From Gammaproteobacteria bacterium (GTDB taxonomy: Bacteria; Pseudomonadota; Gammaproteobacteria; Pseudomonadales; Halieaceae), in NCBI GenBank assembly GCA_030426545.1, contig JAUHYL010000002.1:1-64000 (forward strand): a stretch of DNA of 64,000 bases, written 5' to 3'. Shown piece by piece: positions 1 through 64,000 of the stretch (positions within the stretch are counted from its first letter, which is position 1; every line of letters starts with the position of its first letter). The translations under genes and the position numbers were made by a program. The notes beneath the pieces were generated by a model that did not search any database, was not told where the DNA came from, and worked only from the letters and a program-made list of their open reading frames with translations.

Positions 1-1
1 C

Positions 2-466
2 AATGACGTGCCGGTGGTCGCGCAACACACTGGCGCGGACAGCGCGTCGGTGATTTACGACGCGCTGCAGGCTGCGCAGGCAAGGCAGGTAGATGTGCTT
101 ATCGCCGATACCGCTGGCCGCCTGCACAACAAGGACAACTTGATGGAAGAACTGAAAAAAGTTGTTCGTGTGATGGCTAAGCTCGACCCCGCCGCACCGC
201 ACGAAGTGATGCTGGTGCTGGATGCAGGAACCGGGCAGAACGCACTGGCGCAGGCGGAGAACTTCCGCCAGTGGGTGGGTGTAACCGGGCTCAGCCTGAC
301 GAAACTGGACGGTACGGCCAAGGGTGGTGTGATCTTCGCCATTGCGAAAAAGCTGGGCCTGCCGATTCGCTTCATCGGCGTGGGCGAAGCCGCCGAAGAT
401 TTGCGGCCCTTCGCGGCAGAGCAGTTTATCGAGGCACTGTTCGCGGGGGACAGCACCCACGAATGA
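2..466 (+). CDS. ftsY: Signal recognition particle receptor FtsY, C-terminal part (5' end outside window)
   Basis: SRP receptor GTPase that docks ribosome-SRP complexes at the inner membrane for co-translational insertion. The gene enters from the left edge, and only about 154 C-terminal residues of the NG GTPase domain are visible. Seen: VVAQHTGADSASVIYDAL, the DTAGR (G3) motif, TKLDGTAKGG (G4) and the closing GVGEAAEDLRPF, all typical of FtsY. The stop codon overlaps the ftsE start as ATGA, so translation is probably coupled. The order ftsY-ftsE-ftsX-rpoH is the classical gammaproteobacterial arrangement. Identity is secure, but the N-terminal acidic domain cannot be judged. Confidence 0.97.
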   Translation, partial: NDVPVVAQHTGADSASVIYDALQAAQARQVDVLIADTAGRLHNKDNLMEELKKVVRVMAKLDPAAPHEVMLVLDAGTGQNALAQAENFRQWVGVTGLSLTKLDGTAKGGVIFAIAKKLGLPIRFIGVGEAAEDLRPFAAEQFIEALFAGDSTHE

Positions 467-1143
467 TCAGTTTTGATCGTGTCACCAAGCGCTACGAAGC
501 AGGCCATGATGCCCTGCGCGAGGTCAGCTTTGATATCGAAAAAGACGAACTGGTTTTTCTGACGGGCCACTCGGGTGCGGGCAAAAGCACTCTGCTGCGC
601 CTCATCATGCTGATGGACAGGCCCACACGGGGGCAGGTGACCATCGATGGCCGCAACCTCTCATCGGTCGGCAAGCGCGCCATACCGGCCCATCGGCGCG
701 GCATCGGCGTGGTTTTTCAGAACCACCGCCTGCTGTTTGACCGCACGGTATTCGATAACGTCGCGCTGCCGCTGATCATCGCGGGCTATGATCATCGCGA
801 AATAGGCCGCAGAGTCCGTGCAGCGTTGGATAAGGTAGGACTGTTGCGGCACGAACATGCCATGCCGCTGAGTCTTTCCGGCGGCGAGCAGCAGCGCGTG
901 GGCATTGCACGAGCGGTTGTCGGGCGTCCCAACATCCTGCTCGCGGACGAACCCACGGGCAACCTGGATCCAGAGTTGTCCGCCGAGATCATGCGCTTGT
1001 TCGAAGCGTTCAATCAGGTGGGTGTAACCGTTCTGATTGCCAGTCACGACCTGGTGCTTATTTCGCGTCTGCACCACCGCATATTGACGCTGAAGGACGG
1101 CCGCCTTATCAGCGGCGCCAGCGGCCCGGGTGACGCGTTATGA
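463..1143 (+). CDS. ftsE: Cell division ATP-binding protein FtsE
   Basis: ABC-type ATPase of the FtsEX complex, which sits at the division septum and activates periplasmic peptidoglycan hydrolases through FtsX. The protein has 226 residues, the usual length. Seen: Walker [10 protein letters not shown] (residues 35-43), ABC signature LSGGEQQR (138-145) and Walker B ILLADEP (158-164). The start is the ATG in the ATGA overlap with ftsY. An in-frame opening further upstream lies inside ftsY and is not used. It overlaps ftsX by another ATGA, so ftsY, ftsE and ftsX form a coupled transcription unit. Confidence 0.97.
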
Positions 1144-2123
1144 CCGGTTCCGCGGATAAGGCAACCCGACGCGGTGGCGCCAGCCTGAGCCGTGCCGATC
1201 TCAGGGATCGTTACAAAGCCTGGCTGCAACATCACCGCCTCTGCGCAGCCGACAGCCTGGCAAAGGTACTGGAGGCACCAGTCGCCAGCCTGCTGACCTG
1301 GCTGGTGATCGGGATCGCGCTGGCGCTGCCGGTGGGGCTCAACGTCGCCCTGGAAAATGTGCAGCGCCTCAGCGAGGGCTGGGACAGCCCGGCGCAAATG
1401 TCCGTTTTTCTGCAGCAGGACGTCAGTGTGGAGCAGGGCGACCGTATGCGCGAGGAATTCAGCGCGCGCGCCGACGTCGACAAGGTCATTTTCCTCTCCC
1501 GGGATGCAGCGCTGGCGGAGTTCAGCAGGCTCTCGGGTTTTGCGGATGTGGTCGCCAGCCTGGAGTCCAACCCGCTGCCGGATGTTCTGCTGGTTACACC
1601 TGCCAGCGCGCTGTCGGAAGTGGGGATCAGCACTCTGCGCGAAGAAATGGCGACTCGCGAAGGCGTGGCAGAGGTAGTGCTGGATATGGCCTGGTTGAAA
1701 CGCCTGCAGCACCTCATGACACTGGGGCAGCGGTTTGTCCTCGCGGTTGGCGTGATGTTGATACTGGGTGTCGTGCTGATCCTGGGCAATACCATTCGCC
1801 TTGCGATTGAGAGCCGGCGCGAGGAAATAGTGGTCGTGAAACTGGTGGGTGGGAGCAGTGCGTTCGCGCGGCGGCCCTTTCTGTATACCGGCCTGTGGTA
1901 CGGCGTGGGGGGCGGACTGGCTGCCGGTCTGCTCGTCAGCGCTGCGCTGTGGTATCTGGACGAGCCGGTACGGGTGCTTGCAGGACTGTACGAGAGCAGT
2001 TTTTCCCTGCTTGGGCTGGGTCTGATGGGGGTGCTCAACCTGGTCATTCTGGGCGGCGTGCTGGGTCTGGCGGGCGCGTGGTTGGCCGTCGCCCGTCACC
2101 TGGTGCGGATTGAGCCACGCTGA
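1140..2123 (+). CDS. ftsX: Cell division permease-like protein FtsX
   Basis: Membrane partner of FtsE that transmits ATPase-driven changes to septal murein hydrolase activators. It has 327 residues. A cytoplasmic N-terminus of about 50 residues is followed by a first membrane segment (about 51-70), a periplasmic domain (about 71-195) and three C-terminal membrane segments (about 199-219, 247-274 and 289-318), the normal FtsX layout. The ATG overlaps the ftsE stop (ATGA). About 140 bases separate it from rpoH, and that gap holds its own regulatory element. Confidence 0.96.
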   Translation: MTGSADKATRRGGASLSRADLRDRYKAWLQHHRLCAADSLAKVLEAPVASLLTWLVIGIALALPVGLNVALENVQRLSEGWDSPAQMSVFLQQDVSVEQGDRMREEFSARADVDKVIFLSRDAALAEFSRLSGFADVVASLESNPLPDVLLVTPASALSEVGISTLREEMATREGVAEVVLDMAWLKRLQHLMTLGQRFVLAVGVMLILGVVLILGNTIRLAIESRREEIVVVKLVGGSSAFARRPFLYTGLWYGVGGGLAAGLLVSAALWYLDEPVRVLAGLYESSFSLLGLGLMGVLNLVILGGVLGLAGAWLAVARHLVRIEPR

Positions 2124-2200
2124 CGGCCATGCCATCTTAACTTGCTGTATTTTAAGGCTTTTGTGTGTTTTTTTGGTGTGCGTGCGGAACTTTTCCGACG

Positions 2201-2227
2201 TTAGCACTCTAAGGTAAAGAGTGCTAA
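2201..2227 (+). promoter_or_regulatory. CIRCE element (HrcA operator) in front of rpoH
   Basis: Perfect inverted repeat TTAGCACTC (2201-2209), a 9-base spacer, then GAGTGCTAA (2219-2227). This matches the CIRCE consensus TTAGCACTC-N9-GAGTGCTAA bound by the heat-shock repressor HrcA. It lies 34 bases before the rpoH ATG. A possible sigma70 pair is embedded in it: -35-like TTAGCA (2201-2206) and -10-like TAAAAT (2225-2230), 18 bases apart, so bound HrcA would block transcription. The sequence match is direct observation; control by HrcA is inferred. Confidence 0.93.
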
Positions 2228-2261
2228 AATCGTCTTGCAAACTGGAAGAGGGCCTGCAGAC

Positions 2262-3119
2262 ATGAGCAAGGGCATACAGCCGTTCGAACAGTTGGTTCCG
2301 GGAGCCAATCTTACCGCCTATGTGCAGGCGGTGAGTACTATCCCGGTTCTCAGTGCGGAGCGCGAGCGCGAGCTGGCGGAAGCGCTGTATTACAACGACA
2401 ACCTCGACGCTGCACGTGAGCTGGTGATGTCCCACCTGCGCTTTGTCGTGCACATTGCTCGCAGTTACTCCGGCTATGGCCTCGCCGAGGCGGATTTGAT
2501 CCAGGAAGGTAACGTCGGCCTGATGAAGGCAGTAAAGCGCTTCAATCCCGAGAAGGGCGTGCGTCTGGTGTCCTTCGCTGTTCATTGGATCAAGGCGGAG
2601 ATGCATGAGTTCATTCTGCGCAACTGGCGCATCGTCAAGGTTGCAACTACCAAGGCGCAACGCAAACTGTTCTTTAATCTGCGCAGTGCGAAGAAATCAC
2701 TGGCCTGGCTGACGCGAGATGAGGCGCAGGCCGTTGCCGACGACCTCGGCGTGGATGTCAGTGAAGTGCAGCGTATGGAAGGCCGTCTCAGCAGCCGCGA
2801 TGTAGGCTACGACCAGCCGGCCGACGCGGATGACGACGACAGCAGCTGGTACGCGCCGCAGTTCTTTCTGGAAGACAACAGCATGAATCCGGCGCAGGTG
2901 GTCGAATCAAGCGATTGGCAGGAAGACAGCGAAGGCAGGCTGCACGCGGCACTGGCCGATCTCGACGAGCGCAGCCGGGACATTCTGGCGCAGCGCTGGT
3001 TGTCCGAAGAAAAGGCCACCCTGCATCAGCTGGCAGACACGTACGGTGTTTCGGCGGAGCGTATCCGCCAGCTGGAAGCCAATGCGATGAAAAAGCTGCG
3101 CACAGCGCTGGCAGCCTGA
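2262..3119 (+). CDS. rpoH: RNA polymerase heat-shock sigma factor RpoH (sigma 32)
   Basis: Sigma factor directing RNA polymerase to heat-shock promoters. It has 285 residues from the ATG at 2262, which follows a GGAAGAGGG stretch; an upstream in-frame TTG adds nothing conserved. Seen: region 2 residues [19 protein letters not shown], the RpoH-box signature QRKLFFNLR (133-141) and a C-terminal helix-turn-helix ([17 protein letters not shown]). Expression is probably controlled by HrcA through the CIRCE element just upstream, as well as by the usual RNA and protein-stability controls of the family, which cannot be seen here. A strong terminator follows. Confidence 0.97.
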
Positions 3120-3128
3120 GCAATTCCG

Positions 3129-3152
3129 GAGGCGGCCAGGCCGCCTCTTTTT
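3129..3152 (+). terminator. Rho-independent terminator after rpoH
   Basis: GAGGCGG and CCGCCTC arms (outer arms 3129-3137 and 3139-3147 are complementary; the effective loop is about 5 bases), followed by TTTTT. It starts 10 bases after the rpoH stop. Confidence 0.9.
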
Positions 3153-3166
3153 GTTACACTCCCGGT

Positions 3167-3544
3167 ATGGCCAAAACTTTTCTGACGCTGGCGTCGATGA
3201 GCGCACTGTTCGCAGTAGCGCTTGGCGCCTTTGGCGCTCACGGGTTGAAAAACAAACTCGACGACTACGCATTAGGCGTTTTCCAGACTGCCGTGCAGTA
3301 CCACTTCTACCACAGCCTCGCGCTGTTGGCCGTTGGCATCATTGCCCTGAATCAGCCGCAAACGGCGCTGTTGCGTAACAGCGGCCTCCTGTTTACCTGC
3401 GGCATTTTGATTTTCTCGGGAAGTCTCTACCTGCTGAGTATCAGTGGCGTGCGCTGGCTCGGCGCGATAACGCCGCTGGGAGGCCTGGCGTTTATTGCCG
3501 GCTGGGCCTGTCTCGCAGGCTATTGCTGGAAGCAGCTCAGCTGA
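3167..3544 (+). CDS. DUF423 small membrane protein (YgdD-like)
   Basis: Integral inner-membrane protein of 125 residues with about four hydrophobic segments and the GAFGAHGL motif near the N-terminus that marks the DUF423 family. Function is unknown. The ATG at 3167 is chosen because the hydrophobic N-terminus MAKTFLTLASMSALFAVALG begins there; the frame is open further upstream but overlaps rpoH and its terminator. It lies 18 bases before trmB and is probably co-transcribed with it from a promoter close behind the rpoH terminator. Confidence 0.9.
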   Translation: MAKTFLTLASMSALFAVALGAFGAHGLKNKLDDYALGVFQTAVQYHFYHSLALLAVGIIALNQPQTALLRNSGLLFTCGILIFSGSLYLLSISGVRWLGAITPLGGLAFIAGWACLAGYCWKQLS

Positions 3545-3562
3545 AGGTTTCCCTTACCCCCC

Positions 3563-4285
3563 ATGTCTGACGCCCCGCCTGAAAGACGCCCTGATGGGCG
3601 TCGCCGCATTCGTAGCTACGTGCTGCGTGCAGGTCGCATGACTGCGGGTCAGGAGCGCGCCTATGCTGCGAACTGGAGCCGATGGGGTCTGGAACCCGGT
3701 GACGGTTTACTGGATTTCGAAGCCTGCTTTGGTCGCGATGCGCCGGTGACACTGGAAATCGGTTTCGGCATGGGCCAGTCGCTGTTGGCCATGGCCGCCG
3801 CCGCGCCGCAGCGTAACTTCATCGGCATCGAAGTCCATAAGCCCGGTGTGGGCAGGTTGTTACACGGTATGGAAGAGGAGGGGGTGCACAACCTGCGCGT
3901 CTACTGCCACGATGCGGTGGAGGTGTTGCGCGACTGTATTCCCGATCACTCGCTGGATACGGTGCAGATTTTCTTTCCCGACCCCTGGCACAAGAAGCGG
4001 CACAACAAACGCAGGCTGATTCAAGAGCCTTTCGTAGCCGCCCTGGCGCAAAAAATTCAACCGGCTGGGGTTCTGCACCTGGCTACCGACTGGGAAAACT
4101 ACGCCCAACAGATGATGGAAGTGCTCGACAGTTCAGCGCATTTCAGCAACACCTGCGGCGCAGGAGAGTTTGCCCCGCGCCCGGCGCATCGGCCACAGAC
4201 CAAGTTCGAGCGCCGCGGTGAGCGTCTGGGGCACGGGGTGTGGGACCTGGTTTTTTCCCGCTGTGAATTGGCCAGCAACCGCTAG
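3563..4285 (+). CDS. trmB: tRNA (guanine-N7-)-methyltransferase TrmB
   Basis: Uses S-adenosylmethionine to form m7G46 in the variable loop of tRNAs. It has 240 residues. Seen: SAM-binding EIGFGMGQS (65-73) and the family signature FPDPWHKKRHNKRR (from 138). The start ATG at 3563 is followed by a basic N-terminal stretch (RRPDGRRRIRSYVLR), usual in the family. The stop overlaps the convergent hemW stop by 4 bases. Confidence 0.96.
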   Translation: MSDAPPERRPDGRRRIRSYVLRAGRMTAGQERAYAANWSRWGLEPGDGLLDFEACFGRDAPVTLEIGFGMGQSLLAMAAAAPQRNFIGIEVHKPGVGRLLHGMEEEGVHNLRVYCHDAVEVLRDCIPDHSLDTVQIFFPDPWHKKRHNKRRLIQEPFVAALAQKIQPAGVLHLATDWENYAQQMMEVLDSSAHFSNTCGAGEFAPRPAHRPQTKFERRGERLGHGVWDLVFSRCELASNR

Positions 4286-5418
4286 GGGAAAAATTCGGCA
4301 ATCACGCTATCCAGAAACTGGTAGCCCAGATCAGTAGCTGCTACCCGGCCCGCGCTGCATTGCAGTAGTCCCCGATCACACAAACGCTGTAGCAAGGGCT
4401 TGAGCTCGTCGTCATCGAGCCCGGTCCGCTGGCGGTACAGTTGCAGTGAAAACCCTTCCCGCAGCCGCAGTGCGTTCATGACAAACTCGCCGGGCATTTC
4501 CTCTGCTGTTAACCAGCGCCGGCTCGCTATAAACGGATCGTTCCCTGTCGAGAGATACTCCTCGGGTTGGCGTCGCTTACCGTAGCGTTGAACTCGGCCG
4601 TCACTGAAACTGATCTTGCCGTGTGCACCGGCGCCAATACCGATGTAATCGCCGAAGGTCCAGTAGTTGGTGTTGTGTTTGCAGCGCTGTTTAGGCCGTG
4701 CGTAGGCGGAAACTTCATAGCGTTGATAGCCTTGCCCGGCCAAGAGTTCCTCGCCAGCGCTCTGAATCTCGGCGAGGTATTCCTCCGCGGGCAGTACGGG
4801 AGGCTTGCTGTAGAAAACGGTGTTTGGCTCGATGGTCAGCTGGTACCAGGACAGGTGGTCCGGATTGATGTCGAGTGCCGTCTGCAGATCTTTTTGTGCA
4901 GCCTCCGGAGACTGACCGGGAAGGCCGTGCATCAGATCCAGGTTGACGCTGGAAAACTGCGCTTCGCGCGCGAACTGCGTTGCCGCTATTGCCTGTTCGC
5001 TATTGTGCACCCGGCCCAGGGCACCCAGGCACGCATCGTCGAAACTCTGTACGCCCAGGGACAGGCGATTGACGCCAGCCTCGCGGAACCCGATGAATTT
5101 TTCTGCCTCGGCACTGGAGGGATTCGCCTCCAGCGTGATTTCTGCTTCGGGGTGCAAGTCTGCACGCTCGCGCACGCCGGTGATCAGCATCTGGATTGAT
5201 AGTGCGGAGAACAGGCTGGGCGTACCTCCCCCGATGAAAATGCTATTGATTGTGCGAGGCCCGGCCAGTGCAACATCCCGCTCGAAATCCTGCAACAGCG
5301 CACTGACATACTCGGACTGTGGCAGGTCGCGTTGTTCGTGGGAATTGAAGTCACAGTACGGGCACTTACGTTCACACCAGGGCAGGTGAATGTACAGGCA
5401 CAGCGGTGGCGGTTTCAT
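4282..5418 (-). CDS. hemW: Heme chaperone HemW (radical SAM, HemN-like)
   Basis: Radical SAM protein of 378 residues, formerly annotated as oxygen-independent coproporphyrinogen III oxidase. Family knowledge assigns HemW a heme-delivery role. Seen: the 4Fe-4S cluster triad C15, C19, C22 ([10 protein letters not shown]), GGGTPS (63-68) and the C-terminal HemN-type domain. It lacks the extra N-terminal region of true HemN. The start overlaps the rdgB stop as ATGA, and the pair rdgB-hemW is widely conserved in Gammaproteobacteria. Confidence 0.95.
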
Positions 5419-6023
5419 CGTCGCCTGCGCAGCGCGTCAAACAGCAGTGCACTCGCCTGTGCCCGGTGACTGATGCTGTTCTTCACCTCGGTTGGCAGCT
5501 CGGCCGAGCTGCAGTTGTGCTCCGGCACCAGGAACAATGGGTCGTAACCGAAACCGTTGCTACCCTGTTCCGCATAGAGTATGCGCCCCTCCCACGCCGC
5601 CTGACAGACGACGGGTGTTGGATCCAGTTCATGGCGCATGTACACCAGAACACATTGGAAGCGTGCTGTTCGATCCAGTTCCGGAACACCCGCGAGTGCT
5701 TCCAGCAGTTTGCGATTGTTGGCCTTGTCGCCCGTGCCCGAGTAGCGTGCTGAATGGATGCCAGGTGCGCCGCGCAGCGCATCAACCTCGAGGCCGGAAT
5801 CGTCTGCCAGCGCAGGCAGGCCACTGTGTCTGGCAGCCGCTCTGGCTTTCAAAATTGCGTTCTCAACAAAGGTTAGCCCGGTTTCGTCAACCTCCGGCAC
5901 CGCGAAGTCTGACTGCGGGCGCAGCGCTACCTCCAGCGGGGCAAGAATTCGGCCCAGCTCCCGCAGCTTGCCGGCGTTGCCGCTGGCCAGAACGATGGTG
6001 CTGCTGTTATCCGTGCTTGCCAT
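5415..6023 (-). CDS. rdgB: XTP/dITP pyrophosphatase RdgB (Ham1 family)
   Basis: Hydrolyses non-canonical purine nucleoside triphosphates (dITP, XTP) to monophosphates, keeping them out of DNA. It has 202 residues from the ATG at 6023. Seen: [10 protein letters not shown] at the N-terminus, the catalytic [11 protein letters not shown] (73-83), GFGYDPLF and the SHR motif near the C-terminus. The frame is open upstream of 6023, but the family starts here, and this ATG shares one base with the preceding stop (TGATG), which suggests coupling to the DUF4426 gene. Confidence 0.96.
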
Positions 6024-6460
6024 CAGTTGATGTAGAGCTGGTGTTTGAATTTGAAGGTATAGGTTTTGTCCGCGCCTTCGGGCCGAAAATCGATTTCGAA
6101 AAACCGCCACTCTTCGTTGATGAATTTGAACTCGGCGATGTAATAGATGGCGCCACTTTCGCGGATCTCCTGAAACTCGAGATCCTGGTTTTGGATGAGG
6201 TCCCAGGTGCGGCCCTGTAGCAGCATATTGCGCGCAGCGGTGCCGTCACCGATGTGTTCACGTACGGCGAGGTTCAAAATCGCGCGCTTCTTGCCGCGGG
6301 TGATGCCGTAGTTGGCCGCCACCTCTGGTGAGAGAAACGTCGTATTGACCACACTGTAATGCAGTTCAAACGGACCGAACATTTCGGATTGCTGCGCTTT
6401 TGGTGCGCTCGATAGTGTGCCCAGCACGAGCAGGGTGACAAGTATTCTCAGCATGCGCAT
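6023..6460 (-). CDS. DUF4426 exported protein
   Basis: Small exported protein of 145 residues, with a Sec-type signal peptide ([24 protein letters not shown]) and a conserved beta-rich domain ([33 protein letters not shown]). Family DUF4426 has no known function but is regularly found beside metW and rdgB, as here. The start at 6460 is chosen because the signal peptide begins there; a second ATG two codons on is also possible. A 13-base palindrome directly precedes the start codon and includes the GGGGGT that would act as ribosome binding site. Confidence 0.88.
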
Positions 6461-6473
6461 GGTGCCAGGCACC
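6461..6473 (-). promoter_or_regulatory. Short palindrome next to the DUF4426 start codon
   Basis: GGTGCC-A-GGCACC, a perfect 6+1+6 inverted repeat ending one base before the DUF4426 ATG and after the metW stop at 6477. On the coding strand its 5' arm is part of the G-rich Shine-Dalgarno stretch, so an RNA hairpin could hide the binding site. A role is inferred only. Confidence 0.5.
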
Positions 6474-6476
6474 CCC

Positions 6477-7067
6477 TTACCGGGTGATGTGATAAATCGC
6501 GGTCGTCGCGAACAGATTGGGCCAGCGATCGGCAAACATCGGCCGTTCAGAGGTATTGCCGACGACGTCGCGCGCCAGTATTTTGATACCGCGCTGCCGA
6601 CACAGTTCCTCAAAATCGTCGACGGTGCAGTAGTGAATATTTGGTGTGTTGTACCAGGTGTAGGGCATCACACTGGAGCGCGGCATGCGGCCGAACAAAC
6701 CCAGGTGTAACCGGCAACGCCAGTGGCCGAAATTGGGAAAGGTCACAATTCCCTCGCGCCCGATGCGCAGCATCTCTTCCAGCACACGGTCAGGGTAGTG
6801 CACGGCCTGCAGTGCCAGGGCCATGACCACTGTGTCGAAACTCTGATCAGGGAAGTTCGCCAGGCCCTTGTCCATGTCCTGCTCAACGACATTAATGCCG
6901 CGCGCGATGGCGGCGGTGATGTAGTTGTGGTCGATTTCAAGCCCCATACCGCGCACGTCGAGATTGTCGCGTAGCGACTCCAGGAACTCACCGTCACCAC
7001 AACCGAGGTCGAGCACGCGCGAAGCCGGTCTGATCCAGCGCTGAATATGGGTCAGATCAAGGCGCAT
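6477..7067 (-). CDS. metW: Methionine biosynthesis protein MetW
   Basis: SAM-dependent-methyltransferase-fold protein of 196 residues that is nearly always encoded next to metX and assists homoserine acylation. Seen: VLDLGCGDGEFLESL (18-32) and VTFPNFGHWRCRLHLGLFGRMP, the typical MetW signature. The ATG shares one base with the metX stop (TGATG). Confidence 0.95.
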   Translation of the reverse strand: MRLDLTHIQRWIRPASRVLDLGCGDGEFLESLRDNLDVRGMGLEIDHNYITAAIARGINVVEQDMDKGLANFPDQSFDTVVMALALQAVHYPDRVLEEMLRIGREGIVTFPNFGHWRCRLHLGLFGRMPRSSVMPYTWYNTPNIHYCTVDDFEELCRQRGIKILARDVVGNTSERPMFADRWPNLFATTAIYHITR

Positions 7068-8215
7068 CAGCTCTCTGACCCCACTCTTTGCATGTAGGCG
7101 CTGAGGACTTCCCGGTACCGCGGAATCGGCAGCAGGAAGGCGTCATGCCCTTCATCGGCCTCAATTTCCACATAGCTCACGGGTTTATCTGCCGCTATCA
7201 GCGCGTCGACAATTTCACGCGAGCGTTGCGGGGAGAAGCGCCAGTCGGTTGAAAAGGAGACCACCATGAAGCTGCAGTTGGCACGTCGGAACGCTGTCAC
7301 CGGGTCGTTGTCGTAGTCCAGGGCGAGGTCGAAGTAGTCCAGCGCCCGGGTCATCAGAATGTACGTATTGGCATCAAATTGACCGGAAAACTGGCTGCCC
7401 TGGTAGCGCAGATAACTTTGTACCTGGAACTCTACCGCCTCCTCACTGCCGGTACCCAGGGTGCCGGAACGCAAATCGCGGCCGAATTTTGCCGCCATGG
7501 CATCATCGGACAGGTAAGTGATGTGGCCGATCATGCGCGCCAGCGCCAGGCCGCTCGCCGGTACTTTATCGTTGCTCTGGTAGTTTCCATTCAGGAAATC
7601 CGGGTCCGAAAGAATCGCCTGCCGTGCCACCTCGTTGAACGCGAGGTTCTGCGCACTGAGTTTTAGCGCCGCGGCAATGACCACACAGTGTTTGATCCGT
7701 TCAGGATAATCGATGGACCAGCGCATGGCCTGCATTCCACCCAGGCTGCCGCCGATGACGGCGGCCCAGCAGTCGACCCCCAGGTGATCGGCAAGACGCG
7801 CCTGGCTGTTCACCCAATCGCGGGTGCGGATTGCGGGAAAGTCAGGTCCCCACGGTTGGCCGGTGTCAGGGTTGATCGAACTTGGCCCTGTAGAGCCATG
7901 ACAGCCACCCAGATTGTTGAGACTCACCACGAAGAAGCGATTGGTGTCGATAGGTTTGCCCGGCCCGATGCATTCATCCCACCAGCCCGGTTTCTTGTCG
8001 TCTTCGCTGTGCAGGCCTGCCGCGTGATGGTGTCCGCTAAGGGCGTGACAAACCAGCACTGCATTACTGCGCGTTGCGTTGAGTTCGCCGTAGGTCTCGT
8101 ACACCAGCTCGTAGCTTGACAACTCCCGCCCGCAGGAGAGCTGCAGCGGCTGCTCGAAGCGCGCTACCTGCGGGGAAACGATGCCCACTGATTGGCTGTT
8201 CAGGAGAGCGCTCAC
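7067..8215 (-). CDS. metX: Homoserine O-acyltransferase MetX (MetXS-type succinyltransferase or acetyltransferase)
   Basis: First committed step of methionine synthesis from homoserine, by an alpha/beta-hydrolase-fold enzyme of 382 residues. Seen: the nucleophile elbow GGSLGGMQ with Ser157, catalytic Asp324 (FSTDWRF) and His357 (EGHDAFLLP). Many proteobacterial MetX proteins paired with MetW use succinyl-CoA rather than acetyl-CoA; acyl specificity cannot be settled by eye. The start is a GTG at 8215 without a strong ribosome binding site. It is the first of the overlapping metX-metW-DUF4426-rdgB-hemW string. Confidence 0.93.
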
Positions 8216-8225
8216 GGGGTCAGTG

Positions 8226-8813
8226 TCAGAGCCCTATAACCAGGCCGGGGGGTAGCCCCACACTGCCGGCCATGTGGCGCAGAACGATCTGCAGGATGTT
8301 GATCAGCACGAATAAAAGGATGGGTGAAAAATCCAGCCCGCCCATGGGCGGCACTGCCTTGCGAAAAGGGCCCATCACCGGTTCGGTAATCTGGTGGAGG
8401 AGAAATATCGCTGGATTCTGGCTCCCCGGTGCAACCCAGCTAATGATGATCATCGCCAGCAGCGCAAAAAAGTAGATGTTCACGAGCAAACCGGCTACAC
8501 CCAGCACGGACCAAAGCACCAGCAGCGTTATCGGCGGGAAGGCCGCGCTGACCAGCCACAGCACCAGCGCGATGCCCAGCAGCTGCAGGAGAATGCTCAG
8601 CAGCAGTGAGGCGAGGTCCATTCCTGCAAAGCCGGGAATTATCTTGCGCAGCGGCAGCAGAAGCGGGTTGGTAATCTTCACCAGGAACTGTGAGATGGGA
8701 TTGTAAAAATCCGCGCGCACCAACTGCAGCAGGAAACGCAGCAGCATCGCCAGCAGGTACAACGTCAGTACGGTTTGCACCAGATAAACAAGAATCTCTG
8801 CAGTTACGCCCAT
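8226..8813 (-). CDS. yggT: YggT family membrane protein
   Basis: Integral membrane protein of 195 residues made of two tandem YggT repeats, each with two hydrophobic segments and a conserved PI(S/T)[15 protein letters not shown] or PVMGPFRK stretch. The precise function is unknown; the family has been linked to osmotic-stress protection and is often found between proC/yggS and downstream genes. A good ribosome binding site (AGGAG) lies before the ATG and overlaps the proC stop region. Confidence 0.92.
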
Positions 8814-8821
8814 CTCAGCTC

Positions 8822-9643
8822 CTAGCCCATTTCCTGCGCCATTTCTGCGGCGCGATTGGCCGCGGCGTTCATTGCGCGCTGCACCACATCGCGCAGCCCG
8901 TCCGTTTCAAAACTGGCAACCGCCTCCTGCGTTGTGCCGCCGGGGCTGGTTACCCGCCGGCGCAGCTCAACCAGATCGACATCGGATTCGCGCGCCATGC
9001 GCGCGGCGCCCAGTGCAGTTTGCTGCGCCAGGGCAGTAGCGGTGTCACGATCCAGCCCCAGTTCACAACCGGCATCGATCATTGCCTCGAGAAACAGGAA
9101 GAAGTAGGCAGGCCCGCTGCCCGACAGGGCAGTGACGGCATCCAGTTCCTCTTCCCTGTCCACCCAGCATGTCAGCCCTACTGCATCGAGAATCATCTCG
9201 GCATAGTTGCGCTGCTGGTCGCTGGTTTGGTCATTGGCGTACAGTCCACTCGCACCGCAGCGCAGCAGCGCGGGTGTATTCGGCATGCAGCGCACGATGG
9301 CGGTATCCGCGCCCAGCCGTTGCTGCATGCTGGCAATGGTCACGCCGGCGGCAATCGAGATAACCACGGCGCCGGCATCGCGAACTGCGGTGGCGATGCT
9401 GTCGGCGGCCTCAGCCATCACCTGGGGCTTAACGGCCATGATCACGACACCTGCTCCGCTTACGGCGGCTGCGTTGTCACTACCGGTGGCGATATTGCCC
9501 AGCGCGCGCAGGCGCTCCAGACTTTCCGGAAACGGATCTGCTGCGCGAATGGCGCTCTCTGGATGGCCACTGTCCAGCAGCCCGCCGATGATGCTGCTGG
9601 CCATATTGCCAGCGCCGATAAAAGCGATGTCAGGTGCGTTCAA
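8822..9643 (-). CDS. proC: Pyrroline-5-carboxylate reductase ProC
   Basis: NAD(P)H-dependent last step of proline synthesis. Seen: the N-terminal Rossmann motif FIGAGNMA, MAVKPQVM, MPNTPAL and the family signature TALSGSGPAYFFLF with GVTxxxR-type C-terminus (LRRRVTSPGGTTQEA). No ATG begins the domain. The TTG at 9643 gives a start in register with other ProC proteins (273 residues), while a TTG at 9673 would add ten non-conserved residues; neither has a strong ribosome binding site. Function is certain, start is not. Confidence 0.93.
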   Translation of the reverse strand: MNAPDIAFIGAGNMASSIIGGLLDSGHPESAIRAADPFPESLERLRALGNIATGSDNAAAVSGAGVVIMAVKPQVMAEAADSIATAVRDAGAVVISIAAGVTIASMQQRLGADTAIVRCMPNTPALLRCGASGLYANDQTSDQQRNYAEMILDAVGLTCWVDREEELDAVTALSGSGPAYFFLFLEAMIDAGCELGLDRDTATALAQQTALGAARMARESDVDLVELRRRVTSPGGTTQEAVASFETDGLRDVVQRAMNAAANRAAEMAQEMG

Positions 9644-9725
9644 CGGGAGCCCCGCGGGGCCCGGTTTATACAAGCCGGGCGGTATAAAAATGGGCGATCA
9701 GTATACACGCCGCCCGTCGCCAAAA

Positions 9726-10418
9726 TCACCTGCTGCGAGGTCCGAAAATGGCCGTGCCTACACGCACGATGGTGGCTCCTTCGGCGATGGCGGCATCCAG
9801 ATCCGCAGACATACCCATGGACAGCGTATCCATACCGGGGTTTTCGAGCTGCAAACTGTGCAATGCCTCGCGCATGCGGCCGAAAGTCGCGCGCTGCTGC
9901 GCTTCGTTGTCGGTGGGTGCGGGTATGCACATCAGCCCGCGCAGGCGCAGGCGGGGCAGTTGGCCTATGGCGTTGCTCAGCGCGACCAACTCGTCAATGG
10001 AAACGCCCGCTTTGCTCTGCTCTCCCGATACGTTCACCTGCAGACAGATATTCAGCGGCTCGCACTGTTCCGGCCGCTGATCGTTCAGGCGCCGCGCGAT
10101 CTTTTCCCGGTCGACACTGTGCACCCAATCGAATTGTTCGGCGATTGCCCGGGTCTTGTTCGACTGTATAGGGCCGATGAAATGCCAGCAAAGCGGCAGG
10201 TCCGAGAGTGCCGCAATTTTGTCCTGGGCTTCCTGCAGGTAATTCTCGCCAAAATCGCTCAGGCCACAGCGATGGGCAGCGCGTATTTCCTCGGCCGAAC
10301 GGGTTTTGCTGACCGCAAGTACAAGTATGTCACTATTGCCAAACTGGCTTTTTTGTGAACTGCGCCGTACCCTTTCAAGTAGCTTTGAGATATTGTCGAA
10401 AAGCTGTCGCTCGTCCAT
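9726..10418 (-). CDS. yggS: Pyridoxal phosphate homeostasis protein YggS (PLPBP family)
   Basis: Single-domain PLP-binding protein of 230 residues with a TIM-barrel fold, involved in vitamin B6 homeostasis rather than catalysis. Seen: AVSKTRS with the PLP lysine K38, FGENYLQEAQDK, WHFIGPIQSNK and the C-terminal SMGMSADLDAAIAEGATIVRVG phosphate-binding signature. It is the first gene of the yggS-proC-yggT group, and pilT is divergently transcribed from the other side of the intergenic region, a common Pseudomonas-like arrangement. Confidence 0.95.
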   Translation of the reverse strand: MDERQLFDNISKLLERVRRSSQKSQFGNSDILVLAVSKTRSAEEIRAAHRCGLSDFGENYLQEAQDKIAALSDLPLCWHFIGPIQSNKTRAIAEQFDWVHSVDREKIARRLNDQRPEQCEPLNICLQVNVSGEQSKAGVSIDELVALSNAIGQLPRLRLRGLMCIPAPTDNEAQQRATFGRMREALHSLQLENPGMDTLSMGMSADLDAAIAEGATIVRVGTAIFGPRSR

Positions 10419-10591
10419 GGCGGAATGGTAGCCGATTCGAGTGGCGAGGTGAGAATAAAAAGGACGAGATTACAATAATCGGTGGCCAGGAGCCGCCGTA
10501 AACAGCTTTCCAGCCGGGGTGGCTCGAAATGCAGGGTGCATCGGTATGTACACTGCGTTGTCGTGCATCGCTGGGAGGGGAAGGGGGAACT

Positions 10592-11626
10592 ATGGATATT
10601 ACGGAGCTGCTGGCCTTCAGTGCCAAGCAGGGCGCTTCTGACTTGCACCTGTCTGCGGGACTGCCGCCGATGATTCGCGTGGATGGCGACATACGTCGCA
10701 TTAACCTGCCGCCCATGGAGCACAAGCAGGTACACGACCTCATTTACGACATCATGAACGATAAACAACGCAAGGACTTTGAAGAGTTCCTTGAAACCGA
10801 TTTTTCGTTTGAGGTTCCCGGTGTCGCACGTTTCCGTGTCAACGCGTTCAACCAGAATCGCGGCGCTGGCGCCGTTTTTCGTACCATTCCTTCAAAAGTT
10901 CTGACCATGGAAGACCTCGGTCTGGGACAGGTATTTCGCGATATTGCGATGATGCCGCGCGGGCTGGTGTTGGTAACCGGCCCCACGGGTTCAGGTAAGT
11001 CGACCACGCTTGCAGCAATGATGGATTTCATCAATGACAACAAGTACGAGCACGTGCTGACCATTGAGGATCCCATCGAATTTGTGCATGAAAGTAAAAA
11101 GTGTCTGGTCAACCAGCGTGAGGTTCATCGCGACACACTGGGTTTTACCGAAGCACTGCGATCGGCGCTGCGTGAAGACCCGGACATCATTCTGGTCGGC
11201 GAAATGCGCGATCTGGAAACCATCCGCCTGGCACTGACGGCCGCGGAAACCGGCCACCTGGTATTTGGCACCCTGCACACCACCTCGGCAGCGAAAACAA
11301 TCGACCGCGTAATTGACGTATTCCCCGCGGCGGAGAAATCCATGGTGCGCTCCATGCTGTCTGAATCATTGCAGGCGGTGATTTCACAGACACTGCTCAA
11401 GCGCGCCACCGGCGGTCGTGTAGCCGCGCACGAAATCATGCGGGGAACGCCCGCCATCAGAAACCTGATTCGCGAAGACAAGGTCGCCCAGATGTACTCC
11501 GCGATACAGACCGGAAGTGCAGCAGGTATGCAAACGCTGGATCAGTGCCTGGAAGATATGGTGGACAAGCGTGTCATCACGCGGGAAGTTGCCCGTGAAC
11601 GAGCGCGCATGCCGGAAAATTTTTAA
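10592..11626 (+). CDS. pilT: Type IV pilus retraction ATPase PilT
   Basis: Hexameric cytoplasmic ATPase that depolymerises type IV pili, driving twitching motility and DNA uptake. It has 344 residues. Seen: N-terminal ASDLHLSAGLPPMIRVDG, Walker A GPTGSGKST (130-138), Asp box and Walker B (DPDIILVGEMRD), and the C-terminal AIRNLIREDK motif needed for retraction. The ATG at 10592 follows a strong GGAGGGGAAGGGGG ribosome binding site; the upstream extension of the frame is not conserved. Confidence 0.97.
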   Translation: MDITELLAFSAKQGASDLHLSAGLPPMIRVDGDIRRINLPPMEHKQVHDLIYDIMNDKQRKDFEEFLETDFSFEVPGVARFRVNAFNQNRGAGAVFRTIPSKVLTMEDLGLGQVFRDIAMMPRGLVLVTGPTGSGKSTTLAAMMDFINDNKYEHVLTIEDPIEFVHESKKCLVNQREVHRDTLGFTEALRSALREDPDIILVGEMRDLETIRLALTAAETGHLVFGTLHTTSAAKTIDRVIDVFPAAEKSMVRSMLSESLQAVISQTLLKRATGGRVAAHEIMRGTPAIRNLIREDKVAQMYSAIQTGSAAGMQTLDQCLEDMVDKRVITREVARERARMPENF

Positions 11627-11673
11627 AGCACGCGTAGAGACAGCAGTAGGCCAGAACTAAAGAGGTTTGCCAG

Positions 11674-12813
11674 ATGAATATTGAGGCATTGTTGGAACGA
11701 ATGGTAGAAGAGGGCGCTTCCGACGGTTTTATCGCCGCGGATGCACCGCCCAGCATCAAGGTGGATGGAGAAGTCTTTCCGATCAGTGATCAGCCGCTTA
11801 CCCAGGAAGAGGCGGAGGCTCTGGTTCTGTCGACAATGATCGACAAACACCAGCGTTACTATCTGGAGTTCAACGAGTGTAACTACGCGCTGAACACAGG
11901 CAGGTTGGGCCGTTTTCGCGCCAGCGCTTTCGTGCAGCGCGGCAAGTGCGGCCTGGTGGTGCGCCGTATCAACGATACGATCCCGACTATCGAGGGGCTG
12001 GGCCTGCCACCCATCATTAAAGATCTGGCAATGACCAAGCGTGGCCTGGTGGTCTTTGTCGGTGCAACCGGCACCGGTAAATCGACCTCATTGGCGGCGA
12101 TGGTTGGCTATCGCAACCACAATAGCCGCGGCCACATTATCAGCATCGAAGATCCGATCGAATACATTCACGAACACGCCGGCTGCATCATTACCCAGCG
12201 CGAAGTGGGCATGGATACGGATTCTTTTGATGTCGCGTTGAAGAACACGTTGCGTCAGGCCCCCGATGTCATCCTGATTGGTGAAGTGCGTTCCGCGGAA
12301 ACCATGCAGCAGGCCCTGACCTTTGCTGAAACCGGTCACCTGTGCCTCTGTACGCTGCACGCCAACAACGCGAACCAGGCGCTTGATCGCATACAGAGTT
12401 TTTTCCCGGCGGAACTGCACAGTCAGGTGTGGATGGATTTGTCGCTGAACCTGAGATCCATGGTGGCCCAGCAATTGTTGCCGCACAAGGATGGCGAAGG
12501 GCGCGTGCCGGTGGTGGAAGTGCTATTGAATACACCCCTGGTGGCCGACTACATCCGCAAGGGTGAAGTGCATCTGATCAAGGATTTGATGGCGAAATCC
12601 ACCGAGCTTGGCATGCAGACTCTCGACCAGTCGCTGGTGAAAGCCTACAAGGAAGGCCTCATCACCAAGGAAGACGCCGTTCGCTACGCCGATTCCGGTA
12701 ACGACGTGCGGCTGCAGATCAAGATGCATGAACGTGGTCAGGGAGGCGTGGATAGTTCCCTGGGCCTGGCTATGGACGACGAGGAAGATCAGGGCCAGTT
12801 TATCGGCCGTTAG
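11674..12813 (+). CDS. pilU: PilT-dependent type IV pilus retraction ATPase PilU
   Basis: Paralogue of PilT that assists retraction under load, depending on PilT. It has 379 residues. Seen: Walker A GATGTGKST (130-138), Walker B APDVILIGEVRS, the His box TLHANN and a C-terminal extension rich in Asp and Glu (AMDDEEDQGQF) absent from PilT. It lies 47 bases after pilT and is presumably co-transcribed. Weak repeats of GGCCGTTAGC cover and follow its stop codon. Confidence 0.96.
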   Translation: MNIEALLERMVEEGASDGFIAADAPPSIKVDGEVFPISDQPLTQEEAEALVLSTMIDKHQRYYLEFNECNYALNTGRLGRFRASAFVQRGKCGLVVRRINDTIPTIEGLGLPPIIKDLAMTKRGLVVFVGATGTGKSTSLAAMVGYRNHNSRGHIISIEDPIEYIHEHAGCIITQREVGMDTDSFDVALKNTLRQAPDVILIGEVRSAETMQQALTFAETGHLCLCTLHANNANQALDRIQSFFPAELHSQVWMDLSLNLRSMVAQQLLPHKDGEGRVPVVEVLLNTPLVADYIRKGEVHLIKDLMAKSTELGMQTLDQSLVKAYKEGLITKEDAVRYADSGNDVRLQIKMHERGQGGVDSSLGLAMDDEEDQGQFIGR

Positions 12814-12896
12814 CATGACGGGCCGTTAGCGGCAAACGGGGCTGCGCGAAACACGTTTTCCCCTGTTCCCGGGTTGTCCGCTATCAGTGGACGCTT

Positions 12897-13328
12897 TCAG
12901 CCGGCTGAGTGCTCATTCAGCCAGGTGCGAAGGATAAGCTCCGCTGCATCACTGTCTACCGGGCGTTTCTTGTAATCTCCGCTATGGCCACGCTCACGCT
13001 GCGTCAGCTTTGCCTCAAAGCTGGTAAGCCGTTCGTCGACCATCACGACTTCCCTGCCAAAGCGCCCGTGCAACCTGCGTGCGAAGCGACGTGCGCGCTG
13101 TGCCAGCGGACTTTCACTGTCGTCCATGTTCAGCGGGTCGCCCACCAGTAGCAGTTCCGGCTGCCACTCATCGATGAGTGTCTGCACTTCATCCCAGTCG
13201 GGCACGCCGTCCCGGGCAGTCAGGATGGACAGCGGCTGTGTGGTGCCAAAAGGCACGTTGGCGCTGGCAACACCGATCTGACGCAGGCCGAAATCAAAGG
13301 CCATAACGCGAGTGACGGTAATGGTCAT
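12897..13328 (-). CDS. ruvX: RNase H-fold Holliday junction resolvase-like protein RuvX/YqgF
   Basis: Putative nuclease of 143 residues with RNase H fold, linked to pre-16S rRNA 5'-end processing. Seen: the acidic start of the fold AFDFGLRQIGVA, LLVGDPLNMD, VDERLTSFEA and the closing DSDAAELIL. The neighbour is yqgE, as in most Gammaproteobacteria. The start ATG at 13328 lies a few residues before the first conserved strand. Confidence 0.94.
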   Translation of the reverse strand: MTITVTRVMAFDFGLRQIGVASANVPFGTTQPLSILTARDGVPDWDEVQTLIDEWQPELLLVGDPLNMDDSESPLAQRARRFARRLHGRFGREVVMVDERLTSFEAKLTQRERGHSGDYKKRPVDSDAAELILRTWLNEHSAG

Positions 13329-13378
13329 AGAGGGTTTCTGATTGGGAACGGTGGCAGCGGGCCGTCTGCGCGCGCCAG

Positions 13379-13969
13379 CTAGGCGTGGCCAGCCTGGCCG
13401 GAAATCAAATTCATATCGATGCCCAGCATTGCGGCGGCAGCGCCCAGCCGCTGGTCGGCCGGCGTAGAGAAAATGATACTGCTGTCGCTGGGAAGGGTGA
13501 GCCAGCTATTGTCGGCCAGCTCCTGTTCAAGTTGGCCGGGCGCCCAGCCGGCGTAGCCCAGTGCGATAAGGTGATCCTCCGGCCCATCGCCGGCGGCGAT
13601 TGCACGCAGGATATCGCGCGAGGTCGTGAGCGTAATTTCCGGCGTAATTTTCAAACTGGCTTCCCAGTCGCGAAGCGAATGACGGTGCAGTACAAAACCG
13701 TGATCCATTTGTACCGGCCCGCCAGCCATTACCGGTTCGTCATCGAAGTTCCGCTTAACGTTGATTTGCAGGTGCTCGAAAATTTCCTGCACTGTCAGAT
13801 CCAGTGTCTGGTTGATAATGATGCCCATGGCACCGCTTTCGCCGTGCTCGCAAATATAAGTGATGCTGTGCGAAAAAATCCCCGCAGTCAGACCGGGCAT
13901 CGCTAATAGAAAGTGATCGCGCAGGCAGTCGCTGCTGCGGGCTGTACTGACGGAATGTGCTCCGGACAT
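13379..13969 (-). CDS. yqgE: UPF0301 / AlgH family protein YqgE
   Basis: Cytoplasmic protein of about 196 residues of the YqgE/AlgH family; the molecular function is unknown. Seen: LRDHFLLAMPGL near the N-terminus, GAMGIIINQ, VMAGGPVQMDHGFVLH and ALGYAGWAPGQLEQEL, all family hallmarks. The ATG at 13969 is preferred. A TTG 30 bases further upstream would give an extra MQFSRGQPRF that is not part of the family and has no ribosome binding site. Confidence 0.92.
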   Translation of the reverse strand: MSGAHSVSTARSSDCLRDHFLLAMPGLTAGIFSHSITYICEHGESGAMGIIINQTLDLTVQEIFEHLQINVKRNFDDEPVMAGGPVQMDHGFVLHRHSLRDWEASLKITPEITLTTSRDILRAIAAGDGPEDHLIALGYAGWAPGQLEQELADNSWLTLPSDSSIIFSTPADQRLGAAAAMLGIDMNLISGQAGHA

Positions 13970-14009
13970 AAAGCGCGGTTGCCCCCTGGAGAATTGCAAA
14001 AAGGCTTTT

Positions 14010-14882
14010 CTACGACGGTTGACTGGAGCTTAGCTGGTTTTCGCGGAATTGCCATGTGCGAATTATTTCCAGCTTGTCCGTCGTTGCTTTCAGCTCGGGA
14101 GGGAAAGGCGAGTAGGGTGCGGCCATGCGCACGATTTTGATGGCGGCCTCGTCCAGTACAGCGTAGCCGGAGGACGACAACACCTTGATATCTTCCAGCG
14201 AACCGTCGGAGCGAATGACGACCATCAGGCGGAGGTCGCCATAAATGCCGTAGCGCACGGATGCCTCGGGATAAAATTTATTCCCCACAGCCTCCAGGCG
14301 ACGACGCCAGTCGAGTAAATAGGCTGCGTCGGCGGACTGTCGCGCCGATGCTGCGGTCAACCTGCGTACCCTGGGCCGCGTGGAGTGCGCGCGGGTCTGC
14401 TCGGCCAGCTCTGCCTGCAGGCTGGCCAATTCACGATTGAGGCGATCCACCTCCGGGCTGATGCCATCGAGATCGACTTTGCGCTTGTCCTTTTCTGCCA
14501 TGTCCGTATTGACGGCACGTCGGCTGATCGCAGCGGTGGTCAGTGCGTCCTGGTAGTTGGCATCGCGGTCATCGTTGTTACGGCGCGGCAGCCGCTGCTC
14601 CATGAGAGCCGCAAGTGGCAGGTTGTCCGTGCTGGTGATTGCGGTGAAGTCATCCATCTCGCCGGAGCCAAGCTGGTTGGTGGCTGCCAGATTTTGCGCA
14701 TCGTCAGGTGCTTTGTCTGCCGGGGAATTGGCCAGTGTGACCTCTATCTGCGGCGTTTTGTATTCGCCCGAGGTCAGTTCGAAGGAAATGCCGAAAATCA
14801 GGCCGACATGTACCGCCAGCGCCAGTGCGAGCGCGGTACGAAAGTGTCCTTGCTGTGTGTGCCCCGAGCCCAGGTAAACCAT
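14010..14882 (-). CDS. TonB family protein beside gshB (TonB3-like)
   Basis: Energy-transducer-like protein of 290 residues: one N-terminal membrane anchor (about 16-35, ALALALAVHVGLIFGISF), a long hydrophilic linker with a coiled-coil-like part (VDRLNRELASLQAELAEQ), and a C-terminal TonB domain (KFYPEASVRYGIYGDLRLMVVIRSDG, VLDEAAIKIVRMAAPYSPFPPELK, TWQFRE). It lacks the Pro-Lys/Pro-Glu-rich spacer of classical TonB. In Pseudomonas the gene in the same place (next to gshB) is tonB3, reported as needed for twitching motility; pilT and pilU lie just 2 kb away here. Function by analogy only. Confidence 0.85.
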   Translation of the reverse strand: MVYLGSGHTQQGHFRTALALALAVHVGLIFGISFELTSGEYKTPQIEVTLANSPADKAPDDAQNLAATNQLGSGEMDDFTAITSTDNLPLAALMEQRLPRRNNDDRDANYQDALTTAAISRRAVNTDMAEKDKRKVDLDGISPEVDRLNRELASLQAELAEQTRAHSTRPRVRRLTAASARQSADAAYLLDWRRRLEAVGNKFYPEASVRYGIYGDLRLMVVIRSDGSLEDIKVLSSSGYAVLDEAAIKIVRMAAPYSPFPPELKATTDKLEIIRTWQFRENQLSSSQPS

Positions 14883-14893
14883 CTGGATGACTG

Positions 14894-15847
14894 TTATTTA
14901 TGCGCCAGTTTCTCGGCTATACAGTCCATGAGATCGCCAGCGATGTCCAGATTAAAACCTGCGTCAATTTCACGAATGCAGGTGGGGCTGGTGACATTGA
15001 TCTCAGTGAGATAGTCACCGATTACATCCAGTCCGGCGAAGATCAAGCCTTTTTCGCGCAACACGGGTCCTACCTGGTCGGCGATCCACTGGTCGCGGTC
15101 GGTCAGGGGCTGCGGTACACCGGTGCCGCCCGCGGCGAGATTGCCACGGGATTCTCCGGCCAGCGGCACTCGCGCCAGACAATAGGGAACAGCCTCACCA
15201 TCGATTAACAGGATGCGCTTGTCCCCGTTCTTGATCTCGGGCAGATATTGCTGCGCCATGATGGAGTGGCGGCCATACCCGGTGAGTGTTTCCAGGATGA
15301 CCGTCACGTTGGGGTCGTCGGCTCGTGCGCGAAAGATGGCACTTCCACCCATGCCGTCCAGCGGTTTGAAGATCACGTCACCATAATCCGCGTGAAAGCC
15401 TTTCAAACGCTGCATGTCCGAACTTACCAGCACCGGCGGGCAGCACTCGGGAAACTCCGTGGCGAACACTTTTTCGTTGCAGTCCCTCAGGCTCTGGCAG
15501 CGGTTGACAACCAGACTGCCGGCGCGCTCCGCCGCTTCGAGAATATAGGTGCTGTAGATGTACTCGTTGTCGAAAGGGGGATCCTTGCGCATCAGGATAA
15601 CGTCAAGGTCGGCCAGAGGCGCGTCGCTCGCCTCGCCGAGTTGGAACCACTTCTGTGGATCCTGAAAAACCTCCAATGGCGCCATACTGGCACGCGCTAC
15701 GCCCTGCTCCAGGTAAAGGTCGCCCTGTTCCATGTAGTACAGGCGCCATCCGCGGGCCGCAGCCGCCCACAGCATGGCCATCGTGGTGTCTTTCTTGTAG
15801 CTGATGTCGGCGATGGGGTCCATCACGACACCGATGTTCACAGTCAT
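14894..15847 (-). CDS. gshB: Glutathione synthetase GshB
   Basis: ATP-grasp enzyme joining gamma-glutamylcysteine and glycine. It has 317 residues, the normal length. Seen: N-terminal VNIGVVMDPI, the ATP-grasp segment DVIFKPLDGMGGSAIFRA, and YLTEINVTSPTCIREID carrying metal and ATP ligands near the C-terminus. The start ATG at 15847 has GAGAGA upstream. It is followed after 11 bases by the TonB-like gene, as in Pseudomonas. Confidence 0.96.
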   Translation of the reverse strand: MTVNIGVVMDPIADISYKKDTTMAMLWAAAARGWRLYYMEQGDLYLEQGVARASMAPLEVFQDPQKWFQLGEASDAPLADLDVILMRKDPPFDNEYIYSTYILEAAERAGSLVVNRCQSLRDCNEKVFATEFPECCPPVLVSSDMQRLKGFHADYGDVIFKPLDGMGGSAIFRARADDPNVTVILETLTGYGRHSIMAQQYLPEIKNGDKRILLIDGEAVPYCLARVPLAGESRGNLAAGGTGVPQPLTDRDQWIADQVGPVLREKGLIFAGLDVIGDYLTEINVTSPTCIREIDAGFNLDIAGDLMDCIAEKLAHK

Positions 15848-16009
15848 GGCTGTCTCTCAGCGTGTCGAGGGCCTGCTAACTTACGCAAAGGCCCACAGGG
15901 GCGCAAGTGACACGCTCCCCGCGGGCTTGCTGCAGGCCCGGTCAAATCGCGTAGAATAGGCGCCCGTTTCAATGCAGCGGCTATTCAGTACTTCGGGGAG
16001 CAGATTGTT

Positions 16010-17254
16010 ATGACAGGACTCTATCTTTTTCTGGCCATTCTGAGTGCGCTGGGAACCTGGACGGCCATTGTCCAGGCGCGCCGGCTTTACTGGGGGATGC
16101 CGCTGTACTTCCTGTCGGCGTGGCTTACCGGTGAGTTGGCCCTTATTCATGTGCTGTGGCAGGTTGCTCTCACGGGATTCCTGGCGCTGCTGGGGCTGCT
16201 GTCTGAACCGATGGCGCAGCTCGCACTGGGCCTGTTCGCACTGTCCTGGCTGGGACTGGTGTATTTGCACTGCCAGGCGCTGGACACGCCGGTGACGTTT
16301 CGCAGGGCGCTGAGGACTGCGCTGGGCGAGGATTACCGCCTGCAGATTCCCCGCGAGCGACAGGCGGTATTGCGTGACCATATTGAAAGTGGTGAATGGA
16401 TGCGCCCGTTCCACTTTGAGCGCCCCGGGGTCAAAGTGCACACGCACCTGCCCTATGCCGAAGCAGGCAAGCGCAACCTGCTGGATATATACGAACCGGC
16501 GCTGCCGCGCGAGGGCGGTTGTCCCGTATTGCTTCAGGTGCACGGCGGCGCCTGGATGATTGGTGAAAAAGAGCAGCAGGCCAAGCCACTGATGTATCAC
16601 CTGGCCCAACGGGGATGGGTGTGCGTTGCGATCAACTATCGGCTCAGTCCGCGGGAAACCTTTCCCGGCCACATCATCGATGTGAAGAAAGCGATTGCCT
16701 GGATTAAAGAGCACATTGCCGAATACGGCGGCAATCCGGACTATATTGCCATCACCGGTGGTTCCGCCGGCGGCCACCTCAGTTCGCTGGCGGCGCTGAC
16801 GCCCAATTTCGCGCCGTTTCAACCCGGTTTTGAGGATGCAGATACCACCGTGCAGGCGGCAGTGCCCTTCTACGGTGTGTATGACTTCCAGGATGGAGAC
16901 GCGGTGCGGCAAGACATGCCGATGGAGGACTTTCTCGCTGACCGCGTGTTGAAGTGCCGTCCGGAACAGGATCCCGAGCTATGGCACAACGCATCGCCGA
17001 TTAACCACGTGCACGAGAATGCGCCGCCGATGCTGGTTATCCAGGGCACGCACGATTCCCTGGTGTGGGTGGAGGAGGCCAGGGCGTTTGTCAGTGTGCT
17101 GCGCGAAAAATCCAGTCAGGCAGTCGCCTACGCGGAGTTGCCGGGTGCGCAACATGCCTTCGAGATCTTTCACTCGCCGCGCACGGACCATACCGTCAAT
17201 GCGGTCACCGACTTCCTGGAGTGGTGCCACGCGCAATGGCTTGCGCAAAAGTAG
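16010..17254 (+). CDS. Membrane-anchored alpha/beta hydrolase (hormone-sensitive-lipase-type esterase)
   Basis: Serine hydrolase of 414 residues. The first 90 residues are three hydrophobic segments (about 1-20, 30-63 and 70-90), unusual for this family, which is mostly soluble. The catalytic domain has the HGGAW oxyanion motif (178-182), nucleophile elbow GGSAGG with Ser252, and probable Asp and His in VIQGTHDSLVW and PGAQHAFEIF. The substrate is unknown; a short- to medium-chain ester or lipid is likely. The gene stop abuts the convergent TauE/SafE gene. A TAGAAT box lies about 50 bases upstream of the start (15952-15957). Confidence 0.85.
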   Translation: MTGLYLFLAILSALGTWTAIVQARRLYWGMPLYFLSAWLTGELALIHVLWQVALTGFLALLGLLSEPMAQLALGLFALSWLGLVYLHCQALDTPVTFRRALRTALGEDYRLQIPRERQAVLRDHIESGEWMRPFHFERPGVKVHTHLPYAEAGKRNLLDIYEPALPREGGCPVLLQVHGGAWMIGEKEQQAKPLMYHLAQRGWVCVAINYRLSPRETFPGHIIDVKKAIAWIKEHIAEYGGNPDYIAITGGSAGGHLSSLAALTPNFAPFQPGFEDADTTVQAAVPFYGVYDFQDGDAVRQDMPMEDFLADRVLKCRPEQDPELWHNASPINHVHENAPPMLVIQGTHDSLVWVEEARAFVSVLREKSSQAVAYAELPGAQHAFEIFHSPRTDHTVNAVTDFLEWCHAQWLAQK

Positions 17255-18028
17255 TCATTGCAGCAGCGCCTCTGCGCTGGTGACAATTCCGATGACCAAC
17301 AGGGCGGCGATGGCAACCCGTCGGTAAAGCGCGCCGCCGTAGCGTTTGAACAGCACCAGCCCGGCCCGGTCGCCGATCAGCATCACCGGGAAGGCCGTGA
17401 GAAACAACCAGAGGGAATGCCATCCCACCAGGTCCGCCGCGCTGTACGCGGTGAGTGCGACCAGCGCGGACACGGTAAAAAACCCCAGCAGCAGTGCGCG
17501 AGCGCGCGCAGGCTCTGCCTGCGTAGCCAGGGCGTAGACAATGACAGGTGGCCCGGGAATGGCGAAGATGCCATTCAGCAGGCCGGACAACACGCATACC
17601 GCGCCCGCCGTCGCGGCATTCCCCGGGGCTGGCCTGGGGCGGTATAGACTCAGGGCAAGACAGGCGCAGATAACGGCCAATCCAATCCCCAGCCGGAAGT
17701 GCTCCGGCGTAAGCTGCAACAGCAGTGATGCGCCTGCAAACGTGCCGAGTACGGCCCCAATGGACATCGGTACCGCGCAGCGAAGAGGAACCTGGTGCGC
17801 ATAGACAGGGGCTGTCACCAGCCCGATGCCGAGCGCAAGTGAGGCGCTGAGCACCACGGCCTGCGTGGGTGGCATAATCAGCGCAAATATCGGCATGGCG
17901 GCCAGGGCAAAGCCGAAGCCGGTAAACGCTCGCAGCAGGGCGGCGATGAGAATCACCGTCCAGATCAGGAGCAGTTTGCCAGGACCCAGCGCGGCGAGAA
18001 ATTCCACCTCTTCAGAACGCCATGTCAC
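17255..18028 (-). CDS. Sulfite exporter TauE/SafE family protein
   Basis: Polytopic inner-membrane protein of 257 residues with about eight hydrophobic segments arranged as two repeats. The conserved FTGFGFALAAMPIFALIMPPTQAV and the second-half GLLNGIFAIPGPPVIVYAL are TauE/SafE signatures. Members export sulfite, sulfonates or other organic anions; the substrate cannot be told. The start is uncertain: GTG at 18028 overlaps rsmE by 17 bases, and another GTG at 18007 is possible. It is likely co-transcribed with rsmE. Confidence 0.87.
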   Translation of the reverse strand: MTWRSEEVEFLAALGPGKLLLIWTVILIAALLRAFTGFGFALAAMPIFALIMPPTQAVVLSASLALGIGLVTAPVYAHQVPLRCAVPMSIGAVLGTFAGASLLLQLTPEHFRLGIGLAVICACLALSLYRPRPAPGNAATAGAVCVLSGLLNGIFAIPGPPVIVYALATQAEPARARALLLGFFTVSALVALTAYSAADLVGWHSLWLFLTAFPVMLIGDRAGLVLFKRYGGALYRRVAIAALLVIGIVTSAEALLQ

Positions 18029-18740
18029 CCCAGCGGGACTGCAGGATAGCCAGTGCCGCCAGTGGTGCGGTTTCGGTGCGCAATACCCGTGGACCGAGGG
18101 CCAGGGATTCGAAACCGGCGTCCTCGGCGAGCGTTATCTCCGCGGCAGAGAGGCCACCCTCCGGACCGACCAGCAGGGCGACGCTGGTCGGCGACGCCAG
18201 CTCTGCGCGAGAGATGGCCCGGTGATGCAGCACCAGCTTGCAGGCGTCGTCGTTTCGCTTCACCCAGTCGGACAGGTTCTCAATGGGATGAATCAGCGGC
18301 AGCACGTCGCGGCCACATTGCTCGCAGGCGCTGATGGCAATCTGTCGCCAGTGCTGCAACTTCCTGGCAGCGCGATCACCCTTCAGCTTGACCTCGGTGC
18401 GCTCAGAGGCCAGTGGCGTCAGGCTACTGACACCCAGTTCTGTTGCCTTTTGCACTACCCAGTCCATGCGCTCGCCCCTGGACATGGCGATGCCCAGATG
18501 AATGCTCAGCGGCGAACGCGTTTCTACATCCTGGTGCGCGCCCGTTTGGACCGTTACGGTCTTTTTATCCAGCGCGAGAATCTCAGCGCGGTATTCGCCA
18601 CCCTCGCCATTGAACAGTATGAGTTCATCGCCGACGCGCATGCGCAGGGCCCGGGCGATGTGTTGCCCAGCACTGCCCTGCAGCGTCATCGTGGTACTGC
18701 TATCGAGTGCTTCTTCTGTGAAAATTCGTGGTCGTCGCAC
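18012..18740 (-). CDS. rsmE: 16S rRNA (uracil1498-N3)-methyltransferase RsmE
   Basis: SPOUT-class SAM methyltransferase of 242 residues modifying U1498 in 16S rRNA. Seen: N-terminal RNA-binding (PUA-like) start RPRIFTEEALDSS, ERTEVKLKGDRAARKLQHW, the knot motifs LLVGPEGGLSAAEI and ALGPRVLRTETAPLAAL. It starts with GTG at 18740. It is placed 69 bases after the metF end, on the same strand as the SAM-cycle operon. Confidence 0.95.
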   Translation of the reverse strand: MRRPRIFTEEALDSSTTMTLQGSAGQHIARALRMRVGDELILFNGEGGEYRAEILALDKKTVTVQTGAHQDVETRSPLSIHLGIAMSRGERMDWVVQKATELGVSSLTPLASERTEVKLKGDRAARKLQHWRQIAISACEQCGRDVLPLIHPIENLSDWVKRNDDACKLVLHHRAISRAELASPTSVALLVGPEGGLSAAEITLAEDAGFESLALGPRVLRTETAPLAALAILQSRWGDMAF

Positions 18741-18809
18741 GGCAGCCCGCTTACCCGGCGTTAGCGAACAGTCAGTTTACAACGTATTGAAGGGGTGTAC
18801 CCGGGCGGC

Positions 18810-19652
18810 TTACGCCAGGCCCAGGTTGCTGTAGATTTGCTGTGTCGGTTCTACCTGGTTCATGGTGTAGAAGTGGATGCCCGGACAGCCGTTTTCCAGC
18901 AGCGTCTGGCACAGTTGCGTGACAACGTCGACACCGAACTTCTGCATGTCTTCTTCGTTGCCGCGCAGCGATTCCATTCGCTTGCACACCCAGCGCGGGA
19001 TCTCCGCGCCGGTATTGCTGGCGAAACGCTGAATGTTGTCGAAGTTAATAAACGGCATCACCCCGGCGTAGATCGGCCCGTCAATACCGGCGTCAGCACA
19101 GCGGTCCAAAAAGTAGAAATACGCTTCTACGTTGTAAAAGAACTGCGTGATGGCACTGTTGGCGCCGGCATCAAACTTGCCCTTGAGAAACTGCACGTCA
19201 GTATCGTAGCTCTCTGCCTCCGGGTGAATCTCCGGGTATGCGGCAACTTCGATTTGAAAATGGTCGCCGTGACGCTCTCGCACGAACGCGACCAACTCAT
19301 TGGCATAGACCATGTGTGTTGAGTGGCCGAAGCCCGACGGCCGGTCACCGCGTAGGGCAACCAGGCGCTTGATGCCGCGCTCACGATAGGTGTCCAGCAA
19401 ATTGCCTACCGAGTTCTCGTCATCGCCGCCAAAGCTCAGATGTGGCGCCACATCGATCCCCTTTTCAGCAATAGCCGACACGACATCGAGAGTCGTGTCG
19501 CGGGTACTGCCGCCAGCACCATAGGTGACTGAGAAAAACGCCGGGTTGAGTTCGTTCAGCGCCGGGTTCACCGTGTTCAGCAACTTGTCCATTCCCGCCT
19601 CGGTTTTCGGCGGGAAGAACTCGAAGCTGATGCGCGGTTTCTGCTTTGCCAT
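18810..19652 (-). CDS. metF: 5,10-methylenetetrahydrofolate reductase MetF
   Basis: FAD-dependent TIM-barrel enzyme of 280 residues that makes 5-methyltetrahydrofolate for homocysteine methylation. Seen: SFEFFPPKTEAG at the N-terminus, FFSVTYGAGGSTRD, LVALRGDRP and the FAD/folate-binding NSAITQFFYNVEAYFYFLDRC. It is the last gene of sahR-metK-ahcY-metF and lies 13 bases from ahcY, which links methyl donor supply with removal of S-adenosylhomocysteine. Confidence 0.96.
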   Translation of the reverse strand: MAKQKPRISFEFFPPKTEAGMDKLLNTVNPALNELNPAFFSVTYGAGGSTRDTTLDVVSAIAEKGIDVAPHLSFGGDDENSVGNLLDTYRERGIKRLVALRGDRPSGFGHSTHMVYANELVAFVRERHGDHFQIEVAAYPEIHPEAESYDTDVQFLKGKFDAGANSAITQFFYNVEAYFYFLDRCADAGIDGPIYAGVMPFINFDNIQRFASNTGAEIPRWVCKRMESLRGNEEDMQKFGVDVVTQLCQTLLENGCPGIHFYTMNQVEPTQQIYSNLGLA

Positions 19653-19665
19653 GGGCTATTGCTTC

Positions 19666-21057
<1,392 letters not shown>

Positions 21058-21135
21058 TGTTTGCAACCTCAATAGGATGTCAGTTTCTGTCAATCGGTGT
21101 CGTTCAGTTCTTAAACGTTCAGCGCGGCGCGCAAG

Positions 21136-22296
21136 TTAAAGCGCGGCTTTCAATGCGTCCGCCTTGTCGGTTTTCTCCCAGGTGAAATCCGGCTCTTCGC
21201 GGCCGAAGTGACCGTAGGCGGCGGTTTGCTGGTAGATGGGGCGTTTCAGGTCCAGCATTTGGATCAGGCCCTTGGGACGCAGGTCAAAGTGCTCCCTTAC
21301 CAGTTCGGCAATACGCGCGTCGGGCAGTTTGCCGGTGCCGAAAGTGTCGATGGAGATGGATGTGGGCTCGGCAACGCCAATGGCGTAGGAGACCTGGATT
21401 TCGCAGCGCTCGGCAAGGCCGGCGGCGACGATGTTCTTGGCGACGTAACGCCCGGCGTAGGCGGCTGAGCGGTCGACTTTAGACGGATCCTTGCCGGAGA
21501 ACGCACCGCCTCCGTGACGTGCCATGCCGCCGTAGGTGTCGACGATAATCTTGCGCCCTGTCAGGCCGCAGTCCCCCACCGGGCCGCCGATGATGAACTG
21601 GCCGGTCGGGTTGATGTGGTACAGCGTATCGGCATGCAGCCACTCGGCCGGCAGCACGGGCTTGATCACGTGTTCCATGATCGCTTCGAAGATGTCCGCC
21701 TGGCTGATATCCGGGTCGTGTTGCGTGGAGAGTACAACCGCCTCGACTGCGCTGGGCTTGCCGTTGTCGTAGCGCAATGTCACCTGGCTCTTGGCGTCGG
21801 GCCGCAACCACGGGAGTGTGCCGTTCTTGCGCAGTTCGGCCTGCTTTTCTACCAGGCGATGCGAATAGTAGATCGGCGCGGGCATCAACACGTCGGTTTC
21901 ATTGGTGGCGTAGCCGAACATCAGGCCCTGGTCACCGGCGCCCTGCTCTTCGTGCGCGCCTTCACCTTCGGTAACGCCCATTGAAATGTCGGGAGACTGT
22001 TTGCCGATAGCGTTCAGCACGGCGCAGTTATGCCCGTCGAAACCGACGTCGGAATTGTCGTAGCCGATGTCGTTGATCGTGTCGCGAATGGTCTGCTCAA
22101 GATCCATGTGCGTGTCGGCAGTCACCTCACCGGCAACGACGGTCATGCCGGTCTTGACCATGGTTTCCACGGCGACGCGGGCATTGGGGTCGCGCTCCAA
22201 CAGGTAGTCCAGAATAGCGTCGGAAATCTGGTCCGCCATTTTGTCGGGGTGCCCCTCGGAGACGGACTCAGAGGTGAATAGTGTGTACTCGCTCAT
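21136..22296 (-). CDS. metK: S-adenosylmethionine synthase MetK
   Basis: Makes S-adenosylmethionine from methionine and ATP. It has 386 residues, the usual length. Seen: [21 protein letters not shown]-type start, the GAGDQG hexapeptide (active-site flexible loop region) and the P-loop-like [20 protein letters not shown] good ribosome binding site (AAAGGAAG) precedes the ATG. It lies only 24 bases after sahR, so both are expected on one transcript. Confidence 0.98.
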
Positions 22297-22320
22297 AGCT
22301 TACTTCCTTTGGTTGATTTG

Positions 22321-23331
22321 TCAGGCGCGGCCAAACAGGCGCACCTGTATTTGAAATCCGTTGCGTTGCGCCAGGTAGTTGCTGGCTATATCTGCCAATC
22401 CCGCGGCTGCAGCCCACTGGCCCAACGCCTGTGGGTCAAAGCCTAACCACAGGTCACCGCAGTTTTCCCGCGCCCAGCCCTGATCGTGGTTGCACAGGTC
22501 GGTAACCAGCACCACGCCGCCCGGTTGCAGGGTTGCCGCGACGTCGGCGATGACTGCGCCTGGGTCTGGCGTGTGGTGCAGCACCATATTGAGCACGGCG
22601 CAGTCTGCCTGCAGCGTTTTCAGGCGCTTGTGGCGGGTGTCGCCGCCAATAAATTCGATGTTGTCCAAACCGGCATCTGCCGCCCTGGCCTGAGCCTGAT
22701 CCAACATGCCCGGCGCATTGTCCAGCGCCACCACGCGCTCAAATTGTGGCGACAGCTCGAGCAGGAATGATCCGTCGCCGGGCCCCACTTCGAGTGCGCA
22801 CTCGCGCCTGGCCAGTGGAGCGTCCTTCAGTACGGTGGCCACCACGTCGGCATACTGCTCGTAGCTGGCAATGAGATCCTGCTGTTGCTGAAACTTATGG
22901 GCATTGTCGCGGAAAAAATTGCGCGAGTTTTCCTCGCGTTGCTCGTGCAATGCCACCAGTCGCTGCTCGATATCCTGCGGCAGTGTAATGTTGTCCAGGG
23001 CGCTGAAGATCGCACCCTGCAGGGCTTCCAGATCGGGGTGCTGGCCCAGCTCTGCGCGGCGATAGAAGATGTTGTTGCCCTCGCGCCGCGCCGCGACCAG
23101 CCCGGCGCCAGCCAATACCTTCAGGTGGTGGCTCAAGGCGGGTTGGCGCATGTCGAAGATGTTGCACAGCTCCGAGACGGCGAAGGAGTCCTTGCGCAGC
23201 ACCCGCAAAACGAGCAGGCGCAGGGTATCTGCACTGGCTTTACACAGTCCGGTCAGGGCGGCGATTTGCTCCTTCGGCGCGGAGCCCGGGACAGCCTGTT
23301 CCCTGGCAATGGCGGCAGTTGGCGACATCAT
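22321..23331 (-). CDS. sahR: ArsR-family regulator fused to a SAM-methyltransferase-like domain (SahR)
   Basis: Two-domain protein of 336 residues: an ArsR-type winged helix (about 22-95, recognition helix in ELCNIFDMRQPALSHHLKVL) and a Rossmann methyltransferase-like domain (EVGPGDGSFL from 181). This architecture next to metK-ahcY-metF fits SahR, the S-adenosylhomocysteine-responsive regulator of the SAM cycle described in Proteobacteria; the methyltransferase-like domain would sense SAH. The ArsR cysteine metal site is not evident. Two adjacent ATG codons occur at 23331 and 23328. A perfect palindrome 30 bases upstream is the likely operator. Confidence 0.9.
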   Translation of the reverse strand: MMSPTAAIAREQAVPGSAPKEQIAALTGLCKASADTLRLLVLRVLRKDSFAVSELCNIFDMRQPALSHHLKVLAGAGLVAARREGNNIFYRRAELGQHPDLEALQGAIFSALDNITLPQDIEQRLVALHEQREENSRNFFRDNAHKFQQQQDLIASYEQYADVVATVLKDAPLARRECALEVGPGDGSFLLELSPQFERVVALDNAPGMLDQAQARAADAGLDNIEFIGGDTRHKRLKTLQADCAVLNMVLHHTPDPGAVIADVAATLQPGGVVLVTDLCNHDQGWARENCGDLWLGFDPQALGQWAAAAGLADIASNYLAQRNGFQIQVRLFGRA

Positions 23332-23360
23332 GGCCGGGGAGTCTAGCAGGGGGTGGGAGC

Positions 23361-23382
23361 TATATCAAAATATATTGATATA
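23361..23382 (-). promoter_or_regulatory. Perfect palindrome, probable SahR operator
   Basis: TATATCAA (23361-23368), six-base AT spacer, TTGATATA (23375-23382): an exact 8+6+8 inverted repeat located 29 bases before the sahR start. AT-rich half sites of this kind are usual for SahR/ArsR operators. Its place at the head of sahR-metK-ahcY-metF suggests autoregulation of the whole operon. No second copy was seen in the metK or ahcY leaders. Confidence 0.85.
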
Positions 23383-23761
23383 CTATGTGATCTTCCGCAC
23401 AGGCGCCACTGCCACGGGGTTTGCCACGGATCATGCCTGGAAAGTCGTGCCCGGGTCCTTCCAGTTCGGAACTGTGACAACGACAGCGGCGAGGCCGGGA
23501 GGGGTCGCTGTGGCGGTGATCGGGAGGTCGCGATTGTGCCAGGGCCGCTTGCCGTTCCCCGTGTGTCCTCACCCTCCCTGCAGAGCGGGCCGTAACGCCT
23601 GGCCCACCTACGCAGGATTTCGGGGCTGACACGCTGTGAAAAGTACCTGCATGTTGCCTAATTAAAGGTGATTGGATTGCTGTTAAAGCCGGCTTACGCG
23701 AAAATAGCGCCCCTCTGATCTGGAGCCCCCGCTCCCGCCCTCACAATCTCTGGAGAACCCG
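23383..23761 (+). other. Intergenic region between sahR operator and tkt (379 bases)
   Basis: No convincing gene. Possible tkt promoter: TTGCTG (23677-23682), 17-base spacer, GAAAAT (23700-23705). Upstream of that, complementary segments (GCCAGG with CCTGGC, and GGCCGC with a near-complementary GCGGGCC between them, roughly 23538-23605) could fold into a long stem, which could mark a structured leader or a small RNA. No known riboswitch was recognised. The tkt ribosome binding site CTGGAG lies at the end. Confidence 0.5.
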
Positions 23762-25762
23762 ATGTCGCTCCCCCGCACAGAACTCGCTAACGCCGTTCGC
23801 GCCCTGAGTATGGATGCCGTACAGAAGGCCAATAGTGGCCACCCCGGCGCCCCCATGGGCATGGCGGATATTGCCGAGGTGTTGTGGAACGATTACCTGA
23901 ACCATAACCCGGCTAATCCGCAGTGGCCCAACAGGGATCGCTTCGTGCTCTCCAACGGGCACGGCTCCATGCTGATCTACTCGCTGCTGCACCTGTCGGG
24001 TTACGACCTGCCGATGGCGGAAATCGAAAATTTCCGCCAGCTGCACAGTAAAACGCCCGGACACCCGGAGTACGGCTACACCCCCGGCGTGGAGACAACG
24101 ACCGGCCCACTGGGGCAGGGCGTCAGCAATGCCGTGGGCATGGCGCTGGCAGAGAAAGTGCTGGCGGCGCAATTCAACCGCGAAGGGCACGCGGTGGTCG
24201 ATCACTACACCTATTCGTTTCTCGGCGACGGCTGCCTGATGGAGGGCATTTCCCACGAGGTCTGCTCGCTGGCAGGCACACTGGGACTGGGCAAGCTTAT
24301 CGTGTTCTATGACGATAACGGTATTTCTATCGATGGCGAGGTGCAGGGCTGGTTCAAAGACGATACCCCTGCACGCTTCGAGGCCTACGGCTGGCAGGTG
24401 GTGCGCAACGTCGACGGTCACGATGCCACTGAGGTAAAAACGGCCATTGAAACCGCGCGAGCGGAAAACGAGCGCCCCACACTGATTTGCTGCAAAACCG
24501 TGATCGGGAAAGGTGCGCCGAACAAGCAGGGCAGCGAATCCTGCCACGGCGCTGCCCTGGGTGAAGACGAGGTTGCAGCCACGCGCGAGGCGCTGGGCTG
24601 GAACCATCCGCCTTTTGTCATCCCGGATGAGGTCTATGCCGGGTGGGACGCCAGGGAGCGCGGAGCAGCCGCCGAAAGCGAATGGAACGAAGCCATCGCC
24701 GCCTATGCAGCGGATCACCCGGAACTCGCCGGTGAATTGCGGCGCCGGCTGGCCGGTGAGTTGCCGGCGGATTTTTCTGCGCAGGCGGAGGCCTATATAA
24801 AGCAGTGCCAGGAAGAGGGCGCCAGCATTGCATCGCGCAAGGCGTCGCAAAACTGTCTCAATGCCTACGGTCCCTTGCTGCCGGAGATTATCGGCGGCTC
24901 GGCTGACCTCGCAGGCTCCAACCTGACGATGTGGAGCGGGTCGCGCGCCATCGAGGCAGGCGATGCCAGTGGCAACTACATTTATTACGGTGTGCGTGAG
25001 TTCGGCATGGCCGCCATTATGAATGGCATCGCACTGCACGGTGGCTTTATCAACTACGGCGCCACCTTTCTTATCTTCATGGAGTACGCACGCAATGCGG
25101 TGCGCATGGCCGCACTCATGCGGCAGCAGAGCATTTTCGTCTTTACCCATGATTCCATCGGCCTGGGCGAGGACGGCCCGACCCACCAGGCGGTGGAGCA
25201 GCTCACGGCTCTGCGCTCTACCCCCAATATGCATACCTGGCGCCCCTGCGATACCGTTGAATCGGCGGTGTCCTGGAAAGCGGCCATTGAGCGCCGCGAT
25301 GGCCCCAGTGCACTGATATTCTCGCGACAGGGGCTGCCGCATCAGCCGCGTTCAGAGGAGCAGCTTTCCGCGATCAGCCGTGGCGGCTACATCCTGCGCG
25401 AGACCGAAGGCCAGCCGGATGCCATTCTTATCGCCACCGGTTCCGAGGTGCAGCTTGCGATGACCGCCGCCGAGGAACTGGCCGGCAGCGGCAAACAGGT
25501 GCGCGTGGTTTCCATGCCCTGTGCAGAAATTTTCGCCGAACAGGATGCGGCCTATCGCGAGAGCGTATTGCCCAGTGATTGCCTGGCGCGGGTTGCGGTG
25601 GAAGCACTGCACGCCGACTACTGGTACAAGTACGTGGGCCTGGACGGCCGCGTGGTCGGCATGACGACCTTCGGTGAATCAGCCCCCGGCGGCGAGTTGA
25701 TGCGGCACTTCGGCTTCACCCCGGAAAACGTTGTCGCGGTTGTGCAGGACCTGCTGGAATAG
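23762..25762 (+). CDS. tkt: Transketolase
   Basis: Thiamine-diphosphate enzyme moving two-carbon units between sugar phosphates in the pentose phosphate pathway. It has 666 residues. Seen: N-terminal [18 protein letters not shown], the ThDP-binding [18 protein letters not shown] followed by the Mg ligand region DDNGISIDG, the central [18 protein letters not shown], and a C-terminal regulatory domain. It heads tkt-epd-pgk-fba; spacing to epd is 9 bases. Confidence 0.98.
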
Positions 25763-25771
25763 GGATTTCAC

Positions 25772-26785
25772 TTGCTTCGCTTGGCCATCAACGGCTACGG
25801 CAGAATCGGCCGTAGTATTTTGCGCGCTGCCTACGAAGGCCCGCTGCGCGGAAAGCTTTCTATAGTGGCAATTAACGAGATCGCAGACGCGGGTACCGTA
25901 CTGCACCTGACTCGCTACGACTCCACCCACGGGCGTTTTCCACTGCCCCTCGAAGGTGATGACAAGCGGCTGCGCGTTGACGGTGACGAGATCGTGCTGT
26001 TGAACCACGAGCACATCAGTGACCTGCCGTGGCGAGACCTCGACGTGGATCTGGTGTTGGAATGTACTGGCGCTTTCTCCGACAGGGAGACAGCAGAGCA
26101 ACATCTGCATCAGGGCGCAGACAAAGTTCTGTTCTCGCAACCGGCGCGGGCCGATGTGGATGCCACAATTGTATTCGGCGTCAATCAAGCGGAACTCCGT
26201 TCGGATCACCGCGTGGCCTCCAATGCCTCGTGCACGACCAACGCGATCGTGCCGGTCATTGCGGCGTTGCATGACGCGCTGGAAATTGAAGCGGGCACGA
26301 TCACCACGATTCACTCTGCAATGAACGATCAACCGGTTCTGGATGCGTACCACCACACCGACCTGCGCAAGACCCGGGCTGCCTTCGGCTCAATTATTCC
26401 CGTTGATACGGCGCTGGCGCGGGGCGTTGAACGAATACTCCCGGCCTTGGCTGGACGTTTCAGCGCGCAGGCATTGCGTGTGCCGACGCTAAACGTTTCC
26501 GCCCTGGACCTGACCCTTCAAACCGGGATTGATACTGATACCGCGACTGTAAACCGCGTTCTGAGAGATGCGTCACAAACTCGCTTCGACGGTGTACTTG
26601 GCTACACCGAAGAGCTTCTGGCATCCTGTGATTTCAATCACGACTCCCGCTCCAGCATCGTAGACGCCAGCCAGACCCGGGTCAGCGGCAAGCGCCTGGT
26701 CAAGGTGCTGACCTGGTTCGATAATGAGTGGGCCTATGCCAATCGTATGCTGGATGTGGCCCGGTACTGGTCGTCATTGCAGTAG
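25772..26785 (+). CDS. epd: D-erythrose-4-phosphate dehydrogenase (Epd; GAPDH family)
   Basis: NAD-dependent dehydrogenase of 337 residues; Epd makes 4-phosphoerythronate for pyridoxal phosphate synthesis. Seen: INGYGRIGRSILRA, catalytic Cys154 in SNASCTTN and Epd-like HSAMNDQPVLDAYHHTDLRK and FNHDSRSSIVDASQTRVSG. These match Epd better than glycolytic GAPDH. The residue after SCTTN is Ala instead of the usual Cys. No ATG is available; the TTG at 25772 follows AGGGA and starts the Rossmann fold in register. Position before pgk and fba is the same as in E. coli. A dual GAPDH role cannot be excluded. Confidence 0.85.
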   Translation: MLRLAINGYGRIGRSILRAAYEGPLRGKLSIVAINEIADAGTVLHLTRYDSTHGRFPLPLEGDDKRLRVDGDEIVLLNHEHISDLPWRDLDVDLVLECTGAFSDRETAEQHLHQGADKVLFSQPARADVDATIVFGVNQAELRSDHRVASNASCTTNAIVPVIAALHDALEIEAGTITTIHSAMNDQPVLDAYHHTDLRKTRAAFGSIIPVDTALARGVERILPALAGRFSAQALRVPTLNVSALDLTLQTGIDTDTATVNRVLRDASQTRFDGVLGYTEELLASCDFNHDSRSSIVDASQTRVSGKRLVKVLTWFDNEWAYANRMLDVARYWSSLQ

Positions 26786-26865
26786 CGGTCGTGGTAACGA
26801 TGGTAGTCGCAGACTGAAGTCCCGGCATCGGAACAGACGGGTAAGTAATTGCATAAGGATAAGCC

Positions 26866-28044
26866 ATGACGCTGAAAGTCGACCTGATGTCTGACCTGAA
26901 CCTGGCGGGCAAGCGCGTATTGATTCGCGAAGATCTGAATGTGCCGGTAAAGGACGGCGCGGTGACATCCGATGCCCGTATCCGCGCTGCACTACCGACG
27001 ATACGCGCCGCGATAGACCAGGGCGCCAAAGTCATTCTCATGTCTCACCTGGGCCGACCCACGGAAGGGGAGTTCGACCCGCAGTTTTCCATGGCGCCGG
27101 TTGCTGATCACCTGGGTGAATTGCTTGGCTCGCGGGTGTCGCTGGTGGAAGACTGGCGGCTGGGGGTGGAATTGAACGATGGTGAGGTCGCGCTACTGGA
27201 AAACGTGCGCTTCAATCCTGGTGAAAAAAAGGACGACGAAGAGCTGGCCAGGGCGTATGCGGGACTGTGTGAAGTCTTCGTAATGGATGCCTTCGGCACT
27301 TCTCATCGTGCCCAGGCTTCCACCCACGGTGTGGCGCGATTTGCCCCGGTGGCCTGTGCGGGTCCGCTGCTGGAGGGAGAATTGCGCGCGCTGGAGCAGG
27401 CGCTATCCGCCCCCGCCAGGCCCATGGTCGCCATTGTGGGTGGCTCGAAAGTTTCAACGAAGCTGACGGTACTGGAGACCCTGTCTGATAAAGTTGACCA
27501 GCTGGTCGTGGGTGGTGGTATCGCCAACACGTTTCTTGCGGCCAGTGGGAAGCCTGTGGGCAAGTCGCTTTATGAGGCAGACCTGATAGACAACGCGAAG
27601 GCGCTGATGGAAAAAACCCATATTCCACTGCCGCCGGACGTGGTGACCGGCAAGGTCTTTGCCGAGGACGCCACGGCAGAGCTGAAGGCTGCTGAAGACG
27701 TTGCCGACGACGACATGATTTTCGATATCGGGCCGAAAGCTGCCGAAGAAATTGCCGACATTGTCGCCAAAGCAGGTACTATCCTGTGGAACGGACCTGT
27801 GGGTGTGTTCGAGTTTGAGCAGTTCGCCGCGGGCACTGAAGTGCTTTCCAAAGCGATAGCCGCCAGCGACGCATTTTCCCTGGCCGGTGGCGGAGATACG
27901 CTGGCCGCGATTGACAAATTCGCTATCGCCGATAAGGTCTCCTATATTTCCACGGGCGGTGGAGCCTTCCTCGAATACGTGGAAGGTAAAACGCTGCCCG
28001 CAGTCGCCGTGCTTGAGCGAAGAGCCGGCAAGGGCCCGGAATAG
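26866..28044 (+). CDS. pgk: Phosphoglycerate kinase
   Basis: Glycolytic enzyme converting 1,3-bisphosphoglycerate and ADP into 3-phosphoglycerate and ATP. It has 392 residues. Seen: [37 protein letters not shown] and the C-terminal [15 protein letters not shown] nucleotide loop. The ATG at 26866 has a clear AAGGATAAG ribosome binding site; a second ATG seven codons on (26887) matches the start of many homologues. Confidence 0.97.
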
Positions 28045-28106
28045 GGCCACAACGGTCGCGCTTTCGTTATCGGCGACCCTTTATACGAAGTTAAAGGAAG
28101 CTAGTT

Positions 28107-29171
28107 ATGCCACTAATCAGCATGCGCCAACTGCTGGATCACGCAGCCGAGCACGACTACGGTGTGCCCGCATTCAACGTTAACAACCTGGAGCAGACGC
28201 GGGCCATCATGGAAGCGGCGGATCAGACCAACTCCCCCGTTATCATGCAGGCCTCGGCGGGCGCGAGAAAGTATGCCGGCGCGCCCTTCCTGAAAGCGAT
28301 GATGGATGCGGCAATGAATGAGTTTCCGCATATTCCGGTGGTTGTGCACCAGGATCATGGCGTTTCACCCGCCGTGTGCCAGCGTTCCATTCAGCTCGGC
28401 TTCAGTTCGGTAATGATGGACGGTTCGCTGGGCACCGATGGCAAAACGCCGATGGACTACGATTACAACGTGGCGGTGACGCGTCAGGCTGTGGAGATGG
28501 CACATGCCTGTGGCGTATCGGTTGAAGGTGAGCTTGGCTGTCTGGGATCATTGGAAACCGGCGAGGCGGGTGAAGAAGACGGTATCGGCGCCGAGGGCAA
28601 GCTGACCCACGATCAAATGCTCACCGATCCTGAAGAAGCGGCGCAGTTTGTGAAGGCAACGCAAGTGGACGCACTGGCCATTGCCTGCGGCACCAGCCAC
28701 GGCGCCTACAAATTCACTCGTCCGCCTACCGGCGACATCCTCGCCATTGACCGCATCAAGGAAATCAACGCTCGCATACCCAACACGCATCTCGTTATGC
28801 ACGGCTCCTCTTCGGTGCCGCAGGACTGGCTCGCCATTATCAACGAGTTTGGTGGAGAGATCCCCGAGACCTACGGCGTTCCCGTGGAGCAGATACAGGA
28901 AGGAATCAAACACGGCGTGCGTAAAGTGAATATCGACACCGACTTGCGGCTCGCATCCACCGGTGCCATTCGACGCTTCCTGGCTGAGAACCCCTCTGAA
29001 TTCGATCCACGGAAATACCTGGCGCATACAATCGTGGCGATGAAGGACATTTGTGTCGCGCGCTATGAATCGTTTGGCACAGCGGGCAATGCGGACAAGA
29101 TTAAAGTGCTGTCCCTGGAGAAAATTCAGGCCGCCTACGATGCGGGTGAGTTAGCACCGCAGGTTAACTGA
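28107..29171 (+). CDS. fba: Fructose-bisphosphate aldolase, class II
   Basis: Zinc-dependent aldolase of 354 residues for glycolysis and gluconeogenesis. Seen: [19 protein letters not shown], zinc ligand region [31 protein letters not shown] and HGSSSVPQ, typical of the class IIB (CbbA-like) branch. The ribosome binding site AAAGGAAG precedes the ATG. Pyruvate kinase, often found between pgk and fba in pseudomonads, is absent here. Confidence 0.96.
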
Positions 29172-29185
29172 CGGAGCCTGGCGCA

Positions 29186-30139
29186 TTGACGCCGGAAGAC
29201 CTTCGCATACTGCGTTATCAACTTCCTCCCTTTGGGGAGGGAGCCAGACCCTCCGAAGAGATGCGTGCTTTCTGCCGCTTCTACGGCATTGCTTTCACCG
29301 AACACCGGGCCGACCTGGAACATCTGGCGGGCTATGTGAACTCCGGCCCCTACCGTGTTGCACTGCACTGCTGGCGCCAACCCCAGGCGGTGGCGAACCT
29401 GTTTATCGTGCACGGTTACTACGATCATACGGGGTTGTTCAGCAAGCTTGTCGCCTGGGGTATTGAGCAGCGCTGCAACGTGGTCATCTTCGACTTGCCC
29501 GGGCACGGGCTTTCCAGCGGTGAACCTGCAGTGATACACGATTTTGGCGACTACGCGCAGGCCATTCACGATGTGCTGGAGCGAGTTCGTCTGCCGGAGT
29601 TGCCGCTGTGGGCGCTTGGTCAAAGCACCGGTTGTGCCGCGTTGGTCGAATATGCCCGCCGCTTCGCCTGGCCGTTTACTGCCGCTGTATTTCTTGCGCC
29701 ACTGGTGCGGCCGGCAAACTGGCGCGCTGTGCGTGTGGCGCATCGCACGCTGAAGCCGTTTGTGCGCTCTGTGCGTAGAAAGTTCCCGGTGAATACGGGC
29801 GATCGGGATTTTCTGGCGTTTCAGCAACGCGATCCACTGCAGTGCACGGTAATGCCTCTGGCGTGGATCTCCGCGCTTGGGCGCTGGTTGGCGACGCTGG
29901 AAAAGCGCGACCTGGGTGTGGGCCCGGTACTGGTTATTCAGGGCGATCGCGATGCCACGGTGGACTGGCGCTACAACCTGCCCTATGTGCAGGCACTGTT
30001 CCCCAAAACCGAGGTGCTTTCCCTGCCAGGCGCCGGGCACCAGCTTGCGAATGAGACGGAGAGCGTTCGCACTCGGTACTTTACCCGTATCACTGAATAC
30101 CTTGCTTCGAAAGGCATTTCACTGGACGTGAATGCCTAG
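29186..30139 (+). CDS. Alpha/beta hydrolase (lysophospholipase / monoacylglycerol lipase-like)
   Basis: Serine hydrolase of 317 residues. Seen: HGYYDH (76-81) as oxyanion region, FDLPGHGLSSG, the nucleophile elbow GQSTGC with Ser147, VIQGDRDATVDW with the likely acid residue, and GAGHQLANE with the catalytic His. No signal peptide. It starts with TTG at 29186, supported by GGAG nine bases upstream and by the lack of an ATG before conserved sequence. It follows fba by 14 bases and may be co-transcribed, though a metabolic link is not obvious. Confidence 0.85.
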   Translation: MTPEDLRILRYQLPPFGEGARPSEEMRAFCRFYGIAFTEHRADLEHLAGYVNSGPYRVALHCWRQPQAVANLFIVHGYYDHTGLFSKLVAWGIEQRCNVVIFDLPGHGLSSGEPAVIHDFGDYAQAIHDVLERVRLPELPLWALGQSTGCAALVEYARRFAWPFTAAVFLAPLVRPANWRAVRVAHRTLKPFVRSVRRKFPVNTGDRDFLAFQQRDPLQCTVMPLAWISALGRWLATLEKRDLGVGPVLVIQGDRDATVDWRYNLPYVQALFPKTEVLSLPGAGHQLANETESVRTRYFTRITEYLASKGISLDVNA

Positions 30140-30174
30140 ATCCGATTGATCCTTCGAGGCGGCGTGAACACCTG

Positions 30175-31797
30175 CTAATTGTAAAAGCCCGCGTCACTGA
30201 GCAGCTCGTACAGCGGCTGCACCCCTTCGCCGTACTTTTTCCATCGCTGCATGGAACTTGTGTACATCCCCTGTTTGACCTGTAGCGCGCTGGGCGTGGC
30301 GACGGCATTGTCACGTTCGTTGAATGCCAGGCAGGCTGCTTCCCAGGGAAGCTCGCAGAATGCCAGCAGATTACGAATCTCCTCCTCGGGATGTTTCACC
30401 AGCGATTCGTAAGAGACTTCATGTATTCTGCCCGGGAGTACAGTCTTCCAGTGCTTCATTAACTGGTCAAAAGCGATGAAGTAACGACCACAGTGCATGA
30501 GATCGAGATTGTATTGGTAGTGACGTGCGTTCACTGCAAACAGCTGGCGATAGTTGCTGAGGCAGGTATCCATCGGGTCACGGCGCAGACAGACTATTTT
30601 CGCGTTCGGCAGGGCCAGGTGGATCAGACCGAGGTAGAGATAGTTGCGCGGTAGCTTGTCGGTAAAGTGCGGTGTATGCCCGGTTAACGGGCGGGTTGAA
30701 TCCAGGTAAGACTGGCCCATACTCGCGGTGTCTATCCCCGCTGCCGCAATAACGACTTCCAGCTCGCTTGTCAGCGGCGCCTGCTGTGAGCACTGGCGTC
30801 TGGCCAGTTGCGGGAACTGCTGCAATTCGCCCGCGGCAAAAACCGTGGAGTGGCCGCCGAGAATTTGCTCCACGAGCGTTGTTCCCGTGCGCGGCATGCC
30901 AACGATAAAAATCGGTTCGTTGCTGTCGCATCCGTTGTTGGCCGGGGTGTCGAACCTGCTGGCTGAATAGGCGGACTGTATCTCCAGCATTAGCGCCAGT
31001 TCGCGATCCATGTCGTAGCCAGCCTCAGCGGCACGCGATGCTTTTGCCCAGGCAAGGTGGTGAAGTGAATCACCATAGCGCCCCAGATCCTCTAGTTCGC
31101 GCGCGAGCGCATGTCCCAGATGAAGCCGGTCAGCGGAGGATTTCGCCTTCTCTCGCAGCGATTCCAGTCTGGTCAAATGGTTGCTTTGCTGTGTTTGTTT
31201 CCTGAGTGTCGACAACGCAGAGTGTGCTTTGAAATACGCGGGGCGCAGCGCAATCGCTTGCTCAAATGCCTCTTCTGCGCGGTCTATCTCGCCAACAAAC
31301 TGCAGTGAAACAGCCATGTTGAAGTACAGCCGGGCCAGGTTTGCGGGTTTGTGTTGCGTTGGCTTTTTGCCTGCCTCAAGGCTTGATAAAGCCTGCCCAA
31401 AGCATTGCATGGCGTGCTCGTGATCGCCGCAGTGACTGAATACGCCACCCAGCGTATTCAGTGTGGGTAAATCCTGCGGCGCAAGCGCAAAGCCTTCTTT
31501 GGCCATTGCCAGTGCCTCGCCCGGAAGATCGAGGGCGAGCAGGTGCTTGCCCAGCTCTGCAAGATAGTCCGCGCGGTTCGCGTCCAGCATGACGGCATTG
31601 CGCAGAATCTCGACGGCCTGTTCGAAATTGCGATTGCGCCCCGCGATCACTCCACAGATAAACCACGCATCCGCGTGTCTGCGATCCGCCTCCAGGATCT
31701 GCAGACAGCATTGGTGTGCCTCGCGCATGCGCCCCTTGCTCAGGGCCAGTTCGGCCTGGCGGTGCAGTGCGGTGATCCTGGAGGGAGCGGGCGTCAT
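30175..31797 (-). CDS. Tetratricopeptide repeat protein with C-terminal sulfotransferase domain
   Basis: Protein of 540 residues. The N-terminal half (about 10-205) holds TPR-like helix pairs; the C-terminal half begins with the 5'-phosphosulfate loop IFIVGMPRTGTTLVEQIL (P-loop 300-307) and contains the 3'-phosphate-binding type region IVCLRRDPMDTCLSNY, so PAPS-dependent sulfo transfer is expected. The acceptor is unknown. Such TPR-sulfotransferase fusions are common beside TonB-dependent receptors in marine Gammaproteobacteria. No signal peptide is visible. A terminator separates it from the upstream receptor gene. Confidence 0.87.
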   Translation of the reverse strand: MTPAPSRITALHRQAELALSKGRMREAHQCCLQILEADRRHADAWFICGVIAGRNRNFEQAVEILRNAVMLDANRADYLAELGKHLLALDLPGEALAMAKEGFALAPQDLPTLNTLGGVFSHCGDHEHAMQCFGQALSSLEAGKKPTQHKPANLARLYFNMAVSLQFVGEIDRAEEAFEQAIALRPAYFKAHSALSTLRKQTQQSNHLTRLESLREKAKSSADRLHLGHALARELEDLGRYGDSLHHLAWAKASRAAEAGYDMDRELALMLEIQSAYSASRFDTPANNGCDSNEPIFIVGMPRTGTTLVEQILGGHSTVFAAGELQQFPQLARRQCSQQAPLTSELEVVIAAAGIDTASMGQSYLDSTRPLTGHTPHFTDKLPRNYLYLGLIHLALPNAKIVCLRRDPMDTCLSNYRQLFAVNARHYQYNLDLMHCGRYFIAFDQLMKHWKTVLPGRIHEVSYESLVKHPEEEIRNLLAFCELPWEAACLAFNERDNAVATPSALQVKQGMYTSSMQRWKKYGEGVQPLYELLSDAGFYN

Positions 31798-31854
31798 GGG
31801 CGGCTATTGTATCGCTAGACCTGTTGTAGCGCGCAACCAGAAGTTGGAAGCAAT

Positions 31855-31877
31855 AAAAAAGGGCGCCGGTGGCGCCC
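31855..31877 (-). terminator. Rho-independent terminator after the TonB-dependent receptor gene
   Basis: On the minus strand GGGCGCC, loop ACC, GGCGCCC, then TTTTTT. It begins 20 bases past the receptor stop at 31898, so most receptor transcripts should end before the sulfotransferase gene. Confidence 0.9.
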
Positions 31878-31897
31878 TTGTTCAAACTTGCTGACGG

Positions 31898-34258
31898 TCA
31901 GCTGCCGAAGTTGTATATGAAGCGAACACCCACCTGCCTGGGACGCAGTACATCGTGGTAGAAGCGACGTGAATCAACGACACCGATGGGCCCGATAAAG
32001 CCCCTGTCGCGGCGCACACCCGTTTCGGCGTACTCGTTGAACAGGTTGTCTGCATACAGCGAAAGGGTCAGGTCGTCGCTCACCCAGGAGACTGCGGCAT
32101 TGTGCAGTATATAACCATCAAGGGCTTCCCCATTGTTGCGGTTACCCACCTTGGTGTAGACGTCTGTCTGTCCGGTCATGCTCCAGTCCAGCTCAACGTT
32201 GGAACCGCCATCCATGGGAATAACGTAGTTCGCCGCGAGGTAATACTGGTGCTCCGGGGAGCCGGGCAGTCGGTCGCCGGCGAACGCATCCTCGTCATCA
32301 CCCACACCTGGCACCAGCGCAGGCGCGTCTTCGGTCAGGTTGCCATCGTTGTACGCGTAGGAGCCGGTGAAGAACAGCTGGTCAGTTGCGACCCACTGGA
32401 ACGAAAGTTCGATACCCTTGTTTTCGGCCTTGCCGCCATTGGTTGTAATGGGGAAAGTGCCCACTTCCGTGGTGCCTGCCACCTGCACGTCATCCCAGGA
32501 GATAAGGTAGACCGCGGCGTTCAGCGTGAGCGAGTCAAACAGCACAGAGCGCACGCCGATTTCGCGGTTCAGGGTGGTATCAGGCTGGATAAGTACCTCT
32601 TCGGGCGTGATACAAACGGTTTGAATTTCCTGTCCTTCCGGGTCGCAGAGCTCAAGCAGGTTCAATCCACCGAGGCGGTATCCCTCGCTGAGCGTGAAGT
32701 AAGCCATCACATCATCCGAGAAATCGTAGGACGTGTTGAACTTGTAAATGACGTCGTCGTATTTCTCTTTGAATTCGTTGGGGCTGAGAAGAATGGCATC
32801 GGCCGGTTCGCCGCCAAATACCGTATCGGCCAACGGGAAGGCAACGCCCAGTGACGCTTCATCCTCGTATTCAAACCAACGCAGCCCCGCAGTTACCTGC
32901 CAGGCGTCAGTGATCTGGAAACCCACTTCGCCAAAGACGGCGATTTCCTCGATGGTCTCTTCCTGTAGCTCGTAGTACTCAAGCGAGTCGGGGCGCAGGT
33001 TTTCTCCACTCAGGAAGACATCGTATTCCGGGGTGAATTCCTGGCTCAGACCGTCCAACTCGAACTCGCTGTAGAAGCCGCCAATGATCCAGCTCCAGGG
33101 GCCTTCACCGGTGGAAACCAGGCGGATTTCCTGAGTGAACGTGTCTTCCTCAGCGGTATCCCGGGTGAAAGCAGCCAGCTCGGGGAAAAACTCGTAGCCG
33201 TAGTCAACGTGCAGAAGCAGGTCTGTCTGGTCGCGCTGGCCTTCCTCATCGTAACTGGAAATGCCCGTGGCGGATGTCAGCTCGGCAAAGCCGAGGTCGG
33301 CAACGATTTCCAACGCAAGCAGTTCGTTTTCGCGCTCCAGCGGTTCAACAAATCGATGCGCTGCCTCGTATTTGTCGGTGCCGAACGCGGCGCGGTGATT
33401 GATCTGACGTGCGCCTGATTCGCTGTCCTGGTAGTAGTAGGACAGGTCCGCAGTCAACATGTCACTGGTGTAGCGTATTCCGAAGCGGCCCGATAGCGTC
33501 TCCTCGGTGTTGGCGTCGGCCTGGCGTCTGAGGTTGGCGCTTACATCCGCCGGGTTGTTGAAATCCGGCTGGGGGTTGGAAATACCCGCCTCGCGCACCA
33601 GGAAGTTGTAGTCGATAAAGCCTGGATCGTCGTAGTAATCCAGCGATGCGCGCACCGCCAGCGTGTCTTCGATTATCGGGATGTTAATGGTGGCGCCGCC
33701 GTCGTAGCCGAGGTCGCTGGATTCTTCCAGATCAAATACATCGCCGCGTACCTGGACGGTGAATGCGTCTGTCTGCGGTCGGTTGGGTATGTAACGCACG
33801 GCGCCAGCGAGAGTGCCTGCGCCGTACAGCGTGCCTTGCGGGCCTATCAGTACTTCCACGCGCTCCATGTCATTGAGGCGGATATCCACGTAGAACGGAA
33901 TCTCGCCGATGTAGGTGCCGACACTTTTGGCCCCGTTGGAGCCGTCAGTCGGCCCGACCGGGTCCAGGTTCAGGCCGCGAACCGTGATGACGTCTGCCGC
34001 TCTTGAGCCCTGTTCGATGACCGTCATACCGGGCACACGCCTGGCGATGTCAGTGAGGTCTGATAGTCGCTCGCGCTGTATCATGCCGGCGCTGAGCGCG
34101 GTGATGTTGAGTGGAATGTCCTGAACGGATTCGGCGCGACGCGTGGCGGTAACGATGACCTCTTCCAGCATCGATTCCTGCGCTTCGACATAGCCGGTGA
34201 TCAGAGTCGACGCGATGGCCGCGGACAGAGTGGAGAGTTGGAACGCTTTATTACCCAT
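31898..34258 (-). CDS. TonB-dependent outer-membrane receptor
   Basis: Outer-membrane ligand-gated channel of 786 residues. An N-terminal signal-like stretch (AAIASTLITGYVEAQ) is followed by a TonB-box-like EEVIVTATRRAESVQDIPL (32 onward), a plug domain (VEVLIGPQGTLYGAGTLAGAVRYI) and a 22-strand type barrel ending in YNFGS, with terminal aromatic signature VGVRFIYNF. Ligand unknown; the EEVIVTA-type receptors of this clade include siderophore and organic-nutrient transporters. It would be energised by a TonB complex such as the one at 53.9-59.4 kb. Confidence 0.93.
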   Translation of the reverse strand: MGNKAFQLSTLSAAIASTLITGYVEAQESMLEEVIVTATRRAESVQDIPLNITALSAGMIQRERLSDLTDIARRVPGMTVIEQGSRAADVITVRGLNLDPVGPTDGSNGAKSVGTYIGEIPFYVDIRLNDMERVEVLIGPQGTLYGAGTLAGAVRYIPNRPQTDAFTVQVRGDVFDLEESSDLGYDGGATINIPIIEDTLAVRASLDYYDDPGFIDYNFLVREAGISNPQPDFNNPADVSANLRRQADANTEETLSGRFGIRYTSDMLTADLSYYYQDSESGARQINHRAAFGTDKYEAAHRFVEPLERENELLALEIVADLGFAELTSATGISSYDEEGQRDQTDLLLHVDYGYEFFPELAAFTRDTAEEDTFTQEIRLVSTGEGPWSWIIGGFYSEFELDGLSQEFTPEYDVFLSGENLRPDSLEYYELQEETIEEIAVFGEVGFQITDAWQVTAGLRWFEYEDEASLGVAFPLADTVFGGEPADAILLSPNEFKEKYDDVIYKFNTSYDFSDDVMAYFTLSEGYRLGGLNLLELCDPEGQEIQTVCITPEEVLIQPDTTLNREIGVRSVLFDSLTLNAAVYLISWDDVQVAGTTEVGTFPITTNGGKAENKGIELSFQWVATDQLFFTGSYAYNDGNLTEDAPALVPGVGDDEDAFAGDRLPGSPEHQYYLAANYVIPMDGGSNVELDWSMTGQTDVYTKVGNRNNGEALDGYILHNAAVSWVSDDLTLSLYADNLFNEYAETGVRRDRGFIGPIGVVDSRRFYHDVLRPRQVGVRFIYNFGS

Positions 34259-34618
34259 GATAGCCCCTTGTAGTGGTTGGTCGCCGCTCCCGGTTTGTAT
34301 TGCGCAGCACTGCGCTGAATTATCCGCGGGTATGGCTTATGGTTATGGTGTTCCTTCTTGCTTCCCTGACTTCGAGAGGCCCACCCAAAGTTAAGCAGGG
34401 ATAATGTAACATTGCCGTTCTGCCCTATGGTATGACGCAAGATGCGCAAAAATACCGCTTCGTCATTCTATGCCGTTGAAAGGAAAGTAGTTTTCAATGC
34501 AGGTTCCTCGAATTCCCAGCCGCTTCTCCCTGCGCCATCGGGCATGCTGTGACGGTGGCCGCGCTGCGCAGAGAAACGCAAACCGTTACGCTGGCGCAAG
34601 CCGGCGCGCGGCCCTGGC
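34259..34618. other. Divergent intergenic region (360 bases) between receptor and FAD dehydrogenase genes
   Basis: No gene seen. It must carry the promoters of both divergent genes. On the minus strand an AT-rich TTACATTAT stretch (about 34400-34408) is a possible -10 area for the receptor. No Fur-like repeat of GATAAT hexamers was recognised. The right 120 bases are GC-rich without clear signals. Confidence 0.4.
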
Positions 34619-36016
34619 ATGAATAATCCAGGCCCGGCAATCCTGACGCAGTTACGCGCGGTGGTGGGGGCTGAGTGGCTGCTCACCGACGCCGACGCCC
34701 TGGCGCGTTATGGCGTGGATCAGACTACCGTTTACAGTGCCCGACCCTGCGCGGTGGCCTTGCCCGCGGATGTGGGGCAGGTGCAGGCGCTGGTGCGCTG
34801 CGCCGCCGAGCACCACCTCGCGGTCGTTCCCTCGGGGGGCCGTACTGGCCTTAGCGGGGGTGCCGTGGCTACACACGGAGAACTGGTACTGGCGCTGGAT
34901 CGGCTTGACCACGTCGAGGATTTCAACCCGATAGATCGCACTGTGCGCTGTGGCGCCGGGGTTGTTACGCAGCAACTGCAGGCGTTCGCCGCGGAGCAGG
35001 GGCTGTTTTACCCTGTGGATTTCGCCTCCAGCGGCTCCAGTCAGTTGGGCGGCAACATCGCCACCAATGCCGGAGGCATCAAGGTGATTCGCTATGGATC
35101 CACCCGCGACTGGGTGCGGGGACTGCGGGTTGTCACCGCCGCCGGTGAATTGCTGGATCTCAATCGAGGGCTGGTAAAGAACAACGCGGGTTTCGATCTG
35201 CGCCACCTGATCATCGGCTCGGAGGGAACGTTGGGCGTCGTCGTCGAAGCCACGATGCGCCTGGCGCGCCCGCCGACGGACCTGGCGGTTCTGTTGCTCG
35301 GTGCACAGGATATGGAAGCGTTGCTTGTCATTCTGCAGGCTTTCCGCGAGCCGATTCCCCTTACCGCCTGCGAGTTCTTCAGCGATCGCGCACTTGCCCG
35401 GGTGCTGGAGCGACATGCACTGGCACGGCCATTGGATGCGGAGGCACCCTGCTACGCGCTGTTGGAATTTGAACGCGATAACGGGGCTGCCGTGGACAAC
35501 GCATTGCAGGTGCTTGAGCGTTGCATGGCGCAGGGCCTGTTGTTGGACGGCGTGGTGAGTCAGAGCCTGGCCCAGGCGGATGCGCTCTGGCGTCTGCGTG
35601 AACTGATCTCGGAATCGCTGGCACCCTGGGTGCCCTGCAAGGGTGACCTGTCGGTGCGGGTGTCACAATTGCCTGCATTTATGGCGGAGGTGGACAACAC
35701 ACTTGGCCGTAGGTACCCGGAGTTTGAGCTGATCTGGTTTGGACATCTCGGTGACGGCAACATGCACCTCAACATTCTTAAACCTGCCGCAATGGGCGTG
35801 GAAGCCTTTCAGCAGCGCTGTATTGCGCTGATGCAGTGCGTCGGTGAAATCGTGCAACGCTACGGTGGTAGTCTTTGCGCAGAACACGGCGTTGGTCTGC
35901 TGAAGAAGGATGGATTGCGTTACAGTCAGTCGCAGACAGAGATTCAGTTGATGAAACAGATAAAGCGCGTGTTTGACCCGCAGGGCATCCTCAACCCGGG
36001 CAAGATATTCGACTAA
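34619..36016 (+). CDS. FAD-linked dehydrogenase, GlcD family (D-2-hydroxyglutarate dehydrogenase-like)
   Basis: Flavoprotein of 465 residues with an N-terminal PCMH-type FAD domain (PSGGRTGLSGGA at 71-82, GSSQLGGNIATNAGGIKVIRYG) and a C-terminal FAD-oxidase domain (HLGDGNMHLN, CAEHGVGLLKK). Members oxidise D-2-hydroxyacids. The single-domain length without Fe-S cysteines and the linkage to rpiA and ilvA resemble the pseudomonad D-2-hydroxyglutarate dehydrogenase region, where the enzyme removes the side product of SerA. D-lactate or glycolate dehydrogenase remain alternatives. The ribosome binding site is weak. Confidence 0.85.
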   Translation: MNNPGPAILTQLRAVVGAEWLLTDADALARYGVDQTTVYSARPCAVALPADVGQVQALVRCAAEHHLAVVPSGGRTGLSGGAVATHGELVLALDRLDHVEDFNPIDRTVRCGAGVVTQQLQAFAAEQGLFYPVDFASSGSSQLGGNIATNAGGIKVIRYGSTRDWVRGLRVVTAAGELLDLNRGLVKNNAGFDLRHLIIGSEGTLGVVVEATMRLARPPTDLAVLLLGAQDMEALLVILQAFREPIPLTACEFFSDRALARVLERHALARPLDAEAPCYALLEFERDNGAAVDNALQVLERCMAQGLLLDGVVSQSLAQADALWRLRELISESLAPWVPCKGDLSVRVSQLPAFMAEVDNTLGRRYPEFELIWFGHLGDGNMHLNILKPAAMGVEAFQQRCIALMQCVGEIVQRYGGSLCAEHGVGLLKKDGLRYSQSQTEIQLMKQIKRVFDPQGILNPGKIFD

Positions 36017-36073
36017 CGCATTAGCGCGCCCGCGATTGCGCCAGGCGCAACGCCAGTACCGGCAACAGCAGGC

Positions 36074-36748
36074 CTATTCCGCGTAGAGCGTCTGCACTCC
36101 CCCGGCGGTACCCAGCAACAACACATCCGCCGGTTTAAGCGCAAACAGTCCGTTGGTTACCACGCCGGTGATGTTGTTGATTTTCTGCTCCGTCGCCAGG
36201 GGCTGCGGAATAGCGAAATCGTGTACGTCGAGAATAACGTTGCCGTTGTCGGTGACCACTCCCTCCCGGTAGACCGGGTCGCCGCCCAGTTTTACCAGCT
36301 CGCGCGCCACGTAACTGCGCGCCATGGGCACCACCTCAACCGGCAGCGGAAAGTCGCCCAACGTATGAACCAACTTGCTTTCATCGGCAATACAGATGAA
36401 CTCCCGCGCCACTGCGGTAACGATTTTTTCGCGCGTCAACGCGGCACCGCCGCCCTTGATGAGTTGCAAAGAGCGATTGCTTTCGTCTGCTCCGTCAACG
36501 TAGAAATCGACGCCATCGACCGTATTAAGGTCATAGACCGGGATGCCGTGTTGCTTGAGTCGTTCTGCGGAAGCCTCGGAACTGGCCACCGTCGCGCCGA
36601 TCTGGCCTTTGATCGCCGCCAGTGCATCAATGAAACAGTTTGCCGTTGAGCCGGTGCCGATGCCCAGCACCGTGTCGTTCTCAAGCTTCGGTTTAAGGTA
36701 GGCCAGCGCGGCGTCTGCCACGGCCTGTTTCAGTTCATCCTGCGTCAT
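36074..36748 (-). CDS. rpiA: Ribose-5-phosphate isomerase A
   Basis: Interconverts ribose 5-phosphate and ribulose 5-phosphate. It has 224 residues from the ATG at 36748; the frame continues upstream without conserved residues. Seen: [40 protein letters not shown] and the closing [12 protein letters not shown]. It is convergent with the FAD dehydrogenase gene and divergent from ilvA; the rpiA/ilvA divergent pair is widely conserved. Confidence 0.96.
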
Positions 36749-36918
36749 CGAATGTCCCCGGTTGCGGTGCCAAACCAGGCTACTATAAACCGGGTTGAGG
36801 CCCACCGCGATAAGGTCCGACAATAAACTGGCCGCGCGGGCGCGGCGGATTCATGGGAATATGGTGCTGAACCGTTGTCGCATGTGTGTTGGACATGCGC
36901 GGACCAGGAGAGCGGCGA

Positions 36919-38451
36919 ATGCCACAGACCTACATCAAACGCATACTTGATGCGCGAGTTTACGATGTCGCCAGGGAGACGCCCGTCGACGAGGCAGCGT
37001 TGCTGTCGCACCGCCTGCACAATCGGGTGTGGCTGAAACGCGAGGACCTGCAGCCGGTATTTTCCTTCAAACTGCGCGGCGCCTATTGCAAAATGAGCCG
37101 CCTCGGGGAAGCGCAGCGCAAGCGAGGGGTGGTGGCCGCTTCCGCCGGTAATCATGCGCAGGGCGTGGCGATGGCGGCGCGGAAAATGCACATTCACGCC
37201 GTGATCGTGATGCCCCGAACCACGCCCCAGATCAAGGTAGACGCGGTTCGCAGGCTTGGTGCGAAGGTTGTGCTTCACGGCGACTCGTTTGAAGAGGCGG
37301 CATCGCGGGCGCAGGAGCTGGAGGCGCAGAAGGGCCTTACTTATGTGCATCCCTTTGATGACCCGGATGTCATAGCCGGTCAGGGCACCATCGGCATGGA
37401 AATCGTTCGCCAGCACCAGCAGCCGCTGGATGCCCTTTTTGTGCCTGTCGGTGGCGGTGGCCTGATTGCCGGGGTGGCCGCCTACGTAAAATATGTCTGG
37501 CCCGAAACACGCATCATTGGTGTTGAACCTGAAGATGCCGCCTGCCTGAAGCTGGCCCTGGACAAAGGCCGCAGGGCGAAGCTGAAAGAAGTGGGACTCT
37601 TTGCCGACGGCTGTGCCGTTGCACAGATTGGCCGCGAACCCTTCCGCATTATTCGCGATACGGTCTCTGAGGTAATTACTGTCTCCACCGATGAGATGTG
37701 TGCTGCGATAAAGGATATTTTTGAAGATACCCGCAGTATCGCCGAACCTGCGGGAGCGCTCGCGGTGGCCGGCTTAAAGAAGTATGTGGAGAACACGGGC
37801 GCCAGTGACAGTGATCTGATGGCCATCGTCAGCGGTGCGAATACCAATTTTGATCGCCTGCGCTACATCTCTGAGCGCACCGAAATTGGTGAGAAGCGCG
37901 AGGCGGTGATCAGTGTCACCGTGCCCGAAAAACACGGCAGTTTCAGAAAGTTCTGCAGCTCACTGGGGCGGCGCAATATTACCGAGTTCAACTACCGCTA
38001 TTCGGATACTCGCCAGGCGCAGGTTTTTGTCGGATTGACGGTGGCACCGGGTGGGCAGGATCTTGCGCAACTGCTGCAGGAGTTGTCGCAGCGCGGTTAT
38101 GCGACAGAAGACATGACAGACAACGAGGTCGCCAAGCTGCACATTCGTCACATGGTCGGCGGCCACGCGCCTGCAGACCTGCTCAATGAGCGTGTGTACC
38201 GGGTTGAATTCCCGGAGCGTCCCGGAGCGTTACTCCGGTTCCTGAACGGACTGGGTCAGCGCTGGAACATTTCCATGTTTCATTATCGCAACCACGGCGC
38301 GGCCTATGGTCGAATACTGCTCGGTGTGCAGGTGCCGCGCGCCGAACAGCGCGCGTTTGAACGCGTGCTCGATGAGGTGAATTACCGCTACTGGGAAGAA
38401 ACGGACAACCTGGCGTACCAGCTTTACCTGGGAGGCGAGCAAGGGGGCTGA
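36919..38451 (+). CDS. ilvA: Threonine ammonia-lyase, biosynthetic (IlvA)
   Basis: PLP enzyme making 2-oxobutanoate from threonine, the first step of isoleucine synthesis. It has 510 residues from the ATG at 36919, which has an AGGAGAG ribosome binding site. Seen: PVFSFKLRGAY with PLP Lys51, SAGNHAQGVA, the glycine loop PVGGGGLIAG and two C-terminal ACT-like regulatory domains (EKREAVISVTVPEKHGSF and VYRVEFPERPGAL), as in the allosteric long form. Confidence 0.97.
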   Translation: MPQTYIKRILDARVYDVARETPVDEAALLSHRLHNRVWLKREDLQPVFSFKLRGAYCKMSRLGEAQRKRGVVAASAGNHAQGVAMAARKMHIHAVIVMPRTTPQIKVDAVRRLGAKVVLHGDSFEEAASRAQELEAQKGLTYVHPFDDPDVIAGQGTIGMEIVRQHQQPLDALFVPVGGGGLIAGVAAYVKYVWPETRIIGVEPEDAACLKLALDKGRRAKLKEVGLFADGCAVAQIGREPFRIIRDTVSEVITVSTDEMCAAIKDIFEDTRSIAEPAGALAVAGLKKYVENTGASDSDLMAIVSGANTNFDRLRYISERTEIGEKREAVISVTVPEKHGSFRKFCSSLGRRNITEFNYRYSDTRQAQVFVGLTVAPGGQDLAQLLQELSQRGYATEDMTDNEVAKLHIRHMVGGHAPADLLNERVYRVEFPERPGALLRFLNGLGQRWNISMFHYRNHGAAYGRILLGVQVPRAEQRAFERVLDEVNYRYWEETDNLAYQLYLGGEQGG

Positions 38452-38817
38452 GACGCTGTTTGGGCATTGGAACCGGCCTTTATCGCCCCTTTTCTACAGA
38501 TATCCGCTGAAACCCGCGCCAGCATTGACTTTCAGGGGTTTTCTTTTCGGATTTGCTGAGCTAAGATTCCCGCGATTTGTAAAATAATTACAAATTTTAG
38601 TAGTTGCACTTGGCACAAGCTTGTAGTGGTCGCCCAGGAAGAAGCTGGTCACACAGAAGGTCTGGCTCATCTTGATGGCAGGAGGCGCGCGTCGTAGTTC
38701 GGCACAGCGTCAGCGGCACCCTGCTTCGTCAGTGCGACATTTTGGGAATGCAATAAAAGTGGGCTGGAGGGTAAGGGCCGCAATAGCGAGCCAACCTCTG
38801 GCGAGAGTAAATAAGAA
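38452..38817. other. Intergenic region after ilvA (366 bases)
   Basis: Apart from the palindrome at 38575-38595 nothing definite is seen. The segment downstream of it, AGTAGTTGCACTTGGCAC and the following 180 bases, has no convincing open frame or hairpin with a T-tract. The promoter for the small gene at 38818 is expected here. Confidence 0.4.
38575..38595. promoter_or_regulatory. Operator-like palindrome ATTTGTAA-N5-TTACAAAT
   Basis: Exact 8-base inverted repeat with a 5-base AT spacer (38575-38582 and 38588-38595), in an AT-rich patch 125 bases after ilvA and about 220 bases before the small membrane protein gene. The shape is that of a dimeric regulator site. It does not match Fur, Fnr/Crp, LexA or ArgR consensus by eye. 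No T-tract follows that would make it a terminator. Confidence 0.5.
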
Positions 38818-38964
38818 ATGGATCGTAAACCTGATCTACTGCTCGTGTTGGTCGCGGTATTCGGACTTGGCGTGCTGGTCACTTTGCTGCTTCCGATGGC
38901 AGCGAACGACACCGTCGCTGCGCCGGCTTCTGCACTGCACGCCGGTGTTATTATTCGCGAGTAG
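38818..38964 (+). CDS. Small single-span membrane protein (48 residues)
   Basis: ATG to TAG open frame of 48 codons. The product starts MDRKPDLLLVLVAVFGLG, has one hydrophobic segment (about residues 7-28, ending LLLPMAAN) and a short polar tail. The charged N-terminus and single span are those of a small inner-membrane protein. A GAGAG about ten bases upstream and AAGAA could serve as ribosome binding site. No family recognised. It lies alone between ilvA and the convergent fau gene. Confidence 0.5.
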   Translation: MDRKPDLLLVLVAVFGLGVLVTLLLPMAANDTVAAPASALHAGVIIRE

Positions 38965-39070
38965 TTACGCACGGCTCCAATCAGCAACCGCCCGCCAGTC
39001 GCAAACGCTGCAACCGCCGGCCTGGTATTGTCCTTGCGCGGGAAGGTCGGCGTCGCGCTGACCGTCTGCT

Positions 39071-39655
39071 CTACGACGCTTCCTCACAGTTGACCAGGGC
39101 CCTGTCGCTCGCAACAAAATGTAATCGAACGTCAGTGCTTTCGCAGGGCACAGCATCTACCTCCTGCCGGGCGTGAGCCAATCCTACCAACAGCGGCCCA
39201 CTGACAGCTTCCAGGGTGCGGTCGTAGTAGCCACCGCCCATGCCCAGCCTGCGACCCGTTCGGTCCCACGCAACCAGCGGAAGAAAAATGATGTCGATGT
39301 CGCCGGGGGGAGTGCGTTCGGCATGCGCAGCCGGCTCGGCTATACCAAAACGGTTGGGTTGCAGAGCGTCTGATTCGTTCCAGTGGGCAAACTCCAGAGA
39401 CCCTGTCGTGGTGATCACGGGCAGTAGTATCCGCTTACCCGCAGCGCGTGCGGCCTGTGCCAGGGGAAGTGGGTCTATCTCGCCGTCAGCAGAGCAGTAA
39501 AGCGCCATGCTGTGCGATGACTGCCAGTGTGGAAGGCGCTGTACATGGGTGATCAGGGATTGTGCGGCGTGTAACTGCTGCTCGCCGCCAAGTGCCCGCC
39601 TCAGCGCGCGCAATTCTGAGCGCATTGCTGCCTTGCTCACTTGAGGCTCGGACAT
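39071..39655 (-). CDS. fau: 5-formyltetrahydrofolate cyclo-ligase (YgfA)
   Basis: Converts 5-formyltetrahydrofolate to 5,10-methenyltetrahydrofolate with ATP. It has 194 residues from the ATG at 39655. Seen: the basic N-terminus RSELRALRRAL and the ATP/folate-binding signature GRRLGMGGGYYDRTLE near the C-terminus. It follows directly on 6S RNA; the ssrS-ygfA pair is conserved across Gammaproteobacteria and the gene is probably co-transcribed with the RNA. Confidence 0.93.
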   Translation of the reverse strand: MSEPQVSKAAMRSELRALRRALGGEQQLHAAQSLITHVQRLPHWQSSHSMALYCSADGEIDPLPLAQAARAAGKRILLPVITTTGSLEFAHWNESDALQPNRFGIAEPAAHAERTPPGDIDIIFLPLVAWDRTGRRLGMGGGYYDRTLEAVSGPLLVGLAHARQEVDAVPCESTDVRLHFVASDRALVNCEEAS

Positions 39656-39658
39656 AAA

Positions 39659-39838
39659 GGGTTTCCCGGCATACCGCTGACATCGCTGCCCTTGAACCCG
39701 ATGGTTCAAGGTGGTGGCCGCTGCACTGCATTAGGCTTTCCGACAACAGCCGGACATGCACACCAACAATACTAGAGACCCCCGATTACACATTTATCGG
39801 CTCGAGGACTGTATGTCTGGCGAATACGCCAGGTACCC
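39659..39838 (-). ncRNA. ssrS: 6S RNA (SsrS)
   Basis: About 180 nt RNA that mimics an open promoter and binds sigma70 RNA polymerase in stationary phase. Seen on the minus strand: a closing stem pairing GGGTACCTGGCGTA at the 5' end with TATGCCGGGAAACC at the 3' end, GAGCCGATAA, TTGGTGTGCATG, GGAAAGCCT, and the strongly conserved CCTTGAACC-ATC-GGGTTCAAGG hairpin. These match E. coli and Pseudomonas 6S RNA in order. A -10 box TATACT (39845-39850) sits seven bases upstream of the assigned 5' end. Position between zapA and fau is the standard one. Ends are estimated to within a few bases. Confidence 0.95.
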
Positions 39839-39844
39839 GTAGAG

Positions 39845-39850
39845 AGTATA
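39845..39850 (-). promoter_or_regulatory. -10 box of the 6S RNA promoter
   Basis: TATACT on the minus strand, followed 7 bases later by the predicted RNA 5' end. A TTGCAG about 19 bases further upstream may be the -35 element. Confidence 0.7.
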
Positions 39851-39938
39851 GCCCACTTGGTCACGGCATCTGCAACCTGACTCTGTTAAAAAGGGACGAT
39901 TTTGTGAACGGATTCCCGACGCGGGGAAAGACTGACCG

Positions 39939-40262
39939 CTAGCCGATTTCCATCTGGCGCAGGTCGTACAGCGCTTCATCGAGCTTGTGATTCAGGCGTT
40001 GCATCGCATCCGCGTTGGGTTTGCCGGCAGCGCCCCCACCCTGGGATGCCTGCAGCAGTTCGTAGCAGATGTTCAATGCAGCCATGACCGCGATGCGCTC
40101 GACACCGATGACTTTGCCGGTATCGCGAATTTTGCGCATCTGCTTGTCGAGGTATTTGGCGGATGTGGTTAGATCGGCCTCCTGTTCTTCGGGGCAGGCG
40201 ACCTGGTAGTCCTTATCGAGAATCTTGACAGTCACTGTATTGGGTTGGTTCACCGTGCTCAC
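39939..40262 (-). CDS. zapA: Cell division protein ZapA
   Basis: Small FtsZ-ring stabiliser of 107 residues. Seen: TVKILDKDYQVACPEEQEADLTTSAKYLD and the C-terminal helix (GVERIAVMAALNICYELL) that forms the tetramer coiled coil. The start overlaps the stop of the upstream coiled-coil gene as ATGA. The order zapB-like, zapA, ssrS, fau is conserved in many Gammaproteobacteria. Confidence 0.94.
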   Translation of the reverse strand: MSTVNQPNTVTVKILDKDYQVACPEEQEADLTTSAKYLDKQMRKIRDTGKVIGVERIAVMAALNICYELLQASQGGGAAGKPNADAMQRLNHKLDEALYDLRQMEIG

Positions 40263-40459
40263 TCCATCGCGCGCAGGCGGTTGATCATGGCCTCGACCTT
40301 GTCGCGGGCGAGTTCGTTTTTGTCCATTAGCTCCTTGCGCTCACGTTGCCAACCGGAGAGATCGTCCTTCAGGGACTGATTCTCCCGGTCGAGGTCCTGG
40401 CAAAGGGAAATCAGCTCGTCGATTTTTTTTTCGAGCGCCTTCAGTTGATTTTCGGCCAT
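40259..40459 (-). CDS. Small coiled-coil protein (ZapB-like, TIGR02449 family)
   Basis: Protein of 66 residues that is almost entirely heptad-like coiled coil (LKALEKKIDELISLCQDLDR onward), highly charged. Proteins of this kind are encoded directly before zapA and are annotated as TIGR02449 or ZapB-like; a role at the division ring is inferred from that. Translation is coupled to zapA through ATGA. Confidence 0.88.
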   Translation of the reverse strand: MAENQLKALEKKIDELISLCQDLDRENQSLKDDLSGWQRERKELMDKNELARDKVEAMINRLRAME

Positions 40460-40620
40460 GGAGGTATACTGGGATCAGTGTTATTGGTGAACAACTATAG
40501 TGGGGCGAATGTTACAGGTCAACGCAGCGCGCTTAAAGCAAATCAAAGGGCTGCCGGGCACTGTATATAGTGTCGCTGAAGGTTTGCCGCGGGTGCATTT
40601 GGGCAGTGGAGAGAACATCC

Positions 40621-41226
40621 ATGTACGATGAAACAGACGGGGACGTGCAGGTATTCGATTTTGAAGAGATCGCAAATTATCTGCTGGAGCAGGGGTCAGA
40701 GGTGTCGCCGGCTGAAATTCACGGCTGTCTCAGTGGCCTGCTGTCTGCGGGAGCGCGGCCGCTACCGGAGTTGGGGCTGAACAAAATGGGTGAGGCGATA
40801 GACCTGACAGCCCATGGCGAACTGGCAGACCAGATCATGCAGCTGTACGACACAACCGCCGCAGCGTTAACGGACGAGGAATATGGCTTTTATCCGCTTC
40901 TTCCCGAGGAGGAGGCCGATATTGATTTGCGTACAACCGCGCTTGCCAACTGGTGTCAGGGGTTTCTGGCCGGCTTTGCGCAAATGCGCTCAGACCCGGC
41001 CAACCTCAATCGCGAGTGGTCTTCAGATGCCAGGGAAATTCTGGAAGACATAGCGGCCATGTCGCAGGCGACCGTGGGTGAAGAGGAATCTGCCGATGAG
41101 TCTGAGGGCAGTTACGTGGAGGTCGTGGAATACCTTCGTTTTGCCGTGATCAACCTGTTCAGCGAACAGCATGCGCTGACCGACGGGGAGTTTCCCGAAC
41201 CTGGCCCCCAGGATTTCCTGCACTAG
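40621..41226 (+). CDS. ygfB: UPF0149 family protein YgfB
   Basis: Acidic cytoplasmic protein of 201 residues in the YgfB/YecA family; members have been linked to regulation in pseudomonads but the mechanism is not evident here. Seen: SPAEIHGCLSGLLSAG, LANWCQGFLAGF and the C-terminal EVVEYLRFAVINLF. The ATG at 40621 follows GTGGAGAG. It heads ygfB-pepP-ubiH-ubiI, the same order as in E. coli. Confidence 0.94.
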   Translation: MYDETDGDVQVFDFEEIANYLLEQGSEVSPAEIHGCLSGLLSAGARPLPELGLNKMGEAIDLTAHGELADQIMQLYDTTAAALTDEEYGFYPLLPEEEADIDLRTTALANWCQGFLAGFAQMRSDPANLNREWSSDAREILEDIAAMSQATVGEEESADESEGSYVEVVEYLRFAVINLFSEQHALTDGEFPEPGPQDFLH

Positions 41227-41278
41227 CGCTTCTTCAACCGCGGACCGACTCTGCACGAATACTCAGGGCCTGAGCCAG

Positions 41279-42592
41279 ATGCCAATCAGTAAGACCGAAT
41301 ACTCCCGTCGCCGTCGCAACTTGATGGGGCTGATGGAGCCGCACAGCATTGCCATCATTCCCTCCGCGCGCGAGCAGATCCGCAGCCGGGATACGCACTT
41401 CAGTTTCCGTCAGGACAGCGACTTTCATTATCTGTGCGGATTTGATGAACCCGATGCGGTGCTCGTGCTGATGCCCGGCCGAAGGCAGGCGCAGTTTGTC
41501 ATTTTCTGTCGCGACCGCGATCCGAAAATGGAGCAGTGGGACGGCTATCGCGCGGGCCCCGAGGGTGTTTGCGAGCGGCATCAAGCGGACGATGCCTTTC
41601 CTATCGGTGATATCGACGACATTCTCCCCGGGCTCATCGAGGGTCGCGAGCGTGTTTACTACTCGATGGGCCGCAGCGCTGAGTTTGACCGCCACATCAT
41701 GGAGTGGGTCAACGCCATTCGAGCACAGGAGGCAAGTGGCGCGGTGCCTCCCGGGGAATTTACCGATCTCGACCACCTGGTTCACGAGCTGCGCCTGTTC
41801 AAGAGCGCGGCGGAGCTAAAGCTCATGCGCAAGGCGGCGAGTATCACCACGGCTGCTCACTTGCGCGCGATGCGGGCCTGTCGTCCCGGCCTGTATGAAT
41901 ACCAGCTTGAGGCCGAGTTGCAGTATGCGTTTGCCTCTGGCGGTGCGCGCCACGCGGCGTATCCCAGTATCGTTGGCGGCGGGGAGAACGCCTGCATCCT
42001 GCACTACGTTGAGAACAGTGCCAAACTGCGTGACGGTGACCTGGTATTAATCGATGCAGGCTGCGAGCTGGAGGGCTACGCATCGGACGTGACCCGCACG
42101 TTCCCTGTGAATGGCCGCTTCAGCGCCGAGCAACGCGCGATTTACGACCTGGTGTTGCAGGCCCAACAGGCTGCGATCGCGGAAATCAGTGCCGGCAAGC
42201 AGTGGAACCAACCGCACGATGCCAGTGTTAAGGTCATCACCGAGGGTCTGGTCGAGCTCGGCATACTCAAGGGTAAACCTGCCGAGCTGATTGAGCGTGG
42301 CGCGGAACGGGAGTTCTATATGCACAAAGTCGGGCACTGGCTGGGACTGGATGTGCACGACGTCGGCGATTACCGGCCCGGCGGGGCCTGGCGGCTACTC
42401 GAGCCGGGCATGGTGATGACCGTAGAACCGGGTATCTACATTTCGCCGCACAACAAGCGCGTGGCCAAAAAGTGGCGGGGCATAGGTGTGCGTATAGAAG
42501 ATAACGTGGCCGTTACCGAATCCGGCTGCGAGGTGATTACCGGCGATTTGCCGACGACAGCAAACGACATAGAGGCGGTAATGGCGGGCTGA
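41279..42592 (+). CDS. pepP: Xaa-Pro aminopeptidase P (PepP)
   Basis: Dimanganese exopeptidase removing N-terminal residues before proline. It has 437 residues: an N-terminal domain (RRRNLMGLMEPHSIAIIPSA) and a pita-bread catalytic domain with metal ligands in LIDAGCELEGYASDVTRTFPV, HKVGHWLGLDVHD, TVEPGIYIS and VRIEDNVAVTE. The ribosome binding site is weak (CAGGGCC). The stop is 3 bases before the ubiH ATG. Confidence 0.96.
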   Translation: MPISKTEYSRRRRNLMGLMEPHSIAIIPSAREQIRSRDTHFSFRQDSDFHYLCGFDEPDAVLVLMPGRRQAQFVIFCRDRDPKMEQWDGYRAGPEGVCERHQADDAFPIGDIDDILPGLIEGRERVYYSMGRSAEFDRHIMEWVNAIRAQEASGAVPPGEFTDLDHLVHELRLFKSAAELKLMRKAASITTAAHLRAMRACRPGLYEYQLEAELQYAFASGGARHAAYPSIVGGGENACILHYVENSAKLRDGDLVLIDAGCELEGYASDVTRTFPVNGRFSAEQRAIYDLVLQAQQAAIAEISAGKQWNQPHDASVKVITEGLVELGILKGKPAELIERGAEREFYMHKVGHWLGLDVHDVGDYRPGGAWRLLEPGMVMTVEPGIYISPHNKRVAKKWRGIGVRIEDNVAVTESGCEVITGDLPTTANDIEAVMAG

Positions 42593-42595
42593 TGA

Positions 42596-43888
42596 ATGCG
42601 TCAAAGTCATGACATTGTAATCGCCGGTGGCGGCATGGTGGGCGTTAGCCTGGCCTTGCAGCTGGCCGCCAGTCTGCCCGCTGCCACCCGTATCCTGCTG
42701 TTGGAGCGCTTTCAGCTACCTGCGCCCGGGGAGGAGGGCAGTGCCGATTACCATCCCTCATTTGATGCGCGTTCGACCGCACTCAGCTACAGCTCCCGCC
42801 TGATTTACGAGGCGATGGATGTGTGGACTGACCTGCAGCAATGGCTGTGTCCCATCGAGCGTATTCATGTGTCCAGCCGCGGCCATTTCGGCAGTACCGT
42901 CCTGGCAGCGGCAGACTACGATTGGCCGGCTTTGGGCTACGTGGTTGAAAACGCCTGGCTGGGCCGTGCCCTGTTGAGCGCGCTGCACCGGCAGGGCCGG
43001 GTAGAGGCACGCAGCCCTGCCCGCGTTGTTGCGCTAGCGCCCCACAACGGCGGTACCCGGTTGCAGGTAGAGGACGAAGCGGGCGTTGCTGCAATCGATG
43101 CGGGATTGCTGCTGGTTGCCGATGGCGCCGATTCGGGCCTGTGCGAACAGCTCGGCGTGTCCATCAACAGAAAGCCGTACGCGCAGCATGCGCTGATCGC
43201 CAATATCGCGAGCAATGAACCACACCGGGGCTGTGCCTACGAGCGCTTTACAGACGAGGGGCCGCTGGCGCTGCTGCCACTGACCGGCACCACCGGTGCA
43301 GCCAATCGCAGTGCGCTGGTGTGGACCTTGCCTGAATCGCGCGCAGAACAGCTCAAGGGTTGTACCGAGGAAGCGTTTCTGCGCGAATTGCAGCAGCGCT
43401 TTGGTTATCGACTGGGGCGCCTGCGTCAGGTTGGCGAGCGTCACAGTTATCCGTTGCAGCTGGTACAGGCTACAGAGCAGGTGCGTCGGGGCGTGGTTGT
43501 AGTGGGCAATGCCGCGCACGCCCTGCACCCGGTTGCCGGTCAGGGTTTTAACCTGGCGCTGCGCGATGTCGCGCAGCTTTGTCGCGCTATCGCCGACGGC
43601 GTCGCCGCAGGCCGGGCACCGGGTGATCTGGGCCAACTGGAACACTTCAGACTTGCGCAACAACAAGATCAGGAGCGCACGATCGGCTTCAGCGACCGGG
43701 TGCCCGCATTGTTCATGCAGAGCGACCCGCTACTGGGGATTGGCCGCGATCTGGCGCTTTGCGGTATGGATTTTTTACCTGCACTGAAGCGCGCGTTTGT
43801 GCGCCATGCCGCGGGTGTCGCTGCGCTGGGTGAGCCTGTGGCGACTGTGCACAAGGGCGATCGTGGGAGAGGCCAGGCGAATGGCTGA
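42596..43888 (+). CDS. ubiH: 2-octaprenyl-6-methoxyphenol hydroxylase UbiH
   Basis: FAD monooxygenase of ubiquinone ring hydroxylation. It has 430 residues. Seen: N-terminal dinucleotide fold DIVIAGGGMVGVSLAL, the DG motif LVADGADSGL, and the second FAD motif VVVGNAAHALHPVAGQGFNLALRD. Assignment as UbiH rather than UbiI rests on gene order after pepP and the longer insert after the first strand. The end overlaps the next hydroxylase gene by 8 bases. Confidence 0.92.
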   Translation: MRQSHDIVIAGGGMVGVSLALQLAASLPAATRILLLERFQLPAPGEEGSADYHPSFDARSTALSYSSRLIYEAMDVWTDLQQWLCPIERIHVSSRGHFGSTVLAAADYDWPALGYVVENAWLGRALLSALHRQGRVEARSPARVVALAPHNGGTRLQVEDEAGVAAIDAGLLLVADGADSGLCEQLGVSINRKPYAQHALIANIASNEPHRGCAYERFTDEGPLALLPLTGTTGAANRSALVWTLPESRAEQLKGCTEEAFLRELQQRFGYRLGRLRQVGERHSYPLQLVQATEQVRRGVVVVGNAAHALHPVAGQGFNLALRDVAQLCRAIADGVAAGRAPGDLGQLEHFRLAQQQDQERTIGFSDRVPALFMQSDPLLGIGRDLALCGMDFLPALKRAFVRHAAGVAALGEPVATVHKGDRGRGQANG

Positions 43889-45095
43889 GGCGCGCGAATT
43901 TGACGTAGTGGTGGTGGGTGCAGGCATTGCCGGTTCAGCTCTGGCATTGGCGCTGGCCGACAGTGGTCTTTCGATAGCGCTGATCGAAGCGCGGGAGCTA
44001 GAGGCACCCGAGCTGCCCCAGGCGCTGGGAGTGGCGACGTTCGACTCGCGAGTCAGTGCCTTGACACCGCGTTCACGACAGTTTCTCGAGTCCCTCGGGG
44101 TCTGGTCAATGCTGCAAGACTATCGGCTTTGTCCCTACCACCACATGACGGTTTGGGATGCCGAGGGCACGGGTCGCATCGATTTCGACCGCGGTGAGCT
44201 GGACGTGCCGGCGCTGGGGTACATTGTCGAAAATCGCGCAATCGTGAATGCATTGCTGACCCGTGCGCAGGCCACCGCCGCGATCACGCTGTTCGGTCAG
44301 TCGGCCCTGGACACCTGCGAGAAAAACGCCACCGGCTTATCGATTGGCCTGGAAAGCGGCGAACGCCTCACCGCCAACTTGCTGGTTGCCGCTGATGGCG
44401 CCCTGTCGCGCGTACGTGAACGATTGAACTTCAAAACCCGCGAATGGGATTACGGCCACCGCGCCGTCGTCGCCAGCGTTGAAGTTGCGCGGGAACATCA
44501 GCACACCGCGTGGCAGCGCTTCCTGCCCACTGGCCCGCTGGCACTGTTGCCCCTGCCGGGTGAGGCGGGACACCACTACTGTTCGATAGTCTGGTCGATC
44601 GAGGAAGCCCAGGCAGAGGAGATACTGTCGCTGGACGACCCCGCTTTCTGCCGGGCGCTGACGCGCGCCTCGGAAGCGCAGCTCGGAGACGTACTCGCTA
44701 CCTCGCCGCGCTTTGCCTTCCCGCTGCGCCAGCGTCACGCAGTGGACTATGTGCAGCCGGGTGTTGCCCTGGTCGGCGATGCCGCGCACACCATTCATCC
44801 TTTGGCGGGGCAGGGAATCAACCTGGGGCTGGCGGATGTCGCCGCGCTCGCTGAGGAAGTGATCCAGGGGTTTGAGCTCTGTGTGTCGCCCGGCCAGATG
44901 GCGTTGCTGAAGCGCTACCAGCGCAGGCGGAAGGGCGAAAACCTGCTGATGATGGCGGCCATGGACGGTTTCAAACGCCTGTTCGCCGAACCTGCGCTAC
45001 CTGTGCGCTGGTTGCGCAACGCCGGTATGCGCGGCGTTGACCACCTGGCACCGGTCAAGCAGCAGCTGATGCGCCACGCGATGGGGCTGAGATAA
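43881..45095 (+). CDS. ubiI: Ubiquinone hydroxylase UbiI (VisC-like, UbiH/UbiF family)
   Basis: Second FAD monooxygenase of 404 residues for ubiquinone synthesis (C5 hydroxylation in the UbiI branch). Seen: FDVVVVGAGIAGSALALAL, LVAADGALSRVRERL and the FAD motif LVGDAAHTIHPLAGQGINLGLAD. The ATG at 43881 has GGGAGAGGCCAGG upstream. The frame is open further upstream inside ubiH. UbiF-type activity cannot be excluded from sequence alone. Confidence 0.9.
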   Translation: MAEAREFDVVVVGAGIAGSALALALADSGLSIALIEARELEAPELPQALGVATFDSRVSALTPRSRQFLESLGVWSMLQDYRLCPYHHMTVWDAEGTGRIDFDRGELDVPALGYIVENRAIVNALLTRAQATAAITLFGQSALDTCEKNATGLSIGLESGERLTANLLVAADGALSRVRERLNFKTREWDYGHRAVVASVEVAREHQHTAWQRFLPTGPLALLPLPGEAGHHYCSIVWSIEEAQAEEILSLDDPAFCRALTRASEAQLGDVLATSPRFAFPLRQRHAVDYVQPGVALVGDAAHTIHPLAGQGINLGLADVAALAEEVIQGFELCVSPGQMALLKRYQRRRKGENLLMMAAMDGFKRLFAEPALPVRWLRNAGMRGVDHLAPVKQQLMRHAMGLR

Positions 45096-45199
45096 GCTCA
45101 CACGGCCTGCACCGCGTCGATTGTTTTTCCCATTCGGCCGGTTAGAATGTGCCGGTTCCAGCCCAGCTTGCTTTACTGCACTTCCACTGAGGATTCACC

Positions 45200-45589
45200 A
45201 TGAGCCACACTCCCAGCGAACTGAAATACGCAGCCACCCACGAATGGGCCCGCCTGGAAGAGGATGGCACCGTCACGGTGGGCATCACCGATCATGCGCA
45301 GGATGCGCTGGGTGATGTAGTGTTTGTGGAGTTGCCGGAAGAGAACGCCACGCTTGCCGCCGGTGAAGAGGCTGGCGTGGTAGAGTCGGTCAAGGCCGCG
45401 TCGGATATCTACGCGCCCGTGGGCGGCGAGGTCATTGCTATCAACAACCGCCTCGAAGATGAGCCGGAAACCGTGAACAATGATCCTTACAATGACGGCT
45501 GGTTTTACAAGTTGCAGCCGTCAGACCCCAGCGAGCTGGAAGCACTGTTGTCCGCCGAGGATTACGCCCAGCAGGCCGAGGACGAGTAG
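45200..45589 (+). CDS. gcvH: Glycine cleavage system H protein
   Basis: Lipoyl carrier of the glycine cleavage system, 129 residues. Seen: [31 protein letters not shown], and the lipoylation site Lys65 in [13 protein letters not shown]. The ribosome binding site TGAGG precedes the ATG. gcvP and gcvT are not next to it here, so the partners must be elsewhere, or the protein serves as a general lipoyl carrier. Confidence 0.96.
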
Positions 45590-45723
45590 GCACTTGATCA
45601 AACCGGCCCTTTCACGGGTTCAATGACGACTGCTAGGGAGCAATGCCCGACAGGCAGGCCTGCCAGGTTAGACCAGCAAACCCGTCCTGAACGTTAATCC
45701 AGTCAGCCGATTATGGGCACTAC

Positions 45724-46908
45724 ATGAACGATCTTTTCCTGCGCAAGGGCGCCGAGCGCCGCCTGCGCGGCGGCCATTTGTGGATTTACTCCAACGAAAT
45801 TGATAGCAAGCGATCACCCCTGGGCGATTTTTCAGCGGGCGATGTTGTTACGGTGCGCACTGCCAGCGACGCACCCCTGGGCTCAGCTTACATGGAGCCG
45901 CAATCGTTGATCTGCGCGCGACTGTATGCGCCCGGTGAGCAGTGCGCGCCCGATCACGCTTTTTTCCAGCGCCGGCTGACTGCAGCGCTGGCGCTGCGCG
46001 AGGCAGTATTCGACAAGCCGTTTTACCGCCTGGTGTACGGAGACAGCGACGGCATCCCCGGTGTTGTCATCGATCGTTTTGGCGATTACGTCGTGGTGCA
46101 GCTCAACAATGCCGGCATCGAACACTACCGGGAGCCGCTGCTGGATGCGCTGTGTGCACTGCTGCGCCCGGCTGGTGTGCTGTTGCGTGGCGACAGTCGC
46201 AGCCGCCGGGAACAGGGGCTGGAGGTTGAGCCGCAGGTGGCGTTTGGCGAGGTACCGGCGCAGGTGGCGCTGGAGGAAAACGGCGTGAACTTCCTTGCAC
46301 CGGTTCGGGAGGGGCAGAAAACCGGCTGGTTTTATGATCACCGCCTGTCCCGCGCTCGCCTGCACCACTGGGTAGGCGGCAAGTCGGTGCTGGATGTGTA
46401 CAGCTACATCGGCGGATGGGGCGTTCAAGCCGCCGCGTTCGGTGCCGCCGACGTATGCTGTGTAGACAGTTCATCTGCCGCACTGCAGGGTGTTGAAGAA
46501 AACGCCGCTCTCAATGGTCTTCAGGACAGGGTGTCTACAATGCGCGGTTCCGCCGCCGACGTGCTTGGCGAATTGCGCCAGCAGAGCCGGTCTTTTGACG
46601 TGGTAATACTCGATCCCCCGGCATTCATCCAGCGTCGCCGCGACCTGAAGAAGGGTATCGCTGCCTACCGGCGTATCAATCAGCTGGGTCTGCGCCTGTT
46701 GCGACCGGGCGGTTTGCTGGTGTCAGCTTCCTGCTCCATGCACCTGTCCCGGCCAGATCTGATGGGCGCCATCCAGGGGGCGGCGGTCCGGGCGGATAGC
46801 GCGCTACAGATTGTTGAGCAGGGAGGCCAGGGCCCGGATCATCCGATTCACCCGGCGATCGGCGAAACCGAGTACCTGAAGACGTTTTTTGCGCGCCGGT
46901 CCCAATGA
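45724..46908 (+). CDS. rlmI: Class I SAM-dependent rRNA methyltransferase (RlmI-like)
   Basis: Methyltransferase of 394 residues of the RlmI/YccW family, which makes m5C1962 in 23S rRNA. An N-terminal PUA domain (LRKGAERRLRGGHLWIYSNEI) is followed by an EEHEE-type region and the catalytic Rossmann domain (VLDVYSYIGGWGVQAAAFGA; DPPAFIQRRRDLKKG; SCSMHLS with the catalytic Cys region). The start ATG has only a weak ribosome binding site. The exact target base is by family only. Confidence 0.9.
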   Translation: MNDLFLRKGAERRLRGGHLWIYSNEIDSKRSPLGDFSAGDVVTVRTASDAPLGSAYMEPQSLICARLYAPGEQCAPDHAFFQRRLTAALALREAVFDKPFYRLVYGDSDGIPGVVIDRFGDYVVVQLNNAGIEHYREPLLDALCALLRPAGVLLRGDSRSRREQGLEVEPQVAFGEVPAQVALEENGVNFLAPVREGQKTGWFYDHRLSRARLHHWVGGKSVLDVYSYIGGWGVQAAAFGAADVCCVDSSSAALQGVEENAALNGLQDRVSTMRGSAADVLGELRQQSRSFDVVILDPPAFIQRRRDLKKGIAAYRRINQLGLRLLRPGGLLVSASCSMHLSRPDLMGAIQGAAVRADSALQIVEQGGQGPDHPIHPAIGETEYLKTFFARRSQ

Positions 46909-46922
46909 ACCAGTAGGTTGTA

Positions 46923-46945
46923 GCCGCGCCGCGCCGCGCCGCGCC
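46923..46945. repeat. Short 5-base tandem repeat (CCGCG units)
   Basis: About four and a half units of CCGCG in a row between the convergent rlmI-like and HAD genes. It is palindromic enough to fold but has no T-tract. Likely a slippage-prone spacer. Confidence 0.6.
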
Positions 46946-46955
46946 AGCGCTCTCC

Positions 46956-47612
46956 CTAGTCGCGCAGGCTGATCACCGGCCAGTTCATGGCCTCTGCCCG
47001 GGCGAGCAGCGTGGCGTCCGGGTCTACCGCAACGGGGTTTTCCACCTTTTCCAGCAGTGGCAGATCGTTGTGTGAATCGCTGTAAAACCAGGCGCCGGCC
47101 AGGCTGCCGCCGTTGTCTGCCAGCCACTGTTCAAGGCGCGTCACCTTTCCCGCGTGGAAGGATGGCACCCCGCTGGGTTCCCCCGTGTAGCGGCCGTCAA
47201 TGATTTCGCCCTCACAGGCCAGCAGGTGCTGTACACCCAGCGCATCCGCGATGGGCCGCGTAATGAAGTGGTTGGTTGCCGTGATGATAAGCAGTTCGTG
47301 GCCCTGTTCGCGATGCTCCTGAAGCAGCGCAGACGCACGCGGTAACATAATGGGCTCAATCTTTTCCGTCATAAACTGACGGTGCCATTGCGCCAGCACG
47401 TCTGCAGGCTGTCCCACCAGGGGGCTTAGGGCAAAGCGCAGGTACGCAAGGATATCCAGCTTGCCACTGGCATAGTCGGCATAGAAACGGTCGGCCCGTG
47501 CCGCGAAATCAGGATCATCGATCAGGCCCTTTTCGTGCACAAACAGGGCCCAGAGGTGGTCGCTGTCTCCGCCGATCAGCGTATTGTCCAGGTCGAAAAT
47601 CGCGAGGGTCAC
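46956..47612 (-). CDS. HAD superfamily hydrolase, subfamily IB (phosphoserine phosphatase-like)
   Basis: Phosphatase of 218 residues from a GTG start at 47612, which places the catalytic motif IFDLDNTL (Asp7, Asp9) at the N-terminus as in the family. Other motifs: LLIITATNHF (motif II), the Lys in FHAGKVTRLEQWL and FYSDSHNDLPLL (motif IV). It belongs to the SerB-like IB group without an ACT domain; the substrate is unknown, possibly phosphoserine or another small phosphate ester. It is divergent from rppH. Confidence 0.88.
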   Translation of the reverse strand: MTLAIFDLDNTLIGGDSDHLWALFVHEKGLIDDPDFAARADRFYADYASGKLDILAYLRFALSPLVGQPADVLAQWHRQFMTEKIEPIMLPRASALLQEHREQGHELLIITATNHFITRPIADALGVQHLLACEGEIIDGRYTGEPSGVPSFHAGKVTRLEQWLADNGGSLAGAWFYSDSHNDLPLLEKVENPVAVDPDATLLARAEAMNWPVISLRD

Positions 47613-47726
47613 TACTTTAGTCCGGTGCAAAAAGGGCGCACAGCATAGCCCCTGCACATTTTGGAGTAAATTTTCCAGTGTCTGAAAAGTGTGGAACAAT
47701 GTGCGGTCCCATAAGAGGTAGGCGGA

Positions 47727-48227
47727 GTGATCGACTCAGACGGCTTCCGGCCCAACGTAGGAATCATGTTGGCCAACGACCGCGGCCAGGTGCTGTGGGC
47801 GCGCCGTATTGGCGGGCGCAATGCCTGGCAGTTTCCCCAGGGCGGCATTCATTCCGGAGAGTCCCCGGAAGAAGCCCTGTTTCGTGAATTACACGAGGAA
47901 GTTGGCCTGCATGCCGATGCCGTGGAGGTGCTTGCCGCAACGCGCGGCTGGCTGCGTTACCGCCTGCCAAAACGCTATGTTCGCAAGGGTCAGAAGCCGC
48001 TGTGCATTGGCCAGAAGCAGAAGTGGTACCTGCTGCGACTACTGGAAGAGGATACCGCTGTCCGGCTGGATGCGAACGAAAAACCGGAATTCGATCACTG
48101 GCGCTGGGTGAGCTATTGGTACCCGCTGGAGCAGGTCATTTCCTTCAAGCGCGAGGTTTATCGCAGGGCGATGAAGGAACTCGCCCCGCCGCTGTGGCGC
48201 CTGACTGACGATCGGGATGCCCGTTGA
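47727..48227 (+). CDS. rppH: RNA pyrophosphohydrolase RppH
   Basis: Nudix hydrolase of 166 residues that removes pyrophosphate from mRNA 5' ends and so starts RNase E decay. Seen: the Nudix box from Gly39 to Leu61 ([20 protein letters not shown]), [12 protein letters not shown] and [19 protein letters not shown]. It starts with GTG at 47727 with AAGAGGTAGGCGGA in front. ptsP follows after 2 bases, the same pairing as in E. coli. Confidence 0.95.
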
Positions 48228-48229
48228 CA

Positions 48230-50494
48230 ATGCTGGAAACACTGCGCCAGATTATCCAGGAGGTGAACGCGGCCGGCGGTCTCGACGATGCCCTGGCCAT
48301 TATCGTTTGGCGCGTGCGCGAGGCAATGGGCACGCAGGTGTGTACCGTCTACCTGCGTGATCCGGCGACAGAGCGTTACGTTTTTCAGGCAACCGAAGGC
48401 CTGAACCGGGAACTGGTGGGACAGCTCAGCCTGGGAACCGGCGACGGCCTGGTCGGTCTTGTGGCCGAGCGCGAAGAACCGGTCAACCTTGAAAACGCTG
48501 CCGAACATCCGCGTTTCCAGTTTCTCGAGGGAATCGGCGAAGAGCATTTTCACTCCTTCCTGGGCGCCCCCATCATTCACCAGCGCGAGGTGCTGGGTGT
48601 GCTGGTAGTGCAGCAGGCCGAGCCGCGGCGGTTTGACGAGAGCGATGAAGCCTTCCTCGTCACCGTTTCGGCGCAACTCGCCGGCGTTATTGCCCACGCC
48701 CGGGTGACGGGTTCGCTGGCGCCGGAGTCCGCCAGCGTGGGAACACCGGCAAAGATCAGCGGCATTCCTGGCGCGCCGGGCGTAGCGATTGGTCGGGTCT
48801 TTGTCGTTACGCCCGGCGCGGACCTGTACAGCGTTCCGGCTCGCAGGGCGCAGAATCCGCGCGACGAAGTGCGAGCGTTTCGTGCCGCGCTGGCCGCGGT
48901 GAGCGAAGACATACGCACGGTCGCCAAAAATCTGGGCACGGAGCTGAGTCCGGAAGATCACGCCCTGTTCGATGTCTACCTCAGTATCCTCGATGATTCC
49001 GCCATCGGCGCAGAAGTGGTCAAGTTGATCCGCGGCGGCGAGTGGGCACAGGGCGCGGTTAGCCAGGTGATGCTCGAGCACATTCGCCACTTTGAGCGCA
49101 TGGAGCATAGCTACCTCAAAGAGCGCGCCGTCGACGTGAAAGATCTGGGCACGCGGGTGCTGGCCTATCTGCAGGAGGCAGACCAGGAGGAAGTTGTCTA
49201 CCCGGAGCAAACTATCCTGGTCGGCGAAGAGCTCACCGCGTCCTCCCTGGGCGAAATCCCGCGGGAGAAACTGGTTGGACTGATTTCAGTGCGCGGCTCC
49301 GGCAATTCGCACGTTGCGATTCTCGCGCGCGCCATGGGCGTACCCACGGTAATGGGGGCGGTCGATCTGCCTTATACCCGCATGCGCGACCGCGAGCTGA
49401 TCATTGACGGTTACAACGGCGCCGTATACGTCAACCCGGAACCTGCGGTACTTGAGCGCTTTCAGGAAATTGTCGATGCGGATAACGCGCTGTCGCGTGA
49501 TCTTGAGGCGTTGCGCGATGAACCGTGCATCACTACCGATGGCGTGCGACTGCCGCTGTGGGTGAATACCGGGTTGCAGGCGGATATCACCCGTTCGCTG
49601 GAGCAGGGTGCCGAGGGTGTGGGTTTGTTTCGCACCGAGGTGCCGTTTCTACTGCGCGACCGCTTTCCCAGTGAGGAAGAACAGCGCCAGATCTACCGCA
49701 CCCAGCTCGAGGCTTTTGCGCCCAAGCCGGTGACCATGCGCACACTGGATATCGGTGGCGATAAATCATTGCCCTACTTTCCGATCGAAGAGGACAACCC
49801 TTTCCTCGGTTGGCGTGGTATTCGCGTCACACTGGATCACCCCGAGATTTTTCTCGCGCAGATTCGCGCGATGATCAAGGCCAACGAGGGCTTGGGCAAC
49901 CTGCGCATCATGCTACCCATGATCTGCAATCTCGCGGAGCTCAACGAGGCGATGGATCTCATCAATCGCAGCCACAGCGAGTTGCTGCAGGACGGGCTGA
50001 AGGGAGATTTGCCGCCGATCGGTGTGATGGTCGAAGTCCCTGCGGCTGTTTACCAGGCGCGCGCGCTTGCGCAGCGCGCTGATTTCCTGTCGGTGGGTTC
50101 CAACGATCTCACCCAGTATCTGCTGGCCGTGGATCGCAATAATTCCCGCGTGGCCGATCTGTACCATTCTGTACATCCGGCAGTGCTGCGCGCGCTCGCG
50201 GATGTGGCTATCGCCTGCAAGGCGGAGAACAAGCCAGTGGGAATATGCGGCGAGCTGGCCGGAGATCCCGGTGCCGCGGTACTCCTGCTTGCAATGGGTT
50301 ATGACATTCTCTCGATGAATTCCACCAGCCTGCCAAAAGTGAAAACCGCGCTGCGCAATATCAGCACGGATGAAGCCCGGGAGCTGCTGCAGGAAGTGAT
50401 GTTGATGGATGAAACAAAAGAAGTCCTTGCCAGGCTGGAGAGTTTTCTCACCTCCCACGGGATGGAGAAGTTTATCCACGCGCCTGTAGCGTGA
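48230..50494 (+). CDS. ptsP: Phosphoenolpyruvate-protein phosphotransferase PtsP (EI-Ntr)
   Basis: First enzyme of the nitrogen-related phosphotransferase system, passing phosphate from PEP to NPr. It has 754 residues: GAF domain (about 1-160), EI N-terminal domain with the active His361 in GSGNSHVAILARAMG, and the PEP-binding barrel (GLFRTEVPFLLRDRFP, TLDIGGDKSLPYF, GICGELAGDPGA). The ATG at 48230 is chosen over a TTG two codons upstream by comparison with family starts (MLxxLRxI). It is coupled to rppH. Confidence 0.96.
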   Translation: MLETLRQIIQEVNAAGGLDDALAIIVWRVREAMGTQVCTVYLRDPATERYVFQATEGLNRELVGQLSLGTGDGLVGLVAEREEPVNLENAAEHPRFQFLEGIGEEHFHSFLGAPIIHQREVLGVLVVQQAEPRRFDESDEAFLVTVSAQLAGVIAHARVTGSLAPESASVGTPAKISGIPGAPGVAIGRVFVVTPGADLYSVPARRAQNPRDEVRAFRAALAAVSEDIRTVAKNLGTELSPEDHALFDVYLSILDDSAIGAEVVKLIRGGEWAQGAVSQVMLEHIRHFERMEHSYLKERAVDVKDLGTRVLAYLQEADQEEVVYPEQTILVGEELTASSLGEIPREKLVGLISVRGSGNSHVAILARAMGVPTVMGAVDLPYTRMRDRELIIDGYNGAVYVNPEPAVLERFQEIVDADNALSRDLEALRDEPCITTDGVRLPLWVNTGLQADITRSLEQGAEGVGLFRTEVPFLLRDRFPSEEEQRQIYRTQLEAFAPKPVTMRTLDIGGDKSLPYFPIEEDNPFLGWRGIRVTLDHPEIFLAQIRAMIKANEGLGNLRIMLPMICNLAELNEAMDLINRSHSELLQDGLKGDLPPIGVMVEVPAAVYQARALAQRADFLSVGSNDLTQYLLAVDRNNSRVADLYHSVHPAVLRALADVAIACKAENKPVGICGELAGDPGAAVLLLAMGYDILSMNSTSLPKVKTALRNISTDEARELLQEVMLMDETKEVLARLESFLTSHGMEKFIHAPVA

Positions 50495-50526
50495 TTCCTG
50501 CGGCGCCTATCGTCCCGGGTGCCGTT

Positions 50527-51291
50527 TCAGTGGGTAAAACTTTCCACTACCTCACCAGAAAGATTGCCGTGCCGGTCAAAACTCTGCTCACGCCAACGGG
50601 TATCGCCATCGCTGTGCAACCACAATGTCGTGGTTGAGCGAGTACCGTATACATCGCTGACAATAAATTGCGCTGAAAGCAGCCTCGCCATTTCACTGTC
50701 CGCCTCTTCCAGTTGCAGAGCCTCCGGTTCTGCCATGCGCCGGTCGTTGACAACAGCGGAAAGCGAGTCATGGGCCAGCGAACCATTCGCCAGCACCTGC
50801 GCCAGCTGGCGTTTGCCCAGCGCGACTTTTGGCCAGGGCGTGTCCAGCCGCGCATTGCTGAGCCCGTAGATTCCCGATGGCAGCTGCTCCGGGCTGTGTC
50901 CGTCGCTGTTGTCGAAGTACCAGAGTTCTTTGCCAAGCCCCACCAGCAGGTTGAAACCCGCGTATTCACCAGCCGCGTTGGCCACGTCAGAGAGGTAGTC
51001 CGCGGGTGTGGCGTGACCGGTCAGAAAGTTCAACGGCAGCTCGCCCCGCGAGCGTGGCGCAGCGGCGGTGCGTGCCGGATCGCGAAAGTTGGTGACGGCG
51101 GCGAAGCGGCCGCCGCGGGTGACACCCATCCAGGTTCCACCCAGTTCCAGGTCCTTTCCGGCAAGCACCTGTGGGGAATCAGGCCAGAAGTGGGAGGCCG
51201 CGGAGGGGCGGGCATGGAATTCATCGCGATTGGCTGCCACGACAAGCGGGTAGTCTTCACTGCAGCGGTGGGCGAGTATTAACAGGCACAT
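50527..51291 (-). CDS. NRDE family protein (TANGO2-like)
   Basis: Protein of 254 residues with the conserved start MCLLILAHRC and the name-giving NRDE (VVAANRDEFHARP), plus GGTWMGVTRGGRFAAVTNFRDP. The family has a predicted N-terminal-nucleophile fold with Cys2; animal TANGO2 has been linked to heme and lipid handling, but the bacterial role is not established. The ATG at 51291 is fixed by the MC start; the long upstream open frame is not conserved. It is convergent with ptsP. Confidence 0.9.
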   Translation of the reverse strand: MCLLILAHRCSEDYPLVVAANRDEFHARPSAASHFWPDSPQVLAGKDLELGGTWMGVTRGGRFAAVTNFRDPARTAAAPRSRGELPLNFLTGHATPADYLSDVANAAGEYAGFNLLVGLGKELWYFDNSDGHSPEQLPSGIYGLSNARLDTPWPKVALGKRQLAQVLANGSLAHDSLSAVVNDRRMAEPEALQLEEADSEMARLLSAQFIVSDVYGTRSTTTLWLHSDGDTRWREQSFDRHGNLSGEVVESFTH

Positions 51292-51461
51292 AATCTCGGG
51301 TCGAGTCGGGTGAAACAATTGTGTGCCGGTGCACGGTGGATGATAATACGCTCTTTCCAATCCTATGGCTCTAACTTCATCCATGGCTGAACCCGCGCTG
51401 AGTCCCGGCGCCGAAAACACTCGGCACGTTGCGCGCATAGCCCTCCCCCTGAGCGGTTGCG

Positions 51462-52283
51462 ATGCTCCCTTATCCTGAAATTGACCCGGTCGCTTTTTCG
51501 CTGGGGCCACTGAAAGTTCACTGGTACGGGCTGACCTATCTCGCCGGCATCGTCATTGGCTGGTGGATGGCGGCGCGGCACTGCCGACGCCCCTGGTCTG
51601 TCGTGCGGCGAGAGCAGATCGACGACCTGGTCTTCTATGTGGCGCTGGGCGTTATTCTGGGCGGTCGCTTTGGGTACTCACTGTTTTACGGCGCCGACAA
51701 GGTGGCCGAGGATCCGCTGTGGCTGCTGCGCGTGTGGGAAGGCGGCATGTCATTTCACGGCGGCTTCCTCGGCGTGTTGTTCGCGATGTACCTTTTCGGT
51801 CGCAAGCACAACATCAGCTTCGGCGGTCTGATGGACTTCATCGCGCCGGTGGTACCGGTCGGACTGGGGCTGGGACGCCTGGGGAATTTTATTGGCCAGG
51901 AACTGTGGGGCCGTCCCACGGAAGTTCCGTGGGCCATGGTTTTCCCCAATGACCCCCTGCAACTCGCGCGTCACCCATCCCAGCTCTATCAGTTTGCGCT
52001 GGAGGGTGTGTTGCTGCTGACAATAATGCTCTGGTACTCACGTCGCCCACGCCCCACCTGGGCTGTTTCCGGGGTGTTTGCCCTGAGCTATGGCTGCATT
52101 CGCTTCTTTGTTGAGTTTTTCCGCGAACCGGATGCGCATCTCGGTTTCCAGGCGCTGGGCTGGATGACGCGCGGGCAGATGCTGTCGTTACCCATGGTGG
52201 CACTGGGGCTGTACCTGCTGTGGTGGTCCCACCGCAACGCTGCATCGGCCGGTGCGGCCAAGGGAGGAAGGCACAAACGATGA
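51462..52283 (+). CDS. lgt: Prolipoprotein diacylglyceryl transferase Lgt
   Basis: Inner-membrane enzyme adding diacylglycerol to the lipobox cysteine of prelipoproteins. It has 273 residues with about seven membrane segments. Seen: [11 protein letters not shown], the catalytic MSFHGG (His99) and the Lgt signature [15 protein letters not shown] (from 138). The stop overlaps the thyA ATG (ATGA); lgt-thyA is a conserved pair. Confidence 0.97.
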
Positions 52284-53113
52284 AGCAGTACCTTGAACTA
52301 TTGCAGGACATCCTGCAGAACGGCACGCGCAAAGATGATCGCACCGGGACGGGCACGATTTCCGTCTTTGGCCGCCAGTACCGGCACGACCTGGCGCAGG
52401 GTTTCCCGCTTTTGACCACCAAAAAGCTGCACTTCAAGGGGATCGCCAACGAGCTGATCTGGTTCCTGCGCGGCGATACCAATGTGCGTTGGTTGCAGGA
52501 AAACGGTGTCTCGATATGGGATGAATGGGCGACCGAGGAGGGCGACCTGGGGCCGATATACGGAGCGCAGTGGACGGCATGGCCCACGCAGGACGGCGGC
52601 AGCATCAACCAGATTGATTATGTCGTGGATTGTCTGCGCAATAATCCGGATAGTCGGCGCATCCTGTTCCATGGCTGGAACGTGGAATACCTGCCTGATG
52701 AGAGTATCAGCCCACAGGACAATGTACGCGCCGGACGCATGGCGCTGCCTCCCTGCCACCTGTTGTACCAGTTCTATGTTGCTGACGGGCGCCTATCGGC
52801 ACAGCTGCTGATTCGCTCCAGCGATTCCTTCCTGGGGTTACCCTACAATACCGCCAGTCTTGCGCTGCTGACGCACATGCTTGCCCAGCAGTGCGATCTG
52901 ATGCCGGGCGAGATCATTATCTGTACCGGCGATTCCCACATCTACAGCAACCATCTCGAGCAGGTCCAGGAGCAGTTGACGCGTGACGTACGGCCGCTGC
53001 CGCGACTGAATATCAAGCGGCGCCCTGACACTATCTACGACTACCGCTTCGAGGACTTTGAAGTGCTCGACTACGATCCGCACCCGCATATCGCTGCGCC
53101 GGTGGCGGTTTGA
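52280..53113 (+). CDS. thyA: Thymidylate synthase ThyA
   Basis: Makes dTMP from dUMP using methylenetetrahydrofolate. It has 277 residues. Seen: [12 protein letters not shown], the catalytic Cys159 in [21 protein letters not shown] and the C-terminal [10 protein letters not shown] ending. The ATG overlaps the lgt stop. folA follows immediately, joining dTMP synthesis with recycling of dihydrofolate. Confidence 0.97.
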
Positions 53114-53133
53114 CGGCGGCCGGGCGGGAAGCC

Positions 53134-53640
53134 ATGCAACTCGCCCTTATGGTCGCGGCTGCCGAGAACGACGTCATCGGCCGCAATAACGCATTGCCCT
53201 GGCATCTGCCGCAAGACCTTGCCTACTTCAAGCGTGTGACCATGGGTAAGCCGATCATCATGGGGCGGAAAACGTTCGAGTCCATTGGCCGGCCCCTGCC
53301 TGGCCGCACCAATATTGTTATCTCGCGCAATGCGGCATTTGAAGCTGAGGGAGCACGCTGTGTCGGCTCATTGCAGGATGGCCTGGCCCTGGCGGAGAGT
53401 ATCGCTCTGATCGATGGTGTCGGGGAGGCCGTGGTGATTGGCGGGGCAGAGATCTATGCGGCCTCCCTGCCGCTCGCCCAGCGCCTGTACCTGACCCGGG
53501 TGCACGCCGAGGTCGAGGGCGATGTGCGATTGCCGGCCATTGACTGGGCACGCTGGCGCGAATGCGAGCGAACGCGACACGAGGCTGAGCCGCCCAATCC
53601 CTACGCCTACAGTTTCCTGGTCTACGAGCGCGTCGATTGA
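53134..53640 (+). CDS. folA: Dihydrofolate reductase FolA
   Basis: NADPH-dependent reductase, 168 residues from the ATG at 53134 with GGGCGGGAAG upstream. A TTG at 53110 overlapping thyA would add eight unconserved residues. Seen: ENDVIGRNNALPWHLPQDL with acidic Asp28, IIMGRKTFESIGRPLPGR and VVIGGAEIYAASLP. It is the last gene of lgt-thyA-folA. Confidence 0.96.
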   Translation: MQLALMVAAAENDVIGRNNALPWHLPQDLAYFKRVTMGKPIIMGRKTFESIGRPLPGRTNIVISRNAAFEAEGARCVGSLQDGLALAESIALIDGVGEAVVIGGAEIYAASLPLAQRLYLTRVHAEVEGDVRLPAIDWARWRECERTRHEAEPPNPYAYSFLVYERVD

Positions 53641-53791
53641 GCCTCTGAACCGCGTGCAAAATAGGCTGTTACCCTGGCTAATGATTGGCGCGAAAAGTGT
53701 AACCGAAATACACAGTCGAGCGTGGCAGACCTACTGTCACCTGGGCGTCGTTGAAAAGCTGACCCTAATTGGTTTAAATTTGTGTCCTCGG

Positions 53792-53820
53792 TTTACCGAC
53801 GACGTTTTTTCCACTATATA
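53792..53820 (+). promoter_or_regulatory. Probable sigma70 promoter of the TonB operon
   Basis: TTTACC (53792-53797), 17-base spacer, TATATA (53815-53820), about 70 bases before the first gene. It lies in an AT-rich patch. No Fur box was recognised around it. Confidence 0.55.
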
Positions 53821-53887
53821 AATAGAACGCGAGTTTATCTTTTAGCTTCGTTTCACTCTGTTGGACTTAATAGGAAGCACAATTCCC

Positions 53888-54673
53888 ATGACTATGCATC
53901 GATTGAAGAAGGCGGTCATTGCCGCGCTGACCTGCGCGGGCATACTTGCCGGCGCCAGCGTAGCGGTACAAGCCAATACTCTGGATGCCATCCTTGAGGT
54001 TGGCAAGGCCAAGAATGACGCGGCCCGTAAATCCCAGGCGAAGGTTGATCGCCTCGCGGACGAGACGCGCGATCTGCTGACGGAATTCAAAACCGTTGTG
54101 AAGCAGGTTGATGGCCTTAAGGTCTACAACGCCCGTCTTGAGCGTCAGATTGAAAACCAGCTCAAGCGTATCGGGCAGATCGATCAGTCAATCGACCAGG
54201 TAACCATTATCCAGCGCCAGATGACGCCGCTGGTGATTCGGATGATCGACGGGCTGGAGCAGTTCGTCGAACTCGACGTGCCCTTCCAGAAAGAGGAGCG
54301 CCTGCAGCGCGTACAGTTCCTGCGCGACAATCTTGATCGCGCTGATGTCAGCGTGGCGGAGAAGTTTCGCGGCGTACTCGAGGCCTACAGTATCGAACTG
54401 CAATACGGCAGGGGTGTAGACACCTATCGCGGAACCATTGACCTCGGCGGTGCCGAGCGCGAAGTGGACTTCCTGCGTGTGGGCCGCATCGCGCTGGTCT
54501 ACCAGACGACGGACGGAGCCACCTCAGGCGCCTGGGATACCAGCGCCAGAAATTGGGTAGAACTGCCGGCCGGCGACTATAACGCCTCCATTCGCAAGGG
54601 CATTCGCATAGCGAAGAAGCAGGCCACGATTGAATTGTTGAATATGCCAGTACCGGCGCCGGAGGCTAACTGA
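53888..54673 (+). CDS. DUF3450 exported coiled-coil protein
   Basis: Periplasmic protein of 261 residues: signal peptide (KKAVIAALTCAGILAGASVAVQA), then a long coiled coil (about 40-105) and a C-terminal domain (QYGRGVDTYRGTIDLGG, VDFLRVGRIALVYQT). The DUF3450 family is consistently encoded before TtpC-like ExbB proteins in TonB2 clusters of Vibrio and Shewanella; it presumably works with the energising complex. The ATG at 53888 is preferred, with a second ATG two codons later. The next gene overlaps the stop by 1 base. Confidence 0.9.
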   Translation: MTMHRLKKAVIAALTCAGILAGASVAVQANTLDAILEVGKAKNDAARKSQAKVDRLADETRDLLTEFKTVVKQVDGLKVYNARLERQIENQLKRIGQIDQSIDQVTIIQRQMTPLVIRMIDGLEQFVELDVPFQKEERLQRVQFLRDNLDRADVSVAEKFRGVLEAYSIELQYGRGVDTYRGTIDLGGAEREVDFLRVGRIALVYQTTDGATSGAWDTSARNWVELPAGDYNASIRKGIRIAKKQATIELLNMPVPAPEAN

Positions 54674-56055
54674 TGAGCGTTAAATTGATAAAAGGCGCTG
54701 CCTTTGCACTAGTAGGTGCACTGTCCTTGTCAGGTGGTTCCGCGCTGGCGCAGGAAGCGCAATCTCTGGATCAGTTGCTGAATTTTGTGAAGAAGGGGCA
54801 GGTTGCCGAAGCGCGTGAAAATCGTGAACGCGAACAGCGTTTCGCCAAGGATAAGGCGAATCAGGCCTCTGCCCTCAAAGCTGCCGAAGCTGAGCGTGCG
54901 CGCGAGGAAGCACGCAGCGCGGAGTTGGAAAACAAGTTTGAGGAAAACGAACTGTTGGTTGCTGCCAAGCAAAAGCAATTGCAGGAGAAGCTGGGAACCC
55001 TGACAGAGCTGTTTGGTCACCTGACCTCAGCCTCGGGCGATCTCGCCTCTAACATTGAGGTTTCGCTGGCATCTGCACAGTATCCGGGGCGCGAACAGTT
55101 TTTGCGCGACCTGGTTGCGAAGATGAGTGGTTCCGATTCGCTGCCCAGCATCGAAGAAATTGAGCGCGTGTGGTTCGAACTCCTGCGCGAGATTCGTGAA
55201 ACGGGCGAGGTGACAACCTTTAATGCGGCGGTATCCTCTCCCGCGGGCGAGATAGCCGAGCGGCAGGTGCTTCGCGTCGGCGCCTTTAATGTTGTGGACA
55301 CCAGCGGCAACTATCTCAGCTATGAGAATGGCAAGCTCAGCGAGCTGCCGCGTCAGCCCAGCGGTCCCTATACTGGTTGGGCAGCTGACCTGGCCAACGC
55401 CGGTGGCGGCCTGAATCCTTTCGGTATCGACCCCACCGGCCCTACAGGCGGCTCCTTCCTCGCGGCGATTATCGATACGCCTAACCTCGAGGAGCGCTGG
55501 CACCAGGGCGGTTACGTTGGCTACGCCATTACTGCAGTGGGTATCTTTGCCTTCCTGCTCGCGATCATTCGTTTCGGTTACCTGACTTCCGTAGGCGCCA
55601 AGGTCAGGGCGCAGCTCAAGTCAGACAAGGCCAACGACAACAATCCGCTGGGCCGTGTCCTGAAGATTCACGAGGACAACCCCACCATGGATACCGAGAC
55701 GCTGGAGTTGAAGCTGTCTGAGGGTATTCTGAAGGAAACCCCGAGGCTGGAGAGCGGTCTAACCCTGTTGAAGATCATTGCCGCAGTGGCGCCCCTGATG
55801 GGTCTGCTCGGTACGGTGACGGGTATGATCATTACCTTCCAGGCAATTACCATCTTCGGTGCGGGTGATCCGAAAGCGATGGCCGGTGGTATTTCGGGCG
55901 CGTTGATCACTACGGTGCTGGGCCTGCTGGTGGCGATCCCCACCGTGCTGCTGCACACCATTGTTAACGGTCGCGCTCAACGGATTATCCATATCCTGGA
56001 CGAGCAGACCACGGGCATTATTGCAGAGCACACCGAAGCCAACCTGAGGTCTTGA
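54673..56055 (+). CDS. TtpC-like MotA/TolQ/ExbB protein with long periplasmic N-terminus
   Basis: Protein of 460 residues: signal peptide (to ALAQ, about residue 26), coiled-coil region (about 40-115), a periplasmic domain, one membrane segment (about 283-303) and a C-terminal MotA/TolQ/ExbB domain with APLMGLLGTVTGMIITFQA. This architecture fits TtpC, the extra ExbB-like component of Vibrio TonB2 systems. GGAGG lies before the ATG. Adjacent genes supply the short ExbB, two ExbD and TonB. Confidence 0.93.
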   Translation: MSVKLIKGAAFALVGALSLSGGSALAQEAQSLDQLLNFVKKGQVAEARENREREQRFAKDKANQASALKAAEAERAREEARSAELENKFEENELLVAAKQKQLQEKLGTLTELFGHLTSASGDLASNIEVSLASAQYPGREQFLRDLVAKMSGSDSLPSIEEIERVWFELLREIRETGEVTTFNAAVSSPAGEIAERQVLRVGAFNVVDTSGNYLSYENGKLSELPRQPSGPYTGWAADLANAGGGLNPFGIDPTGPTGGSFLAAIIDTPNLEERWHQGGYVGYAITAVGIFAFLLAIIRFGYLTSVGAKVRAQLKSDKANDNNPLGRVLKIHEDNPTMDTETLELKLSEGILKETPRLESGLTLLKIIAAVAPLMGLLGTVTGMIITFQAITIFGAGDPKAMAGGISGALITTVLGLLVAIPTVLLHTIVNGRAQRIIHILDEQTTGIIAEHTEANLRS

Positions 56056-56056
56056 G

Positions 56057-56575
56057 ATGGGTGGCGTCGTTGAAGTATTGCTCGCCTTCATGGACAAGGG
56101 CGGTAACGTCCTCTGGCTGATTGCTGCCCTGTTGTTCGTGATGTGGACGCTGATTTTTGAGCGGGTCTGGTACCTGCAATTCGGCTGGAAAAAAGACGTC
56201 GCCAAAGTGATAGGAACCTGGGAGAGCCGCGCGGAACGTAAGTCCTGGGAGGCTCACCAGATCCGCACCATGATGATCTCCGAGGCCCGTATACGCATCA
56301 ATCAGTTCCTGCCCATGATCAAAACCCTGGTCGCCCTGTGCCCCTTGTTGGGCCTGCTTGGAACGGTGACCGGGATGATCGAAGTGTTCAATATTATGGC
56401 CGTCACCGGCGGCGGCGACGCCAAGTCGATGGCGGGCGGTGTGCAGCAGGCCACCATTCCGACCATGGCGGGCATGGTTGCCGCCCTGTCTGGCGTTTTC
56501 GCCAATACTTATGTCACCAGGATTGCCGAGCGGGAAAGCAAGTTCCTGCACGATAACCTGACGACCGATCATTGA
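56057..56575 (+). CDS. exbB: ExbB proton channel subunit (ExbB2-type)
   Basis: Inner-membrane protein of 172 residues with three membrane segments; couples proton flow to TonB. Seen: GNVLWLIAALLFVMWTLIFERVWYL at the N-terminus and PLLGLLGTVTGMIEVFNIMA, the ExbB/TolQ core. It starts right after the TtpC-like gene, with GAGG upstream. Confidence 0.95.
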   Translation: MGGVVEVLLAFMDKGGNVLWLIAALLFVMWTLIFERVWYLQFGWKKDVAKVIGTWESRAERKSWEAHQIRTMMISEARIRINQFLPMIKTLVALCPLLGLLGTVTGMIEVFNIMAVTGGGDAKSMAGGVQQATIPTMAGMVAALSGVFANTYVTRIAERESKFLHDNLTTDH

Positions 56576-56587
56576 TAGAGCAGTGTA

Positions 56588-57001
56588 ATGCGCAGAAGAA
56601 ACACAGCAGCTGAGGCCGATGAGGCGCAGATCGATTTGACCCCCATGCTCGACGTGGTGTTCATTATGCTGATCTTCTTTATCGTCGTTGCCTCCTTTCT
56701 GAAGGAAGCCGGTATCGAGGTCAATCGGCCGGACAGCAATCAGAATCCTCCCGAGTCTGATGCCACCAGTATTGTGGTTACCATTACTGGCGACGACCAG
56801 ATCTGGATGGAGAATCGCCGCATCGATATTCGCGCAGTGCGGGCGAATATCGCACGTCTGCTGGCGTCGGATCCGGAGCAGTCTTTCACGATCAAGACGG
56901 AGTCCGGCGCCAGCGCCGGCACCCTGCTGGAAGTAGGTGACGCAGCCAGAGAGGCCGGCGTTAAACAGGTGAATTGGCCAGCAGAGGGCAAGAAGAAGTG
57001 A
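56588..57001 (+). CDS. exbD: ExbD, first copy
   Basis: TonB-complex subunit of 137 residues: short cytoplasmic N-terminus (RRRNTAAEADEAQIDLTPML), one membrane helix with the proton-carrying Asp (LDVVFIMLIFFIVVASF) and a periplasmic domain. It is the first of two consecutive ExbD genes, 12 bases after exbB. Confidence 0.95.
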   Translation: MRRRNTAAEADEAQIDLTPMLDVVFIMLIFFIVVASFLKEAGIEVNRPDSNQNPPESDATSIVVTITGDDQIWMENRRIDIRAVRANIARLLASDPEQSFTIKTESGASAGTLLEVGDAAREAGVKQVNWPAEGKKK

Positions 57002-57423
57002 CCAGGCGTACTATGACAGCGGGACAACGCGGAGCGCAGGACGGCGGTGAGGGGGAAATCGACCTTACGCCGATGCTTGACGTGGTCTTTATCATGCTTA
57101 TCTTTTTCATTGTCACCTCCTCGTTTGTGAAAGAGCCCGGTGTTGATATCACCAAGGTGACTGCGGTTACCACGGACGCTTGTGACCGAGGCACGATCAT
57201 CTTTGCCGTCGATGCAGTCGGTAATATCCACTACGACAAGAAGCAAATAGAAGTCGAGCGGGCTTATCGTCTGGCAGAGGCCGCCAAAAAAGAGTCGCCC
57301 AAGGCGAATTTTGTGATTCAGGCCGATGAAGAAGCACCCACGTCTGCACTCAGTGAACTGTTGAGTGTGATTAAGCCCCTCATGGATGTGCCGCTGTGTG
57401 CGTCCACGGAAGACGCGGGGTAG
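56998..57423 (+). CDS. exbD: ExbD, second copy
   Basis: Second ExbD of about 141 residues, again with EIDLTPMLDVVFIMLIFFIV and a periplasmic domain that differs from the first copy (KEPGVDITKVTAVTTDACDRG). The GTG at 56998 overlaps the previous stop as GTGA and has AGAGGG upstream; an ATG at 57013 is the alternative. Two ExbD proteins next to one ExbB suggest a mixed ExbD pair in the complex. Confidence 0.9.
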   Translation: MTRRTMTAGQRGAQDGGEGEIDLTPMLDVVFIMLIFFIVTSSFVKEPGVDITKVTAVTTDACDRGTIIFAVDAVGNIHYDKKQIEVERAYRLAEAAKKESPKANFVIQADEEAPTSALSELLSVIKPLMDVPLCASTEDAG

Positions 57424-57428
57424 GTGCG

Positions 57429-58031
57429 ATGAATGGACCTGTTAGATTAATCATCTCAATCGCGCTGGCCGTTCCGGTTGTGGTGGGCCTGTTTATGGTC
57501 ATGCACAGCCTGATCGACAAGGACTACGAAAACCCGGAAGTCGAAAATCGGAAAATTGCAGACCTTGTGCAGCCCGATGAGGAAATCGAACTGGAAACAA
57601 CCACGCCGAAACCGGATAAGGTAGAGGATCCGGAAGAGCCGCCGCCTGAACTTGAGATGGTGCAGCTCGACCTCGACATGGACATCGATGCAGAGAATCT
57701 TGCGCCCACCGCCAAGGTGGACATCAACATCACCACGACTGGCATGTCGTCCGGCGATGGAGAATACCTGCCCATCGTAAAGGTTGCGCCGATCTATCCA
57801 CGCCGCGCCCAGACACGAGGCATTACAGGCTACTGCATTGTCGAGTACACCGTGACAACCTCCGGCGCAATTCGCGATCCGCAACCTGTTGATTGCCAGC
57901 CTTCCGGTGTATTTGAGCGCGCCTCGGTGAAGGCCGCAGAAAAGTTCAAGTACAAGCCACGTGTGGTCGATGGCGAGGCCATCGAGGTCGCCGGCGTGCA
58001 GAACAAGTTTACGTATGAGCTGGAGCAGTAA
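57429..58031 (+). CDS. tonB: TonB energy transducer (TonB2-type)
   Basis: Protein of 200 residues: one N-terminal membrane anchor (LIISIALAVPVVVGLFMVM), an acidic Pro/Glu-rich linker (EDPEEPPPELEM) and the C-terminal TonB domain (VKVAPIYPRRAQTRGITGYC, KAAEKFKYKPRVVDGEAIEV). Short length and acidic spacer match TonB2-type proteins rather than classical E. coli TonB. It follows the second exbD by 5 bases. Confidence 0.94.
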   Translation: MNGPVRLIISIALAVPVVVGLFMVMHSLIDKDYENPEVENRKIADLVQPDEEIELETTTPKPDKVEDPEEPPPELEMVQLDLDMDIDAENLAPTAKVDINITTTGMSSGDGEYLPIVKVAPIYPRRAQTRGITGYCIVEYTVTTSGAIRDPQPVDCQPSGVFERASVKAAEKFKYKPRVVDGEAIEVAGVQNKFTYELEQ

Positions 58032-58036
58032 GGTCC

Positions 58037-59386
58037 ATGAGCCGGTATAAACAGATATTGCACGCACGCACCTGGATCAGGGTATCCCTGTTGGCGGTGC
58101 CGGTTATCGCGTTGCAGGTAGGTATCAGCCAGGTACAGAGCGATCTTGGCTATGCGCCTTTGTCCTCTGCAATTGCTCAGGAACAGAAAAAGGACACGCG
58201 GGAAACGCGTCGCACGCCAGCGCTGCGGAACAAAGTGTATGAAAAGCTTGCCGAGGCCCAGGCGGCCGCTGAAGCCAAGGATTTGAATACCGCGAGTAAA
58301 ATCCTCCAGGGCATGATCGACTCCGGTGGCAAGAATGCGCTGAACAGCTACGAGCTGGCCAACGTCTATAACCTGCAGGCCTTTATCGCCTATTCCAAAG
58401 AAGATTATGCCGGTGCGTTGCGCGCTTACCAGAATGTCATCAAGCAACCAGACATTCCATTGGCGATGGAGATCAACACCCGCTTCACAGTTGCCCAGCT
58501 CTATTTCGTGCAGGAGCAGTGGCAGCGTGGTATCGACGCACTGCTGCAATGGTTTGAAATGACCGACTCCCCCAATGCCAACGCTTACGTACTGCTGGCC
58601 CAGGGTTATTACCAGGTCAAGGATTACGACAAGGCGCTCGCGAATGTGGAGCGCGCCATCGGCATGTTCAAGGAGAAGGGCAAAGTGCCCAAAGAGCAGT
58701 GGTTTAACCTGGCTCGCTTCCTTTACTTCGAAAAGAACGACACCAACAAAACCGTCTCTACCCTTGAAGAACTTCTGAAGTATTACCCCAAGAAGCAGTA
58801 CTGGGTACAGCTCTCGCACATGTACGGTGAGCAGAAAAAAGACTGGCAGCAGCTCTCCGCTATGGAGACAGCCTACGTGCAGGATATGCTGGACAAGGGC
58901 AGTGAGTTGACCACCATGGCCTACCTCTATCTCAATGCGGAGGTGCCTTACAAGGCAGCCAAGGTGATGGACAAGGGCCTGAAAGCGGAGGCCATCGAAG
59001 GGAAATCCAAGAACTGGGAACTTGCCGGTAACGCGTGGCGTCAGGCACAGGAGATCGACAAGGCGATTCCCGCAATGGAGAAAGCGGCGGCCAAGTCGGA
59101 CAAGGGTGAGCTATATGCCAGGCTGGGCAATATCTACCTGGATGGCGACCAATACCAAAAGGCCGTCACAGCCCTCAACAAGGGCCTGAAGCGCGGCGGC
59201 GTAAAACGCCCCGACACCGCTCAACTCGTGCTCGGTATGGCTTATTTCAACCTGAAGAAATATGACCAGGCGCGGCGCGCATTCACGGCGGCCGGCCGTG
59301 ACGAACGTTCAGCCAAGTATGCCCAGCAGTGGATCAGTTACATGGATTCCGAACTGGAACGACAAAAGCAACTGCAGGAAGGGTAG
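58037..59386 (+). CDS. Exported TPR protein of the TonB operon
   Basis: Protein of 449 residues with an N-terminal hydrophobic segment (TWIRVSLLAVPVIALQVGI) that acts as signal or anchor, followed by tetratricopeptide repeats throughout (for instance AYVLLAQGYYQVKDYDKALANVERA and GELYARLGNIYLDGDQYQKAV). A TPR protein closes TonB2 clusters in Vibrio and Shewanella as well. It probably scaffolds the complex in the periplasm. It lies 5 bases after tonB and is followed by the operon terminator. Confidence 0.9.
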   Translation: MSRYKQILHARTWIRVSLLAVPVIALQVGISQVQSDLGYAPLSSAIAQEQKKDTRETRRTPALRNKVYEKLAEAQAAAEAKDLNTASKILQGMIDSGGKNALNSYELANVYNLQAFIAYSKEDYAGALRAYQNVIKQPDIPLAMEINTRFTVAQLYFVQEQWQRGIDALLQWFEMTDSPNANAYVLLAQGYYQVKDYDKALANVERAIGMFKEKGKVPKEQWFNLARFLYFEKNDTNKTVSTLEELLKYYPKKQYWVQLSHMYGEQKKDWQQLSAMETAYVQDMLDKGSELTTMAYLYLNAEVPYKAAKVMDKGLKAEAIEGKSKNWELAGNAWRQAQEIDKAIPAMEKAAAKSDKGELYARLGNIYLDGDQYQKAVTALNKGLKRGGVKRPDTAQLVLGMAYFNLKKYDQARRAFTAAGRDERSAKYAQQWISYMDSELERQKQLQEG

Positions 59387-59419
59387 CGCCAGCGCTACAT
59401 TGCCGTTTGAATGCAGGGA

Positions 59420-59446
59420 GGGAAGCTCACGGGGCTTCCCTTTTTT
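59420..59446 (+). terminator. Rho-independent terminator of the TonB operon
   Basis: GGGAAGC (59420-59426), 7-base loop, GCTTCCC (59434-59440), then TTTTTT. It begins 33 bases after the TPR gene stop. Confidence 0.93.
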
Positions 59447-59690
59447 ATGCCCGTATTTGCGGATGTGCTACATACGCTACCCGCACCGTCTCTTGAAAGA
59501 ACACTTCCCAGGAAACTGAACCCCCGGCTTTCCTCCAGCAATGGGCGGCGGAGAATGGTCAAAGGGAATGCCACTACCGCGGCGAGTATCTTAGCCTTCC
59601 GAGCCACGGTAGTGGCATTCCCTTTGACCCTGCCCCACCCTGCGCAACAATTCCTGCTACGACTCACGCAGCAGTCAGCAACTGTCAGGC
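59447..59690. other. Intergenic region holding the long inverted repeat
   Basis: No convincing gene on either strand. The only marked structure is the 23-base perfect inverted repeat at 59557-59629. An open frame across the TonB terminator (59411-59770) has no coding character. Confidence 0.5.
59557..59629. repeat. 23-base perfect inverted repeat (REPIN/MITE-like hairpin)
   Basis: Left arm 59557-59579 starts GGTCAAAGGGAATGCC and ends ACTACCG; right arm 59607-59629 is its exact reverse complement. After one mismatch, three more base pairs (GGC with GCC) extend the stem inwards. The loop is 27 bases. No T-tract follows, so it is not a simple terminator. The style is that of REP-associated or miniature mobile elements, but no second copy occurs in the window. 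Confidence 0.75.
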
Positions 59691-59722
59691 AAAAAAATAC
59701 CCGCGCCGGAAGGCGCGGGTAT
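59691..59722 (-). terminator. Rho-independent terminator downstream of cspA
   Basis: On the minus strand ATACCCGCGCC, loop TTCC, GGCGCGGGTAT, then a run of T. It lies about 115 bases past the cspA stop, giving a long 3' untranslated region. Confidence 0.9.
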
Positions 59723-59730
59723 CGAAGATT

Positions 59731-59747
59731 GGTCTGTCAGACAGACC
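59731..59747 (-). repeat. Small hairpin GGTCTGT-CAG-ACAGACC in the cspA 3' region
   Basis: Seven-base stem with a three-base loop. The 12-base string TTGGTCTGTCAG that includes its left arm (59729-59740) recurs upstream of cspA at 60257-60268, and TGACAGACC occurs inverted at 60206-60214. Confidence 0.6.
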
Positions 59748-59799
59748 TCACTCAATGCCGGGGCTGGTAATCCGTCACCCACCCAGTAGCAGGTTTCGA

Positions 59800-59844
59800 G
59801 TACTACTCAGAAGGGTACTGCTCTGAGGGGTACTACTCAGACTG
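59800..59844. repeat. Three 15-base tandem repeats across the cspA stop codon
   Basis: Units start at 59800, 59815 and 59830 (core GTACTACTCAGAAGG, GTACTGCTCTGAGGG, GTACTACTCAGACTG). The third unit contains the cspA stop codon. The exact period of 15 keeps the frame, so the repeat looks like duplication of the end of the gene. Confidence 0.7.
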
Positions 59845-60043
59845 GAACGACGTTCTCCGCCTGTGGGCCTTTCTGGCCGTCGGTGACGGTGAACTCCACC
59901 TTCTGGCCGTCCGCCAGGGTTTTGAACCCATCCGCTTTGATAGCGCTGAAATGTACGAATACATCGGGGCCATCTTCGCGTTCTATAAAGCCGAAGCCTT
60001 TGGTTTCGTTAAACCACTTAACGGTACCGGTTGTTGTAGACAT
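59837..60043 (-). CDS. cspA: Cold-shock domain protein CspA family
   Basis: Nucleic-acid-binding protein of 68 residues with the [21 protein letters not shown] (RNP1) and DVFVHFSAI (RNP2). It acts as an RNA chaperone or antiterminator. The ATG at 60043 has AGGTAAG in front; an in-frame ATG at 60073 would add ten residues not in the family. The leader upstream is long and contains a GGCGCC-N7-GGCGCC hairpin, common for cold-shock genes. Which paralogue it is cannot be said. Confidence 0.95.
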
Positions 60044-60452
60044 AGTGCTTACCTGTATAGCTTGCGGCGCCATGAAGAGGCGCCCGTTTTCTTTCAGTTA
60101 TTATTTATGTGGGACGAACCGATGACCTAGAAGGAGCTTCGACCGTGCGCATAAATAGTGCTGACAACCAGCCAGCAAAATTAGTTTAGCACCTCGTGGG
60201 CCGAATGACAGACCTGCAATAGCCCATTTTCGGCAATTTTGGCCCCGCGACTGAATTTGGTCTGTCAGTATCCGGCGTCGACCCAGGTTAATTGTTAATT
60301 GGGCCGCAGTTCGTCCAGGCTTGCGACCGATTCGATTGCTGCGTTCCGGGAAGTATGATTATCTTCGCTGGCGGAGGATGATATTGCCGCATCGGTACGC
60401 TGCCTGACCGGGTGAACAGGGCAGACTATTATAACTTTTAGAGATAACACCA
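60044..60452. other. Divergent intergenic region (409 bases) between cspA and glycosyltransferase genes
   Basis: It should carry the cspA promoter and long leader on the minus strand and the glycosyltransferase promoter on the plus strand. Seen: a 9-base inverted repeat TGACAGACC (60206-60214) and GGTCTGTCA (60259-60267), and a TTAATTG doublet near 60290. No gene recognised. Confidence 0.45.
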
Positions 60453-61529
60453 TTGTCCAGCGCCACATCATTGAATACTGACATTCGCACCATCGCCGTC
60501 TGTGCTGCGCAAGTGCCGTTCTTCTCCGGTGGCGCAGAAGCGCATGTGGGCGGCCTGATCACGCAGTTGCGACAGCGTGGTTTTGAAGTTGATCTCATCA
60601 GCCTGCCTTTCAAATGGTATCCCGAAGCGCAGCTTATCCGCAGCATCGAGATGTGGCAGAAGGTGGATCTTACTGAATCCAACGGCAAGAAGATCGATCT
60701 CGTCATTGCCACCAAGTTTCCATCCTACTTTATACAGCATCCGCGCAAGGTGCTTTGGCTCATTCACCAGTACCGCCAGATGTACGATTTGCTGGGTACG
60801 CCGCACTCGCCCTATGACATGAGCAGTTTTCGCGACCGCCGCTTCAGAAACAAGTTTGTGAAGCTGGACACCAACGCGTTGGCGTCCTATTCGCGGCGCT
60901 ATACAAATGCGCGCAATACGGCAGACAGACTGGAAAAGCACTGCGGTCTGCCGGCCGAGGCGCTGTATCATCCGCCGCCGCTGATGGGCACCTACACCAA
61001 TATCGACTACCAGGACTACGTGGTTTCGGTTGGCCGGCTGGATCAGCTGAAGCGCCTGGACTGCCTGCTGCGCGCGCTGCCGCACATGGACACCGCCATC
61101 CACGCCAAGATAGCCGGTACAGGCCCGGAGCGAGACAATCTGGAAGCCCTTGCTGCCGAACTGGGCGTGCAGGACAGGGTCGAGTTTCTGGGGTTTGTCC
61201 CGGATGAAGACGTGGTGGCGCTGTATGGTAATGCCTCTGCCGTCTACTTTGCCCCGCACGATGAAGATTATGGCTATATCACGCTGGAAGCCTTCCTGTC
61301 AGGCAAGCCCGTTATTACCGCGCCCGATGCAGGCGGGCCGCTGGAGTTTGTGCGCGATGGTGTGAACGGTCTGGTGCTGGATTGCCAGGATGCCGAAGCG
61401 CTGGGAGCAAGTATTCAGAGTCTCGTGCTGGATAAAAAACGCTGCGCAGAGATGGGGGCGGCGGGTGCTGCCAGCATTGCCGATATCAGCTGGGAAAACG
61501 TTATTGATACGCTGATTCGGGGCGCATGA
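60453..61529 (+). CDS. Glycosyltransferase family 4 protein
   Basis: GT-B fold glycosyltransferase of 358 residues. Seen: PFFSGGAEAHVGGLITQLRQRG at the N-terminus, VVSVGRLDQLKRLDCLLRALP at the start of the C-terminal domain, and the nucleotide-sugar region DYGYITLEAFLSGKPVITA with the EX7E-like glutamates. Likely builds a surface polysaccharide or glycolipid; donor and acceptor unknown. No ATG lies before the conserved start, so the TTG at 60453 is used; GAGATA lies 5 bases before it. It stands alone, without a recognisable polysaccharide cluster. Confidence 0.87.
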   Translation: MSSATSLNTDIRTIAVCAAQVPFFSGGAEAHVGGLITQLRQRGFEVDLISLPFKWYPEAQLIRSIEMWQKVDLTESNGKKIDLVIATKFPSYFIQHPRKVLWLIHQYRQMYDLLGTPHSPYDMSSFRDRRFRNKFVKLDTNALASYSRRYTNARNTADRLEKHCGLPAEALYHPPPLMGTYTNIDYQDYVVSVGRLDQLKRLDCLLRALPHMDTAIHAKIAGTGPERDNLEALAAELGVQDRVEFLGFVPDEDVVALYGNASAVYFAPHDEDYGYITLEAFLSGKPVITAPDAGGPLEFVRDGVNGLVLDCQDAEALGASIQSLVLDKKRCAEMGAAGAASIADISWENVIDTLIRGA

Positions 61530-61764
61530 ACGCGGGCGGTAGCGGGCAACGCAAGGTTGTTCTGCATCGAAGAGGCTTGGTTATGGTCAGGTAGCGCGCT
61601 CCGTGCGCCAGGTGTCCGACACCTGTCTCGTTCGACGCATTTGCAAGGTGGAAAGCAATCGCGTTGGCAAGTCATTGCGCTCACACGCCGCCATGGTGTG
61701 AGATCTGACCAGTTGGTAACCCAGCCGCACTGCACGTGTCGTGTGCAGCCGGGCCACTCAGGGT
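61530..61764. other. Intergenic region between glycosyltransferase and receptor genes
   Basis: An ATG overlapping the glycosyltransferase stop (ATGA) opens a 22-codon frame that soon stops; it could be the decayed start of a further gene. A palindrome CAGGTGTC-C-GACACCTG lies at 61609-61625, without a T-tract on either side. Confidence 0.4.
61609..61625. repeat. Palindrome CAGGTGTC-C-GACACCTG
   Basis: Perfect 8+1+8 inverted repeat. The core GGTG(T/C)C-n-G(A/G)CACC resembles the palindrome at 6461-6473, and short hairpins of this type are found as REP-like sequences in Gammaproteobacteria. Confidence 0.5.
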
Positions 61765-64000
61765 TTAACTGCGGTACCTGACGCTGAAGAAGTAGCGGCG
61801 TGGTTCGGTGAAACTCACTGTGGTGGTGCCAAAGGCGTCGACGCCGAAGCCGCCCCGGATCTCACGCTTGTCGCCGAGGTTGCGACCGAAGACACCGAGT
61901 TCCCAGTTGCCATCCGCGGTGATGTAGCTGACACCGGCGTTGTAGATGGTGTATGCGTCTGCATGGAGCCGGTCAAAGCTGGCGCTGGATTCGTCGTCGC
62001 TGTAGAAAATGTCATCCTTGTACGACATATCGCCGCGCAAACGCAGGCTACCTGCACTGTTGAATTCGTAGACATACTGCACCAACAGGTTTGCGGTCCA
62101 TTCCGGCACGTTGCTGAATGGCCGATCGCTCAGATCTTCCACTTCGCCGGTATCCGGGTTGACGGATTCGAAGGTGTCGTACTCCGGATCAATGTAAGCC
62201 AGGCCGCCGGTGATCGTCAGGCCCTGTGCGGGTAGTACTGTGAACTCCACTTCACCACCCCACAGTGTTGAATCCGCCGCGTTGTCCACCACAAGTGCCA
62301 GAGCGCTCTGTGCGGAACCGGAGGGCCGGTTGACAAGAAACTGACGATCCTCGTAATCGTTGTAGAACAACGCGCCGTTAATCTGCAGACGTTTACTCCA
62401 CAGCTGCGATTTGAAACCAATTTCGTAGCTCAGCAGCGTCTCCGGATCCGCAACAGAAACCTGGGCCGTTGCGGTAGGGCGACCATTGTAGACGCCACTT
62501 CGGAAGCCCCCGGAAATGCTCGCATAGCCAAGAACGTCGTCACTGAAGTCGTAATCGATTCCAACTTTGGGTGAAAATTCGTCCCAGTCATCGCTACAGG
62601 TGACTCGCGACCCGTTGCCTTCTGCAATGGCGTCGCTGCATGAATTCGGATCAGTAGGCCCCGGTTCAAGTACCGGTGTTTGACTCGCGCGCTTGACGGT
62701 AAACATATCAAGGTCTTTTTCGTCGTAAGTGTAACGCGCCGCCAGGTTCAGCCTGGCATCTTCCGTCATGTGCCATGTGGTGTTGAAAAAAGCGGCGTAG
62801 CTTGTGGTCTCCTGGGTTCTGTCGTACGTCAGCGTGAGATCCAGCGGCTGAACGCCGATCGCCTCAAACAGCCCGTCGCCGACGGTGACGTTACTGGCGT
62901 GGTCGCCGTCTTCATTCAGGTAGTAAACGCCCACCAGCCAGTCGAACGTTCCGCCGGAATCATTGCTCAGCAGCAACTCCTGGCTGAATTGCTGCACATC
63001 GAATGCAGATCCTACGGAGAAGTAGTCGTTAACGTCGTTATCGGCGTCCCGATAGGATTCGGAATCCATATCCCGGTAACCTGTGATCGATTTGAGCGTC
63101 AGCCCGTTCATGTCCCAGGTGTTTGTCCAGCTTGCACCCCAGGTGTCATGTGCGTCTTTATCCAGTTCGTTGAGCGCGCTGCTCCTGTCGATATCATCGA
63201 TGTTGGTGTCACAACACGACTCTCCCACCGGCGCGAGTACAGACTGGATATAGGCATTCGCGATCACCGCATTGGGGTTGAAGTCCGAGAGCACCTGCGG
63301 ATAAACGTTCTGATCTACCTTGGTGTAATCGAGCACAAGGTGAGAGTTCCAGGTGTCGCTGATATTGGTGTCGAGATGGCCGCGTAGCGCCCACATATCG
63401 TCATTGCCGGCATCGTCACCGCGGTCGCGCTTTTGCCAGCCGTCCGATTGCGTCGCAAGAACCGCGAGGCTGGCGGCCGTGGTATCGGTGACCGGAAATT
63501 CCACGTAGCCGTCGAAGGACAGGTAGTTGTCTTCGCCGCCGGTGACCTCTGCGGTGTAACTGGTTTCGCCAGACGGTTTCCGCGTCGTCACGTTGATGGC
63601 GCCACCGATGGTGTTTTTGCCGAAAAGCGTACCCTGTGGGCCGCGCAGCACCTGAATCTGCTCGATATCGGAGAGTTGGAAGTTCGCGCCGATGGTCCGG
63701 GCCAGGTAGACCCCATCGACGTACATGCCCACGCCTGGGTCCACGGTCAGGGCGAAATCGAATTGCCCCACGCCCCGCATGTAGGCCTGCAGGGCACTGC
63801 TGACACCGTTGTCGGATGCTCTAACAACCAGGTTTGGCGTATGTTGTTCGAGGTCTGCCGCGTTGAAAATTTTCGCCTGCTCGATCATCGTGCCGGAAAT
63901 CGCGGTAATCGAAATCGGCGTATCCTGTAAATTCTCCACCCTTTTGCGGGCGGTGACGACTACTTCCTCAAGCGTGGGCGCCGATTGAGCCTGGGCGAAG
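61765..64000 (-). CDS. TonB-dependent outer-membrane receptor (5' end outside window)
   Basis: About 744 residues are visible. The N-terminus runs out of the window inside the signal peptide cleavage region (FAQAQSAPT), followed by the TonB-box-like LEEVVVTARKRVENLQDTPI, the plug (IQVLRGPQGTLFGKNTIGGAINVTTRKP) and a long beta barrel ending with an aromatic strand (RRYFFSVRYRS). The initiating codon is not visible; an internal GTG at 63939 is not the start. Ligand unknown. Expected to depend on a TonB complex like the one 2-8 kb to the left. Confidence 0.93.
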   Translation of the reverse strand, partial: FAQAQSAPTLEEVVVTARKRVENLQDTPISITAISGTMIEQAKIFNAADLEQHTPNLVVRASDNGVSSALQAYMRGVGQFDFALTVDPGVGMYVDGVYLARTIGANFQLSDIEQIQVLRGPQGTLFGKNTIGGAINVTTRKPSGETSYTAEVTGGEDNYLSFDGYVEFPVTDTTAASLAVLATQSDGWQKRDRGDDAGNDDMWALRGHLDTNISDTWNSHLVLDYTKVDQNVYPQVLSDFNPNAVIANAYIQSVLAPVGESCCDTNIDDIDRSSALNELDKDAHDTWGASWTNTWDMNGLTLKSITGYRDMDSESYRDADNDVNDYFSVGSAFDVQQFSQELLLSNDSGGTFDWLVGVYYLNEDGDHASNVTVGDGLFEAIGVQPLDLTLTYDRTQETTSYAAFFNTTWHMTEDARLNLAARYTYDEKDLDMFTVKRASQTPVLEPGPTDPNSCSDAIAEGNGSRVTCSDDWDEFSPKVGIDYDFSDDVLGYASISGGFRSGVYNGRPTATAQVSVADPETLLSYEIGFKSQLWSKRLQINGALFYNDYEDRQFLVNRPSGSAQSALALVVDNAADSTLWGGEVEFTVLPAQGLTITGGLAYIDPEYDTFESVNPDTGEVEDLSDRPFSNVPEWTANLLVQYVYEFNSAGSLRLRGDMSYKDDIFYSDDESSASFDRLHADAYTIYNAGVSYITADGNWELGVFGRNLGDKREIRGGFGVDAFGTTTVSFTEPRRYFFSVRYRS

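Follow-up and report, generated by a model that had tools for sequence, protein, structure and literature searches.

The heat-shock sigma factor gene rpoH of the source genome is preceded by a perfect CIRCE element, the operator of the repressor HrcA, which is interlocked with a sigma-E type promoter and with a sigma-70 type extended -10 promoter. The best explanation of this layout, and one that we regard as very probable, is a composite promoter-operator of 45 bases (2186-2230) at which HrcA would block both rpoH promoters. The association of CIRCE with rpoH is neither peculiar to the source genome nor wholly new, and it follows the presence of hrcA across the genomes compared.

The rpoH locus and its regulators

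The features of the locus are listed in Table 1. A perfect CIRCE over the rpoH promoter had been claimed in the preliminary description of this DNA and is borne out by an exact match to TTAGCACTC-N9-GAGTGCTAA. The site is separated from the rpoH start by a gap of 34 nt, and no second CIRCE with up to three mismatches was found in the 64-kb window, i.e. the whole stretch of DNA that was analysed. A chance origin of the element is ruled out by shuffling, as none of 100 shuffled windows contained a match; at the class level, none of 1600 shuffled upstream regions contained a CIRCE with up to three mismatches. The open reading frame behind the site matches TIGR02392 (RpoH equivalog) with 396.9 bits (cut-off 323.1), and the nearest named RpoH loci, titled Haliea and Halioglobus, show 81-84% identity, which most likely places the source organism in the Halieaceae (Gammaproteobacteria).

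Table 1. Features of the rpoH promoter region and its flanking genes.
Feature	Position	Strand	Remarks
ftsX, upstream gene	1140..2123	+	ends 77 nt before CIRCE; TIGR00439 above cut-off
GGAACTT, -35 of sigma-E (RpoE) type promoter	2186..2192	+	begins 15 nt ahead of CIRCE and ends 8 nt before it
CIRCE (HrcA operator)	2201..2227	+	perfect, 0 mismatches; conserved in family and class
TCTAA, -10 of sigma-E type promoter	2208..2212	+	15 nt after the -35
TGC-TAAAAT, extended -10 of sigma-70 type	2222..2230	+	CIRCE right arm plus conserved AAT
GAAGAGGG, probable ribosome binding site of rpoH	2245..2252	+	sequence as read; putative function
rpoH, heat-shock sigma factor sigma-32	2262..3119	+	ATG at 2262; 285 aa (stop included)

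The whole genome (4.35 Mb in 141 contigs, 97.85% complete) contains two CIRCE sites with up to three mismatches, one at rpoH and one at groES. The preliminary description had proposed to search it for hrcA and for CIRCE at groESL and dnaKJ. A single hrcA is present, intact and full length (TIGR00331, 322.6 bits against a cut-off of 197.2, and a PF01628 match), and it is followed by open reading frames that read by eye as grpE, dnaK and dnaJ. CIRCE was recovered at groESL, and none with up to three mismatches was found at the hrcA-grpE-dnaKJ cluster. RpoE is also encoded (TIGR02939, 322.4 bits, cut-off 236.15), and the gene directly after rpoE encodes an RseA-like protein with an RseA_N match. 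A pattern scan of the 400 nt upstream of rpoE yielded no clear GGAACTT-type promoter; its one hit was a TGAACC that has no fitting -10.

Two predicted promoters interlocked with CIRCE

The -35 element of RpoE is given as GGAACTT (PMC8103513) and the -10 element of sigma-E is quoted as TCAAA (PMC4890791), from which TCTAA at rpoH differs by one base. This TCTAA joins the two final bases of the left arm of CIRCE (TC) to the first three of its spacer (TAA). The pattern GGAACTT-N15/16-TC[AT][AGC]A has a single match in the window, GGAACTT-N15-TCTAA (2186-2212). When the family sequences are aligned on CIRCE, GGAACTT stands upstream and the CIRCE spacer opens with TAA.

The right arm of CIRCE together with the adjoining AAT forms an extended -10 (TGn-TAnnnT), and thus two promoters share one operator. 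A weak -35, TTAGCA, is located at 2201-2206 with a spacer of 18 to TAAAAT, and TTAGCA-N18-TAAAAT (2201-2230) was the sole sigma-70-type site that a promoter scan found in 2090-2300. The -35/-10 pair that the preliminary description had overlapping CIRCE is therefore real, but it constitutes a second promoter with an extended -10, the main conserved one being of the sigma-E type. The frequency of these elements at CIRCE sites ahead of rpoH and at groES is summarized in Table 2.

Table 2. Promoter elements at CIRCE sites of rpoH in three samples and at CIRCE sites of groES.
Element	Family	Order	Class (best 80 of 131 genomes)	groES
[GT]GAAC at -17..-14 from CIRCE	55/57	12/12	41/62	0/31
TCNNA at the -10 place	55/57	11/12	49/62	3/31
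-35 and TCNNA jointly with CIRCE (sigma-E pair)	54/57	11/12	39/62	0/31
TAnnnT of the extended -10	57/57	12/12	56/62	3/31

The background rate of [GT]GAAC is 0.0018 per position. Among the class sites (best 80 of 131 genomes), TCNNA accompanies the -35 in 39 of 41 cases, compared with 10 of 21 sites that have no -35 at the usual place (p 3.6e-5); the two halves of the putative sigma-E promoter covary in the class. Three Luminiphilus-like Halieaceae (L139, L140, L142) have lost both the -35 and the A of TCNNA; at their rpoH, CIRCE is still perfect and the AAT is in place. The 21 of 62 class sites without the usual -35 (best 80 of 131 genomes) include six with a sigma-E-like pair wholly upstream of CIRCE; at the remaining 15, the upstream pattern detected no such pair.

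Conservation and co-occurrence with hrcA

The family sample consisted of 60 genomes including the source genome, 59 of which have an RpoH match and 57 a readable upstream region; G046 (no RpoH match) as well as G038 and G047 (contig ends) were left out. Conservation of the palindrome in relatives, on which the preliminary description had made its proposal depend, proved complete in this alignment: all 57 readable genomes carry CIRCE at rpoH, 47 with a perfect site and ten with one mismatch. Of the 60 family genomes, 57 yielded an hrcA match. In the order, the upstream region could be read in 35 genomes, G081 with its truncated rpoH being left out. The class sample contained one genome per family and was restricted to the 80 best-scoring of the 131 genomes that, apart from G000 and G094, have an RpoH match. 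Within these best 80 of 131, CIRCE with zero to two mismatches precedes rpoH in 62 (36 perfect, 21 with one and five with two mismatches), and six more genomes have a site with three mismatches. According to these counts, the arrangement is common outside the order.

Among 80 named loci, CIRCE with up to two mismatches is located ahead of rpoH in 14, comprising all loci (12/12) titled Haliea, Halioglobus, Parahaliea, Sediminihaliea, Luminiphilus or Halieaceae, one Ketobacter locus and one unclassified locus. None was found at this threshold in the other 66 named loci, many of which are from Pseudomonas. The loci of Parahaliea mediterranea and Sediminihaliea albiluteola (L134, L135) show the same arrangement as the source genome. 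Outside the class, three of the 15 best-scoring loci, all from one genus, have a one-mismatch CIRCE ahead of rpoH. These loci (L343, L346, L349) belong to the same phylum and have no GGAAC at the usual place; in two further loci of their family (L340, L347), the rpoH copy that was read has no CIRCE.

CIRCE at rpoH is apparently kept with hrcA and lost without it. In the order, all 11 genomes with hrcA have a site with up to three mismatches, versus two of the 24 without hrcA (p 1.9e-7). The corresponding numbers for the class (best 80 of 131 genomes) are 62 of 65 versus six of 15 (p 3.7e-6), and with a limit of two mismatches 57 of 65 versus five of 15 (p 4.5e-5). Putative control of rpoH by HrcA is supported by these distributions.

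Exceptions exist in both directions. CIRCE at rpoH without an hrcA match occurs in six class genomes (best 80 of 131) and in two order genomes. Four of these assemblies are incomplete (G100 62%, G193 73%, G061 75%, G198 85%) and four are near-complete (G188 and G169 99%, G222 98%, G075 96%); the missing hrcA of the latter four would reflect an assembly gap or a recent loss. The class genomes (best 80 of 131) with hrcA and without CIRCE at the rpoH examined are G126, G166 and G207. G126 has two rpoH genes, on contigs C289 and C325, only one of which carries CIRCE, and this is its second rpoH.

Of 39 genomes without hrcA, 17 still have a sigma-E-like pair upstream of rpoH, compared with 1.5% in shuffled sequence, and some of these loci, e.g. 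that of G068, resemble by eye a decayed CIRCE around a retained -10. Both observations suggest that hrcA and the operator may have been lost while the sigma-E promoter was retained, which would correspond to the state of E. coli P3.

Proposed mechanism and competing explanations

Several features were observed directly: the sequence elements with their conservation and their absence or rarity at groESL, genes for HrcA, RpoE and an RseA-like protein in the genome, and the co-occurrence of CIRCE with hrcA. From these we infer HrcA binding, the use of both promoters and the following circuit logic. RNA polymerase with sigma-E would read GGAACTT-N15-TCTAA, RpoE being held by RseA until envelope stress occurs, and the sigma-70 polymerase would read the extended -10 TGC-TAAAAT. 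An HrcA dimer on CIRCE would cover the sigma-E -10 as well as the extended -10, and would therefore block both promoters. HrcA activity depends on GroE in Helicobacter, Bacillus and Chlamydia (PMC6032397), and with such a dependence full transcription of rpoH would be expected only when unfolded proteins titrate GroE. Once GroE is busy, HrcA would release rpoH and groESL, while envelope stress would free sigma-E to drive rpoH. Sigma-32 and the release of HrcA would then jointly raise GroESL, and upon recovery of GroE, HrcA would become active again and shut off rpoH. The sigma-E promoter would thus act as a gate for "envelope stress and GroE exhausted", the other promoter as a gate for "GroE exhausted".

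Several other explanations have to be weighed against this composite promoter-operator. HrcA could repress rpoH via the sigma-70 type promoter alone, with GGAACTT being unused. The single sigma-70-type site in 2090-2300, with TG before its -10, is in line with this, as is TAnnnT, which is steadier than the sigma-E pair in the family, the order and the class sample (best 80 of 131; Table 2). We nevertheless consider it unlikely, because GGAAC or TGAAC is found at the same place in almost all family sites and in every order site, far above its background rate, and because the -10 letters of the sigma-E type covary with the -35. Slightly more doubtful is the idea that HrcA binds, yet most rpoH transcripts originate farther upstream, at another promoter or by read-through out of ftsX, so that the operator would be of minor importance. 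It would fit the position of ftsX on the same strand, 77 nt upstream of CIRCE, and the lack of a terminator-like site in 2090-2300, but an operator of low effect would hardly be this conserved, nor be lost together with hrcA.

The palindrome could also work at the RNA level rather than as a DNA operator, folding the leader of the rpoH transcript into a hairpin or thermometer. An inverted repeat near the start codon of rpoH invites this explanation, since E. coli rpoH is known for its heat-sensing mRNA. It is nonetheless very improbable: the arms correspond exactly to the HrcA operator and show no compensatory variation, the presence of the palindrome tracks hrcA, and the conserved letters of the spacer and the flank are promoter-like and one-sided. 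In addition, with the predicted transcription starts the left arm would be transcribed barely or not at all.

Relation to known systems

The textbook picture of sigma-32 control comes from E. coli, in which rpoH transcription counts for little beside translation and protein stability. If the composite promoter-operator is confirmed, a repressor that senses GroE and is interlocked with an envelope-stress promoter would control the sigma-32 gene in many families of the class, and three heat-shock systems would converge within 45 bases. We lean towards the view that this interlocked control of rpoH is ancestral in Gammaproteobacteria, with HrcA as the top-level sensor that sets the ceiling for sigma-32, and that the rpoH promoter read by sigma-E only in bacteria such as E. 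coli and Pseudomonas is a remnant after the loss of hrcA. The arrangement can be tested in the culturable relatives Parahaliea mediterranea and Sediminihaliea albiluteola, and the genomes offer a natural series of operator decay following hrcA loss.

A CIRCE ahead of rpoH has been predicted before in Geobacter sulfurreducens (Rodionov et al. 2004, PMC545781, Table 8). The perfect consensus and the gene are the same as here, the site being located at -51 from the translation start, and groESL is likewise the constant other HrcA target (PMC545781). Unlike here, the prediction concerns a single genome of another lineage, its listing passes over promoter overlap without comment, and hrcA-grpE-dnaKJ carries CIRCE (PMC545781), whereas no site with up to three mismatches was found at this cluster in the source genome. 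The bare link between CIRCE and rpoH is not claimed as new, because an assignment of rpoH to HrcA may already stand in regulon databases, RegPrecise among them. For the interlocking of CIRCE with the sigma-E promoter and its class-wide spread, no earlier report turned up in searches of openly licensed literature.

As such, rpoH is known to be under sigma-E control in both E. coli and Vibrio (PMC8103513, PMC4890791). At P3 of E. coli, as proposed here, RpoE reads rpoH from a GGAACTT-type promoter (PMC8103513). E. coli is given as lacking HrcA in the survey that covers it (PMC545781) and had no match to the PF01628 (HrcA) profile, and its rpoH has therefore no operator, in contrast to the source genome, where the -10 sits inside CIRCE.

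The classical CIRCE of groESL, with the same operator and repressor, is also present in the source genome. Different from rpoH, CIRCE at groES is flanked by a TTGACT-type promoter upstream and, immediately downstream, by the sigma-32 type promoter CTTGAAA-N12-CCCCAAT. This groESL layout (G000:C81:15188-15214, L002) is found alike in several family genomes.
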